DNA of 45,814 bases, taken from the NCBI GenBank assembly GCA_024697845.1, contig JAILRZ010000147.1, forward strand, positions 1 to 45,814, read 5' to 3'. The stretch comes from Eubacterium sp. Its GTDB lineage: Bacteria > Bacillota > Clostridia > Lachnospirales > Lachnospiraceae. The position numbers and the translations under genes were made by a program. Shown piece after piece: positions 1 through 45,814 of this stretch. The notes beneath the pieces are model-generated. The model had not been told where the DNA came from. It saw nothing but the letters and a program-made list of their open reading frames with translations, and did no database searches. The first letter of the stretch is position 1. Each line of letters opens with the position of its first letter.

Positions 1-201
1 AATAGATAAATATTGTGCCGTTGTTTTATTTACCTGGACTTTCATATTATGACGCGTAGCATCATTATATATCACCTTAACCGGTGTAGTTGCAGCATTT
101 ACAGTTACACCCATATCAATCGTTCCTGAAAAAAATGCACCAATCGCTATTGCAACTACAAAAATCAACTTAATTATCACTGTTTTTATGTAATTTATCA
201 T
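1..201 (-). CDS. Secreted protein, paralog of the next gene (N-terminal part only)
   Basis: This gene is missing from the ORF track because it runs off the left window edge. It starts at the ATG at 201, 17 bp after the stop of the 661-aa gene, with an AGAAAGAAG-type ribosome site inside that gene's tail. The first 30 or so residues form a signal peptide (basic start, then a hydrophobic run LIFVVAIAIGAFF). The mature start is AATTPVKVIYNDATRHNMKV, close to AATTPAKIIYDGKTRHNMKI in the upstream gene. The two are therefore tandem paralogs and probably co-transcribed. Only 67 codons are visible, so the remaining domains are unknown. Confidence 0.85.
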   Translation of the reverse strand, partial: MINYIKTVIIKLIFVVAIAIGAFFSGTIDMGVTVNAATTPVKVIYNDATRHNMKVQVNKTTAQYLSI

Positions 202-218
202 TTTCTGTCACTTCTTTC

Positions 219-2204
219 TTAATCTCTTATTATTCGTATTTTTTTTACTCCTTCGACATTTTCTTCAGTATACAAAAATGTCTCCGGTATTCTTTCAATA
301 CTACCATCATTATATTTTATCCAAATATTATTTCTTCCAACATTGATTGAGTGAGTTTCAAAACGTGGTACATAATTATCATCTGGAGCCTTGAAATCAG
401 AATCTGTTGGAATCTTTGTTCCTACATAAATCCCTGCGATAGCACAATCATACGAAACAATCTGCCCAGATATTTCTTCTTCGCTTACATCTAAGAAATA
501 TCTCATAAATTTTCCATCTAATGTGAAATACGGCTGCTGTAAGTGAATAGGTAATTCATCCTCTTCTGTAACGTAATTATCCAAAAGTGTTGGCATTTTA
601 GGGATTACAATATATTGAGTCCTTGAAGAATAAAAACTTTTTGTTCCTATAGAATTATTTGTATCATGCACATCCCCGAACAAATAATTTGAATGGTAAA
701 TATGCCATGGAACATCCTCCGGTGTTTTATGATTTAAGATTTTAAATATTCCCGGGTCAGCTCCACACTTAAAATACCATTCACCACCTTTTCTAATCAT
801 AAAGTGAAAGTCAGTCTCATTGTATAATTTGTAGTCCTGTTCAGATACCGTTCTAACAGCAATTAAGTAGTGATTCTCATCTGTCGGATAATTAGGATTA
901 TTATCACTTCCTGTCAATTTAATTGCTTCACCACCTCTAGCTTTAACATCACTTAAAACATTATCTACCACCTGATCCAAGGAATAGAAGTCATGATTTA
1001 ATTCCTTGCCGGAAAACTGTCCTGGGCATACTGAATAATTACGATATGCATATCTCCAGCAATTAACTACAAAACCATAGCAATTAGAAGATGTTATTTT
1101 CTGACTTTCCAAGATGCAATCTCTTGTATCACATATCCCTATATTATTTCCCACTTCGTAAACAGGTCCATATCCATCTCTATCTTCTGGGAGTAAACTA
1201 TTTCCAAAATAATCGTATCCTAGGTTTTTTCTTCTAATCTCATTGGCTGAATAATTATATATTCCAGTACCTTTTACTCCGATTCCATAAGGATCACTTT
1301 TTGCTGGTTCAATAACATGAACATTGTAATATGCACAAGTATTTCCGTATGCTGACTTAATTTCAATTTTTGTTGAACCATATGATTTTCCGGTAATTGT
1401 TCCATCAGAAGATACAGTGGCAATATTCGTATTTAAACTACGATATGTAACCTTCTTAGATGCATAACTTGGAGTGACAGTAAACGTTGTGTTCATTTTC
1501 ACTGTTCCATTCAGTTCAAGTATATACGCCCTTACTCCTCCATCAATTTTCGTTGGTGCTTCAATTGTCTGAACATCTTCTTTTTTAACGAAACCATGAG
1601 ATTCCCCATCTAAATATTTTACGCCATCAGGATCATTAACAAAAAAATATCCTCCACAACTATAGGCAATCTTATATTTCTTTCCAGTCGGCTGATATCC
1701 AATATCAGCCTGCACTTCATAGTCTGCAGTAGTTGCACCTCTGTAAACATGAATCGGTCGAATTGAAGCGCACATATAATCCGGAATATCTGTATATACC
1801 GAAATACCTATTTGCTCTTTCAAAGTGCCTTTCTTTTCAGTAACAATTTTTGCTGTAAGTGTTGCATGCCCTTCACTACCTGTAGCTTTAAGTTTACATT
1901 TACAGTTTTCCTTTTTTCCATTTACACTAACAACATTAAAAAGTTTTGTGTTAGAACTTTTCCATTCAACTGAGCTAACCTTTCCGCAGCTACTAGGCAC
2001 ATCAATCGATAAATACTTCTGAGATGTATTATTTACCTGAATTTTCATATTATGACGAGTTTTTCCATCATAAATAATCTTCGCTGGAGTAGTTGCCGCC
2101 TTTACAGTTTGCCCGCTTACTGCAACTACACTAAATAATACTCCAAAGGTTACTGCCATAGTTGCTAGACATTTCATTGTCTTTTGTTTTACTAAATTTT
2201 TCAT
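219..2204 (-). CDS. Secreted Ig-like-domain protein with a possible papain/CHAP-like domain
   Basis: The function is not known. A signal peptide is visible at residues 1-36 (KQKTMKCLATMAVTFGVLFSVVAV, ending VKA-ATT). Two bacterial Ig-like (Big_2-type) segments follow, at about 40-135 (WKSSNTKLF) and 230-298 (YRSLNTNIATVSSDGTITG). An SH3-like stretch lies between them near 176-211 (GYFFVNDPDG...GFVKKEDV). The region around 370-480 carries NCYGFVVNCW (Cys375) and DFHFMIRKGGEWYFKCG (His467). This spacing is reminiscent of papain-like/CHAP hydrolases of Gram-positive surface proteins, but that is inference. There is no LPXTG or membrane anchor. The gene lies downstream of spoVAC and upstream of a truncated paralog, and has its own promoter at 2364-2393. 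Confidence 0.8.
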   Translation of the reverse strand: MKNLVKQKTMKCLATMAVTFGVLFSVVAVSGQTVKAATTPAKIIYDGKTRHNMKIQVNNTSQKYLSIDVPSSCGKVSSVEWKSSNTKLFNVVSVNGKKENCKCKLKATGSEGHATLTAKIVTEKKGTLKEQIGISVYTDIPDYMCASIRPIHVYRGATTADYEVQADIGYQPTGKKYKIAYSCGGYFFVNDPDGVKYLDGESHGFVKKEDVQTIEAPTKIDGGVRAYILELNGTVKMNTTFTVTPSYASKKVTYRSLNTNIATVSSDGTITGKSYGSTKIEIKSAYGNTCAYYNVHVIEPAKSDPYGIGVKGTGIYNYSANEIRRKNLGYDYFGNSLLPEDRDGYGPVYEVGNNIGICDTRDCILESQKITSSNCYGFVVNCWRYAYRNYSVCPGQFSGKELNHDFYSLDQVVDNVLSDVKARGGEAIKLTGSDNNPNYPTDENHYLIAVRTVSEQDYKLYNETDFHFMIRKGGEWYFKCGADPGIFKILNHKTPEDVPWHIYHSNYLFGDVHDTNNSIGTKSFYSSRTQYIVIPKMPTLLDNYVTEEDELPIHLQQPYFTLDGKFMRYFLDVSEEEISGQIVSYDCAIAGIYVGTKIPTDSDFKAPDDNYVPRFETHSINVGRNNIWIKYNDGSIERIPETFLYTEENVEGVKKIRIIRD

Positions 2205-2253
2205 TTTCTTTCTTATGGGTTTTATCCATAAATCTCCTTTCTTTTTTTATTAA

Positions 2254-2280
2254 AAAAAGTTGTGCCAGGCACAACTTTTT
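2254..2280 (-). terminator. Terminator-like hairpin in the leader of the 661-aa gene
   Basis: On the minus strand AAAAAGTTGTGCC and GGCACAACTTTTT form a long perfect stem with an almost closed centre, followed by a T run. It lies about 50 bp upstream of the 661-aa gene and downstream of that gene's apparent promoter. It could end spoVAC read-through or act as a leader attenuator. Confidence 0.7.
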
Positions 2281-2363
2281 CTCATCAGAATTCAGTTATT
2301 TCGATTTCATACTCATTTTCAAAATACTAACCCTATAACTTCATACTATTTTGCCCACCGAGG

Positions 2364-2393
2364 AGTATAGTTCCTAACAATTCTCTTTGTCAA
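2364..2393 (-). promoter_or_regulatory. Sigma-A-type promoter for the secreted paralog pair
   Basis: On the minus strand TTGACA (2388-2393) is followed after 18 bp by TATACT (2364-2369). It lies in the 333-bp gap between spoVAC and the 661-aa gene, about 150 nt ahead of the start codon. The rest of this gap is AT-rich, with a weak inverted repeat (GACAAC/GTTGTC) near spoVAC and no gene. Confidence 0.65.
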
Positions 2394-2537
2394 TATTTCT
2401 TCACATTTTGCCCAATAATAGTCAAAAAAAGCAACACTAGTCAATTTTTCCGCACATTTATATCACTTTTTAACCGTTAATTAAATTTGACAACCATATC
2501 ATGTCATTTAGTTGTCCATAAGTGTTTTAACGTCCCC

Positions 2538-2996
2538 TTATTTTTTTATCCAAACTATAATTCCCCAGTAAATTATCCCCACAATCCAACTAGAAATAAT
2601 TCCATACAAAATCACCGGCCCGGCGATGGTAAAAATCTTTGCTCCTAATCCCAGCACTTCTCCTTCCATCCGGTACTCAATAGCTGAGGCTGCCACGCCA
2701 TTGGCGAATCCCGTAATCGGCACCAGCGTACCGGCACCACCGTATTTCGCAAGTTTTGCATAAATACCGGTTCCTGTGAGTAGCGTACTGATAAATATCA
2801 ATGTAATCGTTGTCCAATAAGCAGCGCTTTCCTGATTTAGACCAATCTTCTGAAATCCCTCTAGAAATCCCTGGCCGACGAAACAGATTGTGCCGCCAAT
2901 GAAAAATGCATGAAGCATATCCTTTGGCAAACTGTTGTTAGGTGTTATTTTTTTCACATAATCGTTATACTGCTTTTTCTCCGCATCACTTATCAT
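2538..2996 (-). CDS. spoVAC: Stage V sporulation protein AC
   Basis: SpoVAC is an inner-membrane protein of the spore dipicolinate (Ca-DPA) channel, acting in DPA uptake during sporulation and release in germination. The 152-aa length matches the family (about 150). Family-typical segments include AFFIGGTICFVGQGF, LISTLLTG-like FISTLLTGTGIYAKLAKYGGAG and VPITGFANGVAASAIEYRMEG, with four to five hydrophobic helices. The start follows AAGGAG by about 11 bp. It is the last spoVA gene here: spoVAD and spoVAE, which normally follow, are absent, and an unrelated secreted protein comes next. Confidence 0.95.
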   Translation of the reverse strand: MISDAEKKQYNDYVKKITPNNSLPKDMLHAFFIGGTICFVGQGFLEGFQKIGLNQESAAYWTTITLIFISTLLTGTGIYAKLAKYGGAGTLVPITGFANGVAASAIEYRMEGEVLGLGAKIFTIAGPVILYGIISSWIVGIIYWGIIVWIKK

Positions 2997-3017
2997 GATT
3001 TCAATTTCTCCTTCCCA

Positions 3018-3440
3018 TCACATCCAAAAATGAATAAAACACCAAATAGTTTTTCCCAATGCCGTAAACAATATAATTGTACCCACACCTTTCGCTAACT
3101 TTACCCGTCTGGAAAAAATGGCAATTCCATTTAATGCTTCTGCTAGTGACACTGCCAGACACCCCACAAAAATGCCCTGCATCATTCCCATAACTGCGAG
3201 AAATAATTCATTTCCCCCAAATGAAATCCCATTTTTTTCTCCAAAAATCCAGAAGAGATTCCATCCGATTCCTCCTAAACAAATCACAGACTCATATTTT
3301 CTGACAAAACCCGCTGTATGAGTCTTATCTGCCATTCTCGTAATGACACCTGTGGTCGTAATCAACGCAAACACACCGGCTGCAATAACCATTCCTGCGC
3401 TAAATCCTAAAACCGACAAAAACAAATAAACTTTTCCCAT
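3018..3440 (-). CDS. spoVAB: Stage V sporulation protein AB
   Basis: SpoVAB is a small multi-pass membrane protein encoded in the spoVA locus, which as a whole is needed for DPA import into the forespore. The ORF track begins at a TTG inside spoVAA. I prefer the ATG at 3440 (MGKVYLFLSVLGFSAGM), which gives 140 aa, matching the roughly 141 aa of the Bacillus protein, and starts just after the spoVAA stop. Hydrophobic helices and family-like segments (SAGMVIAAGVFALITTTGVITRMA; MQGIFVGCLAVSLAEALN) support the call. The gene is tightly packed between spoVAA and spoVAC. Confidence 0.9.
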   Translation of the reverse strand: MGKVYLFLSVLGFSAGMVIAAGVFALITTTGVITRMADKTHTAGFVRKYESVICLGGIGWNLFWIFGEKNGISFGGNELFLAVMGMMQGIFVGCLAVSLAEALNGIAIFSRRVKLAKGVGTIILFTALGKTIWCFIHFWM

Positions 3441-3441
3441 C

Positions 3442-4056
3442 CTATTTTTTATTGAACCTTCCGAATTCTTCAATAATCGTCAAATTGATTTCCTTTTCAT
3501 ATTTCCGCATTTCAACTTCAATTGGAGTAGGATCCTTCGATAATTTCACATTAAAGAAATGATTATAAAAGACGAGAATTCCTATTCCAATTCCAAGCGA
3601 ATAACCGGTTTCTATCAGTCGTATTCCCAAGTGCTGATTCACGGAAAATTTGGAAACAATCTGCCGGAACATTTCATAAATCCCTGCATCGTTATTAAAT
3701 GCCATAATTGAAAATCCGGCCCCAAAAAATAAAATGATACAAATCATCAAGACTTTCGCAATTTCCAAAATGCGATGCCTTGATTTTTGATTTTGGAACA
3801 TCACCACGCACTCTGTTTCTCCAATACATTCAATATCCACTTCCGGATACTTTTTTTGTACAATACGAATAATGTCCATGACGGATGTGACATATCTGTT
3901 TTGTCCACGACTTTTATTTTCCAGAAGGATTACCCCGGAAATATTTTGAATCACTTTCTTGTTTGTGCAGGAAAGTTCAGCAATATCTCCGATGGTCACC
4001 TTACTGTGTTCCAGGTTTTTAGCCTGATCTAATTTGATATATAATGTTTCACTCAT
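3442..4056 (-). CDS. spoVAA: Stage V sporulation protein AA
   Basis: SpoVAA is the first protein of the spoVA locus and takes part in DPA transport into the spore. The 204-aa length matches the Bacillus protein (about 206). The N-terminal half is soluble (IYIKLDQAKNLEHSKVTIGDIAEL) and the C-terminal half holds two membrane segments (VLMICIILFFGAGFSIMAF and GYSLGIGIGILVFYNHFF). The start is supported by GAGGAAAAT before the ATG. It lies 56 bp after sigF, so spoIIA and spoVA are joined as in Bacillus. Expression under sigma-G would be expected from family knowledge; I did not identify that promoter. Confidence 0.92.
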   Translation of the reverse strand: MSETLYIKLDQAKNLEHSKVTIGDIAELSCTNKKVIQNISGVILLENKSRGQNRYVTSVMDIIRIVQKKYPEVDIECIGETECVVMFQNQKSRHRILEIAKVLMICIILFFGAGFSIMAFNNDAGIYEMFRQIVSKFSVNQHLGIRLIETGYSLGIGIGILVFYNHFFNVKLSKDPTPIEVEMRKYEKEINLTIIEEFGRFNKK

Positions 4057-4112
4057 ATTTTCCTCTATAAGATGCTATTTAAGGATAATATGTACTTTTT
4101 CTCTTTTTTTAT

Positions 4113-4820
4113 TCAGGGCGAAACCATGGAGATTCGCATTTTCTGAATTATTTTTTTCTCCATTCTTGATACCCGCACCTGGGATATTTTTAGTAATGTT
4201 CCCACCTCCTGTTGCGTTTTGTTTTCATAATAACGGAGTCGAATTATTTTTTGTTCTACTTTTTCCAATTTATCCAAAGCCTGCTGAATTGTCAGTCGGT
4301 CTTCAATCCGCTGTGTAAAGTCTTCTTCATTTCCTATTGTTTCCAAAAGAGTTCGTTCCGTTTCATCTTTTCGGTCATAAGACAACACTCCTCTCTCATA
4401 ACCGATTGCATCCACGATTTCTTCCTTTAAAAGTCCACTTTCCTTTGAAATCCAATCCAAATCCGGCTCCATCCCATACAGTTTCATATATTTTTGACGT
4501 GCGGCATTGATTTTCCCTTGATTTTCCTTTAATTTCCTGCCAACCTTCAACAATCCGTCATCTCGTAGAAATCGTCTGATTTCCCCCAAAATCATCGGAA
4601 CCGCATAGGTCGAAAAAGCCACATTAAAACGAACATCAAACCGGTCAATGGCCTTTATCAATCCAATACAACCAATCTGATATAAATCTTCCTTTTCATA
4701 TCCCCTGTTTTGAAAGCGATTAACAACACTCCATATAAGACCTGTATTCTCTTCCATTAGTTTTGCTCTGGATAATTTGTCCCCTGCATAAGCCTTTTTC
4801 ACTAATTCCATATGTTCCAT
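4113..4820 (-). CDS. sigF: RNA polymerase sporulation sigma factor SigF
   Basis: Sigma-F is the first forespore-specific sigma factor. It is held inactive by SpoIIAB and released by dephosphorylated SpoIIAA. Region 2 is clear at about residues 24-85 (ENTGLIWSVVNRF, YQIGCIGLIKAIDRFD, FSTYAVPMILGEIRRFLRDD). A region 3 segment follows, then region 4 with its helix-turn-helix (IIRLRYYENKTQQEVGTLL, QVRVSRMEKK). At 235 aa it is slightly shorter than Bacillus SigF (255). SigG is similar in sequence, but the position directly after spoIIAB identifies it as sigF (spoIIAC). The ribosome site is weak (AAGGCAG), and the start lies 3 bp after the spoIIAB stop. Confidence 0.95.
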   Translation of the reverse strand: MEHMELVKKAYAGDKLSRAKLMEENTGLIWSVVNRFQNRGYEKEDLYQIGCIGLIKAIDRFDVRFNVAFSTYAVPMILGEIRRFLRDDGLLKVGRKLKENQGKINAARQKYMKLYGMEPDLDWISKESGLLKEEIVDAIGYERGVLSYDRKDETERTLLETIGNEEDFTQRIEDRLTIQQALDKLEKVEQKIIRLRYYENKTQQEVGTLLKISQVRVSRMEKKIIQKMRISMVSP

Positions 4821-4823
4821 TGT

Positions 4824-5309
4824 TTACACTGCCTTTATCTTTTTTATTTTCTTTTTCATTGTGATTTTCGTCCCCGAACCCAGTTCTGATTCCACCTTCA
4901 ACTCATCCATGAACATTTCCATAAACATAAATCCCATTCCGGCTCTCTCCAGTTCCGGTTTCGTGGTAAACAGCGGTTCTTTTGCCTGTACAATATTCTC
5001 AATCCCTTTGCCAAAATCCTCCACTTCCAATGTAATCAGATTCTCTGTTCTTTTTTGTTTTCCGGAATCATCATATTTTTTCTGAATCAGTTTTCCTCGT
5101 AGTACAATCTTTCCTCCCTGTTCTTCATATCCGTGAATAATGGAATTTGTTACAGCCTCGGAAACAGCTGTCTTGATTTCATCTAATTCTTCAATGGTGG
5201 GATCCACCATCGTTAAAAATCCAGACACAACAATTCTTGCCAGTGCCTCGTTTTCCGACACCGCATCCATTTCAATTTGAACATTATTTTCAAACACTTT
5301 ATTTTCCAT
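4824..5309 (-). CDS. spoIIAB: Anti-sigma F factor / serine kinase SpoIIAB
   Basis: SpoIIAB binds and inhibits sigma-F and phosphorylates SpoIIAA. The GHKL ATPase motifs are present: the N box EAVTNSIIHGYEE, G1 DFGKGIENI and G2 RAGMGFMFMEMF with GSGTKITMKK. The ORF track starts at 5324. I prefer the internal ATG at 5309 (MENKVFENN), which has GAGGA upstream and overlaps the spoIIAA stop by 11 bp, indicating translational coupling. This gives 161 aa, a little longer than the 146 aa of the Bacillus protein. Confidence 0.95.
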   Translation of the reverse strand: MENKVFENNVQIEMDAVSENEALARIVVSGFLTMVDPTIEELDEIKTAVSEAVTNSIIHGYEEQGGKIVLRGKLIQKKYDDSGKQKRTENLITLEVEDFGKGIENIVQAKEPLFTTKPELERAGMGFMFMEMFMDELKVESELGSGTKITMKKKIKKIKAV

Positions 5310-5625
5310 AATTCCAGTCCTCATCCTTCTCCATTATTTTATACAACCCGGAAATGAGCAAAATCCGCTCAATTGTAGGGCTGACATTTCTTGCAATCAA
5401 TTTTCCCTTCGTTTTGATTCGTTTGAACCTCCCAATAATTGCCCCTACACCGGAGCTGTCCATAAACTCTGTGTTCTGAAAATCAAAAACAATTCCCTCT
5501 AACGGCGTAGATACCAAATACCAATCCGTTTGTTCCGTAACCTGTTTGGCACTGTGATGATCAAACTCCTTCGGTAATCTGACCACCAGCATATTTTCTT
5601 TGACTTGATACAAAATTTCTTCCAT
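5299..5625 (-). CDS. spoIIAA: Anti-sigma F factor antagonist SpoIIAA
   Basis: SpoIIAA is the STAS-domain anti-anti-sigma factor. When dephosphorylated by SpoIIE it binds SpoIIAB and frees sigma-F. The 108-aa protein has the STAS core with the phosphorylatable serine in FMDSSGVGAIIGRF. The start has AGGAGG just upstream. It is the first gene of the spoIIA-spoVA block. A terminator lies in the short gap before it, so its own promoter must overlap that hairpin or lie in the end of the TPR gene. I could not recognise a convincing sigma-H site. Confidence 0.95.
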   Translation of the reverse strand: MEEILYQVKENMLVVRLPKEFDHHSAKQVTEQTDWYLVSTPLEGIVFDFQNTEFMDSSGVGAIIGRFKRIKTKGKLIARNVSPTIERILLISGLYKIMEKDEDWNYGK

Positions 5626-5642
5626 ACTTTCCTCCTAAAAAC

Positions 5643-5678
5643 AAAAAAGAGAAGAATCCTATTTTGATTCTTCTCTTT
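5643..5678. terminator. Terminator between the TPR protein gene and spoIIAA
   Basis: AAAGAGAAGAATC and GATTCTTCTCTTT form a perfect 13-bp stem with a 7-nt loop and a T run on the minus strand. It separates the upstream 492-aa gene from the spoIIA operon. Confidence 0.85.
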
Positions 5679-5692
5679 CGTAATCTAATTCA

Positions 5693-7171
5693 TTATTCAA
5701 TATCTTCCAGATCTTCACCCTCATCACCGGAGTTTTCATCAGCTCCGCCATCCTCTGAGTCTCCACCATCAGATGCCTGGGTTTTTGATACACTGTAATG
5801 CTCTGAATCCGGGAACTTCTCAACAATCTTTTTAAAAGTATCCTTTGCCTTCTTTTCATCTCCGGAATTCTTATAAGCCCACGCCATATAATAATAAGCA
5901 TCATCATTATCTTTGTCCACTTCAATGCACTTCTTAAACTGAGAAATCGCTTTATCATAGTCCCCATTCTCATATGCGGAAAAGCCTTCATCATATGCAT
6001 TGGAAGCCATCTTGGATGATAATTCTTTTGTAAGTTTGTCATAAACAGAACGGAAATTATCCATATCCATTCCATCTTTTGTATTAATCTTATTTAATGA
6101 TTCAACACTCTTATCCGTGTTATTATTTAAATAAGCCTGAACCGCTGCAAGCAAATATTTATAATTATTGTCCACAGTTTTCTGATGCTTGTCAGCGCTT
6201 CCCTTCTCATCAGCAAGAATATCATAATCTTTCTTCAAAGCCGTATATTCGGATTCCAGAGAATCATAGGTAGAAGATTTAATTGCAATTTCACGCTTAT
6301 ATTCCACAGCTTGCTCGTTCTTTTCTTCCATAACCTTGGACATTCTGGCTGGTGTTACAACAAAGTATATCAGAGCTGCACCAATAAGCAGTCCTAAAAC
6401 CATATGAAGAATACTTTGTGCTCCGCTGACTGCCTCTTTGAAATTATTGTTTGGAATGATTACATCATTACCGCTTAAATATTCCCTGTCAACCAGTACT
6501 CCGCGAAGATTTCTTCTTCGTTCCATCCGTCCATCCGGATCCGTTTTCTTTTCTTCCTCTGCATATTCATTAATTTCTCTTAAATAACGAATACTTAAAG
6601 GATTACATTTATCAACCTTTAAGGATTTCTTAATGGTTCGTTTTGCACGTTCATACTGTCCCTGCTTCATATAAAGCAGACATAACAACTGAGAAGCCTT
6701 AACCAGTTTCGGATTCTGATTCAATACCTTCTTCAACTGAATAATCGCCATGTCATCAGTGTCATGCTTTGCATAGTTCAGTGCAACGTTAAATTTCTTG
6801 ATTGTTCTGTTAAGTTCATCAATCTTACTTTTTTCCTGCTGGATTGCTAGCAGATACTTGTCTGCCGGATTATTGTCCGGCTGAATATTGGTACTCATTA
6901 CCCATTCGGAAAATGCCTGAACGGTCTCACCCATTTCAAAGTAAACCAATCCCAAAAGATTTCTTGCATCAATGTTTCTCTTGTTCAATTTAACACTTCG
7001 ACGCAATGTATCCACAGCTCCGGATAAATCTCTGTTTTTGGCTTTTGTAAGACCGGCGTTATAGTAAGTATTTGACAATCTCACGATTCTTTTATAAACA
7101 CTCACGTCCATTCCACAGTTTCCGCAGAAATCACTGTTGGTCAGAACGCTACCACAGTTATAGCATATCAT
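5693..7171 (-). CDS. Zinc-ribbon, TPR-repeat single-pass membrane protein
   Basis: The function is unknown. Residues 3-19 form a zinc ribbon (CYNC...CGNCG, four cysteines). TPR-like helices follow at about 30-200 (LGLVYFEMGETVQAFSEW; LCLLYMKQGQYERAKRTI). One membrane segment lies at about 254-274 (LHMVLGLLIGAALIYFVV), then a coiled coil at 278-325. A second TPR block sits at about 340-455 (YENGDYDKAISQFKKCIEVDKDNDDAYYYMAWAY in part), followed by an Asp/Glu/Gly-rich tail. The likely topology is a cytoplasmic ribbon and TPRs with an external TPR domain, suggesting a scaffold. It overlaps or follows closely the 47-aa gene upstream (AGGTG ribosome site next to that gene's stop), so the two are probably co-translated. 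Confidence 0.85.
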   Translation of the reverse strand: MICYNCGSVLTNSDFCGNCGMDVSVYKRIVRLSNTYYNAGLTKAKNRDLSGAVDTLRRSVKLNKRNIDARNLLGLVYFEMGETVQAFSEWVMSTNIQPDNNPADKYLLAIQQEKSKIDELNRTIKKFNVALNYAKHDTDDMAIIQLKKVLNQNPKLVKASQLLCLLYMKQGQYERAKRTIKKSLKVDKCNPLSIRYLREINEYAEEEKKTDPDGRMERRRNLRGVLVDREYLSGNDVIIPNNNFKEAVSGAQSILHMVLGLLIGAALIYFVVTPARMSKVMEEKNEQAVEYKREIAIKSSTYDSLESEYTALKKDYDILADEKGSADKHQKTVDNNYKYLLAAVQAYLNNNTDKSVESLNKINTKDGMDMDNFRSVYDKLTKELSSKMASNAYDEGFSAYENGDYDKAISQFKKCIEVDKDNDDAYYYMAWAYKNSGDEKKAKDTFKKIVEKFPDSEHYSVSKTQASDGGDSEDGGADENSGDEGEDLEDIE

Positions 7172-7186
7172 CTACTTTTTCACCTA

Positions 7187-7330
7187 TTATTCTTCGCCTT
7201 TCAAACCTTTTACCATATCAATCATAATATCTGTAATGTCAGAGATATTATTGTTGTAAATCGCATCTTCTGCCTCTTCAATCTCTAAACTAGGATGAAA
7301 CTTTTGAATTTCTTCTTCAAAATTAATCAT
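7187..7330 (-). CDS. Small acidic hypothetical protein (47 aa)
   Basis: This gene is too short for the ORF track. It encodes MINFEEEIQKFHPSLEIEEA, continuing through EDAIYNNNISDITDIMIDMV to KGLKGEE. It starts at the ATG at 7330 with a good AAGGAG ribosome site nearby and ends at 7187, about 15 bp before the TPR-protein start. The coding potential is supported by the ribosome site, the packing between valS and the TPR gene, and a sensible acidic helical composition. I do not recognise the family. It may work with the downstream zinc-ribbon/TPR membrane protein. Confidence 0.7.
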   Translation of the reverse strand: MINFEEEIQKFHPSLEIEEAEDAIYNNNISDITDIMIDMVKGLKGEE

Positions 7331-7353
7331 TTAAATTCTCCTTTTAGTCAATC

Positions 7354-7382
7354 CTCTCGGTGGAAGCTTCCTTCCACCGGAG
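7354..7382. repeat. Inverted repeat between valS and the 47-aa gene
   Basis: CGGTGGAAG and CTTCCACCG form a perfect 9-bp stem with a 4-nt loop, extended by three pairs past a one-base bulge. No T run follows on the minus strand, so it is not a typical terminator. It could be an RNA-processing or mRNA-end stabilising hairpin. Confidence 0.6.
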
Positions 7383-7397
7383 AATCAATTCCATGTT

Positions 7398-10046
7398 TTA
7401 CTTTTTCAACTGTTCAAGCTGAGCAGTTACCTGTTCCATCATCTGCTCATATTTTGCTTTCTTTTCTTTCTCTTCGTTGATTTTCTTTTCAGGAGCCTTA
7501 TTGACAAAGTTTGGATTGCTAAGCATTCCGTTAACACGTGCAAGCTCCTTATTTAATTTTTCTACTTCTTTTTCAAGACGTTCAATCTCCTTGGAAATAT
7601 CAACCAATTCAGCAAAAGGCATATAGATGGTTGCCTTTGGAATTACAACGGAAACTGCATTATCTTCAATTCCTGTCTTGTCTTCCTGAATTACTACTTC
7701 ACTGGCATAACCCAATGTTGCAAAGAACACCTTTCCGCTTTCGAAAATCTTTCTCACTTCAGCATCTTCAGAAACAACAAATACTTTTGCTTTCTTAGAT
7801 GGTGCAACATTCATTTCAGAACGTCGGTTACGAATTGCACGAACCGCTTCCTTGATGGTTTCTACTGCTGTTTCTTCTTTTTCGAAATTATAAACCTCGT
7901 CAAATTCAGGCCATGTAGAAATCATAATTGATTCTTCTTCCTCCTGAAGATTACAGAAAATTTCTTCTGTAATAAATGGCATATAAGGGTGAAGAAGTTT
8001 CAATCCATCAATAAGAACTTTTTTCAAAGTCCATAACGCAGCGTACTTTGTATCGTCGTTATCATTGTACAATCTTGGCTTAACCATTTCAATATACCAA
8101 TCACAAAATTCTTCCCAAATAAATTCATAAATTTTGTCGGCTGCGATACCAAGTTCATACTTATCCAGATTTTCTGTCACATCCTTTGCTAATTTGTTGA
8201 CTTTTGACAGAATCCATTTATCCGCATCTGTTAAGTTTTCCGGCTTATTGGACAAATCAATGTTTTCTTCCGGAAGGTTCATCATAATGAAACGAGACGC
8301 ATTCCAAACTTTATTTGCAAAGTTTCTGGATGCTTCTACTCGTTCCCAGTAGAAACGCATATCATTACCAGGTGCATTACCGGTAATCAATGTGAATCGA
8401 AGTGCATCCGCACCATACTTGTCAATTACTTCCAATGGATCAATTCCATTTCCTAAAGATTTACTCATCTTTCTTCCTTGGTCATCACGAACCAGTCCGT
8501 GGAATACTACGGTGTGGAACGGAAGCTTTCCTGTATGCTCTAATCCTGAGAATACCATTCGAATAACCCAGAAGAAAATAATATCGTAACCTGTTACCAA
8601 TACATCTGTCGGATAGAAATACTCATAGTCTTCTGTTTTTTCAGGCCATCCTAACGTAGAGAAAGGCCATAAAGCTGAGGAGAACCATGTATCCAGAGTA
8701 TCTTCATCCTGCTTGAAATGATTCTTTCCACACTTTGGACATACTTCCGGAGCTTCTTTGGAAACAACAACTTCTCCACAATCCTGACAATAATATGCAG
8801 GAATTCTGTGTCCCCACCAAAGCTGTCTGGAAATACACCAGTCACGAATATTCTCTAACCAGTTATAATATGTCTTATCCATTCTTTCAGGAATCAGTTT
8901 TAAGTCTCCATTCTTAACTGCATCCATAGCCGGTTTTGCAAGTTCTTTCATAGCAACAAACCACTGTGGCTTAATCATTGGTTCTACAGCCGTCTTACAA
9001 CGGTCGTGAGTACCAACGCTATGAACCAAATCTTCTGTTTCTACTAAAAGACCTAATTCTTCCAAATCCTTTAAGATTGCTTTTCTTGCTTCATAACGGT
9101 CCATTCCGGCATACTTGCCACCTACTTCATTAACGGTACCGTCATCATTTAACATATTGATTTCCGGAAGATTATGACGCTTTCCAACTTCATAATCGTT
9201 CGGGTCATGGGCAGGTGTAATCTTAACAACACCGGTTCCCTTGGTCATATCTGCATGTTCATCTGCAATAACCGGAATCTGGCGACCTGTTAATGGTAAT
9301 TCAACCATCTTTCCGATGAGATCCTGATATCTTTCATCTTCAGCATTCACTGCAACTGCAGTATCGCCCAATAAAGTTTCCGGACGAGTTGTTGCAATTT
9401 CCAAGAATCGTCCTTCTTCCCCTACTACCGGATAATTGATGTGCCAGAAATGTCCATTCATATCTACGTGTTCTACTTCCGCATCGGAAATAGATGTCTG
9501 ACATACCGGACACCAGTTAATTAATCTGGAACCCTTATAGATTAACTTCTTATTATATAATTTAACAAATACATCCTGAACTGCATCAGAGCAACCTTCA
9601 TCCATAGTAAAACGTTCTCTGTCCCAGTCTGCAGAAGATCCCAATTTTTTTAACTGGTTAATAATACGTCCGCCGTATTCTTCCTTCCAGTCCCAGGCTC
9701 TTTCCAAAAAGCCTTCTCGTCCAAGGTCTTCCTTGTTGATTCCCTGCTCTTTTAAAGCATCAATAATCTTAACTTCTGTAGCAATGGAAGCATGGTCTGT
9801 TCCCGGCTGCCATAACGCATTGTATCCCTGCATACGTTTTACTCTGATTAAAATATCCTGCATGGTGTTATCCAGAGCATGTCCCATATGCAACTGTCCT
9901 GTAATATTTGGTGGTGGCATTACAATTGTAAATGGCTTTTTACTTCTATCTGCCTCCGCATGAAAATATTTCTTTTCTGTCCATTTTTGATACAGTCTGT
10001 CTTCAATCTCTGCCGGACTGTAATTCTTTGCAATTTCCTTCTTCAT
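7398..10046 (-). CDS. valS: Valine--tRNA ligase
   Basis: ValS charges tRNA-Val with valine and edits mischarged threonine. The 882-aa length is standard. The class I signatures are present: HIGH variant HMGH in [14 protein letters not shown] (about residue 53) and KMSKS in [11 protein letters not shown] (about 527). The editing domain ([15 protein letters not shown]) and zinc-site cysteines (CPVC, CQDC...CPKC) are also visible. A C-terminal coiled coil typical of ValS ends the protein ([18 protein letters not shown]). AAGGAG precedes the start. Expression is controlled by the T-box leader directly upstream. Confidence 0.98.
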
Positions 10047-10080
10047 TCTTTTTCTCTCCTTTTAAGTGATTTTCGGCACG

Positions 10081-10114
10081 TAAAAGAAAATCGTGCCAAC
10101 TGGTATCGGCACGA
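10081..10114 (-). terminator. T-box leader terminator of valS
   Basis: On the minus strand TCGTGCC, a 10-nt loop and GGCACGA are followed by TTTTCTTTTA. A further CGTGCCG just downstream (10074-10080) could pair with the same GGCACG arm, giving an alternative fold close to the valS ribosome site. Confidence 0.7.
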
Positions 10115-10350
10115 CTTATATTATCTATGCTGGTACCGCTAAGAAGGGCGAATCAAACGCTCGCGGTACCACCTTCTTGATCACTCATCATATCCTGTAA
10201 CGGGGACGAACCGGAAATAACTACACACATCTGCTTCATCATTTCTGCTCCAAAGCTACCTTCACAACCACTACTTTACAGGGCTCCCACCATCCCCTGC
10301 TCTCTGGAAAAGGTTTGTTGCTACTCCTCTTAATCATTGCATTTCACATA
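10115..10350 (-). promoter_or_regulatory. T-box riboswitch (valine) controlling valS
   Basis: The conserved T-box sequence AAGGTGGTACCGCG is at 10162-10175 on the minus strand, inside an antiterminator-type stem AAGAAGG/CCTTCTT. The 5' part has the GAGTA K-turn-like motif and the AGAGAG bulge of Stem I. The likely specifier codon is GUA (Val), at 10257-10259 in the segment GAAGGTAGC. Uncharged tRNA-Val would stabilise the antiterminator and allow valS transcription. The position directly before valS agrees with the specifier. Confidence 0.92.
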
Positions 10351-10356
10351 TTCTAT

Positions 10357-10385
10357 ATCTTAATTTTTATTCCGAGTTTTGTCAA
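10357..10385 (-). promoter_or_regulatory. Promoter of the valS T-box transcript
   Basis: TTGACA (10380-10385) and TAAGAT (10357-10362) on the minus strand are separated by 17 bp. They lie just before the first T-box helix and just after the stop of the 259-aa gene. Confidence 0.65.
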
Positions 10386-10392
10386 CAGCGGA

Positions 10393-11172
10393 TTAACTAT
10401 TGATTTCCACCACATACTGCTTTTTGCATTTTTTTACAAAATCCCCTTCATTCGCTTCATCCCATTCGGACTGGATATGAACTTTTCTCCTGATAATTTC
10501 AGAACGAAGGCGATTTACAACCGTATCTGAAATACCATATTTTTTCTGATCCATCTTCATTCGGTCTTCATCTCCGGCTAACAGAGAACATAATAACAGG
10601 GATTCCAGAGATTCACCGGAATTATTCAATCGGTAAGCACAACGAAATGCCGCTGCTGCTTCTTCATATTCAAATAATCTGGTATAAGCCACCGCAAGAT
10701 TATTATAAACATCTCCGTAAAAACGCTCTGGCAATTCTTTATTCACAGACTTTTTCAGGATGCTGTTATAGTAATTAATTGCCATGTTATATTTCCCATT
10801 ATCCATCAACATGTCTGCTTTTGCTTTGATTCGTTCTGCTGCTGTTTTTGAACTAAGCATTACCAAATGATTTTCCAGTTTTTCGGATTCCCGTTCAGAA
10901 TAGTATCCTGAATTTTTGATAACAAAGGCAACCTTTTCTCCCAGACTTCCTTTGTTTTCCATAATCGTTCGGATTCCCGCTGCAATGGCCGGCTGGTTCA
11001 ATTCATTTTCAATATAAAACAATAAACTTTCATTGAAGAAGCCTTCTTCCACCAGGTAGAGATAATTGTATAAATAGTATGCAAGTTCCTCTATAGAATA
11101 AATGTTTTTATTGATTTCTTTGATATAATATGGCTTTTCTGTATGTATCGTACATAATGCAATTTTATTCAT
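10393..11172 (-). CDS. TPR-repeat protein, third member of a DUF5717/DUF5716-type gene trio
   Basis: The function is unknown. The 259-aa protein looks cytoplasmic, with no signal peptide or membrane segment. Its N-terminal part (residues 1-100) is Tyr-rich and helical (YSIEELAYYLYNYLYLVEEGF). TPR-type helices follow at about 115-215 (ADMLMDNGKYNMAINYYNSIL; YNNLAVAYTRLFEYEEAAAAFRCAY). The C-terminus is basic and charged. It starts 14 bp after the stop of the Hsp70-like gene, with only a weak ribosome site, so it is probably the last gene of the rarA-led operon and may depend on coupling. Confidence 0.8.
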   Translation of the reverse strand: MNKIALCTIHTEKPYYIKEINKNIYSIEELAYYLYNYLYLVEEGFFNESLLFYIENELNQPAIAAGIRTIMENKGSLGEKVAFVIKNSGYYSERESEKLENHLVMLSSKTAAERIKAKADMLMDNGKYNMAINYYNSILKKSVNKELPERFYGDVYNNLAVAYTRLFEYEEAAAAFRCAYRLNNSGESLESLLLCSLLAGDEDRMKMDQKKYGISDTVVNRLRSEIIRRKVHIQSEWDEANEGDFVKKCKKQYVVEINS

Positions 11173-11186
11173 ATGATTTGCAAAAC

Positions 11187-12413
11187 TTACAGTTCGTAAA
11201 TTTTGCTCACCTCCATTCCTGAACTCTTAAATAATTCTCCAAAGCCTAAATCCTTGATGACAATTTCAAATCGTTTCTCATCGAGATATCTGAAATTCAC
11301 TTCGATTCTTGTAGTCTTTGGTGGTCTTTCCGGAAAGCCTGTAAGATCCAGTTCAAACTGATCCTTTTTCTGATTGAGCAAATCGTTGACTTCAAAAAAA
11401 GCTTTCGTTGGTTGTTCCATAATGCATTCTGCTCTGGATTTTGCCTGGGACCAGTAATCTCCCACATTAGAAAGTGTAATCGTATTATCTCGCTCTTTGT
11501 ATTTCACTGCCATAGTCACTTTTACACGGGTACGTCCCTTGCAGGAAATCAGATAATTTTCCAGATTTGGAATATGGAACAGTTCTTTTGCCGCAAAAGC
11601 CGCTCCTTTTACAATCAGATTATTTCCCTTAAATACTCTACGGTTTCCACACATAACAGATAATGATTTTGCCCAGTCTTCTTCATAAAAGCCGTCTCCG
11701 GACAAGTAAATTCCGGACACTACCTGATGTGCGAATTTTTCTTCCAGATATTTTGCAAAAATCTGATCCGCCTGTTTAGGATTTTCTTTTAACTGATCAT
11801 AGGTAAGCATCTCTGACAGATCATCCACATCCACATAGGCTACCGAAGGGCCTCTGCCATGAATCACCTTTAATCTTCTGTTCTCAAATTTTTCTTTAGA
11901 AAAATTAAAGAAGTACACCTGATTAATCCAGATATCCTTATTCTGATTCAACATATAATATACAAAACTTTCCGAATGGCTCAGCACACGGAAGTCTTCT
12001 TCCTCAAAGCCTAACAGGAATAACGCTTCGGAAATGATTTCCACCAGTTTCGGAGTCACTTCTTCCACCGTCACCAAAACATTTTTTACCGATTGTCCAC
12101 TTCTCTTTTTTGCCAAATGGATTAAATAAGAAAAATAAGACTGCATCATAAAATAGCTTTTTTCTTCTTCCTGCTGTTGAATAACTTCCGGTAAATCAAT
12201 GAAGAATTTGCACTGTGGATTTTCCTCTTTATTGACAGCTTCTTCTCCAACGTACCACTCTTTTAAATTTTCATGATAACACATCACTGATGGAATCAGA
12301 TAATTATCCTCTGTTCCAAAACTAATGGATTCCGGATTTCCGTTTTCATCAATGTAAGCGATTTGTGTATATTCTTTCGAAAAATCGATTCCTAAAATTG
12401 TTCCTTTTATCAA
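11187..12413 (-). CDS. DUF5716-like protein with an Hsp70/actin-type fold and altered phosphate loops
   Basis: I place this 408-aa protein in the DUF5716 family from memory; its function is unknown. Its order of motifs follows an Hsp70 ATPase domain. Residues 7-21 (LGIDFSKEYTQIAYI) sit where Hsp70 has phosphate loop 1, and 145-155 (SHSESFVYYML) where it has NEPTAAALAYG. Residues 167-184 (VYFFNFSKEKFENRRLKV) sit at phosphate loop 2, 234-245 (GIYLSGDGFYEE) at the adenosine motif, and 268-275 (VKGAAFAA) at the final helix. A beta-rich C-terminal segment from about 300 could match a substrate-binding domain. The glycines of loop 1 and GGGT of loop 2 are replaced, so ATP hydrolysis is doubtful. 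The start is TTG, behind a strong AGGAGG. Confidence 0.8.
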   Translation of the reverse strand: MIKGTILGIDFSKEYTQIAYIDENGNPESISFGTEDNYLIPSVMCYHENLKEWYVGEEAVNKEENPQCKFFIDLPEVIQQQEEEKSYFMMQSYFSYLIHLAKKRSGQSVKNVLVTVEEVTPKLVEIISEALFLLGFEEEDFRVLSHSESFVYYMLNQNKDIWINQVYFFNFSKEKFENRRLKVIHGRGPSVAYVDVDDLSEMLTYDQLKENPKQADQIFAKYLEEKFAHQVVSGIYLSGDGFYEEDWAKSLSVMCGNRRVFKGNNLIVKGAAFAAKELFHIPNLENYLISCKGRTRVKVTMAVKYKERDNTITLSNVGDYWSQAKSRAECIMEQPTKAFFEVNDLLNQKKDQFELDLTGFPERPPKTTRIEVNFRYLDEKRFEIVIKDLGFGELFKSSGMEVSKIYEL

Positions 12414-12427
12414 AACTTCCTCCTAAC

Positions 12428-15400
12428 CTACAAGAGCTTAAATAGTTCCTGTCCCGCAATTCTGCTTAGCTCGTAGGATTGCATAATCTCTCTTGCCGCA
12501 TCATTTCGCCCGATACTTCTGCAAATCATCATTCCGTTAATCATTCCAAAACGTGTTTCATCATTGTAAGCATTCTTATCCGTAATACGAACAGAATAAT
12601 TGTCTAGCACCTTTCCATTCGGAAAATCTTCAGAATATTCTTTGATGCTGTAATTGATTTCTTCTCCATAGAACATAATAATTTCTTTGGTAAAGATTCC
12701 CTGATAGATACTTCTCATTTCTTCCGTAACTCTCTTGGTAAATCCTTCTGCTGTCTTAATCTGATAATCAATATAAACTTTATGTTTTGGATTCGTACGG
12801 AAATCAATAATTGTTTTGTCAATCAAATCAAACGGTACTTTAAACCACTGATTAAACTGCTTGTAAAAATCCAGATTGATATGATTCTTTGCCAAATCTG
12901 CAATCAACCGCTTGGCAATTTCAATCTGTTCCTCTCCCAATTCTTTTTTCTTCGAAAGGATTTCCACAAAAGCAATCTTTGTAATCAATGTTGTCTGAAA
13001 TCCATTGCGATATTCCTGTTCCAAAATTTCCCAAATAATTTTCGGACACTGAACCTTCTTGATAAAATAATTAAATGTAACATAGGTGTAAAATGCCCTT
13101 CGAACCATGCCATTGGTTGGTCCTTTGATATATTCCTGATAGACATTATAAATTGCTTCTGTCGTGCTTGCCTCAAAAATGTATTGAATCAGTAATCGTT
13201 CTGCCAGTGTATTATCTGAAATTTTCTTAGCCTGAATTGCCAAGAACAACTGCTGCAGTTCCAGGGTACCCGCTTCATAATACTTTCCTAAATAAATCAG
13301 GATTGCGTCTTCTCTACAACCATTTCGAAATACTACCGCACAAATTTCTGCAAGAAGTGCATTTTCTTTCATCTCCTCCGCTTCCACTAACTGAATACAC
13401 ATCTTTTCCAACAGACTCTTCTCAATTCCTTCATAACCGTAGCGAACAATATAAGGGAATACCATTTCTATCAGATTCCGCTCAATTAAAATCTCCATTA
13501 CTTTATTTCTGGATTGAATTGTTAGTTCATCCATATTAAGAGATAAAATATAAATATCCAAATCTCCCTGATCAAATCCTTTGTAGTAATAATCCACAAG
13601 AAATTCCTTTAATTCCAATTCATACTGTCTGGAAATCTTTGGCATTTCCACTGCTCGTTTTAATTCTACCACTTCTCCCTGATGGTCCAATGGATGCTTC
13701 ATAATTTCTTCCACATACCGTAGCACTTCCAAGTCTTCCGTTTTCTGTGGTCCCATCTTCATTTCAAGGGTTAATGGTTTCATTTCATATTCAATTTCGG
13801 ACCAGATATTACCTTCCGCATCCATGAAAAGTATTACCGGATTTTTTGTATATAGTAATACCTCTGCGTAGCCACCGGATACTGATACTAACTGAACCTG
13901 CTCCATTTCCTTGTGACAAACAAGAACTGATTTAATATTTTCATTTTGAACCTTAATTTCATAAGTATTCAGTACCTGGGATAACTTGCTTTCCATATCA
14001 TCCACAATAAAATCCCTGGTCAAGACTGCATTATAAATAACCTGTAAGAACCGATTGTTCCTTCCCATAAGCAACTGTTCAGTCACATACTTTTCCAATC
14101 CGTCCCGATATTTTGCAAAAATAGAATCTTCTTTCAAATTCGTAATCAGATTTGCATAGAAATAATCTTTCTTTTCTACCAATGTATCTGTTCCATAAGA
14201 GAAATATTTATAAGCATCCTTTTCAAACGGCTTCATAGATGTCGTATCTGCAGTATAGATATAGTATTCATAAAGATTTGTAATCTTCAAGTCCTTCTGA
14301 ACACCTTTTTCCAACCATTCAAAGTACTTTGTCTGCCTTTTCTCTCCATTAATAATCATGGTACAGATTGCTCCCAGTACTTCATCCTGCTCTGTATCCT
14401 CATAAAAGCGGGTCAAAATCTGGAAATAGTTTTGATGCCATCCTTTTTCTTTGACCATCAACGCTGCGGTCTGCTTCGCCATTTCCGCATTTGCCATATG
14501 ATACTTCCCGGCGAAGTTTAACACCTGTATTTCAAACTTATTGATAATGCGAAGAAGTTCCGGCTGTTTTGCAATAATATTTGCCGCCTCAAAATACATT
14601 ACCGGACTATAACAGCCTTCCGTAAATAGACGCTTAATCATGGTATATTTCAAACTTGGATTTTCTTCAAATCGTTCATCCATATAAAAGAGCATCCATA
14701 AAAGCTGCCATGTATCGTGACCGCCCTCATAATACTTTTTGATTTCTTCTTTAATTTCACTCGTGTAATTCGGACTATTTTTCTGCAATGTCTTTAAATA
14801 CAAATAGAAGCAATATTCTTCCACACTGTAGTTTTTGTGCAAAGCTAAAGTATCCGATACTTCATTGAGATAAGTAGCTGCAACTTCCTTTTGGTTTTGT
14901 ACAATGGAAATATGCGCTTTTGCCAGCAATCCTACCACATCTTTATTGTTCAGTGACAAACGCTCATCTGCCATTCGTTTCATTTCATCCATCCACTGGA
15001 AACTATCAATTTTTCCTGTACGGAAATCCAAATAGTTTTTCACAAATCCCATGTTACTTTTCTTTTCACTGAGATACGCTTCAAGAGATTCTTTCCGATT
15101 CACAATGACAATATCATAGATAATACAATCATGAACGGTCTTAAAAGTAATTCGTCCGTGATTACTTCCGCCATGAAGTTTTGCCGCATTAATATAATAA
15201 CGATATTCTGCGATTCGTCCGTTAAATTCCTCACTGCTGATTTGTTCTTTGCAGTTATAAAGGAAATCCCCTTCCACAGTAACATCTACATCTACATAGC
15301 CCCAGGTATTTTTATGAATCTCCACAACGTCTGCATAGTTATTTTCAATATCCGTAAATTCCTTGAAGTTTTCTTTGGTGCGAATATTAACACGCTTTTT

Positions 15401-15961
15401 TAATTCTTTTCCAACAAGAAATTCTTCTAAGGCAATATGACGATTATGATTTTTCATTAGTTGCGTATACAAGGTATAACCAAAGCTATCGGTCTTTAAG
15501 AAATATCTTTTAAACTCTTTAGACATAAACAGTAACAACGCTTCGTCATAGCTTTCCTGAACCAAATGCACAAAATCCTTCAGGCTTTCCACATTGCCAT
15601 TGGTGGAAAACACTTCTGATTTTTTAATGGTAATGCCGAAAGGAATTGCATAATCTCCACCGGTAGTAATCACACTGATAGTTCCACTGCAAACCTGTCC
15701 TTCATATAAATTTCTGGCACTGATTTTATAATGTAATTTATTATTGACACCATAAAACTGATTGTTTTCAAAGGTCACATGTTCATCTGTTGAAAATGCT
15801 ACTCCTTTTACCGGCAATCCGTTTTTTCCGACAATCGATATTTCTCCTTCTGCAGTTTCACCACAACACAATTCCACTGCAATTCTGTTTTCTGAAATTT
15901 CCACATCAGGAGTTTCGTAATTTGCATTTCCTGATGCCAGTTTTTCCATCAAAAGTTTCAC
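12428..15961 (-). CDS. Large DUF5717-like protein of unknown function
   Basis: This 1177-aa protein appears to be cytoplasmic, with no signal peptide or membrane helix. Residues 15-115 form a beta-rich, Ig-like domain (GEISIVGKNGLPVKGVAFST; GTISVITTGGDYAIPFGITI). A very long helical region at about 130-1040 resembles a repeat solenoid, and a mixed alpha/beta end follows (HKVYIDYQIKTAEGFTKRV; INYSIKEYSEDFPNGKVLDN). I recognise it as DUF5717-like by size, layout and its DUF5716-like partner. The start is GTG with GAGGT upstream; an ATG four codons later is an alternative. It sits between rarA (28 bp) and the Hsp70-like gene (14 bp), so one transcript is likely. Confidence 0.8.
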   Translation of the reverse strand: MKLLMEKLASGNANYETPDVEISENRIAVELCCGETAEGEISIVGKNGLPVKGVAFSTDEHVTFENNQFYGVNNKLHYKISARNLYEGQVCSGTISVITTGGDYAIPFGITIKKSEVFSTNGNVESLKDFVHLVQESYDEALLLFMSKEFKRYFLKTDSFGYTLYTQLMKNHNRHIALEEFLVGKELKKRVNIRTKENFKEFTDIENNYADVVEIHKNTWGYVDVDVTVEGDFLYNCKEQISSEEFNGRIAEYRYYINAAKLHGGSNHGRITFKTVHDCIIYDIVIVNRKESLEAYLSEKKSNMGFVKNYLDFRTGKIDSFQWMDEMKRMADERLSLNNKDVVGLLAKAHISIVQNQKEVAATYLNEVSDTLALHKNYSVEEYCFYLYLKTLQKNSPNYTSEIKEEIKKYYEGGHDTWQLLWMLFYMDERFEENPSLKYTMIKRLFTEGCYSPVMYFEAANIIAKQPELLRIINKFEIQVLNFAGKYHMANAEMAKQTAALMVKEKGWHQNYFQILTRFYEDTEQDEVLGAICTMIINGEKRQTKYFEWLEKGVQKDLKITNLYEYYIYTADTTSMKPFEKDAYKYFSYGTDTLVEKKDYFYANLITNLKEDSIFAKYRDGLEKYVTEQLLMGRNNRFLQVIYNAVLTRDFIVDDMESKLSQVLNTYEIKVQNENIKSVLVCHKEMEQVQLVSVSGGYAEVLLYTKNPVILFMDAEGNIWSEIEYEMKPLTLEMKMGPQKTEDLEVLRYVEEIMKHPLDHQGEVVELKRAVEMPKISRQYELELKEFLVDYYYKGFDQGDLDIYILSLNMDELTIQSRNKVMEILIERNLIEMVFPYIVRYGYEGIEKSLLEKMCIQLVEAEEMKENALLAEICAVVFRNGCREDAILIYLGKYYEAGTLELQQLFLAIQAKKISDNTLAERLLIQYIFEASTTEAIYNVYQEYIKGPTNGMVRRAFYTYVTFNYFIKKVQCPKIIWEILEQEYRNGFQTTLITKIAFVEILSKKKELGEEQIEIAKRLIADLAKNHINLDFYKQFNQWFKVPFDLIDKTIIDFRTNPKHKVYIDYQIKTAEGFTKRVTEEMRSIYQGIFTKEIIMFYGEEINYSIKEYSEDFPNGKVLDNYSVRITDKNAYNDETRFGMINGMMICRSIGRNDAAREIMQSYELSRIAGQELFKLL

Positions 15962-15989
15962 GCTAATACCTCATCTGTTTCTGTGTTAT

Positions 15990-17315
15990 CTATTCTGATT
16001 CTTCCTGAATCTTTCTTAAATGTTCCTTAACTTTGACTTCATATCCTAAATCTCCCGGCTCATAGAACACACACTCTGTTAAGCCGTCCGGAAGATACTG
16101 TTGTTTCACATAATGATTTGGATAATCATGAGCATATTTGTATCCCACACCGTGTCCCATTTTGGCCGCCCCACCATAATGAGCATCCTGCAAATGTGTC
16201 GGTACCGGAGCTGTCACCGTACTTTTTACTTTCTCCATTGCTGAAAATACTGCATTGCAGGAAGCGTTACTCTTTGGTGCCGTGGCCACATAAACCACTG
16301 CTTCCGATAAAATAATTTGGGACTCTGGCATTCCCACCTGGTGAACTGCCTGTGCTGCAGCGTTTGCCACAACCAACGCCTGGGGATCTGCCATACCTAC
16401 ATCTTCTGCCGCACAAATCATGATTCTTCTTGCGATAAAATCCACGCTTTCACCGGCATATAACATTTTAGCCAGATAGTACACTGCCGCATCCGGGTCC
16501 GATCCTCGCATACTTTTGATAAATGCGGAAATGGTATCGTAATGATTATCTCCACCTTTATCATACCGCAATGCTCTTTTTTGTACGCACTGTTCAGCTA
16601 CTGCCAAGGTAATATGAATCTTTCCATCTTCAGAAGGATCCGTTGTCAAAATACCAAGTTCTACAGCATTCAACGCTGTTCTTGCATCTCCATTGGCAAT
16701 TTGTGCCAGGAATCGTCTGGCCTCCTCACTGATATCTGCCCGGTACACCCCCATGCCTCGTTCTTCATCATAAACAGCCCGTTCAATCAGGCTTTCTATA
16801 TTTTCAACCGATAAAGGTTTGAGTTCAAAAATAATGGATCTGGAAATTAACGCCGTGTTCACTTCGAAATAGGGATTTTCTGTGGTTGCTCCTATCAATA
16901 TCACGGTTCCGTCTTCCACAAAAGGAAGAAGATAATCCTGCTGCCCCTTATTGAAACGATGAATCTCGTCCACAAACAAAATCGTCTTACGTCCATTCAT
17001 TGCCATGGTCTGTTTTGCCTGTGCCACCACATTTTCCATATCCTTCTTTCCGGAAACTGTGGCATTCAACTGAGTGAACTCCGCACTGGTTGTATTGGCA
17101 ATGACTTTTGCCAAGGTTGTTTTCCCTGTTCCCGGTGGTCCATAAAAAATAACGGAACTGATTTTGTCCGCTTTGATTGCCCGGTAAAGTAATTTATCTT
17201 TTCCGATAATATGTTCCTGCCCCACCACTTCATCCAAAGTTCTCGGACGCAGCCTGCTGGCAAGAGGCGATTCTTTTTCGCTATTCAGATTTCTGGCATA
17301 ATCAAATAAATCCAT
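15990..17315 (-). CDS. rarA: Replication-associated recombination protein A (AAA+ ATPase)
   Basis: RarA (MgsA) is a clamp-loader-like ATPase acting at stalled replication forks. The Walker A (FYGPPGTGKTTLAK), Walker B (ILFVDEIHRFNKGQQD) and sensor 1 (LIGATTENPYFEVN) motifs are present, and the tail carries the family's tetramerisation domain (HYGGAAKMGHGVGYKYAHDY). The ORF track begins at a TTG; the ATG at 17315 with CAGGAG upstream is the better start and gives 441 aa. It is divergent from gltA and heads the DUF5717/DUF5716/TPR gene run. Confidence 0.96.
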   Translation of the reverse strand: MDLFDYARNLNSEKESPLASRLRPRTLDEVVGQEHIIGKDKLLYRAIKADKISSVIFYGPPGTGKTTLAKVIANTTSAEFTQLNATVSGKKDMENVVAQAKQTMAMNGRKTILFVDEIHRFNKGQQDYLLPFVEDGTVILIGATTENPYFEVNTALISRSIIFELKPLSVENIESLIERAVYDEERGMGVYRADISEEARRFLAQIANGDARTALNAVELGILTTDPSEDGKIHITLAVAEQCVQKRALRYDKGGDNHYDTISAFIKSMRGSDPDAAVYYLAKMLYAGESVDFIARRIMICAAEDVGMADPQALVVANAAAQAVHQVGMPESQIILSEAVVYVATAPKSNASCNAVFSAMEKVKSTVTAPVPTHLQDAHYGGAAKMGHGVGYKYAHDYPNHYVKQQYLPDGLTECVFYEPGDLGYEVKVKEHLRKIQEESE

Positions 17316-17405
17316 AATCAACTCCTGTTTTATATTTCTCCCTATTGTTTAGAGATAATAATCCACGGTTATTCTACCACAAATCCTTTAAGACTTCTAT
17401 GCCAT

Positions 17406-17434
17406 TTGAGAATTATCTTCATTTGTGATAGAAT
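17406..17434 (+). promoter_or_regulatory. Promoter of gltA
   Basis: TTGAGA (17406-17411) and TAGAAT (17429-17434) are separated by 17 bp, about 45 bp ahead of the gltA start, in the divergent rarA-gltA gap. Confidence 0.65.
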
Positions 17435-17478
17435 AGGTAATTGGTTGTTTAAAATTTACCTTGAAAAGGAGACATCTT

Positions 17479-18861
17479 ATGTTATTAGAAAGATACAGTG
17501 GGATGAGTGAAGAAGCTTTGACAACACAGATTAATAAATACGCTGATCGTTGTGTAACCAATTCTTCCATTGATCCTAATTTATATGACACTTATGATGT
17601 AAAGCGCGGTCTTCGTGATCGAATTACAGGAAAAGGCGTTTTAACCGGTTTGACAGAAATCGGTGACGTACATTCCTTTGATATTGTGGATGGGAAATCT
17701 GTTCCTTGTGAAGGCAAGCTTTATTACAGAGGTATTGATATTGAAGACATTGTACAGGGCTTTTTAGAAGAAGATCGGTTTGGCTTTGAAGAAACAACTT
17801 ACCTTCTTCTTTTCGGAGAACTCCCATCACCAAAACGTTTAGAAAACTTTAATCAGGTGTTGGCTCAGTACCGAACCCTTCCGGCAAGTTTTGTTCGTGA
17901 TATCATTATGAAAGCACCGGGACGAGATATGATGAACCTTCTTGCTCGTTGTGTTCTTTCCCTGTATGCCTGGGACGAAAATCCGGATGATACATCTGTT
18001 TCCAATGTTTTACGTCAGAGTTTAAGTCTGATTGCAAGAGTTCCGTTGATGTCTGTATACGGCTATCAGGTACATAAGCACTACCATAATGGCGGAAACC
18101 TTCACATCATTAATCCGGATCTCAACTTATCTACTGCAGAAAACATCTTACGTTTATTAAGACCGGATGGTTCTTATACACATTTAGAAGCAAAACTTCT
18201 GGATTTGGCGTTGGTACTTCATGCGGAACACGGTGGTGGAAACAACTCTACTTTTACGAACCACGTGGTATCTTCTTCCGGTACAGATACCTATTCAGCA
18301 ATTGCTGCTTCTCTTGGTTCCCTGAAAGGTCCAAAGCACGGCGGTGCCAATATTAAGGTGAAGCAGATGTTTGATCATATGAAAGATACTGTGGATGACT
18401 GGAACGATGACGAAGAAATCTGCAATTATCTTCAGGGATTAGTCGACAAGAAATTATTTGATAAATCAGGATTGATTTACGGTATCGGACATGCTGTTTA
18501 TGCGATTTCCGATCCTCGTGCAAAGCTGTTAAAAGGTCTTACTGAAAAGTTAGCAAAGGAAAAAGATCGTATGGATGAATTCCAGCTTTATCAGAATGTG
18601 GAACGTCTTGCCCCTGCTATCATTTCCAAGGGACATCAGCGTAAAAAGGTTGTTAGTGCCAACGTTGACTTTTACAGCGGATTTGTTTATTCCATGCTTG
18701 GCTTACCGGATGCACTCTACACACCAATGTTTGCTTCTGCTCGTATGGCTGGCTGGAGCGCACATCGTATTGAAGAATTAATCAATGCCGGAAAAATCAT
18801 TCGTCCGGCTTACAAGAATGTAGCTAAGAAACAGGACTATATTCCATTAACGGAAAGATAA
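17479..18861 (+). CDS. gltA: Citrate synthase
   Basis: Citrate synthase condenses oxaloacetate and acetyl-CoA to citrate, here probably feeding glutamate synthesis in an anaerobe with a partial TCA cycle (inference). The ORF track starts at a TTG that is part of the ribosome site. The ATG at 17479 with AAAAGGAG upstream is the real start, giving 460 aa. Family signatures are present: substrate-site histidines in HAEHGGGNNSTF (about 250) and GIGHAVY...DPRA (about 334), KGPKHGGANI (about 285), and the catalytic aspartate in NVDFYSGF (about 395). It is the only protein gene clearly on the plus strand. Confidence 0.95.
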   Translation: MLLERYSGMSEEALTTQINKYADRCVTNSSIDPNLYDTYDVKRGLRDRITGKGVLTGLTEIGDVHSFDIVDGKSVPCEGKLYYRGIDIEDIVQGFLEEDRFGFEETTYLLLFGELPSPKRLENFNQVLAQYRTLPASFVRDIIMKAPGRDMMNLLARCVLSLYAWDENPDDTSVSNVLRQSLSLIARVPLMSVYGYQVHKHYHNGGNLHIINPDLNLSTAENILRLLRPDGSYTHLEAKLLDLALVLHAEHGGGNNSTFTNHVVSSSGTDTYSAIAASLGSLKGPKHGGANIKVKQMFDHMKDTVDDWNDDEEICNYLQGLVDKKLFDKSGLIYGIGHAVYAISDPRAKLLKGLTEKLAKEKDRMDEFQLYQNVERLAPAIISKGHQRKKVVSANVDFYSGFVYSMLGLPDALYTPMFASARMAGWSAHRIEELINAGKIIRPAYKNVAKKQDYIPLTER

Positions 18862-18867
18862 GAAAAA

Positions 18868-18896
18868 CCTCGTCGGTTGATCCGACGAGGTTTTTT
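18868..18896. terminator. Terminator after gltA
   Basis: CCTCGTCGG, a 5-nt loop and CCGACGAGG are followed by TTTTTT. The A run before the stem lets it also work for the minus-strand DUF4250 gene that ends at 18916. Confidence 0.92.
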
Positions 18897-18915
18897 GGTA
18901 AATTATACTGTACTT

Positions 18916-19095
18916 TTAAACAAACTGATTCGTTTCTTCATTATACTCATATTGAATCTGTTTTAAAGTTTCTACCACTTCTTCTTTCTTAATTCCTTTT
19001 GCCTTACAAAATTCATCCAGATTAGGATAGTAATCCCGAAGATTTGTATTTACAAGGCTTAATAAAATTACCGGATCTTTTGGTAAACTGCTCAT
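18916..19095 (-). CDS. DUF4250-type small protein (59 aa)
   Basis: This gene is too short for the ORF track. It reads MSSLPKDPVILLSLVNTNLR, then DYYPNLDEFCKAKGIKKEEV, and ends EYNEETNQFV. The pattern LPKDPxILLSxVNTxLRD...YPxLDExC...YxYxxExNQF matches DUF4250 as I remember it; its function is unknown. The start codon overlaps the stop of the 128-aa gene upstream (TAATG), indicating translational coupling. It ends just before the shared terminator at 18868-18896. Confidence 0.85.
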   Translation of the reverse strand: MSSLPKDPVILLSLVNTNLRDYYPNLDEFCKAKGIKKEEVVETLKQIQYEYNEETNQFV

Positions 19096-19481
19096 TACTT
19101 ACCTCCCCAAATTAAATAACCAATGATGATTCCACCGACCATACCAATTAACATATGTACCAGACGCATAATATCCGGTCCCTGTTTCCCGTTTTTTTCG
19201 TCATACTTTTTGGACTTCTTTCGATGAAACCGAATCACATCGACCATCATAAAAATGCTTCCTATAAAGGAAATTGCAAAAGTTATGAGAGCAATCACCA
19301 TTGCTACTCCCTGCGCATTTCCCCGCAGGAAAAACAAAGCCATTACAGAAAGCATTGACACCAAAGCTGATGGTGCTGCAATCATCATCACAACTTTTCC
19401 CCATCCCTGCGGAACATACTGTGTATCCCTGTTTTCCATCATTTTAGATTTTTGAAAACCATAATAGTTCTTCTTTGCCAT
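19095..19481 (-). CDS. Hypothetical membrane protein (128 aa)
   Basis: I do not recognise the family. Three hydrophobic segments are visible, at about 28-50 (KVVMMIAAPSALVSMLSVMALFF), 58-82 (VAMVIALITFAISFIGSIFMMV) and 108-126 (LVHMLIGMVGGIIIGYLIW). A basic stretch (RFHRKKSKKYDEKNGK) connects the second and third. A GGAG-type ribosome site supports the start. It lies between a small-multidrug-export-family gene and the DUF4250 gene, overlapping the latter by one base. Confidence 0.75.
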   Translation of the reverse strand: MAKKNYYGFQKSKMMENRDTQYVPQGWGKVVMMIAAPSALVSMLSVMALFFLRGNAQGVAMVIALITFAISFIGSIFMMVDVIRFHRKKSKKYDEKNGKQGPDIMRLVHMLIGMVGGIIIGYLIWGGK

Positions 19482-19493
19482 TGTTCTTCTCCA

Positions 19494-19973
19494 TTAAATT
19501 CCAAATAATTTCAGGATTCCCGTAACACCGGCTCCCATGATAATTCCTGCAAGGACCACACCTGCCATACAAGCGATTACACTTTTCTTAAAGTCCATAT
19601 CAAGGATGCTGGCAGCCAAGGTACCTGTCCAAGCTCCGGTTCCCGGAAGTGGAATTCCTACAAACAAAAACAATGCGAAATACAATCCGCCACCAGTCTT
19701 TTCCATCAACTTCTGTCCGCCATGTTCTCCTTTCGTCAAACAGAACGTAAAGAATTTTCCAATAATCTTTTTATCTTTTCCCCATACAAGAATTTTTCTT
19801 GCAAAGAAATAGATAAACGGAACCGGAAGCATATTTCCAAGAATTGCTACAAGATAGGTTTGAAATACCGGTAAGTGATAAGTGTTTAAACCAATTGGTG
19901 CAGCTCCACGAATCTCAACGATTGGAACCATAGAAATAAAAAATACAATTATATACTTTACTAATTTTGACAT
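19494..19973 (-). CDS. Small multidrug export family-like membrane protein
   Basis: The 159-aa protein has the layout I associate with PF06695 (Sm_multidrug_ex), a DedA/SNARE-associated-like membrane family whose transport role is poorly supported. Visible signatures are the early MVPIVEIRGAAPIGL and a central re-entrant-like GIPLPGTGAWTGTLAA. Hydrophobic helices are at about 5-23, 35-60, 95-125 and 130-155. The start has GAGGAG just upstream. It is the first gene of a short three-gene operon with a good promoter at 20010-20038. Confidence 0.85.
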   Translation of the reverse strand: MSKLVKYIIVFFISMVPIVEIRGAAPIGLNTYHLPVFQTYLVAILGNMLPVPFIYFFARKILVWGKDKKIIGKFFTFCLTKGEHGGQKLMEKTGGGLYFALFLFVGIPLPGTGAWTGTLAASILDMDFKKSVIACMAGVVLAGIIMGAGVTGILKLFGI

Positions 19974-20009
19974 ATTTTCTCCTCATTTCAAAAAATCATA
20001 ACCTTATAA

Positions 20010-20038
20010 AGTATATCATTGCCCTTAAAAATTCACAA
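20010..20038 (-). promoter_or_regulatory. Promoter of the 159-aa/128-aa/DUF4250 operon
   Basis: On the minus strand TTGTGA (20033-20038) and TATACT (20010-20015) are separated by exactly 17 bp. They lie about 40 bp before the start codon. Confidence 0.65.
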
Positions 20039-20052
20039 CTTCTATTTTCACA

Positions 20053-20080
20053 AAACAAGGGCTCCCTCAGGAGCCCCTTT
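20053..20080 (-). terminator. Terminator of clpB
   Basis: On the minus strand AGGGGCTCC, a short loop and GGAGCCCTT are followed by a T-rich run (TTGTTTTG). It begins just after the clpB stop. Confidence 0.85.
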
Positions 20081-20088
20081 CTGATTCA

Positions 20089-22665
20089 TTATTTTACAAT
20101 CAATTTTCCATCTTCCACATCAAATACAATCGTATCGCCTATATGAACCTTTCCTTCCAGAATCACTCTGGCTGCAAGAGTTTCCACATTTTTCTGAATA
20201 TAACGCTTCAATGGTCTTGCACCGTAGATTGGATCATATCCGTTATCAGCAACATATTTCTTAGCAGCGTCTGTCAACGCAACGGCTAATTCCTTATCTT
20301 CCAGACGTTCGTTTAATTCTTTAATAACCAAATCAACAATTCCGCCAATATTCTCACGGGTTAATGGCTTAAACATAATGATTTCGTCCAGACGATTCAG
20401 GAATTCCGGTCGGAAGTTCATTCGTAATTCTTCCATAACCTGTTGCTCATTTTCTTCCTTAATGTTTCCCTGTTCGTCGATTCCTTCCAATAGGAATGCG
20501 GAACCAAGATTTGAAGTCATAATGAGAATGGTATTCTTAAAATCAACAGTTCTTCCCTGAGAATCCGTAATACGACCGTCATCAAGTACCTGAAGCAACA
20601 CATTGAAAACATCCGGGTGTGCTTTTTCCACTTCGTCAAACAGTACAACAGAGTACGGTTTTCTTCGAACGGCCTCAGTCAACTGTCCTCCTTCATCATA
20701 TCCAACATATCCCGGAGGCGCTCCGATTAATCTGGACACGCTATGCTTTTCCATATACTCACTCATATCAATACGAACCATATTACTTTCGTCGTCAAAA
20801 AGATTTTCAGCTAATGCCTTTGCCAGCTCGGTCTTTCCGACACCGGTTGGTCCCAGGAACAAGAAGGAACCGATTGGTTTTCCAGGATCCTTAATTCCTG
20901 CCTTAGAACGAATAATAGATTCCGTAATCTTTGTAACTGCTTCATCCTGTCCAATGACCCTCTTATGAAGCTGTTCATCCAAATGTAATGTCTTTTCCCT
21001 TTCCGTTTCAGATAGTTTGGAAACCGGAATTCCGGTCCAACGGGAGATGATTCTGGAGATTTCTTCCTCCGTTACTGCTTCCCGGACAAGACTTAAATCC
21101 TTTTCCTTAGTCCGTTGCTCTTCTTCCTCCAGCTGTTTTTCCAACTGTGGTAATTTTCCATACTGCAATTCTGCCGCACGGTTCAAATCATAATCACTCT
21201 GGGCTTTCTCAATTTCTTTCTTAACCGTTTCAACCTGTTCTCGTAATTCGGACAGACGATTTACAGATGTTTTTTCATTTTCCCACTGAGCAACCTTACT
21301 GTTATATTCATCCCGGACTTCTGCCAGTTCTTTCTGCAATTCTTCCAGTCGTTCCTTACTGAGATTATCGGTTTCTTTTTTCAAAGCCGCTTCTTCGATT
21401 TCCATCTGCATCACTTTTCGTCTCAGTTCATCCACTTCTGTCGGCATGGAATCCATTTCTGTTTTAATCAAAGCACATGCTTCATCCACTAGGTCAATGG
21501 CCTTATCCGGCAGGAAACGATCAGTAATATAACGGTCTGACAAAGTTGCCGCACTCACCAATGCACCATCCTGAATTTTTACCCCATGGAATACTTCATA
21601 GCGTTCCTTCAATCCACGAAGAATGGAAATGGTATCTTCCACCGTCGGTTCATTGACAAGTACCGGTTGGAATCTACGTTCCAGAGCCTTGTCTTTTTCA
21701 ATATATTCACGATATTCATCCAATGTTGTTGCACCGATACAATGAAGTTCACCTCGTGCAAGCATTGGTTTTAACATATTTCCGGCATCCATCGCTCCGT
21801 CGGTTTTTCCGGCACCAACAATGGTATGAAGTTCATCAATAAAGAGAATAATTTCTCCATTGCTTCCCTTTACTTCTTCCAATACTGCCTTTAATCGTTC
21901 TTCAAATTCACCTCGATATTTCGCACCGGCAAGCATAGAACCTAAATCAAGGGCAAAGACTTTCTTATCCTTTAGCCCTTCCGGAACATCCCCTCGTACG
22001 ATTCTCTGAGCAAGTCCTTCAACTGCAGCTGTTTTACCAACCCCCGGTTCTCCGATTAATACCGGATTATTTTTAGTCTTTCTGGATAAGATTCGAATCA
22101 CATTTCTGATTTCTGCATCTCGCCCAATCACCGGATCCAGTTTTTGTTCTCTGGCACGCTGTACCAAATCCTGTCCATATTTTGCCAGTGCATCGTAAGT
22201 TCCTTCCGGATTATCCGATGTCACCTTCACATTTCCTCTGACAGATTGCAGTGCTTCCAAAAATCGCTCTCTTGTCATTCCAAATTCTTTCCAAAGTTCT
22301 TTCACTTCTTTATTTGGTTTGTCAATTAACTGAAGAAAGAGATGTTCTACAGAAACATACTCATCTCCCATTCTCTTTGCCTCATCCTCAGCAGAAACCA
22401 ATACGTTATTTAGTGCCTGACTGATAAACTGATTTCCTCCCTGCACCTTTGGACGTTTCTGAATCAATTGCAAAACCCGATTGGAAAAATACTCTGTCTG
22501 AATTTCCATCTTTTCAATTAGTTTTCGAATCAGACTATCGTCTAATGAAATCAAACTGTAAATCAAATGCTCCTGATCTATTTCCTGATTTCCATATTCT
22601 GCAGCAAGTTTTTCACAGTTCTGAATTGCCTCAATGGACTTCTGTGTAAATTTACTAATATTCAT
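20089..22665 (-). CDS. clpB: ATP-dependent disaggregase ClpB
   Basis: ClpB is a hexameric AAA+ chaperone that works with DnaK to extract proteins from aggregates. The ORF track extends into the leader. The ATG at 22665 ([16 protein letters not shown]) with AAGGAGG upstream gives 858 aa, matching E. coli ClpB (857). The N domain, NBD1 ([13 protein letters not shown], about 200), a middle coiled coil (about 410-520), and NBD2 ([12 protein letters not shown], about 604) with [17 protein letters not shown] are all present. The Clp-ATPase C-terminus also fits. A CIRCE operator lies upstream. Confidence 0.97.
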
Positions 22666-22721
22666 CACATGGACCTCCTTAATCTTTTTATGTAGCAGCC
22701 TCATCCTCTCCCCCGGAGTCA

Positions 22722-22748
22722 TTAGCACTCTCCGTCATCGACTGCTAA
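22722..22748. promoter_or_regulatory. CIRCE operator of clpB (HrcA site)
   Basis: TTAGCACTC, 9 bp, then GACTGCTAA matches CIRCE (TTAGCACTC-N9-GAGTGCTAA) with a single mismatch in the right arm. It lies 57 bp before the clpB start. Possible -10 sequences just upstream on the minus strand are TACAAT and TATAAA. Heat-shock control through HrcA is expected. Confidence 0.9.
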
Positions 22749-22818
22749 TTCTATTGTACTCTATTTTTTTATAAAATGGAATCTATTATGTAAACAATTT
22801 GTGAATTTTTTTCCTCTT

Positions 22819-22993
22819 CCTATGAATTGCACCCCGGAAGCTCTTTTGGTTCTCCAAGGTGCAGTTTCTTCTTTCATTTCTCCTATGAATTGCACCCCGG
22901 AAGCTCTTTGGGCTCTCCAGGGTGCATTTTCTTCTTTCGTTTCTCCTATGAATTGCACCCTGGAAGCTCTTTGGGCTCTCCAGGGTGCATTTA
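22819..22993. repeat. Three tandem 63-bp repeats, each with a long hairpin
   Basis: Copies begin at 22819, 22882 and 22945 (CCTATGAATTGCACC...). Each holds a 36-nt inverted repeat: TGCACCCTGGA, a 14-nt centre, and TCCAGGGTGCA, at 22828-22863, 22891-22926 and 22954-22989. The third copy is a perfect stem. Changes in copies 1 and 2 are G-U pairs in minus-strand RNA but C-A mismatches in plus-strand RNA. The block lies between the hisC terminator and the clpB promoter region. The period is a multiple of three, which explains the long ORFs across it; I do not call a gene. Confidence 0.9.
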
Positions 22994-23010
22994 ACTTTTG
23001 AAAGAACCAT

Positions 23011-23090
23011 GTGACGCTTGCGCCACATCACGCATGAGCGGATGCGTAAGCATAAATACAGCTCCGCGAACTGCTCATCCTTGCGTAGCC
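23011..23090. repeat. Palindrome-rich intergenic block
   Basis: This stretch is richer in G+C than its surroundings. It holds short inverted repeats: ACGCAT/ATGCGT around GAGCGG, GTGACGC/GCGCCAC, and ATGC/GCAT. It looks like an interspersed intergenic element of this lineage rather than a gene. Confidence 0.5.
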
Positions 23091-23132
23091 TTTTATATTT
23101 CATAGTGGATTTCAAAGACCTTTCCCAAACCT

Positions 23133-23164
23133 AAAAAACAAAGTGCCGCTGCCGACACTTTGTT
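23133..23164 (-). terminator. Terminator of the glmM-vanZ-hisC run
   Basis: On the minus strand AACAAAGTG, a 10-nt loop and CACTTTGTT are followed by a T run (TTTTTT overall). It lies directly after the hisC stop. Confidence 0.9.
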
Positions 23165-23172
23165 GTAATAAT

Positions 23173-24225
23173 TTACAATATTTCAGCTAATGCCTGATAT
23201 AATCTTTCCATTTCCTCATCTGTTCCGATGGTGATTCGCAAATAATTGTTAATTCTTGGTTTATTCCAATATCTTACGTAAATGTCCTTGCTTTTTAGGA
23301 AATCAAAGATTTCTTTTGCCGGCACCGTTTTATGTGTAACAAACAGGAAATTTGTTCTGGACTCTGTTCCTTCAAATCCCATTTCTGCAAGTTTCTTCTT
23401 TGCATTCTCTCTGGTCTTGACAATCTTATCACGAATTTCTCTGAAATATGCATCATCGTTTATTGCTTCCACTCCCGCTAAAATAGCCGGCTGATTCATG
23501 GTATAAGAATTATATGCAAATTTCACATTCTGCATTGCAGTAATCAGTTCTTCGCTTCCAATGGCAAATCCGATTCTTGCTCCAGCCATAGCTCTCGATT
23601 TCGAGAAAGTTCCTGTAACAAGAAGGTTTTCATACTTTGGAAGTAAGTCTCTTGCCGTCACAGTACCAAAATCTGAATAGGCTTCATCAACGATCACAAT
23701 CGAATCCTGATTATTCTGAATAATTTTTTCAATAGATTCAAGTGGCATTTCAATGGCTGTCGGTGCATTTGGATTTGCAAAAATAACACCACCATTTGGA
23801 ATATTGTAATCATCCACATTAATTTCAAACTGCTCATTTACCGGAATCATCTGATATGGAATGCGGAACAACTCTGCCCACACATCATAAAAAGAATATG
23901 TAATATCCGGGAATAAGATTGGCTTCTCTGAATTAAAGAATGTCAGAAATGCCATACCCAAAACATCATCAGAACCAACGCCCACAAAAACCTGCTTTTC
24001 TGAAACACCATAATAATGAGCAATGGCACGAACCAATGGTCCTACATCCGGAGACGGATATAATCTCAATAAATCCGTATTAAAATTATTCATAATTTCA
24101 TCCACTTTGGGGGTTGGTGGATATGGACACTCATTGGTATTGAGCTTTACCATATTTTCTTTATTCGGTTGTTCTCCCGGTGTATATGGAGTCACCTTTC
24201 TGATATATTTTTTCCATTCTCTCAT
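23173..24225 (-). CDS. hisC: Histidinol-phosphate aminotransferase
   Basis: HisC is a PLP enzyme that converts imidazole-acetol phosphate to histidinol phosphate in histidine synthesis. The 350-aa length is typical. Class II fold I motifs are present: KLNTNECPYPP at the N-terminus, NPNAPTA (about 151-157), VDEAYSDFG (179-187), the PLP lysine in TGTFSKSRAMAG (Lys209), and a final arginine region (NYLRITIGT). It lies 5 bp after the vanZ-like gene and away from other his genes, so its role could extend to another aminotransferase activity. Confidence 0.93.
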   Translation of the reverse strand: MREWKKYIRKVTPYTPGEQPNKENMVKLNTNECPYPPTPKVDEIMNNFNTDLLRLYPSPDVGPLVRAIAHYYGVSEKQVFVGVGSDDVLGMAFLTFFNSEKPILFPDITYSFYDVWAELFRIPYQMIPVNEQFEINVDDYNIPNGGVIFANPNAPTAIEMPLESIEKIIQNNQDSIVIVDEAYSDFGTVTARDLLPKYENLLVTGTFSKSRAMAGARIGFAIGSEELITAMQNVKFAYNSYTMNQPAILAGVEAINDDAYFREIRDKIVKTRENAKKKLAEMGFEGTESRTNFLFVTHKTVPAKEIFDFLKSKDIYVRYWNKPRINNYLRITIGTDEEMERLYQALAEIL

Positions 24226-24230
24226 TTTAT

Positions 24231-24791
24231 TTACCTCGTTATGACACTTTTATTCTGTACAGCTGCTTCAAAGTTATTTTTTCTCATCCTTTGATGAGAC
24301 GTAATCAAAAAAATTATAAACAATAACGCCAACAAAAAACCTGTGGAATCTATCACTACATCCCGTACCTGTGGACTTCTTCCATCCACAAACCCCTGAT
24401 GGAATTCGTCGGTTATTGCATAAAGCACACCAAATCCTTCAGAAATCAAGATGTTCTTAATATTTTGATAAATCATTTCAAAGGTGAGTAAGAATCCGCC
24501 AATGAAAAGGCCAAGAATTGCATATTCTCCAAAATGCCCCGTCTTCCGGACAAAAAAACTTACCCGATCAAATAATTCTTCCTGCTGTTTTTCACTAAGA
24601 TTCGAAAAATCCGGTTCAATGATTTCTACGATTTTTTTCGTAATCCCATCGCTTAGGGATGAAGATTCTCTTGCCGTAGCAGCAGAAAAATCAAAAATCG
24701 TAATCATCCACCAAATGCTGAGGCACAACAATATCACTCTTGCCATCCGGATTTTTCTATTGAAATTGGTTTTGTTACTTTTCAACTGCAT
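24231..24791 (-). CDS. VanZ-like family membrane protein
   Basis: This 186-aa protein has the VanZ-like layout: an N-terminal helix (MARVILLCLSIWWMITIF), then RKTGHFGEYAILGLFIGGF, and GVLYAITDEFHQGFVDGRSPQVRDVVIDSTG. The conserved K-x-x-H-F-x-E-Y and DE-x-HQ...GR motifs are clear, and four membrane segments are visible. VanZ relatives are linked to low-level teicoplanin resistance, but most have no known role. The ORF start overlaps glmM by 17 bp. A start at the internal MARVILL is possible but has a weaker ribosome site. Confidence 0.9.
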   Translation of the reverse strand: MQLKSNKTNFNRKIRMARVILLCLSIWWMITIFDFSAATARESSSLSDGITKKIVEIIEPDFSNLSEKQQEELFDRVSFFVRKTGHFGEYAILGLFIGGFLLTFEMIYQNIKNILISEGFGVLYAITDEFHQGFVDGRSPQVRDVVIDSTGFLLALLFIIFLITSHQRMRKNNFEAAVQNKSVITR

Positions 24792-26124
24792 GACCTTTTT
24801 GGCGAATCACTTCAATTACCTGATCGACATAATCTTCCGCTTCGCTTTCTGTTTTTGCCTCAACCATTACTCGGATTACCGGCTCTGTTCCGCTTTCACG
24901 GACAAGAATTCTTCCGTCATTTCCAAGTTTTTCTGATACTTCATCTACTGCCTTCTGTACATCTACATCTGCTCTTGCCTCCGGCTTACTTGCCACTCTG
25001 ATATTTTTCAATACCTGTGGATAAATGGTTACCGGATTAATCAGTTCAGACATTTTCTTCTTGGATGAAAGCATTACTTCCATTAATTTGATTGAAGTCA
25101 AAATACCATCACCGGTCGTTGCATATTTACTGAAAATAATATGTCCGGATTCTTCTCCACCCAAACGGTAGTTATTATTTCTCATACATTCATAAACGTA
25201 CTTATCACCTACATCTGTTTTTTCATATCCGATTCCGACTGCATCAAAGGCTTTGTACAATCCGATATTGGACATGATCGTTGTTACAACAGTGTTGTTA
25301 TCCAACTCACCGTTTTCTTTCATATAAGTTCCGCAAACATACAAAATCAAGTCACCGTTTACAATATGCCCTTCATCGTCAACACAGAAACAACGGTCTG
25401 CATCCCCATCATAGGCGAAACCAATGTCCAAATGGTTTCCGATTACAAACTTCTGTAATTCTTCAATATGTGTAGAACCGCATCCCATATTAATATTTGT
25501 TCCATTTGGTTCTGCATGAATCACATGGGTTTCTGCCCCCAATGCATCAAATACACTTTTTGCAATTGCAGAAGCACTACCATTGGAACAATCCAGTCCC
25601 ACCTTCACATTTCTGAAGGAATGTTTTGCTAATGTCATTAAATATCCCATATAACGATTTCTTCCTGCAAAGTAATCGATTGTTCTTCCGATTTTTTCTC
25701 CCACTGCATATGGAATGCTTTCAAAGTCTGCATCAATATATTCTTCAATCTGATCAATGATTTCCTGTTCCATCTTTTCGCCTTTGCCATTAAGCAATTT
25801 GATTCCATTGTCATAAAATGGATTATGGCTGGCAGAAATCATAATTCCACAATCAAAATCTTCTGTACTTACTACATAAGACACACTTGGCGTGGTGGTA
25901 ACATGAAGCAGATAAACATCTGCACCTGTGGATGTTAATCCGGCAGATAACGCATCTTCAAACATATAACTGCTTCGTCTTGTATCCTTTCCGATTGCTA
26001 CGGAACATTTATGATAACGTCCATAGTACCATCCCAAAAAACGTCCTACCTTAAAGGCATGCATTGCCGTAAGGTTTACGTTTGCTTCTCCTCTAAATCC
26101 GTCTGTTCCAAAATATTTTCCCAT
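24775..26124 (-). CDS. glmM: Phosphoglucosamine mutase
   Basis: GlmM interconverts glucosamine-6-phosphate and glucosamine-1-phosphate for UDP-GlcNAc, the precursor of peptidoglycan. The 449-aa length is standard. Motifs in order are KYFGTDGFRG at the N-terminus, the phosphoserine loop GIMISASHNPFYDNGIK (about residue 100), the metal loop AYDGDADRCF, the sugar loop LGGEESGHI, and the phosphate loop RESGTEPVIRVM. The start follows GGAGGAG. It has its own promoter inside the barstar end region. Confidence 0.97.
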   Translation of the reverse strand: MGKYFGTDGFRGEANVNLTAMHAFKVGRFLGWYYGRYHKCSVAIGKDTRRSSYMFEDALSAGLTSTGADVYLLHVTTTPSVSYVVSTEDFDCGIMISASHNPFYDNGIKLLNGKGEKMEQEIIDQIEEYIDADFESIPYAVGEKIGRTIDYFAGRNRYMGYLMTLAKHSFRNVKVGLDCSNGSASAIAKSVFDALGAETHVIHAEPNGTNINMGCGSTHIEELQKFVIGNHLDIGFAYDGDADRCFCVDDEGHIVNGDLILYVCGTYMKENGELDNNTVVTTIMSNIGLYKAFDAVGIGYEKTDVGDKYVYECMRNNNYRLGGEESGHIIFSKYATTGDGILTSIKLMEVMLSSKKKMSELINPVTIYPQVLKNIRVASKPEARADVDVQKAVDEVSEKLGNDGRILVRESGTEPVIRVMVEAKTESEAEDYVDQVIEVIRQKGHAVEK

Positions 26125-26162
26125 GTTTCTCCTCCATCTCTTGGAATAACTCCATCTTATCT

Positions 26163-26191
26163 ATTATATAATAGTCCGTATGTTTTTACAA
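26163..26191 (-). promoter_or_regulatory. Promoter of glmM
   Basis: On the minus strand TTGTAA (26186-26191) and TATAAT (26163-26168) are 17 bp apart. The -35 overlaps the barstar stop codon. The glmM start is about 40 bp downstream. Confidence 0.7.
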
Positions 26192-26473
26192 ATCCTTTGG
26201 CGGAATTACCGTCCATTCCACAAAGATATTTTCACATTCATTTTCCAAATCAACCAGAACCTGATGTAGCTGATTAAGGTACTTTTCCAATGCTTCGTTT
26301 TCTTTGTGATTGACCTTCACCACAATAGTCATTTCCTCACTTCTGGTGGACATTACATCATAAAATCCATCCAGGTTTTTGCCATAGTATTTTGGAAGTT
26401 CCAGAATCTCTGAAAGCATGGCATGCAACTCTTCCTTTTCTTCAATCTGGGATAAATCCAATCTATATTCCAT
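26186..26473 (-). CDS. Barstar-family ribonuclease inhibitor
   Basis: This 95-aa protein is the likely cytoplasmic inhibitor of the adjacent barnase-like RNase. The barstar core motif is seen at about 25-43 (LELPKYYGKNLDGFYDVMS), matching the helix and loop that plug the barnase active site, with aspartates in the expected region. The ribosome site GAGGAT precedes the ATG, which is 14 bp after the RNase stop. The order toxin then antidote and the tight spacing suggest co-expression. Confidence 0.93.
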   Translation of the reverse strand: MEYRLDLSQIEEKEELHAMLSEILELPKYYGKNLDGFYDVMSTRSEEMTIVVKVNHKENEALEKYLNQLHQVLVDLENECENIFVEWTVIPPKDL

Positions 26474-26487
26474 TTCAATATCCTCAT

Positions 26488-27000
26488 TTATTCATATAGT
26501 TTTTCAAAAGTTTCATAATGATTGCCAGTATAATAAATCAACCCATCCGACGAATAGATAATTCTTTTGGATCCTCTGCTTTTTTGTCCCATTGTATCAA
26601 TGTCACATTCGAAATATTTTCTTCCTTTTTTCTTCGGGAGCTTATTTTCGTAATTTCCGAAATAATCTCCACCAATACATTTTCCCGGAGCATATTCCTC
26701 TAAGGAACCTCCCTGCCAGCCCAACTGTTTTGCTTCCTTCTTCGTGATGAAGTTCTTCGGTAATTGATGATATTGATGCAGATATTGTGCCACGTCATTC
26801 TTTGACGTATAGCTTCCGTCTTTTGGAAGTTTTTTTTGAGCAACTATTCCTATTGATGTTTGTTCGCTAGAAGTCCTGACTTCCGGTCGGCTTCCCTGCT
26901 GCTCATCCGGAGTAAATCCTCCACTAATAAAATTGATCAAAAAAGCGATTAGGACTCCAAGAATCACCACTGCCTCTTTGATGTGTTTTTTATACTTCAT
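26488..27000 (-). CDS. Secreted barnase-like ribonuclease
   Basis: This is an extracellular guanyl-preferring RNase of the barnase/T1 (N1) family. The track starts at GTG; the ATG at 27000 (MKYKKHIKEAV) with GTGGAG upstream is better and gives 170 aa. An N-terminal signal or anchor helix (AVVILGVLIAFLINFISGG) is followed by a linker, then the RNase domain: VAQYLHQYHQLPKNFITKKE, PGKCIGGDYFGN, and a catalytic set in FECDID (Glu), SKRIIYSSD (Arg) and GNHYETF (His). Two cysteines (CIGG, FECD) are extra relative to barnase. It begins 14 bp after the ABC exporter stop. Confidence 0.92.
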   Translation of the reverse strand: MKYKKHIKEAVVILGVLIAFLINFISGGFTPDEQQGSRPEVRTSSEQTSIGIVAQKKLPKDGSYTSKNDVAQYLHQYHQLPKNFITKKEAKQLGWQGGSLEEYAPGKCIGGDYFGNYENKLPKKKGRKYFECDIDTMGQKSRGSKRIIYSSDGLIYYTGNHYETFEKLYE

Positions 27001-27014
27001 TCTTTTCTCCACTT

Positions 27015-28721
27015 CTATGAAACAGATTCCGTACCATACAATTTTTTATTATCAATAATAAATTCCCGATTGCAAACCTGCAACGCAGCATTCTTATGGG
27101 TAATGATAATACAGGTTTTCCGATTCAGTTTTTTAATATTATTAAGAACTCGTTTTTCTGTTTCAGCATCCAACGCCGAGGTTGCTTCATCCAACAACAG
27201 AATCGGTGCATTACTAATCAATGCTCTGGCAATGGCAAGACGCTGTGCCTGGCCTTCGGAAATTCCCAGTCCCTTTTCTCCAATCACTGTATCCAAACCT
27301 TCCGGCAAACTTTTCACAAAGTTGTAGATATCACTAAGTTTTAGCGCATCCTCTACTTCTTTTTCAGTAGCCTCCGGATTAATCAGCAAGATATTTTCCC
27401 GCAGGGTTCCGCTAAACAAATAATTTCCCTGTGGCACATAAGAAAACAGTACTCTGGAATCTGTTCCAGCTTCTTCACTGCTGCCATCCTGATAACATAA
27501 TTTTATAGTTCCATTCTGAGGTTTAAACACTCCTAACAGCATTTTCATTAATGTGCTCTTTCCAATTCCGGAAATTCCACGAATTGCTACAAAATCCCCT
27601 TTTTTCAAAGTAGCGTTTCCTTCTTCCAGAACACTTTCCCGTCCGTAATTAAACTGAATATCTTCAAAACGGATTTCTTTTAATTGCCGGTATTTTTCTT
27701 CCCGGTTCCAATCTATTTTCCGGAATTCCTCTTTTTCCAGATGTTCGATTTCAAGAATTCGCTCAGCCGAAGCCACAATAGAATAGTATTGTGGAATGAC
27801 TTTCGTGACATTTACAAATGGTGTCTGAATTTGAGAAACCAATTGTAATACCGCAGTTAATGTTCCATAAGACATTGCCCGGAAACAAACCTTCATGGCA
27901 CACCAAATGAGTGCAAATAAATAGCCGGCATTAAAAACAAAAGAAAATCCTGCATTTGCAAGAATACTGATTGTTCTTCGCTTCATTTTTGCCTGATAAT
28001 TGATTTTTTGTAACTCGTCTCCTTTCTGCGAAAACTGCGTTTCCACACCAAAAGTTTTGACTACCAACAGACCTTCAATGGCTTCCTGGAAAAAGGAACG
28101 AGCTTTTCCATCTGTTTCCTGAACCTTTTTGTGAAGGCTTTTTAACTTCGAGCGGAACAACAAAGTCACGCCGGAAATCATTAAACCGCCTGCCAAAAAG
28201 ACCAGGGTAAACTTCCAGTCGAAGGCAATCAATACAATAAAGGCTCCTAAAAACTGAGTAATATAATAAATCATATCCGGAATAATTCCTGTCATTCCGT
28301 CAGAAATAATTTTTACATCACTGGTAATCCGATTCATCAGTTCTCCACTATGATAAGGATTAATTTTTTCGTATTTTTTTGTCAGAATATTAGAAAACAA
28401 ATTGGAACGCATTTTCATTTCCAATCCTGCCTGCACTCTGATTGCCAAACTCTGATTATATACCCGAAGCAACAGTCTTCCGGCAATAATGGCAAAAATC
28501 ACCGCGCCAAACATCACAATCCGATGCATATACTGTGTTCGTAGTAGTTCTGTTTTCGCATCTGCCGCATGCTGTGCTGCATCAATAGCGTATTTACTTG
28601 CAACAGCCAGCATTGTGTTTGCTAATGCAAGGATCACATTAAACAAACTGAGAGCCACGATTTTCCCACGAAATCCATGACTGTTTTTTATAATCCACTG
28701 TAATCCTTTTGATTCATTCAT
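27015..28721 (-). CDS. ABC transporter, fused permease and ATPase (exporter type)
   Basis: This 568-aa half-transporter has six membrane helices (about 20-300) followed by an ATPase domain. The ATPase domain shows Walker A (GISGIGKSTL), Q loop (VPQGNYLFSGTLRENI), a variant signature ISEGQAQRLAIARA (usually LSGGQ), Walker B with D-loop (ILLLDEATSALD) and the switch His (IITHKN). There is no C39 peptidase domain at the N-terminus. It lies 3 bp after the S26-type peptidase gene. With a PqqD-like protein and a peptidase upstream, it may export a modified peptide or secreted product. Confidence 0.92.
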   Translation of the reverse strand: MNESKGLQWIIKNSHGFRGKIVALSLFNVILALANTMLAVASKYAIDAAQHAADAKTELLRTQYMHRIVMFGAVIFAIIAGRLLLRVYNQSLAIRVQAGLEMKMRSNLFSNILTKKYEKINPYHSGELMNRITSDVKIISDGMTGIIPDMIYYITQFLGAFIVLIAFDWKFTLVFLAGGLMISGVTLLFRSKLKSLHKKVQETDGKARSFFQEAIEGLLVVKTFGVETQFSQKGDELQKINYQAKMKRRTISILANAGFSFVFNAGYLFALIWCAMKVCFRAMSYGTLTAVLQLVSQIQTPFVNVTKVIPQYYSIVASAERILEIEHLEKEEFRKIDWNREEKYRQLKEIRFEDIQFNYGRESVLEEGNATLKKGDFVAIRGISGIGKSTLMKMLLGVFKPQNGTIKLCYQDGSSEEAGTDSRVLFSYVPQGNYLFSGTLRENILLINPEATEKEVEDALKLSDIYNFVKSLPEGLDTVIGEKGLGISEGQAQRLAIARALISNAPILLLDEATSALDAETEKRVLNNIKKLNRKTCIIITHKNAALQVCNREFIIDNKKLYGTESVS

Positions 28722-28724
28722 TTC

Positions 28725-29189
28725 TTATCCTCGAATTTTACGTCGGACACGACGCAAAAATTTTCTTCCTTTGACATATATTTTCCGAAGCTGAACTCTT
28801 TTATTCCAGAGATGACAATACATCCTGTATCCCATATGATTGCATGAATATTCTTTTCCTTTTCTGGTAAAAGATTCCACAACTCCTATAACCTGTTTTT
28901 CCTGAATTCCCCATTCAATCGTTAATTGATGATCCCCCCGCATTCCATAAGTGTGTTTTCGAATCCCCACAACCCGATGCAATACATAACTTCCATCGCT
29001 CCGCTGATACAATGGAAGATCATATTTTTTTAATGGAAATACCGGTTTCTTCAAAGTTACCGTATCTATTCCGTCACGAAGCATCGGTAGCATACTGGTT
29101 CCCTTCGGAGAGAAAGTTGTTGTTTTTCCAACTGCCAACTGTTCTCGGATGATTGGAATCATTTCATCCATTTCAACTTCTTTATTCAA
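28725..29189 (-). CDS. S24/S26-type serine peptidase-like protein
   Basis: This 154-aa protein has the signal-peptidase-type serine motif PKGTSMLPMLRDGIDTVTL (about 28-46) and a second block SYVLHRVVGI (about 67-76). A histidine, rather than the usual lysine, is in the position expected for the general base, as in SipW/ER-type enzymes. No membrane anchor is seen, and the C-terminus is strongly basic. The start is TTG behind GAGGAGGA, overlapping the PqqD stop by 8 bp. It may trim or control a partner peptide (inference). Confidence 0.8.
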   Translation of the reverse strand: MNKEVEMDEMIPIIREQLAVGKTTTFSPKGTSMLPMLRDGIDTVTLKKPVFPLKKYDLPLYQRSDGSYVLHRVVGIRKHTYGMRGDHQLTIEWGIQEKQVIGVVESFTRKGKEYSCNHMGYRMYCHLWNKRVQLRKIYVKGRKFLRRVRRKIRG

Positions 29190-29448
29190 ATAAATCCTCC
29201 TCTTGAGCCTTCTGAATAAAAATCCTTATATCCTGCTGCGCCTGTTCTTCCGACACCTCATAAGTGTCTGTCAAAGCCTGAACCAATGCATCTTCTTCAA
29301 TACCTTTTTGTAATTTTTCAAACAGAAACGCCCCTGTTTCATTGAGACTCATCATTCCATTAAAATCAATGTTTTCTTTTCCGATTGGTACTACCACATA
29401 ATTTCCGGCAATATTTCTCAAAACAAAACTATCTTTTATTTTCATCAT
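29182..29448 (-). CDS. PqqD-family peptide chaperone-like protein
   Basis: PqqD-like domains bind leader peptides of ribosomally made modified peptides and hand them to modifying enzymes. The 88-aa protein (ATG at 29448 preferred over the TTG in the track, with AAGGAG upstream) has the usual pattern: FVLRNIAGNYVVVPIG, then NGMMSLNETGAFLFEKLQKG, and a helical end DTYEVSEEQAQQDIRIFIQK. It overlaps or abuts both neighbours, suggesting coupled translation with the kinase-like protein and the S26-type peptidase. Confidence 0.88.
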   Translation of the reverse strand: MMKIKDSFVLRNIAGNYVVVPIGKENIDFNGMMSLNETGAFLFEKLQKGIEEDALVQALTDTYEVSEEQAQQDIRIFIQKAQEEDLFE

Positions 29449-29450
29449 TC

Positions 29451-30188
29451 TCAAACTCTCCTTATTGTATGATAGGCCAAAGAGGCAGCCTCTTCACTAA
29501 TATTACATCCCATTTCATAAAGCGGTGTTTCCACAAGAATCTGTTCCATCTGTGTCAGAATCAAATCCATCGTTTCCTCTTTACTTACCTGATGAATTGT
29601 TTGTTTCAGATATTTTGGAATAGCTTCTCCCACACTGATTTCTTTGATTGTATTTTTTTCTGATCTCTTCAAAAATACAATTCCACCTAATTTTGCACAA
29701 TCGTTGACCTGAAGATCGGTCTTTCCGCTCCATGGGGTTCCAAATACGTACCAAAGCTCCCCTTTTCTTCGAACAATCGGTTTGTCATCATTCAAGATAA
29801 CAGCCTTTTCCCCAAGATATTGTTTCCACAGTGCTGTATGGGTAGATTTTCCCGTTCCACTATCTGCCGAAAACAGATAAGCATATCCGTCTACGGCTAC
29901 TGCTGAGGAATGAATCATACATCCATTTTTCTTAACAACCCTTCGATGAAACACTTCACCGGTATACAGATATTCCCAATCTTCCAATGACAATTTCATT
30001 TTAGATTTCTTTTGTACGTTTTCCAAATATTCCGGTTCATAATCAATAATGATATCTGCCTCATCCTCCGACCATTCAGTCTGTGCCCTGTAAGCTTCCG
30101 CTTTTCTTCTGGTTCGCTGAAAATAAGTTGTCATAACTACTTTATATCCGGCAATTTCATATCGTTTTCTTGTCATATTATAATCCAT
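29451..30188 (-). CDS. HPr-kinase-like (HprK/ScmC-type) P-loop protein
   Basis: This 245-aa protein resembles HPr serine kinase-like proteins found beside PqqD and lasso-type modification genes. It has Walker A SADSGTGKST (about 107-116), an NDD motif (VILNDDKPIV) and the GTPWSGKTDLQ segment. The full HprK N-terminal domain is missing, so it is not the carbon-control kinase. The track starts at 30236 inside a terminator; the ATG at 30188 (MDYNMTRKRYEIAG) with AAAGGAG is preferred. A role in phosphorylating a peptide or wall target is inference. Confidence 0.8.
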   Translation of the reverse strand: MDYNMTRKRYEIAGYKVVMTTYFQRTRRKAEAYRAQTEWSEDEADIIIDYEPEYLENVQKKSKMKLSLEDWEYLYTGEVFHRRVVKKNGCMIHSSAVAVDGYAYLFSADSGTGKSTHTALWKQYLGEKAVILNDDKPIVRRKGELWYVFGTPWSGKTDLQVNDCAKLGGIVFLKRSEKNTIKEISVGEAIPKYLKQTIHQVSKEETMDLILTQMEQILVETPLYEMGCNISEEAASLAYHTIRRV

Positions 30189-30229
30189 AGGTCTCCTTTT
30201 GTCGGTCTCATTCTCCCCTATAAATTCGC

Positions 30230-30259
30230 AAAACACCTATGGATAATCATAGGTGTTTT
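30230..30259. terminator. Terminator after the cps regulator trio
   Basis: AAAACACCTATG and CATAGGTGTTTT form a perfect 12-bp stem with a 6-nt loop and T or A runs at the ends, working on either strand. It separates the tyrosine-kinase gene from the HprK-like gene. Confidence 0.85.
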
Positions 30260-30269
30260 CACGTTATTA

Positions 30270-30992
30270 TTATTTATAATATCCTTTATTGTGTCCATAA
30301 CCATAGCCGTAATTTGAACCGTATCCTCTTTGATAATAGCCGCCGTAATAGCTGCTCTTATCTTCCGGATCCACTTTATTTAGTACTGCTCCTAAAATTT
30401 TACAACCGGATTTTCTCATCTGCTCAATCTGTTTTTGGGCATATTTGTAACTAATATTGGACTGTGAAATCAAAAAGATTAGACCGTCTGTTTTTGGAGC
30501 AACAATAGCAGGATCAATAACCTGTCCGATTGGTGGGGTATCAATAATCACGTAATCGTACATTTCCCTTACCTTCTGAATCAGTTCATCAAATCGACTT
30601 CCATTCAATAATTCTGCCGGGTTTGGCGGTACAGGACCGGAAATAATCATATCCATATTCTCGATATTTGTTGTATATTTAACATCATCCAATTCTGCTA
30701 CACCGGACAAAAACTGGGTTAATCCTTTAATTGCCTTATTGATTTTATATCGTCCAATCAATACGGATTTTCTTAAGTCCGCATCAATAAACAACACTTT
30801 TTTCCCAGAGTCCGCAATTGATATTGCAAGATTGAAAGCCACCATAGACTTTCCTTCATTTGGAATGCAACTGGTCAAAGATACAACCTTCACATCATCT
30901 CCACAGAACTGTACATTGGTTCGGAGCGTTTTGTATGCTTCTCTTGTTTTGAAATCTAAGTCTGCCACTTTTTCCAGATTAATATTTAACAT
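30270..30992 (-). CDS. CpsD/CapB-family tyrosine kinase
   Basis: This is a BY-kinase of exopolysaccharide synthesis control, autophosphorylating on a C-terminal tyrosine cluster. It has Walker A (SCIPNEGKSMVAFNLA), Walker A' (VLFIDADLRKS) and Walker B (YDYVIIDTPP). The tail SSYYGGYYQRGYGSNYGYGY is a dense Tyr/Gly cluster. The N-terminal FKTREAYKTLRTN matches the family. It follows a Wzz-like adaptor and is followed by a terminator. No glycosyltransferases are in this window, so the target pathway lies elsewhere. Confidence 0.93.
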   Translation of the reverse strand: MLNINLEKVADLDFKTREAYKTLRTNVQFCGDDVKVVSLTSCIPNEGKSMVAFNLAISIADSGKKVLFIDADLRKSVLIGRYKINKAIKGLTQFLSGVAELDDVKYTTNIENMDMIISGPVPPNPAELLNGSRFDELIQKVREMYDYVIIDTPPIGQVIDPAIVAPKTDGLIFLISQSNISYKYAQKQIEQMRKSGCKILGAVLNKVDPEDKSSYYGGYYQRGYGSNYGYGYGHNKGYYK

Positions 30993-31008
30993 CCGTCATA
31001 CTCCTTTC

Positions 31009-31803
31009 CTATGCTTCTTTTTCATCCTGTTTATTTTTTTGCTTATCCTTTTCAGGCGGTTTTCCATAGCCGTAACCATAACCATAGCCATAACCGTTTT
31101 TGGAATCGACACTCTTTAATGGAATCGCAGCTAATACGCTGATTCCAAGATGTTTTTCAATATCATCCGGTGATTTGATGGTGTCATCTAAAATAAACAT
31201 AACAACAACAATAATCACCGATAAACCAAAGCCTAAAATAAATCCAAGCATTGTATTTTTCTCAACATTTGGGCTGGATGGACTCACGGGCAAATTCGCA
31301 TCATCGATTGGATTAACCGCTTCAATTCCCTCCATAACATTTTTTGTTTTTTTATTAGCAACATCACGAACTTTATTTGCTATTTTTTGCGCAAGCTTCG
31401 GATCAGTACTTGTAACAGAAATTTCCATTACACGAGTATCTTCAATCAGTTCCACTTCAATCATTTGAGCTAACGCAGAAAGTGACTGTTCCAAATCCAA
31501 CTCGTCTTTTACTTCCTGCAAAACCGGTTCACTGGTCAACAATACCTGATAATCGTTTGCAAGGTAAGACGCAAAAGCTAAATCGTTTGTTGTCAATCCA
31601 TCAGAATTCGGATCCTGATGTGTCAAAATATAAACTTTTGTTTTTGATACATACTGTTCATCTACAAAATATTCTGTATATGCAAATACTAATCCTCCAA
31701 CTAAGATTCCCACAAGAATAATAATCATTAATCGATTTAGTATTGTAGTAAATAACCCTCTAAGGTCAATCTCTATCTCATTTCTGCTGTTTTCTGTGTC
31801 CAT
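31009..31803 (-). CDS. Wzz/CpsC-type polysaccharide co-polymerase and kinase adaptor
   Basis: This 264-aa membrane protein activates its BY-kinase partner and regulates chain length. Two membrane helices are visible, at about 24-45 (LMIIILVGILVGGLVFAYTEY) and 185-206 (MLGFILGFGLSVIIVVVMFIL), flanking an extracellular coiled domain (LIEDTRVMEISVTSTDPKLA). A Pro-rich segment (DDANLPVSPSSPNVEKN) precedes the second helix. The cytoplasmic tail ends in GYGYGYGYGYGKPPEKDK, a Gly-Tyr repeat similar to the kinase tail. Confidence 0.92.
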   Translation of the reverse strand: MDTENSRNEIEIDLRGLFTTILNRLMIIILVGILVGGLVFAYTEYFVDEQYVSKTKVYILTHQDPNSDGLTTNDLAFASYLANDYQVLLTSEPVLQEVKDELDLEQSLSALAQMIEVELIEDTRVMEISVTSTDPKLAQKIANKVRDVANKKTKNVMEGIEAVNPIDDANLPVSPSSPNVEKNTMLGFILGFGLSVIIVVVMFILDDTIKSPDDIEKHLGISVLAAIPLKSVDSKNGYGYGYGYGYGKPPEKDKQKNKQDEKEA

Positions 31804-31819
31804 CCCTTATCCTTTCGTC

Positions 31820-32548
31820 TTACAAATATTTGTCTTCAATTACTTTTTGCGGATTATCAACCAATAACCACTGCAAGTATCCCGGTGTGAATTTCTTTTC
31901 CAGAACTTTCAAACATTCATCCCAATAGACTCCTCGTCTCCCTGTGCTATGAGCATCTGTTGCAATGAAATACAGAAAATTTTCTTTCATCATTTTCAAT
32001 ACAAACTTTTTTTCTCTCCCCAGTAAGCTGGTAGCATTCACCTGAAAATACACGCCCATTTCAATCAAATGCAAAATCTGTTCCCGGTTAATCACACCAA
32101 TTTTCTTTCGAAGACATTGATATCGCTCGCAATGAGCAATAATCGGAATATATCCTCCACTAATTAAATCCATCAGATATCGTTCCATTTCTTTTTCACG
32201 TACAGTTGGATAAAACTCTACTAAGACATAACGACTACCGGCCAAACTAAGGATTCTTCCTTCTTCTAACAAATCCGGCATATCATTACACGCCATCACT
32301 TCGTTTCCCAGGTACAATTTCATATCCGGATATTGCTTTTTCACTGCTTTTTGAAGGACTTCAAAATGCTCCTGCATTTTTTCCTGCTTTGGCATACATT
32401 CTCCTATATGAAAATGTGGGGTCAAAATAATGTTACGAACACCTTGCTCATATTCTTGTTTGATAATTTCTAAAGATGTTTCAAGGGAATCCGAACCATC
32501 ATCTACACCATACAATATATGATTATGCAAATCTGTTAAATTAACCAT
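31820..32548 (-). CDS. CpsB/CapC-family tyrosine phosphatase (PHP fold)
   Basis: This 242-aa protein is the metal-dependent phosphatase that dephosphorylates the CpsD-type kinase. The PHP motif DLHNHILYGVDDGS is at the N-terminus. It has LTPHFHIGE, then a second metal region HCERYQCL and FIATDAHSTGRRG near the end, as in the family. It is the first gene of the trio, with AGGAGG before the ATG and a promoter at 32576-32604. Confidence 0.94.
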   Translation of the reverse strand: MVNLTDLHNHILYGVDDGSDSLETSLEIIKQEYEQGVRNIILTPHFHIGECMPKQEKMQEHFEVLQKAVKKQYPDMKLYLGNEVMACNDMPDLLEEGRILSLAGSRYVLVEFYPTVREKEMERYLMDLISGGYIPIIAHCERYQCLRKKIGVINREQILHLIEMGVYFQVNATSLLGREKKFVLKMMKENFLYFIATDAHSTGRRGVYWDECLKVLEKKFTPGYLQWLLVDNPQKVIEDKYL

Positions 32549-32575
32549 TAGAGAGCCTCCTGCACACTGTCTTAC

Positions 32576-32604
32576 ATTATATCAAAAAAGTAAACTGTAA
32601 ACAA
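32576..32604 (-). promoter_or_regulatory. Promoter of the cps regulator trio
   Basis: On the minus strand TTGTTT (32599-32604) and TATAAT (32576-32581) are 17 bp apart, about 30 bp before the cpsB-like start and just after prfA. Confidence 0.65.
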
Positions 32605-32607
32605 CTA

Positions 32608-33681
32608 TTACTCATTATTTACCTGAGCCAATTTTGCTGCCTGATCTGCTGCAATACAGCTATCAATAATCTCTCCGATATCTCCATTCATAATCTGTTC
32701 CAGACGATGAGAGGTGTACTTGATTCGATGATCCGTAACACGTCCCTGTGGGAAGTTATAAGTTCTGATTTTTTCAGAACGGTCTCCAGTACCAATCTGG
32801 CTTTTTCTTGCTGCAGACTCTTCATCCTGTTTCTTCTGTAATTCCAATTCATAAAGACGGGCACGTAATACCTTTAACGCCTTATCCTTATTCTTTAACT
32901 GTGATTTTTCATCCTGACAGGAAATTACGATTCCCGTTGGAATATGTGTCAAACGAACCGCTGAGTCTGTAGTATTGACACACTGACCACCATTTCCGGA
33001 AGCACGGAACACATCGAAACGAATATCGTTCATATCAATTTCCACATCCACTTCTTCCGCTTCAGGCATTACAGCAACCGTAGCTGTCGATGTATGGATT
33101 CGTCCACCGGATTCCGTAACAGGCACTCGCTGTACACGATGCACTCCACTTTCATACTTCAACTTCGAATAGGCGCCCTGTCCGTTTACCATAAATACAA
33201 CTTCCTTGAAACCACCGATTCCATTTTCATTAATATCCACCAATTCCGTTTTCCAATGCATGGATTCTGCATACATACAATACATACGGTACAATTCTGC
33301 TGCAAATAAAGCTGCTTCATCTCCACCGGCGCCACCACGGATTTCCACAACAACGTTTTTGTCATCATTTTCATCCTTTGGAAGTAACAAAATCTTCAAT
33401 TCTTCTTCTAACTGTTCAATCTGAGCCTTGGCATCATTCATTTCTTCCTTTGCCAATTCTCTTAAATCTTCATCTGATTCATCATTTAAAATCATCAGGC
33501 TGTCTTCTACAGTCTGCTTCGCATTCTTATATGCCTTATATGCTTCTACCAAAGGAGCCAAATCACTCTGTTCCTTCATGATTTTTCTATAATTATTCTG
33601 ATCATTTACAACACTTGGATCATTTAACTGTTCCAGGATTTCATCATAACGTTGTAAAATACCTTCCAACTTATCAAACAT
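32608..33681 (-). CDS. prfA: Peptide chain release factor 1
   Basis: RF1 recognises UAA and UAG stop codons. GGQ is in [19 protein letters not shown] (about 230), and the codon-recognition segment is [18 protein letters not shown] (PVT at the PxT site). The track start is 5 codons too early, as it lies in the ribosome site GGAGG. The ATG at 33681 ([10 protein letters not shown]) gives 357 aa, overlapping the prmC stop by 8 bp (ATGTTTGA). Pairing with prmC, which methylates its GGQ glutamine, is typical. Confidence 0.97.
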
Positions 33682-34522
33682 TGATTTTTCCTCCATAAAC
33701 TACCCGGTCTAATCCGGCCAGGTCCTTCAATATTTCAACTTCTGTAAACCCATTTTCCTGCAAAAGTCCTTTGACTTCCTCTCCTTGATTGAAACCGATT
33801 TCAAAGAAAATTTTTCCCTCAGAAGTCAGATAATCTTTTGCCTGGGCTGTTATCTGTTTATAAAACCACAATCCATCTTCCAGTCCATCTAAGGCAATTC
33901 TCGGATCATAGACTTTCACTTCCTCCATCAGTTCCTCAATTTCATCGGTTCTGATATATGGAGGATTGGATACAATCACATCAAATTTCCCTTCAATGTT
34001 TCGGAACAAATCCGATTCCACAAAGGTCACATTTCCGTGATTTTTTTCATTGTTCTTTTTTGCCACCTTTAAAGCCTCTGCTGAAATGTCACTGGCAAAT
34101 ACAACCGCATGGCTTGCCAGACGGTCAATGGAAATCGCAATACATCCGGAGCCCGTACATAAATCAAGCACTCTCTGCTCACTCGTATTTTCCATTTTTT
34201 TTAAAACCGTTTCCACCAGGATTTCTGTATCCTGCCTCGGAATCAACACATTGGAATTTACACAAAATTCCATTCCCATAAATTCCTGAACTCCGGTTAA
34301 ATGCTGTACCGGAACTCTCTGGCACCGCTTCTCCACAGCATCCAGAAATGTTCCTGCCACTTCCTCATCCACACAAAAATCCGGATAAAGTAACAGGGTA
34401 TCCCGCTTAATATGCAAAAAATGCTCTGCAAGAATCCGACAATCCCAATCAAAATCGGGAACTCCCGCTTCTTTTAATTGCATCTTTGCTTTTCCAATGA
34501 TTTCCTTCGCTAAAACTTCCAA
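33674..34522 (-). CDS. prmC: Release factor glutamine methyltransferase
   Basis: PrmC (HemK) transfers a methyl group from SAM to the glutamine of GGQ in RF1/RF2. The 282-aa protein has the N-terminal helical domain, SAM motif [12 protein letters not shown] and the diagnostic NPPY ([11 protein letters not shown], about 187), plus the PRxALD variant [13 protein letters not shown]. It overlaps DUF1385 by 13 bp upstream and prfA by 8 bp downstream, so the three are probably translationally coupled. Confidence 0.96.
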
Positions 34523-35577
34523 TTGTACCCTGAACCTTCACCTTCAACATGCTGTTCTCTGATTCTGGAAAGAACTCTTTCTTCCTGCTCTCTTTTCTGT
34601 CTGTCTTCTTCCAGTTCGATTCCGTTTTCTCTCAAATACTCTTTCCAGTCAAACACTGCTTCAACCGCTTTTATTGCAACTTCAATCATATCATCTGTCG
34701 GTTCTTTTGTTGTAATCTTTTGCATCCACAGGCCTGGCTTGCTAAGCATGTTTACAAACGGATTCGTACTTCTTCCCGCTAACTTTATGAATTCATAAGA
34801 AATTCCGGCAATTACAGGAATTAGCAAAATTCGAATCAGGTAACGAAGCCAAATCGTCTTCGTCTGTACCAATATAAAAATTACAATACTAATCACAAGA
34901 ACAATCAACATAAAGCTGGTTCCGCATCGCTTATGATAACGAGAACTGTCCCTTACATTCGCAACAGATAATTCTTTTCCGCTTTCAATACAATTGATAC
35001 ATTTATGTTCTGCTCCATGATACATAAACGTTCGTTTAATATCATTCATTAAAGAAATCAACAGCAGATATCCAATAAAAATAACCATTTTTACGATTCC
35101 TTCAATCACAGGAACCTGACGTTCCTTCACTGCCGGAATGTAGCGTTCACACAAATCCGCTACAAACAAAGGCAATAACATAAACAAACCAATCGCCAAT
35201 GCCACTGAAAAAATCACGGTAATGGTCATTACTACCTTTTCTGCCTTTTCACCTAATTTATCCAACAACCAGGTTTCAAATTTTCCCGGTTCTTCCTCCT
35301 CTTCATCAAAAAAACTTGCGGAGTAAGTTAACGTCTTAATTCCGAGAACCATCGAGTCGACAAAATTAAAAACGCCCCTGATAAATGGAAGTGACAAAAT
35401 CTTCTTCCCCGCTGTCAATCCCTTGTATTTCTGAATATCTACTTCGATTGTCTGATCCGGCTTTCGTACTGCGACGGCATAATCATCTTTATTTCTCATC
35501 ATAATTCCTTCCAGAACAGCCTGTCCACCAATTCCTGAAGGATATAATTTACTACATGTTTTTTCTTTATTTTTCAT
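34510..35577 (-). CDS. DUF1385 family membrane protein (YqhQ-like)
   Basis: The function is unknown. The 355-aa protein carries the DUF1385 signatures GGQAVLEGIMMRNKDDYAVAVRKPD at the N-terminus, SLPFIRGVFNFVDSMVLG, and YHGAEHKCINCIESG, with RYHKRCGTSFMLIVLVIS and a late AGISYEFIKLAGR. Four to five membrane segments lie between about 110 and 270. It follows rpmE at 66 bp with a terminator-like hairpin between, and overlaps prmC. Linkage with rpmE and prmC-prfA is common in Clostridia. Confidence 0.92.
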   Translation of the reverse strand: MKNKEKTCSKLYPSGIGGQAVLEGIMMRNKDDYAVAVRKPDQTIEVDIQKYKGLTAGKKILSLPFIRGVFNFVDSMVLGIKTLTYSASFFDEEEEEPGKFETWLLDKLGEKAEKVVMTITVIFSVALAIGLFMLLPLFVADLCERYIPAVKERQVPVIEGIVKMVIFIGYLLLISLMNDIKRTFMYHGAEHKCINCIESGKELSVANVRDSSRYHKRCGTSFMLIVLVISIVIFILVQTKTIWLRYLIRILLIPVIAGISYEFIKLAGRSTNPFVNMLSKPGLWMQKITTKEPTDDMIEVAIKAVEAVFDWKEYLRENGIELEEDRQKREQEERVLSRIREQHVEGEGSGYNWKF

Positions 35578-35597
35578 AACAACACCTATTTAAAAAT

Positions 35598-35629
35598 AAG
35601 AAAAGAGGTTGAGAATCTCTCCTCAACCT
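35598..35629 (-). terminator. Terminator after rpmE
   Basis: On the minus strand AGGTTGAG, an 8-nt loop and CTCAACCT are followed by CTTTTCTTATTTT. It lies between rpmE and DUF1385, so part of the downstream expression must come from read-through. Confidence 0.8.
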
Positions 35630-35643
35630 GTTATTCTTAAAAA

Positions 35644-35844
35644 CTATTTCATACCATATTTCTTGTTGAACTTTTCAATTCTACCACGTGCTGAAGCAGC
35701 CTTCTGCTGTCCTGTGTAGAAAGGATGGCAAGCTGAACAAATTTCAACATGGATATCTTTCTTGGTTGAACCTGTTACGAATGTGTTACCACAGTTACAT
35801 GTAACGGTTGCTTCATAGTAATCTGGATGGATTCCTTCTCTCAT
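35644..35844 (-). CDS. rpmE: 50S ribosomal protein L31 (bL31, zinc type)
   Basis: L31 joins the 50S to the 30S subunit. This copy has the zinc-binding cysteines (CNCG and [10 protein letters not shown]). The track start (MNV) is too near the ribosome site GAGGTG. The ATG at 35844 ([10 protein letters not shown]) gives the usual 66 aa. Retention of the cysteines marks it as the zinc (C+) form, the one used when zinc is ample. It sits behind a structured leader with its own promoter. Confidence 0.96.
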
Positions 35845-35859
35845 TACATTCACCTCATT

Positions 35860-35950
35860 TAATATATATTTTTTCTCATTGGCAACGCCAATTCGTCTTC
35901 GCTACGAATATGTCGAATATCCCGAACTATGTTCGACAACTCAACAGCCT
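35860..35950 (-). promoter_or_regulatory. Structured leader of rpmE, possible L31 autoregulatory element
   Basis: On the minus strand the leader holds hairpins ATTGGC/GCCAAT (3-nt loop), ATTCGT/ACGAAT (7-nt loop) and GTCGAA/TTCGAC (longer loop). It lies between the rpmE promoter and the ribosome site. Ribosomal-protein leaders for L31 have been described in Firmicutes; this assignment is a candidate only. Confidence 0.45.
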
Positions 35951-35954
35951 TTAT

Positions 35955-35983
35955 ATTGTAGCATAGTCAGCAATGTTATGCAA
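35955..35983 (-). promoter_or_regulatory. Promoter of rpmE
   Basis: On the minus strand TTGCAT (35978-35983) and TACAAT (35955-35960) are 17 bp apart. The promoter lies just after ribF. Confidence 0.65.
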
Positions 35984-35996
35984 GCATTTTTCCAAA

Positions 35997-36908
35997 TCAT
36001 TTTTGCAATTTCTGACATGCCTTTATATCTTCCTGAATCTGCTTTTGCAATTCCTCCAAATTTTCAAATTTTCGTTCCGGACGAATAAATCCAAAGAACT
36101 GCACTTCTACCACTTCGTGATAGATATATTCCTTAAAATCAATAATATGGGTTTCCACCTTAATCTGTTTTCCATTTTCCACGGTTGGATTCACGCCCAC
36201 ATTGCTAATTCCGTGGTATCGAATACCTTCAACCACAACTTCCGTACGATACACACCATTCGGCGGCAACAATTTTGTTTTTTCCGGAATCAGGTTTGCT
36301 GTAGGAATATCAATGGTTCTCCCCAATTGCTTTCCTTCCTGAACCCGTCCGATAATTCGATACGGATGATCCAGCAGTCGATTTACTTCCAGCATTTCTC
36401 CCCTGGCAATTAATTCCCGAATCACACTACTACTGATATCCCTGTGATTGTATTGTTCTTTTTCCACTACAATCAGCGAATATTCAAACTGTTTCTGGTG
36501 TTCTTCCAAAAACTTCACATCTCCTGCTGCTTTACTGCCAAAGTGAAAATCCGTCCCGCAAACAATCGTCGTGGCTCCCAGTTTTTCTTTCAATACCTTC
36601 TCAATAAATTCTTCCGGTGACATTGCCAGAAATTCTTTCGTCAAAGGCATTTTAATATAAACATCCACGCCCAGTTCTTCTAACAGGAGTTTTTTCTCCT
36701 GTTCTGTCACGATTGTTTTGCTCTCTTCTTCTTTTAGAAAGACGGAAGGTGCCGCCTCAAAAGTTAGAACAACCTTTTGACGTCCATTGGCGTTTTGTTT
36801 CAGGATTTCCAATAACTTTTCATGTCCTTTGTGAATCCCATCAAATTTTCCAATGGTTACAATCGTATTATTCATTTTTTTATTATCGTCGAACCCAAAG
36901 GTTTGCAT
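35997..36908 (-). CDS. ribF: Bifunctional riboflavin kinase / FAD synthetase
   Basis: RibF makes FMN from riboflavin and FAD from FMN. The 303-aa protein has the nucleotidyltransferase motif TIGKFDGIHKGHEKLL (about 18-33), the CGTDFHFGSKAAGD segment, and a C-terminal flavokinase domain (GRVQEGKQLGRTIDIPTANL; NGVYRTEVVV; GVNPTVENG). The start with AGGAGA is acceptable. It is the last gene of the long rimP operon, after truB. Confidence 0.95.
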   Translation of the reverse strand: MQTFGFDDNKKMNNTIVTIGKFDGIHKGHEKLLEILKQNANGRQKVVLTFEAAPSVFLKEEESKTIVTEQEKKLLLEELGVDVYIKMPLTKEFLAMSPEEFIEKVLKEKLGATTIVCGTDFHFGSKAAGDVKFLEEHQKQFEYSLIVVEKEQYNHRDISSSVIRELIARGEMLEVNRLLDHPYRIIGRVQEGKQLGRTIDIPTANLIPEKTKLLPPNGVYRTEVVVEGIRYHGISNVGVNPTVENGKQIKVETHIIDFKEYIYHEVVEVQFFGFIRPERKFENLEELQKQIQEDIKACQKLQK

Positions 36909-36933
36909 TGTTTTCTCCTATCGGACCGCTTCA

Positions 36934-37842
36934 TTAAAGAAACATTTTGGTAGGTTTATAAATCTGTCGGTTTGCTTCAAAAATGTATAGTCCGACAAAT
37001 TCTCCTTCAGAGGTATAAACCCTGACAATCTGTCCATCTTCATGTTGCATTTTCAAAAGTGTATTTCTGGATGTAAAAATATTTCCGTTATATACTAATT
37101 TCTTTGCATCTTCTGATACAATACATTTGGAATACTGCGTTAGCATTTCATCAACCGGAACAAGATAATCATCTATAATTCCGCAATCTCTGGCATGTTC
37201 AATTTGGGACAGAGTTATACTGTCCTTCACACTGAAACGCTCCACCTGCGTGCGTACCAGATTTTCCATTGTCCCACCGACACCCAGTTTTTCTCCAATA
37301 TCATTGCACAAGGTTCGGATGTATGTCCCTTTGGAACAGGTAACATGCATTTCCACTCTTGGCAAATCAAATTTTGTTATAGTAATATCAACGATTTTGC
37401 AACGACGGGCCGGTCGTTCAATAACCTCGCCCTGTCTGGCTAATTCATATAGTTTTTTCCCTTTAATCTTGATTGCCGAAAACATTGGTGGAATCTGATC
37501 GTACTCACCGATAAAACTTTTAATCACTTCGTAAACCCGATTTTCCGTTAATGCTTCCAGCTCTTTTGGGATTGCAGTTGCAATCACTTCTCCGGAAGTA
37601 TCCTGGGTATTGGTTGTAACCCCCAACAACAATGTCGCCTGATATGTTTTATCTTTTTCAGATAAAATATCACACAGTTTTGTTGCCTTTCCAAGGCACA
37701 CAGGCAACACCCCTACGGCATTGGGATCCAGAGTTCCCATGTGGCCGATTTTCTTTTGTTTTAAAATTCCCCGAAGCTTTGCGACCACATCATGTGATGT
37801 AAAACCCGGTTCTTTATATACATTGATTACTCCATGAATCAT
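36934..37842 (-). CDS. truB: tRNA pseudouridine(55) synthase
   Basis: TruB makes pseudouridine 55 in the T loop of tRNAs. The catalytic aspartate is Asp39 in GHMGTLDPNAVGVLP. Other signatures are GVINVYKEPGFTSHDVV, KTYQATLLLGVTTNTQD, QIPPMFSAIKIKGKKLYELAR and CSKGTYIRTLCNDIG. The 302-aa length is normal. It lies in the standard position after nrnA and before ribF. Confidence 0.97.
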   Translation of the reverse strand: MIHGVINVYKEPGFTSHDVVAKLRGILKQKKIGHMGTLDPNAVGVLPVCLGKATKLCDILSEKDKTYQATLLLGVTTNTQDTSGEVIATAIPKELEALTENRVYEVIKSFIGEYDQIPPMFSAIKIKGKKLYELARQGEVIERPARRCKIVDITITKFDLPRVEMHVTCSKGTYIRTLCNDIGEKLGVGGTMENLVRTQVERFSVKDSITLSQIEHARDCGIIDDYLVPVDEMLTQYSKCIVSEDAKKLVYNGNIFTSRNTLLKMQHEDGQIVRVYTSEGEFVGLYIFEANRQIYKPTKMFL

Positions 37843-37872
37843 TTCCTAATCTCCCTAACTTCATACTTTCCC

Positions 37873-38817
37873 TTAAATCACTTTTTCGATTTCGGCAAGA
37901 ACGGTAGCAACGGCTTCTTCCAAGGTTCCTTTGAGGTCAAAGCCGGCAGCTCTCACATGCCCACCACCATCAAATTTCACAGCGATTTCGCTCACATCTA
38001 CATATTTTCTGGAACGAAGACTCCCCTTCCAATGATTTTCTCCCAACGGGTAAACAAACAACGCAACTTCGACTCCTTCCACGTTGCGGATGGATGCAAT
38101 CACAGCATCCAAATCATTTTTGGTAATTCCATATTGTTCCATCATTTCCGCCGTACAATATCCGTAAATGCATTTTCCATCCATTTTTAGTACGGCATTT
38201 TTCTGAATCTGAGCTGTAATCATCATCTGGTTGAAAGATTTTTTATAATATGTTTCCTCCAGAATTTCATTGGTATCCAATCCAAATTCCATAAGATTTG
38301 CAACTATCCTCATAGTTTTCGGTGTAGTACTCTGAAAACGGAACACACCGGTATCATGGGCAATTCCCATATATAATGGCGCTGCAACTGTTTCATCAAA
38401 CAATTCCAAATCCAAAAATTCATACAGTACTTCACTGGCAGAACCTGCCTCAGCTACCACATAATTATCATCCGCATATCCGAGATTACTTTTATGATGA
38501 TCAATGCAATAGGATCTTTTTGCATTTTCAAAATATTTTGCATTTTCTCCCAAACGATCCAGGCTGGCTGTATCCAGAGAAATGAATAAATCAAATATCG
38601 TTCCATCATATTCCTTGGTTTCAATACAGTCTGTGTTTGGAATCAGTTCAAACTTCGGATCCACATATTCCAGAAATACCCGCACTTCTAACTCAGGGCG
38701 GTTCTTCTTTAAGTAATTGTAAAGTCCCATACAGGAACCCACGCAATCCCCATCCGGTCTTACATGTCCGGCAATCCCAACAGTTTTTGCGTTTCCGATT
38801 ACATCATTAATCTTCAT
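37873..38817 (-). CDS. nrnA: DHH-family phosphoesterase, NrnA-type
   Basis: NrnA degrades short RNA oligomers (nanoRNA) and can dephosphorylate pAp. The DHH metal motifs are in order: HVRPDGDCVGS, FISLDTASLDRLG, CIDHHKSN, and MGIAHDTGVFRF, then the DHHA1 end GGGHVRAAGFDL. The 314-aa length fits. It overlaps the rbfA end by 11 bp, which is the usual arrangement in Firmicutes. Confidence 0.94.
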   Translation of the reverse strand: MKINDVIGNAKTVGIAGHVRPDGDCVGSCMGLYNYLKKNRPELEVRVFLEYVDPKFELIPNTDCIETKEYDGTIFDLFISLDTASLDRLGENAKYFENAKRSYCIDHHKSNLGYADDNYVVAEAGSASEVLYEFLDLELFDETVAAPLYMGIAHDTGVFRFQSTTPKTMRIVANLMEFGLDTNEILEETYYKKSFNQMMITAQIQKNAVLKMDGKCIYGYCTAEMMEQYGITKNDLDAVIASIRNVEGVEVALFVYPLGENHWKGSLRSRKYVDVSEIAVKFDGGGHVRAAGFDLKGTLEEAVATVLAEIEKVI

Positions 38818-39163
38818 GATGATTTACCTCGTCAATCAACTTGGACATTTTCATTCCATATTCAATAGACTCATCCAAAATAAAGCGGATTTCCGGCGTA
38901 TTTCTAAGATTAATTGTATGCGCCAGTTCTCTACGGATAAATCCTTTTGCACTATTCAGACCTTCCAATGTTTCTTTCTTCGCTTCATCGTTGCCAAGGA
39001 CACTGATAAACACTTTACAGGTCTTCAAATCCGGTGCGACCTCAACTGCAGTAACAGTTGTCATCATTCCCACACGCGGATCCTTCAACTCACGAATAAT
39101 CGTGCTGAGTTCACGCTGAACTTCACCATTGATTCGTGTATTCTTAATGCTGTTTTTTCTCAT
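38807..39163 (-). CDS. rbfA: 30S ribosome-binding factor A
   Basis: RbfA helps mature 16S rRNA and the 30S subunit. The 118-aa KH-like protein shows RINGEVQRELSTIIRELKDPRVG, then LKTCKVFISVLGN, and GFIRRELAHTINLRNTPEIRFILDESIEYG. It follows infB with a 72-bp gap that contains an inverted repeat. Confidence 0.96.
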   Translation of the reverse strand: MRKNSIKNTRINGEVQRELSTIIRELKDPRVGMMTTVTAVEVAPDLKTCKVFISVLGNDEAKKETLEGLNSAKGFIRRELAHTINLRNTPEIRFILDESIEYGMKMSKLIDEVNHHED

Positions 39164-39189
39164 TCTTTTACCTCTTTTATTTGCTCGTA

Positions 39190-39220
39190 CTCAAGAAGCT
39201 TCACAAAAAGCTTCTTCGAG
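39190..39220. repeat. Inverted repeat between infB and rbfA
   Basis: CTCAAGAAGCTT and AAGCTTCTTCGAG form a stem of about 12 bp with a 6-nt loop and one bulged base. There is no T run, so it is more likely a processing or stability hairpin than a terminator. Confidence 0.6.
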
Positions 39221-39235
39221 CACTTCCACCTATAT

Positions 39236-42052
39236 TTATCTAGGCACTTCTACCATGATGTAGGATTCAACCTGGTCTCCTTCACGAATATCATTAAATC
39301 CATTAAATACGAGACCACATTCGTATCCTGCTTTCACTTCTTTCACGTCATCTTTATATCTCTTTAAGGAAGCTAATTCCCCTTCAAAGATCAATTCGCC
39401 TTCTCTTGTTACACGAGCCTTGCTTCCACGCTGAATGTTTCCATCCAATACATAAGAACCGGCAATATTTCCAACTCCGGAAGCTTTGAAAATCTGTCTG
39501 ATTTCTGCATGACCGGTTACCTTTTCTTCGTAAATCGGTTCCAACATTCCCTTCATTGCTCTTTCAATATCATCAATCGCATTATAGATTACACTGTACA
39601 ATCTAAGATCGACATTTTCGTTCTTTGCTGTTTCTTCTGCCTGATTATCCGGTTTTACATTAAATCCGATAATAATCGCGTTGGAAGCAGATGCAAGAAT
39701 AACGTCTGATTCATTAATGGCACCAACACCACCGTGAATAACTTTTACTTCAACTTCATCATTAGACAGCTTGACAAGACTCTGTTTTACTGCTTCTACA
39801 GAACCCTGTACATCAGCCTTGATAATCAGATTCAATTCTTTCAATTCCCCTGCTTCAATCTGCGAGTTCAGATCATCTAAGGAAATTCTGAATTTATTTG
39901 TTTCCATTAATTTTGCCTTGCTGTCTTCAACGAAGGTATTTGCAAAGTCTTTTGCTTCTGATGCAGTTTCTGTAGATACAAATACTTCACCTGCGTTTGG
40001 AACTCCGCTAAGACCAAGAATTTCAACCGGTGTAGATGGTCCGGCAACCTTAATCTGATTTCCGCGATCATCACTCATGGCACGTACTTTACCGTGATTT
40101 GCTCCGGCTGCAATGTTTGATCCAATCTTCAAAGTACCCTTCTGAACTAAGACTGTTGCAACAGGTCCTTTTCCTTTATCGAGTTTTGCTTCAATAACAA
40201 TACCTCTTGCCTGTCTGTTTGGATTTGCTTTCAATTCCAACACATCAGCCTGAAGTAATACCATTTCTAATAATTCATCGATACCTTCTTTGGTATGAGC
40301 AGAAACAGGAACCATTTCCACATCTCCGCCCCAGTCGGAAGCTAACAATCCGTATTCAGCAAGTCCCTGCTTTACACGGTCAAGGTTTGCACCCGGTTTA
40401 TCAATCTTGTTGATTGCAACAATAATTTCAATATTCGCTGCCTTAGCATGGTTAATCGCTTCAACAGTCTGTGGCATAACACCGTCATCAGCTGCAACTA
40501 CTAAGATTGCAATATCTGTAGACTGTGCACCACGCATACGCATGGATGTGAACGCCTCATGTCCCGGAGTATCCAGGAATGTAATGGTTTCTCCGTTTGC
40601 TTTTACAACAGAAGCACCGATGTGCTGTGTAATACCACCTGCTTCTCCAGAAATAACGTTTGTTTCACGAATTGCATCCAACAGAGATGTTTTACCATGG
40701 TTAACGTGACCCATAACACAGACTACCGGTGGACGTTTCACCATTAATGATTCATCTTCTTCTTCCTCACGAAGCAATTCTTCAATGATGTCAACCTTTT
40801 CTTCCTTTTCACACATAATCTCATAACCTAATGCGATTTCTTCCGCACTGTCAAAATCGATTTCTGTGTTTACGGTTACCATTTTTCCTTCTAAGAATAA
40901 TTTCTTGATAATTGCAGACGCCGTCATCTTCATCTTATCAGCTAAATCACCGATTGTGATGCTGTCAGGTACCTGAATAATCTTGATTTCTTCCTTCTTT
41001 TCTTCTTTCTTCTTTGGCTTTTCTAATACCGGCTTAGAGAAATCACCCTTCTTGCCGTTCTTGCCTCTCTTACCGTTTCCGTCTTCAAAGTTACGGTTAT
41101 TACGGTTCTGATTATCTTTTCGATCCTGACGAAGTTTGTTTTCTCTCGTCTTACGATCCTTATTCTGAATTGTTTCTGTTGCTGTTGCACCGCCACGTTC
41201 ATTGCGGTCATTCTTTCCTCTGAAGTCACGGTTCTGACCATTACGGTTATCCGGACGTTTTCCGCCACGATCGTTACGATTTCCATTACGGTCATTATCA
41301 CGGTCATTATTGCGATTACGGAAGTTTCCGTTGCGATTATCACGGTTGTCGCGGTTATTGCGATTCTGATTTCTATCCCCGTTATTTCTACGTTCACCGT
41401 TTCTCTGCTGGTTCTGGTTTGGACGTTCCGGCTTTCTGTCATTCTTTACAGACTGCTTCTTATCTGCATTTTCCTGAGCAGGTTTTTCAGCAGTTTTTAC
41501 CGGTTCTTCCTTTTTCTCAGTTTGCGGTTTCTTTTCTGCAACAGGCTCTTCCTTTACCGGTGCTTCTACAACAGGTTCTTTTGTTTCTACTACTTTTTCA
41601 ACCTTTGTTTCAACCTTTACTTCTTCCGGTTTTACTTCAGGAGTTGTCTGTTCAGCAACCTTCACTTCTGTTTCTTTTAAAACTTCTTCCTGAACAATCT
41701 TCTTTTCTTCCTTTTCCCCTTTAGAGCGATGTTCTCCGGAGCGACGATGATGATGTTCCCCACTATGTCTTCTCTTTTTACGTTCACCTTCTCCTCTGGA
41801 ACGATGTTCTCCGGTTCTGACAATTCCCTTGCTTGTGATTAACACTCTCGGCTTTGCCTTTTCTTCCTTCTTTTCTTCTGATTCTTCTTTCTTACCGTCT
41901 TTTCCGAATTTTGTTCGAATGTATACGATATTATCATCTTCAATGGAACTGGCAGCTTTCACTTCAATTCCTTTTTCTGCTAATGCTGTAACAATATCAG
42001 TGCTTTTTATTTCTAATTCTTTTGCTAATTCATGTACTCTCATTTTTGCCAT
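39236..42052 (-). CDS. infB: Translation initiation factor IF-2
   Basis: IF-2 is the GTPase that places initiator tRNA and joins the subunits. The 938-aa form has an N-terminal IF2N domain ([18 protein letters not shown]), a long disordered middle (about 55-350), a second IF2N domain (about 360-410), and the G domain ([12 protein letters not shown] about 448, [15 protein letters not shown]). Domains II-IV follow. The disordered part runs from Lys/Glu/Val-rich to Arg/Asn/Asp/Gly-rich ([20 protein letters not shown]) and is unusual in composition. The start follows GGAGGTAAC. Confidence 0.98.
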
Positions 42053-42066
42053 TTAGTTACCTCCGT

Positions 42067-42372
42067 CTACTTACTACTATTTACTAATTGAATAATTGAC
42101 TTTCCAAACTCTGAATCCAAAATTGCTATGGACGTCCGCTCTTTATTTCCCGTTGCGGAACCTAATTCTTTTTTCTCCCCATATTCTACATATGGAACCT
42201 GATAGTACTCACATTTATTCCGAAACAGTTTCTTCGTGTTATCGGATGCTTCCGTAGAAACAATCACCAGTTTTGCTTTTCTCTGCTTCACAGCTTTTTC
42301 CACAGAGAACTCTCCGGCAACTGTTTTCCCTGCCCGGGTAGCCAATCCTACCATTGAAAAAATCTTATTCAT
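42067..42372 (-). CDS. L7Ae-family ribosomal protein (YlxQ-like)
   Basis: This 101-aa protein of the L7Ae/L30e/Gadd45 RNA-binding fold shows LATRAGKTVAGEFSVEKAVK and KAKLVIVSTEASDNTKKLF, plus VEYGEKKELGSATG. Relatives bind kink-turn RNA. Its start overlaps the ylxR stop by 8 bp. It lies in the conserved nusA-ylxR-ylxQ-infB order. Confidence 0.93.
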   Translation of the reverse strand: MNKIFSMVGLATRAGKTVAGEFSVEKAVKQRKAKLVIVSTEASDNTKKLFRNKCEYYQVPYVEYGEKKELGSATGNKERTSIAILDSEFGKSIIQLVNSSK

Positions 42373-42643
42373 GTTCTTCCCCTAACTGTTCCATCAACTG
42401 CGCAACCACATCTTCCTGTAATTTCGAGATTTTCAATGTTCTTTCCAGTCCACGGTTCTTCACCGCTTTTTCCAGACAGGCTCGATTATGACAAATATAC
42501 GCTCCTCGTCCGTTTTGTTTTCCTGTTATATCCACAAAAACCTCTCCATCCTTGTTTCGCACAATTCGGATTAAATCTTTTTTGTTTTTTTCTTCCCTAC
42601 ATCCCGTACAGGTCCTTGTAGGAACTTTTTTTGATTGTCCCAT
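42365..42643 (-). CDS. YlxR/RnpM-family RNA-binding protein (DUF448)
   Basis: This 92-aa protein shows RTCTGCREEKNKKDLIRIVR and GRGAYICHNRACLEKAVKNRGLERTL. YlxR has recently been linked to RNase P modulation (RnpM), from family knowledge. The CxxC...C...C pattern is partly kept. It lies between nusA and ylxQ. Confidence 0.94.
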   Translation of the reverse strand: MGQSKKVPTRTCTGCREEKNKKDLIRIVRNKDGEVFVDITGKQNGRGAYICHNRACLEKAVKNRGLERTLKISKLQEDVVAQLMEQLGEEHE

Positions 42644-42660
42644 AGCACTTCTCCTATGCC

Positions 42661-43881
42661 TTATTCTTCAGATTCCTCTACTTCTGAATCATATTCTGCA
42701 TCATACTCTGCATCATACTCTGCATCGTATTCCTCATCATACTCATCATCGTATTCGCCATCATAATATTCATCATCGTAGTACTCACCGTCATAATATT
42801 CACCATCGTAGTAATCTTCTTCGTTGAATACATACTGAATACCTTCTTCTTTTGCCTGTGCTTCGCTCTTAATGTCAATCTTAAATCCTGTTAATTTAGC
42901 AGCAAGTCTTGCATTCTGTCCTTCTTTACCAATTGCCAAAGAAAGCTGTGAGTTTGGTACAACAACCAATGCTTCCTTATTGTCAGGATCAGCCAAAACT
43001 GCAATAACCTTTGATGGGCTTAATGCGTTTTCGATTAAAATCGCCGGGTTATCACTCCAATTTACGATATCAATCTTTTCGTTACGTAATTCATCAACAA
43101 CAACGTTAACTCTTGCTCCATTGACACCTACACACGCACCTACCGGATCAACATTTTCATTGTTGGAATATACTGCAATCTTTGTACGTGAGCCTGCTTC
43201 TCTTGCAACACTTTTGATTTCAACAACACCTTCCTGAATTTCTGTTACTTCCTGTTCAAACAATCTCTTAACAAGACCCGGATGTGTTCTGGAAACAACA
43301 ATTCTTGGTCCCTTGCCATTATCTGTTACATCAGTAATGTAAAGTTTAATTCTTTCCGTTGGTCTGAAGAATTCTCCCGGTGCCTGTTCCTTTTCAACCA
43401 AAACAGTGTCAACCTTTCCAAGATTTACACTAATATTCTTTCCATTGATTCTCTGAACAATTCCGGTAACAATATCATTTTTCTTTTCATAATACTGTTC
43501 AAAGAGGCTCTTTCGTTCTTCCTCACGAATTTTCTGGAGAATTCCGTTTTTCGCACTCTGTGTAGCAATACGTCCGAAATCTTTTGACTGGATTTCAATA
43601 TTAACCACGTCACCTAACTCATAAGTTCCTTTGATGTTTCTTGCATCTTCCAAAGAAATTTCCTTCACACTGTCTTCAACTGTTTCCACAACAGTCTTCT
43701 GAGAATAGATGTGGAAATCTCCTGTTTCACGGTCAATTGTTACAGTAACATTGTCTGCCTTGTTAAAGTTATTCTTATACGCTACTACTAAGTTACTCTC
43801 AATTGCTTCAAATAATGACTCTTTGCTGATGTCTTTTTCTTTTTCCAACACATTTAACGCTTCAATTAATTCCTTATTCAT
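42661..43881 (-). CDS. nusA: Transcription factor NusA with an acidic Tyr/Asp/Glu-repeat tail
   Basis: NusA controls pausing, termination and antitermination. The 406-aa protein has the N-terminal domain (MNKELIEALNVLEKEKDI), an S1 domain (DIVTGIVQRINGKNISVNLG), and two KH domains (GACVGVNGARVNVVVDELRNE; AIGKEGQNARLAAKLTGFKI). The tail from about residue 352 is a string of acidic repeats (EYYDGEYYDGEYYDDEYYDG and YDAEYDAEYDAEYDSE), which I would not expect in ordinary Firmicute NusA. AGGAGG precedes the start. Confidence 0.97.
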   Translation of the reverse strand: MNKELIEALNVLEKEKDISKESLFEAIESNLVVAYKNNFNKADNVTVTIDRETGDFHIYSQKTVVETVEDSVKEISLEDARNIKGTYELGDVVNIEIQSKDFGRIATQSAKNGILQKIREEERKSLFEQYYEKKNDIVTGIVQRINGKNISVNLGKVDTVLVEKEQAPGEFFRPTERIKLYITDVTDNGKGPRIVVSRTHPGLVKRLFEQEVTEIQEGVVEIKSVAREAGSRTKIAVYSNNENVDPVGACVGVNGARVNVVVDELRNEKIDIVNWSDNPAILIENALSPSKVIAVLADPDNKEALVVVPNSQLSLAIGKEGQNARLAAKLTGFKIDIKSEAQAKEEGIQYVFNEEDYYDGEYYDGEYYDDEYYDGEYDDEYDEEYDAEYDAEYDAEYDSEVEESEE

Positions 43882-43895
43882 TTTCCTTTATCCTC

Positions 43896-44363
43896 CTAAA
43901 ATTCAATATATTCCCTAACCAATGCGGTTAATTTTCTCTCAAACACAGTTTCATTTCCTTCTCCGTCATCAATGGTAAATGTATCTTTATCATAACTCTT
44001 TAAGATTCCAATAAACTGCTTTTCACCATCGATTGCCTTAAACAAATGAACTTCTACAACCTTCTCCAGATTTCTTTCAAAATCCCGATCCTTCTTCATT
44101 GGACGTCCAAGTCCTGGAGAACTCACCTCCAGAATGTATGCATCCGGAATGAAATCCACCTCATCCAGTTTTTCACTTAAGATTCGGCTGACACTCTCCA
44201 AATCATTGATTGTAATTCCTCCCGGTTTATCAATATAAGCCCGAAGATAATAATTACTTCCTTCTTTTACATATTCCACATCGACAAACTCGAATCCTTT
44301 TTCTTCCACAATGGGAATTAACAATTCTTCAGTCTTTGCTTCATAAACTGCTCTCTTTGACAT
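43896..44363 (-). CDS. rimP: Ribosome maturation factor RimP
   Basis: RimP helps assemble the 30S subunit. The 155-aa protein (ATG at 44363, behind AAAGGAGG; the track start is inside that site) shows GFEFVDVEYVKEGSNYYLRAYID, then LEVSSPGLGRPMKKDRDFERN. It is the first gene of the rimP-nusA-ylxR-ylxQ-infB-rbfA operon, with a promoter and a terminator-like hairpin directly upstream. Confidence 0.96.
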   Translation of the reverse strand: MSKRAVYEAKTEELLIPIVEEKGFEFVDVEYVKEGSNYYLRAYIDKPGGITINDLESVSRILSEKLDEVDFIPDAYILEVSSPGLGRPMKKDRDFERNLEKVVEVHLFKAIDGEKQFIGILKSYDKDTFTIDDGEGNETVFERKLTALVREYIEF

Positions 44364-44383
44364 TGAACCTCCTTTGCTCATAG

Positions 44384-44410
44384 AAAAGAGCGAACCTTTG
44401 CGGTTCGCTC
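44384..44410 (-). terminator. Terminator-like hairpin in the rimP-nusA leader (possible attenuator)
   Basis: On the minus strand GAGCGAACC, a 5-nt loop and GGTTCGCTC are followed by TTTTCTA. The stem is perfect. It begins about 20 nt after the expected transcription start and ends about 10 nt before the ribosome site, so it can only act inside the leader. Confidence 0.75.
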
Positions 44411-44439
44411 CTGTGTTTCTAGTCTCAATTTACTATAGT

Positions 44440-44468
44440 AGTATAAATCGATTATGCCATTCTGTCAA
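44440..44468 (-). promoter_or_regulatory. Promoter of the rimP-nusA-infB operon
   Basis: On the minus strand the perfect TTGACA (44463-44468) and TATACT (44440-44445) are 17 bp apart. It starts right after the SDR stop. Confidence 0.8.
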
Positions 44469-44471
44469 CGA

Positions 44472-45269
44472 CTAATTTCCTTTAGGAGATTTCAAAATAC
44501 TTTCATAAAACTTCAATCCCAATACCGGAAAATGTTTTGCAGTAAAATTCATAAAATGCGCATCTTTCCCTAAAATCATCCGGGATTTCTGTCCGACAAT
44601 CTTGTTCACAATTTTCTTTGCCATTTTTTCCGGTGTTGTGGACATGAATCGAATCCACCGTTTCTTTCCATTAGCCTCCTGATTCCGTAATAAATCTGTA
44701 CGCACCAGTCCCGGGCAGGCATACGCAATATACATCTCCCTTCCCAGTTCCTCTATCATACTTTCCGTATATGCTTTCAGTGCAGCTTTGGTCGCACCAT
44801 AGATTCCCATTCCCGGCAGAGAAACCAATGCTGCTGCTCCAGATATGTTGACAATTCCCGGCATCATGGATTTTCGTAAAATCGGCAACATCGCTTCAAT
44901 TCCATAACGTACACTATGAAAATTCACATCAAAACATCGTTTAATTTCTTCCTCGGAAAGATTAAGCGCTTGATCAAACACTGGCATTATTCCTGCATTA
45001 TTGACCAAAATATCCACACTAACGTCATTAGCCAGCAATTCTTCCGAAAAAGTTTTCCACTCATCCGGACTGCTTACATCAAAAATCTTTGGTCGAAATG
45101 CTTCTTTCTGATAGTTCAGTTCCTGAATCAGGTTATCCATTTTTTCCTTGGACTGTCCAATTCCAATCACACGACAATTATATTCTCTTATAAATAATTC
45201 CGTCAGCGCCCTTCCAATTCCGGAGGATGCTCCTGTAATTACAATTGTTTTTCCATAAATCCATTCCAT
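44472..45269 (-). CDS. SDR-family NAD(P)-dependent oxidoreductase
   Basis: This is a classical short-chain dehydrogenase; the substrate is not known. The 265-aa protein has the cofactor motif TGASSGIGRALTE (about 12-24), NNAG (DILVNNAGIMPVF), the catalytic Ser region NISGAAALVS, and YxxxK (GIYGATKAALKAY). The C-terminus is somewhat hydrophobic and basic. GGGAG precedes the start. It lies alone between tRNA-Glu and the rimP promoter. Confidence 0.93.
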   Translation of the reverse strand: MEWIYGKTIVITGASSGIGRALTELFIREYNCRVIGIGQSKEKMDNLIQELNYQKEAFRPKIFDVSSPDEWKTFSEELLANDVSVDILVNNAGIMPVFDQALNLSEEEIKRCFDVNFHSVRYGIEAMLPILRKSMMPGIVNISGAAALVSLPGMGIYGATKAALKAYTESMIEELGREMYIAYACPGLVRTDLLRNQEANGKKRWIRFMSTTPEKMAKKIVNKIVGQKSRMILGKDAHFMNFTAKHFPVLGLKFYESILKSPKGN

Positions 45270-45333
45270 TTTTGCTCTCCCAAAGTCCCCTTTTTCCAGT
45301 TTCTTCTCATTCCAATCAATTCACAATTTGCTC

Positions 45334-45361
45334 TTGAAAAAAATCGTATTGCTGATATAAT
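45334..45361 (+). promoter_or_regulatory. Promoter of tRNA-Glu
   Basis: TTGAAA (45334-45339) and TATAAT (45356-45361) are 16 bp apart, placing the start just before the tRNA. Confidence 0.7.
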
Positions 45362-45372
45362 AATACAGGTAT

Positions 45373-45444
45373 GGCTCGTTGGTCAAGTGGTTAAGACGCC
45401 GCCCTCTCAAGGCGGAATCACGGGTTCAATTCCCGTACGAGCTG
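45373..45444 (+). tRNA. tRNA-Glu(CTC)
   Basis: The 72-nt cloverleaf has acceptor GGCTCGT/ACGAGCT with G73, a D arm with GGTTAAGAC, anticodon stem CCGCC/GGCGG with loop CTCTCAA (anticodon CTC), and T arm ACGGG-TTCAATT-CCCGT. CCA is not encoded. The promoter and terminator flank it closely, so it is a single-gene unit. Confidence 0.92.
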
Positions 45445-45449
45445 CTTCC

Positions 45450-45489
45450 ATATCAAAAGGGATTGCAAATTTGCAATCCCTTTTGATAT
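45450..45489 (+). terminator. Terminator after tRNA-Glu
   Basis: ATATCAAAAGGGATTGCAAA and its exact reverse complement follow each other with no spacer, making a perfect 40-nt palindrome with a T run in the second arm (TTTTGATATT). It is strong and could work on both strands. Confidence 0.85.
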
Positions 45490-45646
45490 TGTTGCCTAAC
45501 GAGTTGCCCGTTACTACCGTAACTCGCTCCCCTCACCCTCATCGACTGACATCAGCGTAGCTGAGAGGCGATTCGGGTTCGGGATGGTGGTTAGATTTAC
45601 TTTGATTAGATTTGAGAGAGCGTTGGTGGTTCTAAAGTATTGACTA

Positions 45647-45814
45647 TTATTCAAAAGATATACATTCAACCGAATAGAACTTATCAGCATCTACCGCCAA
45701 ATTCCAAAGTTTTATATCCGAATATAATACATCATATTCAGAAATGCCTCCTATTAATCCCAGAACTGCTCCATCTGAATTGTTTATCGTCTTATTATGA
45801 ACAGCTTCAATCAA
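45647..45814 (-). CDS. C-terminal end of an unidentified protein (partial)
   Basis: The reading frame from the right window edge is open for 55 codons to a TAA at 45647. It reads LIEAVHNKTINNSDGAVLGL, then IGGISEYDVLYSDIKLWNLA, and ends YSVECISFE. It has a plausible protein composition but I do not recognise it. The start lies beyond the window. The 150 bp between this and the tRNA terminator hold no gene I can support. Confidence 0.6.
   Translation of the reverse strand: MIEAVHNKTINNSDGAVLGLIGGISEYDVLYSDIKLWNLAVDADKFYSVECISFE

What the first reader, a model, noticed from the sequence alone, without database searches (positions are those of the whole stretch)
10393..15961. Three-gene DUF5717 / Hsp70-like DUF5716 / TPR unit downstream of rarA: a candidate undescribed system
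A 1177-aa protein (Ig-like N-domain and a very long helical solenoid), an Hsp70-fold protein and a TPR protein are packed with 14-bp gaps behind rarA. This composition (chaperone-like core, giant scaffold, TPR adaptor) suggests a cytoplasmic complex. I know of no assigned function for these families. The link to rarA may be only positional.
Basis: partly seen in the sequence, partly recalled or inferred. Interest (0 to 1): 0.7.

Follow-up and report, generated by a model that had tools for sequence, protein, structure and literature searches.

The report
Reduced pseudo-Hsp70 scaffold operon
Three neighbouring genes found in almost all examined Lachnospiraceae gut bacteria encode a giant scaffold, a dead Hsp70-like protein and a small adaptor, and they appear to be the stripped-down remnant of a larger, undescribed eight-gene machine with four Hsp70-type proteins that related bacteria still carry.

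Summary
Window 10393-15961 (minus strand) encodes DUF5717, DUF5716 and a TPR protein, with 14-bp gaps, behind rarA. The order is conserved in every Lachnospiraceae locus whose contig reaches it. The rarA link is positional: adjacent in the window's genus, but in only 3 of 17 other genera.

The main finding lies outside the window. In 10 other families of the same order, the DUF5717 and DUF5716 relatives sit in a conserved cluster: DUF5717 split in two, Hsp70-A, a GrpE-domain protein, Hsp70-B, Hsp70-C, Hsp70-D with a von Willebrand A domain, and TPR. Some members are split across contigs. DUF5716 descends from Hsp70-B. Its predicted fold is lidless DnaK (pLDDT 92), but it lacks every tested ATPase motif and about 70 residues between two of them. 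The window's unit is therefore a reduced, ATP-independent derivative. A second family (f16) was also reduced, to DUF5717 plus Hsp70-B. No paper found describes either form.

Most likely role: a cytoplasmic scaffold on which the dead Hsp70 passively binds one client or partner, as Ssz1 does in the yeast ribosome-associated complex. This role is inferred. Distribution argues against sporulation, rarA-linked repair and mobile defence.

The parts
12428..15961 (-). DUF5717 giant scaffold protein, 1177 aa, GTG start
   Evidence: Pfam PF18984 E 7.2e-264 and PF18983 E 7.2e-73; AF2 model pLDDT 87.4, pTM 0.58
15590..15904 (-). first Ig-like domain of DUF5717 (residues 20-124)
   Evidence: AF2 secondary structure; Foldseek best matches are chains of ciliary central-apparatus structures, plus the CEP192 SPD-2 domain, at low TM-score
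15410..15583 (-). helical module between the two Ig-like domains (residues 127-184)
   Evidence: AF2; conserved in the extended ~400-aa protein
15098..15385 (-). second Ig-like domain (residues 193-288)
   Evidence: AF2, alignment A1
13970..15085 (-). first helical solenoid (residues 293-664)
   Evidence: AF2; solenoid matches to Ski complex, NatA and Paf1 complex chains at low TM-score; weak SRP72 profile match E 0.033
13775..13966 (-). inserted beta domain (residues 666-729)
   Evidence: AF2
12821..13735 (-). second helical solenoid (residues 743-1047)
   Evidence: AF2
12587..12817 (-). C-terminal beta-sandwich (residues 1049-1125), followed by two helices
   Evidence: AF2
11187..12413 (-). 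DUF5716 pseudo-Hsp70, 408 aa, TTG start
   Evidence: PF18980 E 2.6e-91; AF2 pLDDT 92.4, pTM 0.88; Foldseek DnaK 7kru E 2.3e-20; tree joins it to Hsp70-B
11565..12413 (-). degenerate actin/Hsp70-type nucleotide-binding domain (about residues 1-283): GIDFSKEYT in place of GIDLGTTNS; about 70 residues missing between the phosphate-2 and adenosine motifs, probably subdomain IIB
   Evidence: motif table; 57-78 residues against 141 in DnaK and 135-150 in Hsp70-B
11190..11555 (-). lidless substrate-binding beta domain (about residues 287-408) with conserved DLGFGE..SG end
   Evidence: 15-27 residues after the last aligned SBD-beta motif against 156 in DnaK; D388, G390, G392 invariant across DUF5716 and Hsp70-B
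10393..11172 (-). TPR adaptor, 259 aa: conserved N-terminal domain (residues 1-105) plus a shortened TPR array
   Evidence: TPR_1 E 1.1e-7; orthologous to the ~385-aa TPR protein of the extended locus
15990..17321 (-). rarA (mgsA), a positional neighbour and not a component
   Evidence: MgsA_C E 2.9e-71; adjacent in the window's genus but in 3 of 17 other genera of the family

Best explanation
The unit is a reduced, vertically inherited descendant of a larger multi-Hsp70 gene cluster. Shown: homology, gene order, loss of the ATPase motifs and lid, and independence from rarA and sporulation. Inferred: DUF5717 is the backbone; DUF5716, an Hsp70 that can no longer hydrolyse ATP, docks on it through its folded NBD; its SBD-beta acts as a fixed binding module for one client or partner; and the TPR protein is the adaptor to that client, or to DnaK, the only Hsp70 left in the window's genome. 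The closest working analogue is Ssz1 in the yeast ribosome-associated complex, a lidless Hsp70 that does not hydrolyse ATP and works as a subunit of a larger assembly. Confidence by step: ancestry and pseudo-Hsp70 about 0.85; physical complex about 0.7; passive client-binding or holding about 0.35.
For: Ancestry: the 8-gene cluster is complete or nearly so, in one order, on single contigs of five families and in pieces, split across contigs or cut by contig ends, in most of the others. Pfam names its members DUF5717_N, DUF5717, HSP70, GrpE, DUF5716_C, HSP70-VWA and TPR. In two of these families (G038, G041) it lies directly upstream of the same gene M2 and of valS as the unit does in the window's family. 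Tree: DUF5716 is one clade (99) sister to one Hsp70-B (99). Dead ATPase: Hsp70-A, C and D keep GID(F/L)GTTN, K70, the GGGT phosphate-2 loop and GGS; Hsp70-B and DUF5716 have lost these, and DUF5716 also about 70 residues. Core: family f16 (G050) keeps only DUF5717_N, DUF5717 and Hsp70-B, with DnaK as its only strong Hsp70 match. Coherence: the three proteins evolve together, about 3 times faster than RarA and ValS. Core status: DUF5717 in 36 of 36 and DUF5716 in 35 of 36 family genomes, including 1.1-1.6 Mb genomes that lack spoIVA. Analogue: Ssz1 lacks the lid and binds but does not hydrolyse ATP (PMC7083937); Ssz1-containing structures are among the Foldseek hits.
Against: No complex was predicted or measured. 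The lidless SBD-beta might only hold the subunit in place, with no client. Pairwise distances are not independent, and RarA also correlates with the unit once ValS is controlled for (0.66-0.91). DUF5717's overall Foldseek matches are weak (TM-score by query length at most 0.15), so its solenoid suggests no specific function. The full cluster has no J-domain protein that I could find.
Confidence: 0.45

Rival explanations
1. The unit is a purely structural assembly scaffold: Hsp70-fold and solenoid proteins form a platform for an envelope or cytoplasmic structure, and SBD-beta serves only in subunit contacts.
For: All four extended Hsp70s lack the helical lid. An upstream protein with 1-3 hydrophobic stretches and a coiled coil (M1) precedes the cluster in six families. 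DUF5717 has Ig-like and solenoid domains.
Against: The full cluster keeps three Hsp70s with intact ATPase motifs and a GrpE-domain protein, which implies an ATP cycle acting on something. M1 is not adjacent in the window's family.
Confidence: 0.25
2. It is a co-chaperone module for DnaK, with the dead Hsp70 acting in the manner of Hsp110 as exchange factor or substrate presenter.
For: DnaK is the only Hsp70 left in the window's genome; Hsp110 (Sse1) structures are among the Foldseek hits.
Against: About 70 residues of the Hsp70-B nucleotide-binding domain are missing, the lid is absent, and family genomes keep the ordinary DnaK system.
Confidence: 0.12
3. It is a conflict or anti-phage system related to the GTPase-centred GAP1-N2 systems with HSP70 and GrpE described by Kaur et al. 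2020 (PMC7159879).
For: Similar parts list: HSP70, GrpE, a second HSP70, TPR and an Ig/FNIII-like domain; fast evolution; weak PADLOC candidate PDC-M61B match to the Hsp70s.
Against: No GTPase or GAP1 domain. Nearly universal in the family, in a fixed place near valS with no variable effector seen. No PADLOC hit to DUF5717 or DUF5716. No plasmid match for DUF5716. The two phage-collection records examined carry rarA and M2 (one also valS) and look like misfiled chromosome.
Confidence: 0.08
4. It is part of rarA-linked replication or recombination, or of sporulation.
For: rarA is 28 bp upstream in the window, and spoIIA-like genes lie about 5 kb downstream.
Against: rarA is adjacent in only 3 of 17 other genera. 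The unit is present in genomes without spoIVA and absent from many with it.
Confidence: 0.04

Closest known systems
Ribosome-associated complex subunit Ssz1 (yeast; PMC7083937)
   Same: Hsp70 fold without SBD-alpha lid, no ATP hydrolysis, SBD-beta kept, works as a subunit of a larger assembly; Ssz1 structures are Foldseek hits
   Different: Ssz1 still binds ATP and pairs with a J-domain protein, Zuo1; DUF5716 has also lost the nucleotide-site motifs and about 70 residues of the NBD, and is paired with a solenoid scaffold. No common descent within Hsp70 is claimed.
GAP1-N2 GTPase-centred systems, HSP70/GrpE theme (Kaur et al. 2020, PMC7159879)
   Same: HSP70, GrpE, second Hsp70, TPR and Ig/FNIII-type domains in one neighbourhood
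   Different: No GTPase, no GAP1, no variable effector; fixed position near valS; four Hsp70s of which one carries VWA; not described in that paper's text as read here
Canonical DnaK-GrpE chaperone system
   Same: Hsp70 fold; GrpE-domain protein in the extended locus
   Different: The extended locus is additional to the normal dnaK genes; all four Hsp70s lack the lid; the window's version keeps no active member
Pfam DUF5717 (PF18984, PF18983) and DUF5716 (PF18980)
   Same: Full-length members
   Different: Pfam assigns no function; the kinship of DUF5716 with Hsp70-B and the extended locus are added here

Membership tests
DUF5717 (PF18984 + PF18983) | profile match over the whole length above the curated cut-off | tested here: met
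   878 and 246 bits against cut-off 25
DUF5716 (PF18980) | profile match above the curated cut-off | tested here: met
   306 bits against cut-off 34.7
Hsp70 superfamily (fold) | NBD plus SBD-beta fold | tested here: met
   AF2 pLDDT 92; Foldseek DnaK E 2e-20, TM-score 0.64 by query length
Functional Hsp70 chaperone | phosphate-1, K70, phosphate-2 and adenosine motifs | tested here: not met
   motifs absent in DUF5716
Functional Hsp70 chaperone | helical lid (SBD-alpha) | tested here: not met
   15-27 residues after the last aligned SBD-beta motif against 156 in DnaK
Ssz1-like pseudo-Hsp70 (as an analogue) | lidless Hsp70 without ATP hydrolysis | tested here: met
   by sequence motifs and model only; biochemistry not done
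Ssz1-like pseudo-Hsp70 (as a member) | partner J-domain protein such as Zuo1 | tested here: not met
   no DnaJ domain in the unit or in the extended proteins scanned with Pfam
GAP1-N2 GTPase-centred conflict system | GTPase and GAP1 proteins in the neighbourhood | tested here: not met
   no such Pfam match among the proteins scanned
Anti-phage defence system | significant match to a known defence family | tested here: not met
   no PADLOC hit to DUF5717 or DUF5716; only weak generic hits elsewhere
Anti-phage defence system | protects against phage | not testable with these tools
   needs a laboratory test
rarA repair module | conserved linkage to rarA | tested here: not met
   adjacent in 3 of 17 other genera
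Three-protein complex | physical interaction | not testable with these tools
   only single-chain prediction was available; pairwise distances of the three proteins correlate 0.93-0.97

The most novel reading that the evidence does not exclude
A previously undescribed multi-Hsp70 machine, confined as far as sampled to one bacterial order: three lidless Hsp70s with intact ATPase motifs (one fused to a von Willebrand A domain) plus one pseudo-Hsp70, a GrpE-domain exchange factor, an Ig-solenoid scaffold and a TPR adaptor. Its central pair, scaffold plus pseudo-Hsp70, was kept when the ATPases were lost in two lineages (Lachnospiraceae and f16), giving an ATP-independent core whose ancestral, ATP-driven form can still be studied in relatives.
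Probability: 0.6. Interest if true: 0.8.

Novelty: new variant of a known kind. Interest (0 to 1): 0.6.

Why it matters
Lachnospiraceae are a major family of gut and rumen bacteria, and this operon of unknown function is in essentially all family genomes examined, including small ones of 1.1-1.6 Mb. It is also a natural experiment in chaperone evolution. Related families keep a cluster with active Hsp70 ATPases, while this family kept the scaffold and a dead Hsp70. Comparing the two could show what an Hsp70 fold does without its ATP cycle, and what such a multi-Hsp70 cluster is for.

Tried and rejected
rarA as a functional partner: rejected, not conserved outside the window's genus and three others. 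M2, a 2-TM coiled-coil gene downstream of TPR in many genera, as a fourth component: rejected. It is found in many families that lack the unit, often beside valS, and is missing from the window's genus. Sporulation: rejected by the spoIVA profile. Mobile or phage origin: no plasmid match for DUF5716. Four phage-collection hits to DUF5717 were found; the two examined carry rarA, the unit and M2 (one also valS), so they look like misfiled bacterial contigs. Sequence searches of the PDB gave nothing useful. The PADLOC candidate PDC-M61B matches the generic NBD of Hsp70-C and D only. Literature: the two DUF names occur in no relevant paper of the library; no paper combined Hsp70, von Willebrand factor, GrpE and Lachnospiraceae. 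The Hsp70-D search over the class used a very strict cut-off with no positive control in the sample, so it says nothing. In the first mirror-distance run some RarA rows were confused with other AAA proteins; it was repeated with score filters.
Full report
What is there. The window's minus strand carries rarA (15990-17321), DUF5717 (12428-15961, 1177 aa), DUF5716 (11187-12413, 408 aa) and a TPR protein (10393-11172, 259 aa), then a T-box leader (10141-10346) and valS. The gaps inside the unit are 14 bp. Pfam confirms both DUF families far above their cut-offs. The unit occurs once in the genome.

Conservation. Of 60 related genomes, DUF5717 is in all 36 of the same family and in 12 of 24 other families of the order; DUF5716 is in 35 and 11 of these. 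Record titles of close relatives name Eubacterium and Lachnospiraceae, so the family is taken to be Lachnospiraceae. In every family locus whose contig reaches, the order is DUF5717, DUF5716, TPR on one strand. No match was found outside the order in samples of the class and phylum (one hit at E 9.7e-4 with stops inside was discounted). That is a sample, not a census. rarA is immediately upstream in all 20 loci of the window's genus with upstream sequence, but in only 3 of 17 other genera.

The larger locus. In other families of the order the same proteins lie in a longer cluster, in one order: DUF5717_N (~400 aa), the DUF5717 solenoid (~900 aa), Hsp70-A (~559 aa), a GrpE-domain protein (~280-645 aa), Hsp70-B (~520 aa), Hsp70-C (~546 aa), Hsp70-D with a C-terminal VWA domain (~690 aa), and TPR (~385 aa). 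It is whole or nearly whole on single contigs of G038, G041, G053, G057 and G058. In most of the other families it is in pieces, split across contigs or cut by contig ends, and G040 shows only the first half. Six families add an upstream protein, M1, with 1-3 hydrophobic stretches and a coiled coil. These Hsp70s are additional to the ordinary dnaK genes.

DUF5716 is a pseudo-Hsp70. AlphaFold2 gives a confident model (pLDDT 92.4, pTM 0.88) whose best PDB matches are lid-truncated DnaK (E 2.3e-20), with Ssz1 and Hsp110 also listed. In an alignment with one DnaK and the four paralogues, Hsp70-A, C and D keep the phosphate-1 loop and the phosphate-2 and adenosine motifs, and nearly all keep K70. 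Hsp70-B keeps only a degraded phosphate-1 loop and a GGGFE-type adenosine motif. DUF5716 keeps none intact. DUF5716 also has 57-78 residues between the phosphate-2 and adenosine motifs where DnaK has 141 and Hsp70-B 135-150; from general knowledge of the fold, this is probably subdomain IIB, which GrpE touches. Hsp70-A, B, C and DUF5716 all end shortly after SBD-beta, and Hsp70-D has VWA there, so none has the lid. In the tree DUF5716 is one clade (99) and joins the Hsp70-B of L064 (99); the branches are long and the tree is a quick one.

DUF5717 is a scaffold. The model (pLDDT 87, pTM 0.58) has two Ig-like domains around a helical module, two helical solenoids separated by a beta domain, and a C-terminal beta-sandwich. 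The Ig part resembles chains of ciliary central-apparatus structures and the CEP192 SPD-2 domain; the solenoids resemble chains of the Ski, NatA and Paf1 complexes, all at low TM-score. None of the three proteins has a hydrophobic segment.

A second reduction. Family f16 (G050) has DUF5717_N, DUF5717 and Hsp70-B and none of the other genes beside them; DnaK is its only strong Hsp70 match. If independent, as the separate genes and the tree position suggest (the tree position is unsure, because of a long branch), this marks scaffold plus Hsp70-B as the core.

Function, by exclusion and analogy. The unit is kept in small genomes without spoIVA and absent from many genomes that have it, so it is not a sporulation system. 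It is kept in a fixed neighbourhood near valS, lacks GTPase, GAP1 and effector genes, and gave no plasmid match for DUF5716, so a mobile conflict system like those of PMC7159879 is unlikely. The three proteins' pairwise distances agree (Pearson 0.93-0.97), and they evolve about three times faster than RarA or ValS; fast co-evolution fits mutual contacts but is not proof. M2 is a valS neighbour and is not counted in. The best working analogue is Ssz1 of the ribosome-associated complex: lidless, binding but not hydrolysing ATP, acting as a subunit (PMC7083937). I therefore favour an ATP-independent scaffold in which the dead Hsp70 is a fixed binding module. Ancestry and loss of ATPase motifs are shown by sequence; the complex and the client are inferred.

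Novelty. The families are in Pfam without function, and the library searched holds no paper on them. The extended locus and the descent of DUF5716 from its Hsp70-B appear to be new. I file it as a new variant of a known kind, a pseudo-Hsp70 assembly. The eight-gene machine itself is the more novel object.

Noticed in passing
L062, L063, L064, L065, L074 (whole or nearly whole on one contig); L066-L073, L075, L076, L160 (pieces): Eight-gene multi-Hsp70 cluster with a GrpE-domain protein and an Hsp70-VWA fusion, apparently undescribed; the main lead for follow-up.
   Followed up: yes
L065:4195-5643, L066:5625-6932, L067:5770-7155, L072:6748-7743, L074:18726-19946, L075:69-473: M1: protein with one N-terminal hydrophobic stretch, up to two more near residues 115-170, and a coiled-coil tail, directly upstream of the extended cluster; topology reminiscent of MotA/ExbB-type proteins, but no Pfam match.
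   Followed up: partly
L080:2487-3986, L062:15937-17145, L153:6813-8009: M2: conserved 2-TM coiled-coil protein of unknown function, often just upstream of valS across the order, lost in the window's genus.
   Followed up: partly
window 10141-10346: T-box leader upstream of valS, so valS has its own control separate from the three-gene unit.
   Followed up: no
window 5693-7171: Zinc-ribbon protein with TPRs and one TM segment between valS and the spoIIA-like genes, also seen at the same place in relatives.
   Followed up: no
L161, L162 (MT835486.1, MT835988.1): Records filed as 'Bacteriophage sp.' that carry rarA-DUF5717-DUF5716-TPR-M2 (valS in L161), i.e. probably misfiled bacterial chromosome.
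   Followed up: partly
window 4113-5625: spoIIAA/spoIIAB/sigF-like genes close to the unit in the window; also near the extended cluster in L070.
   Followed up: no
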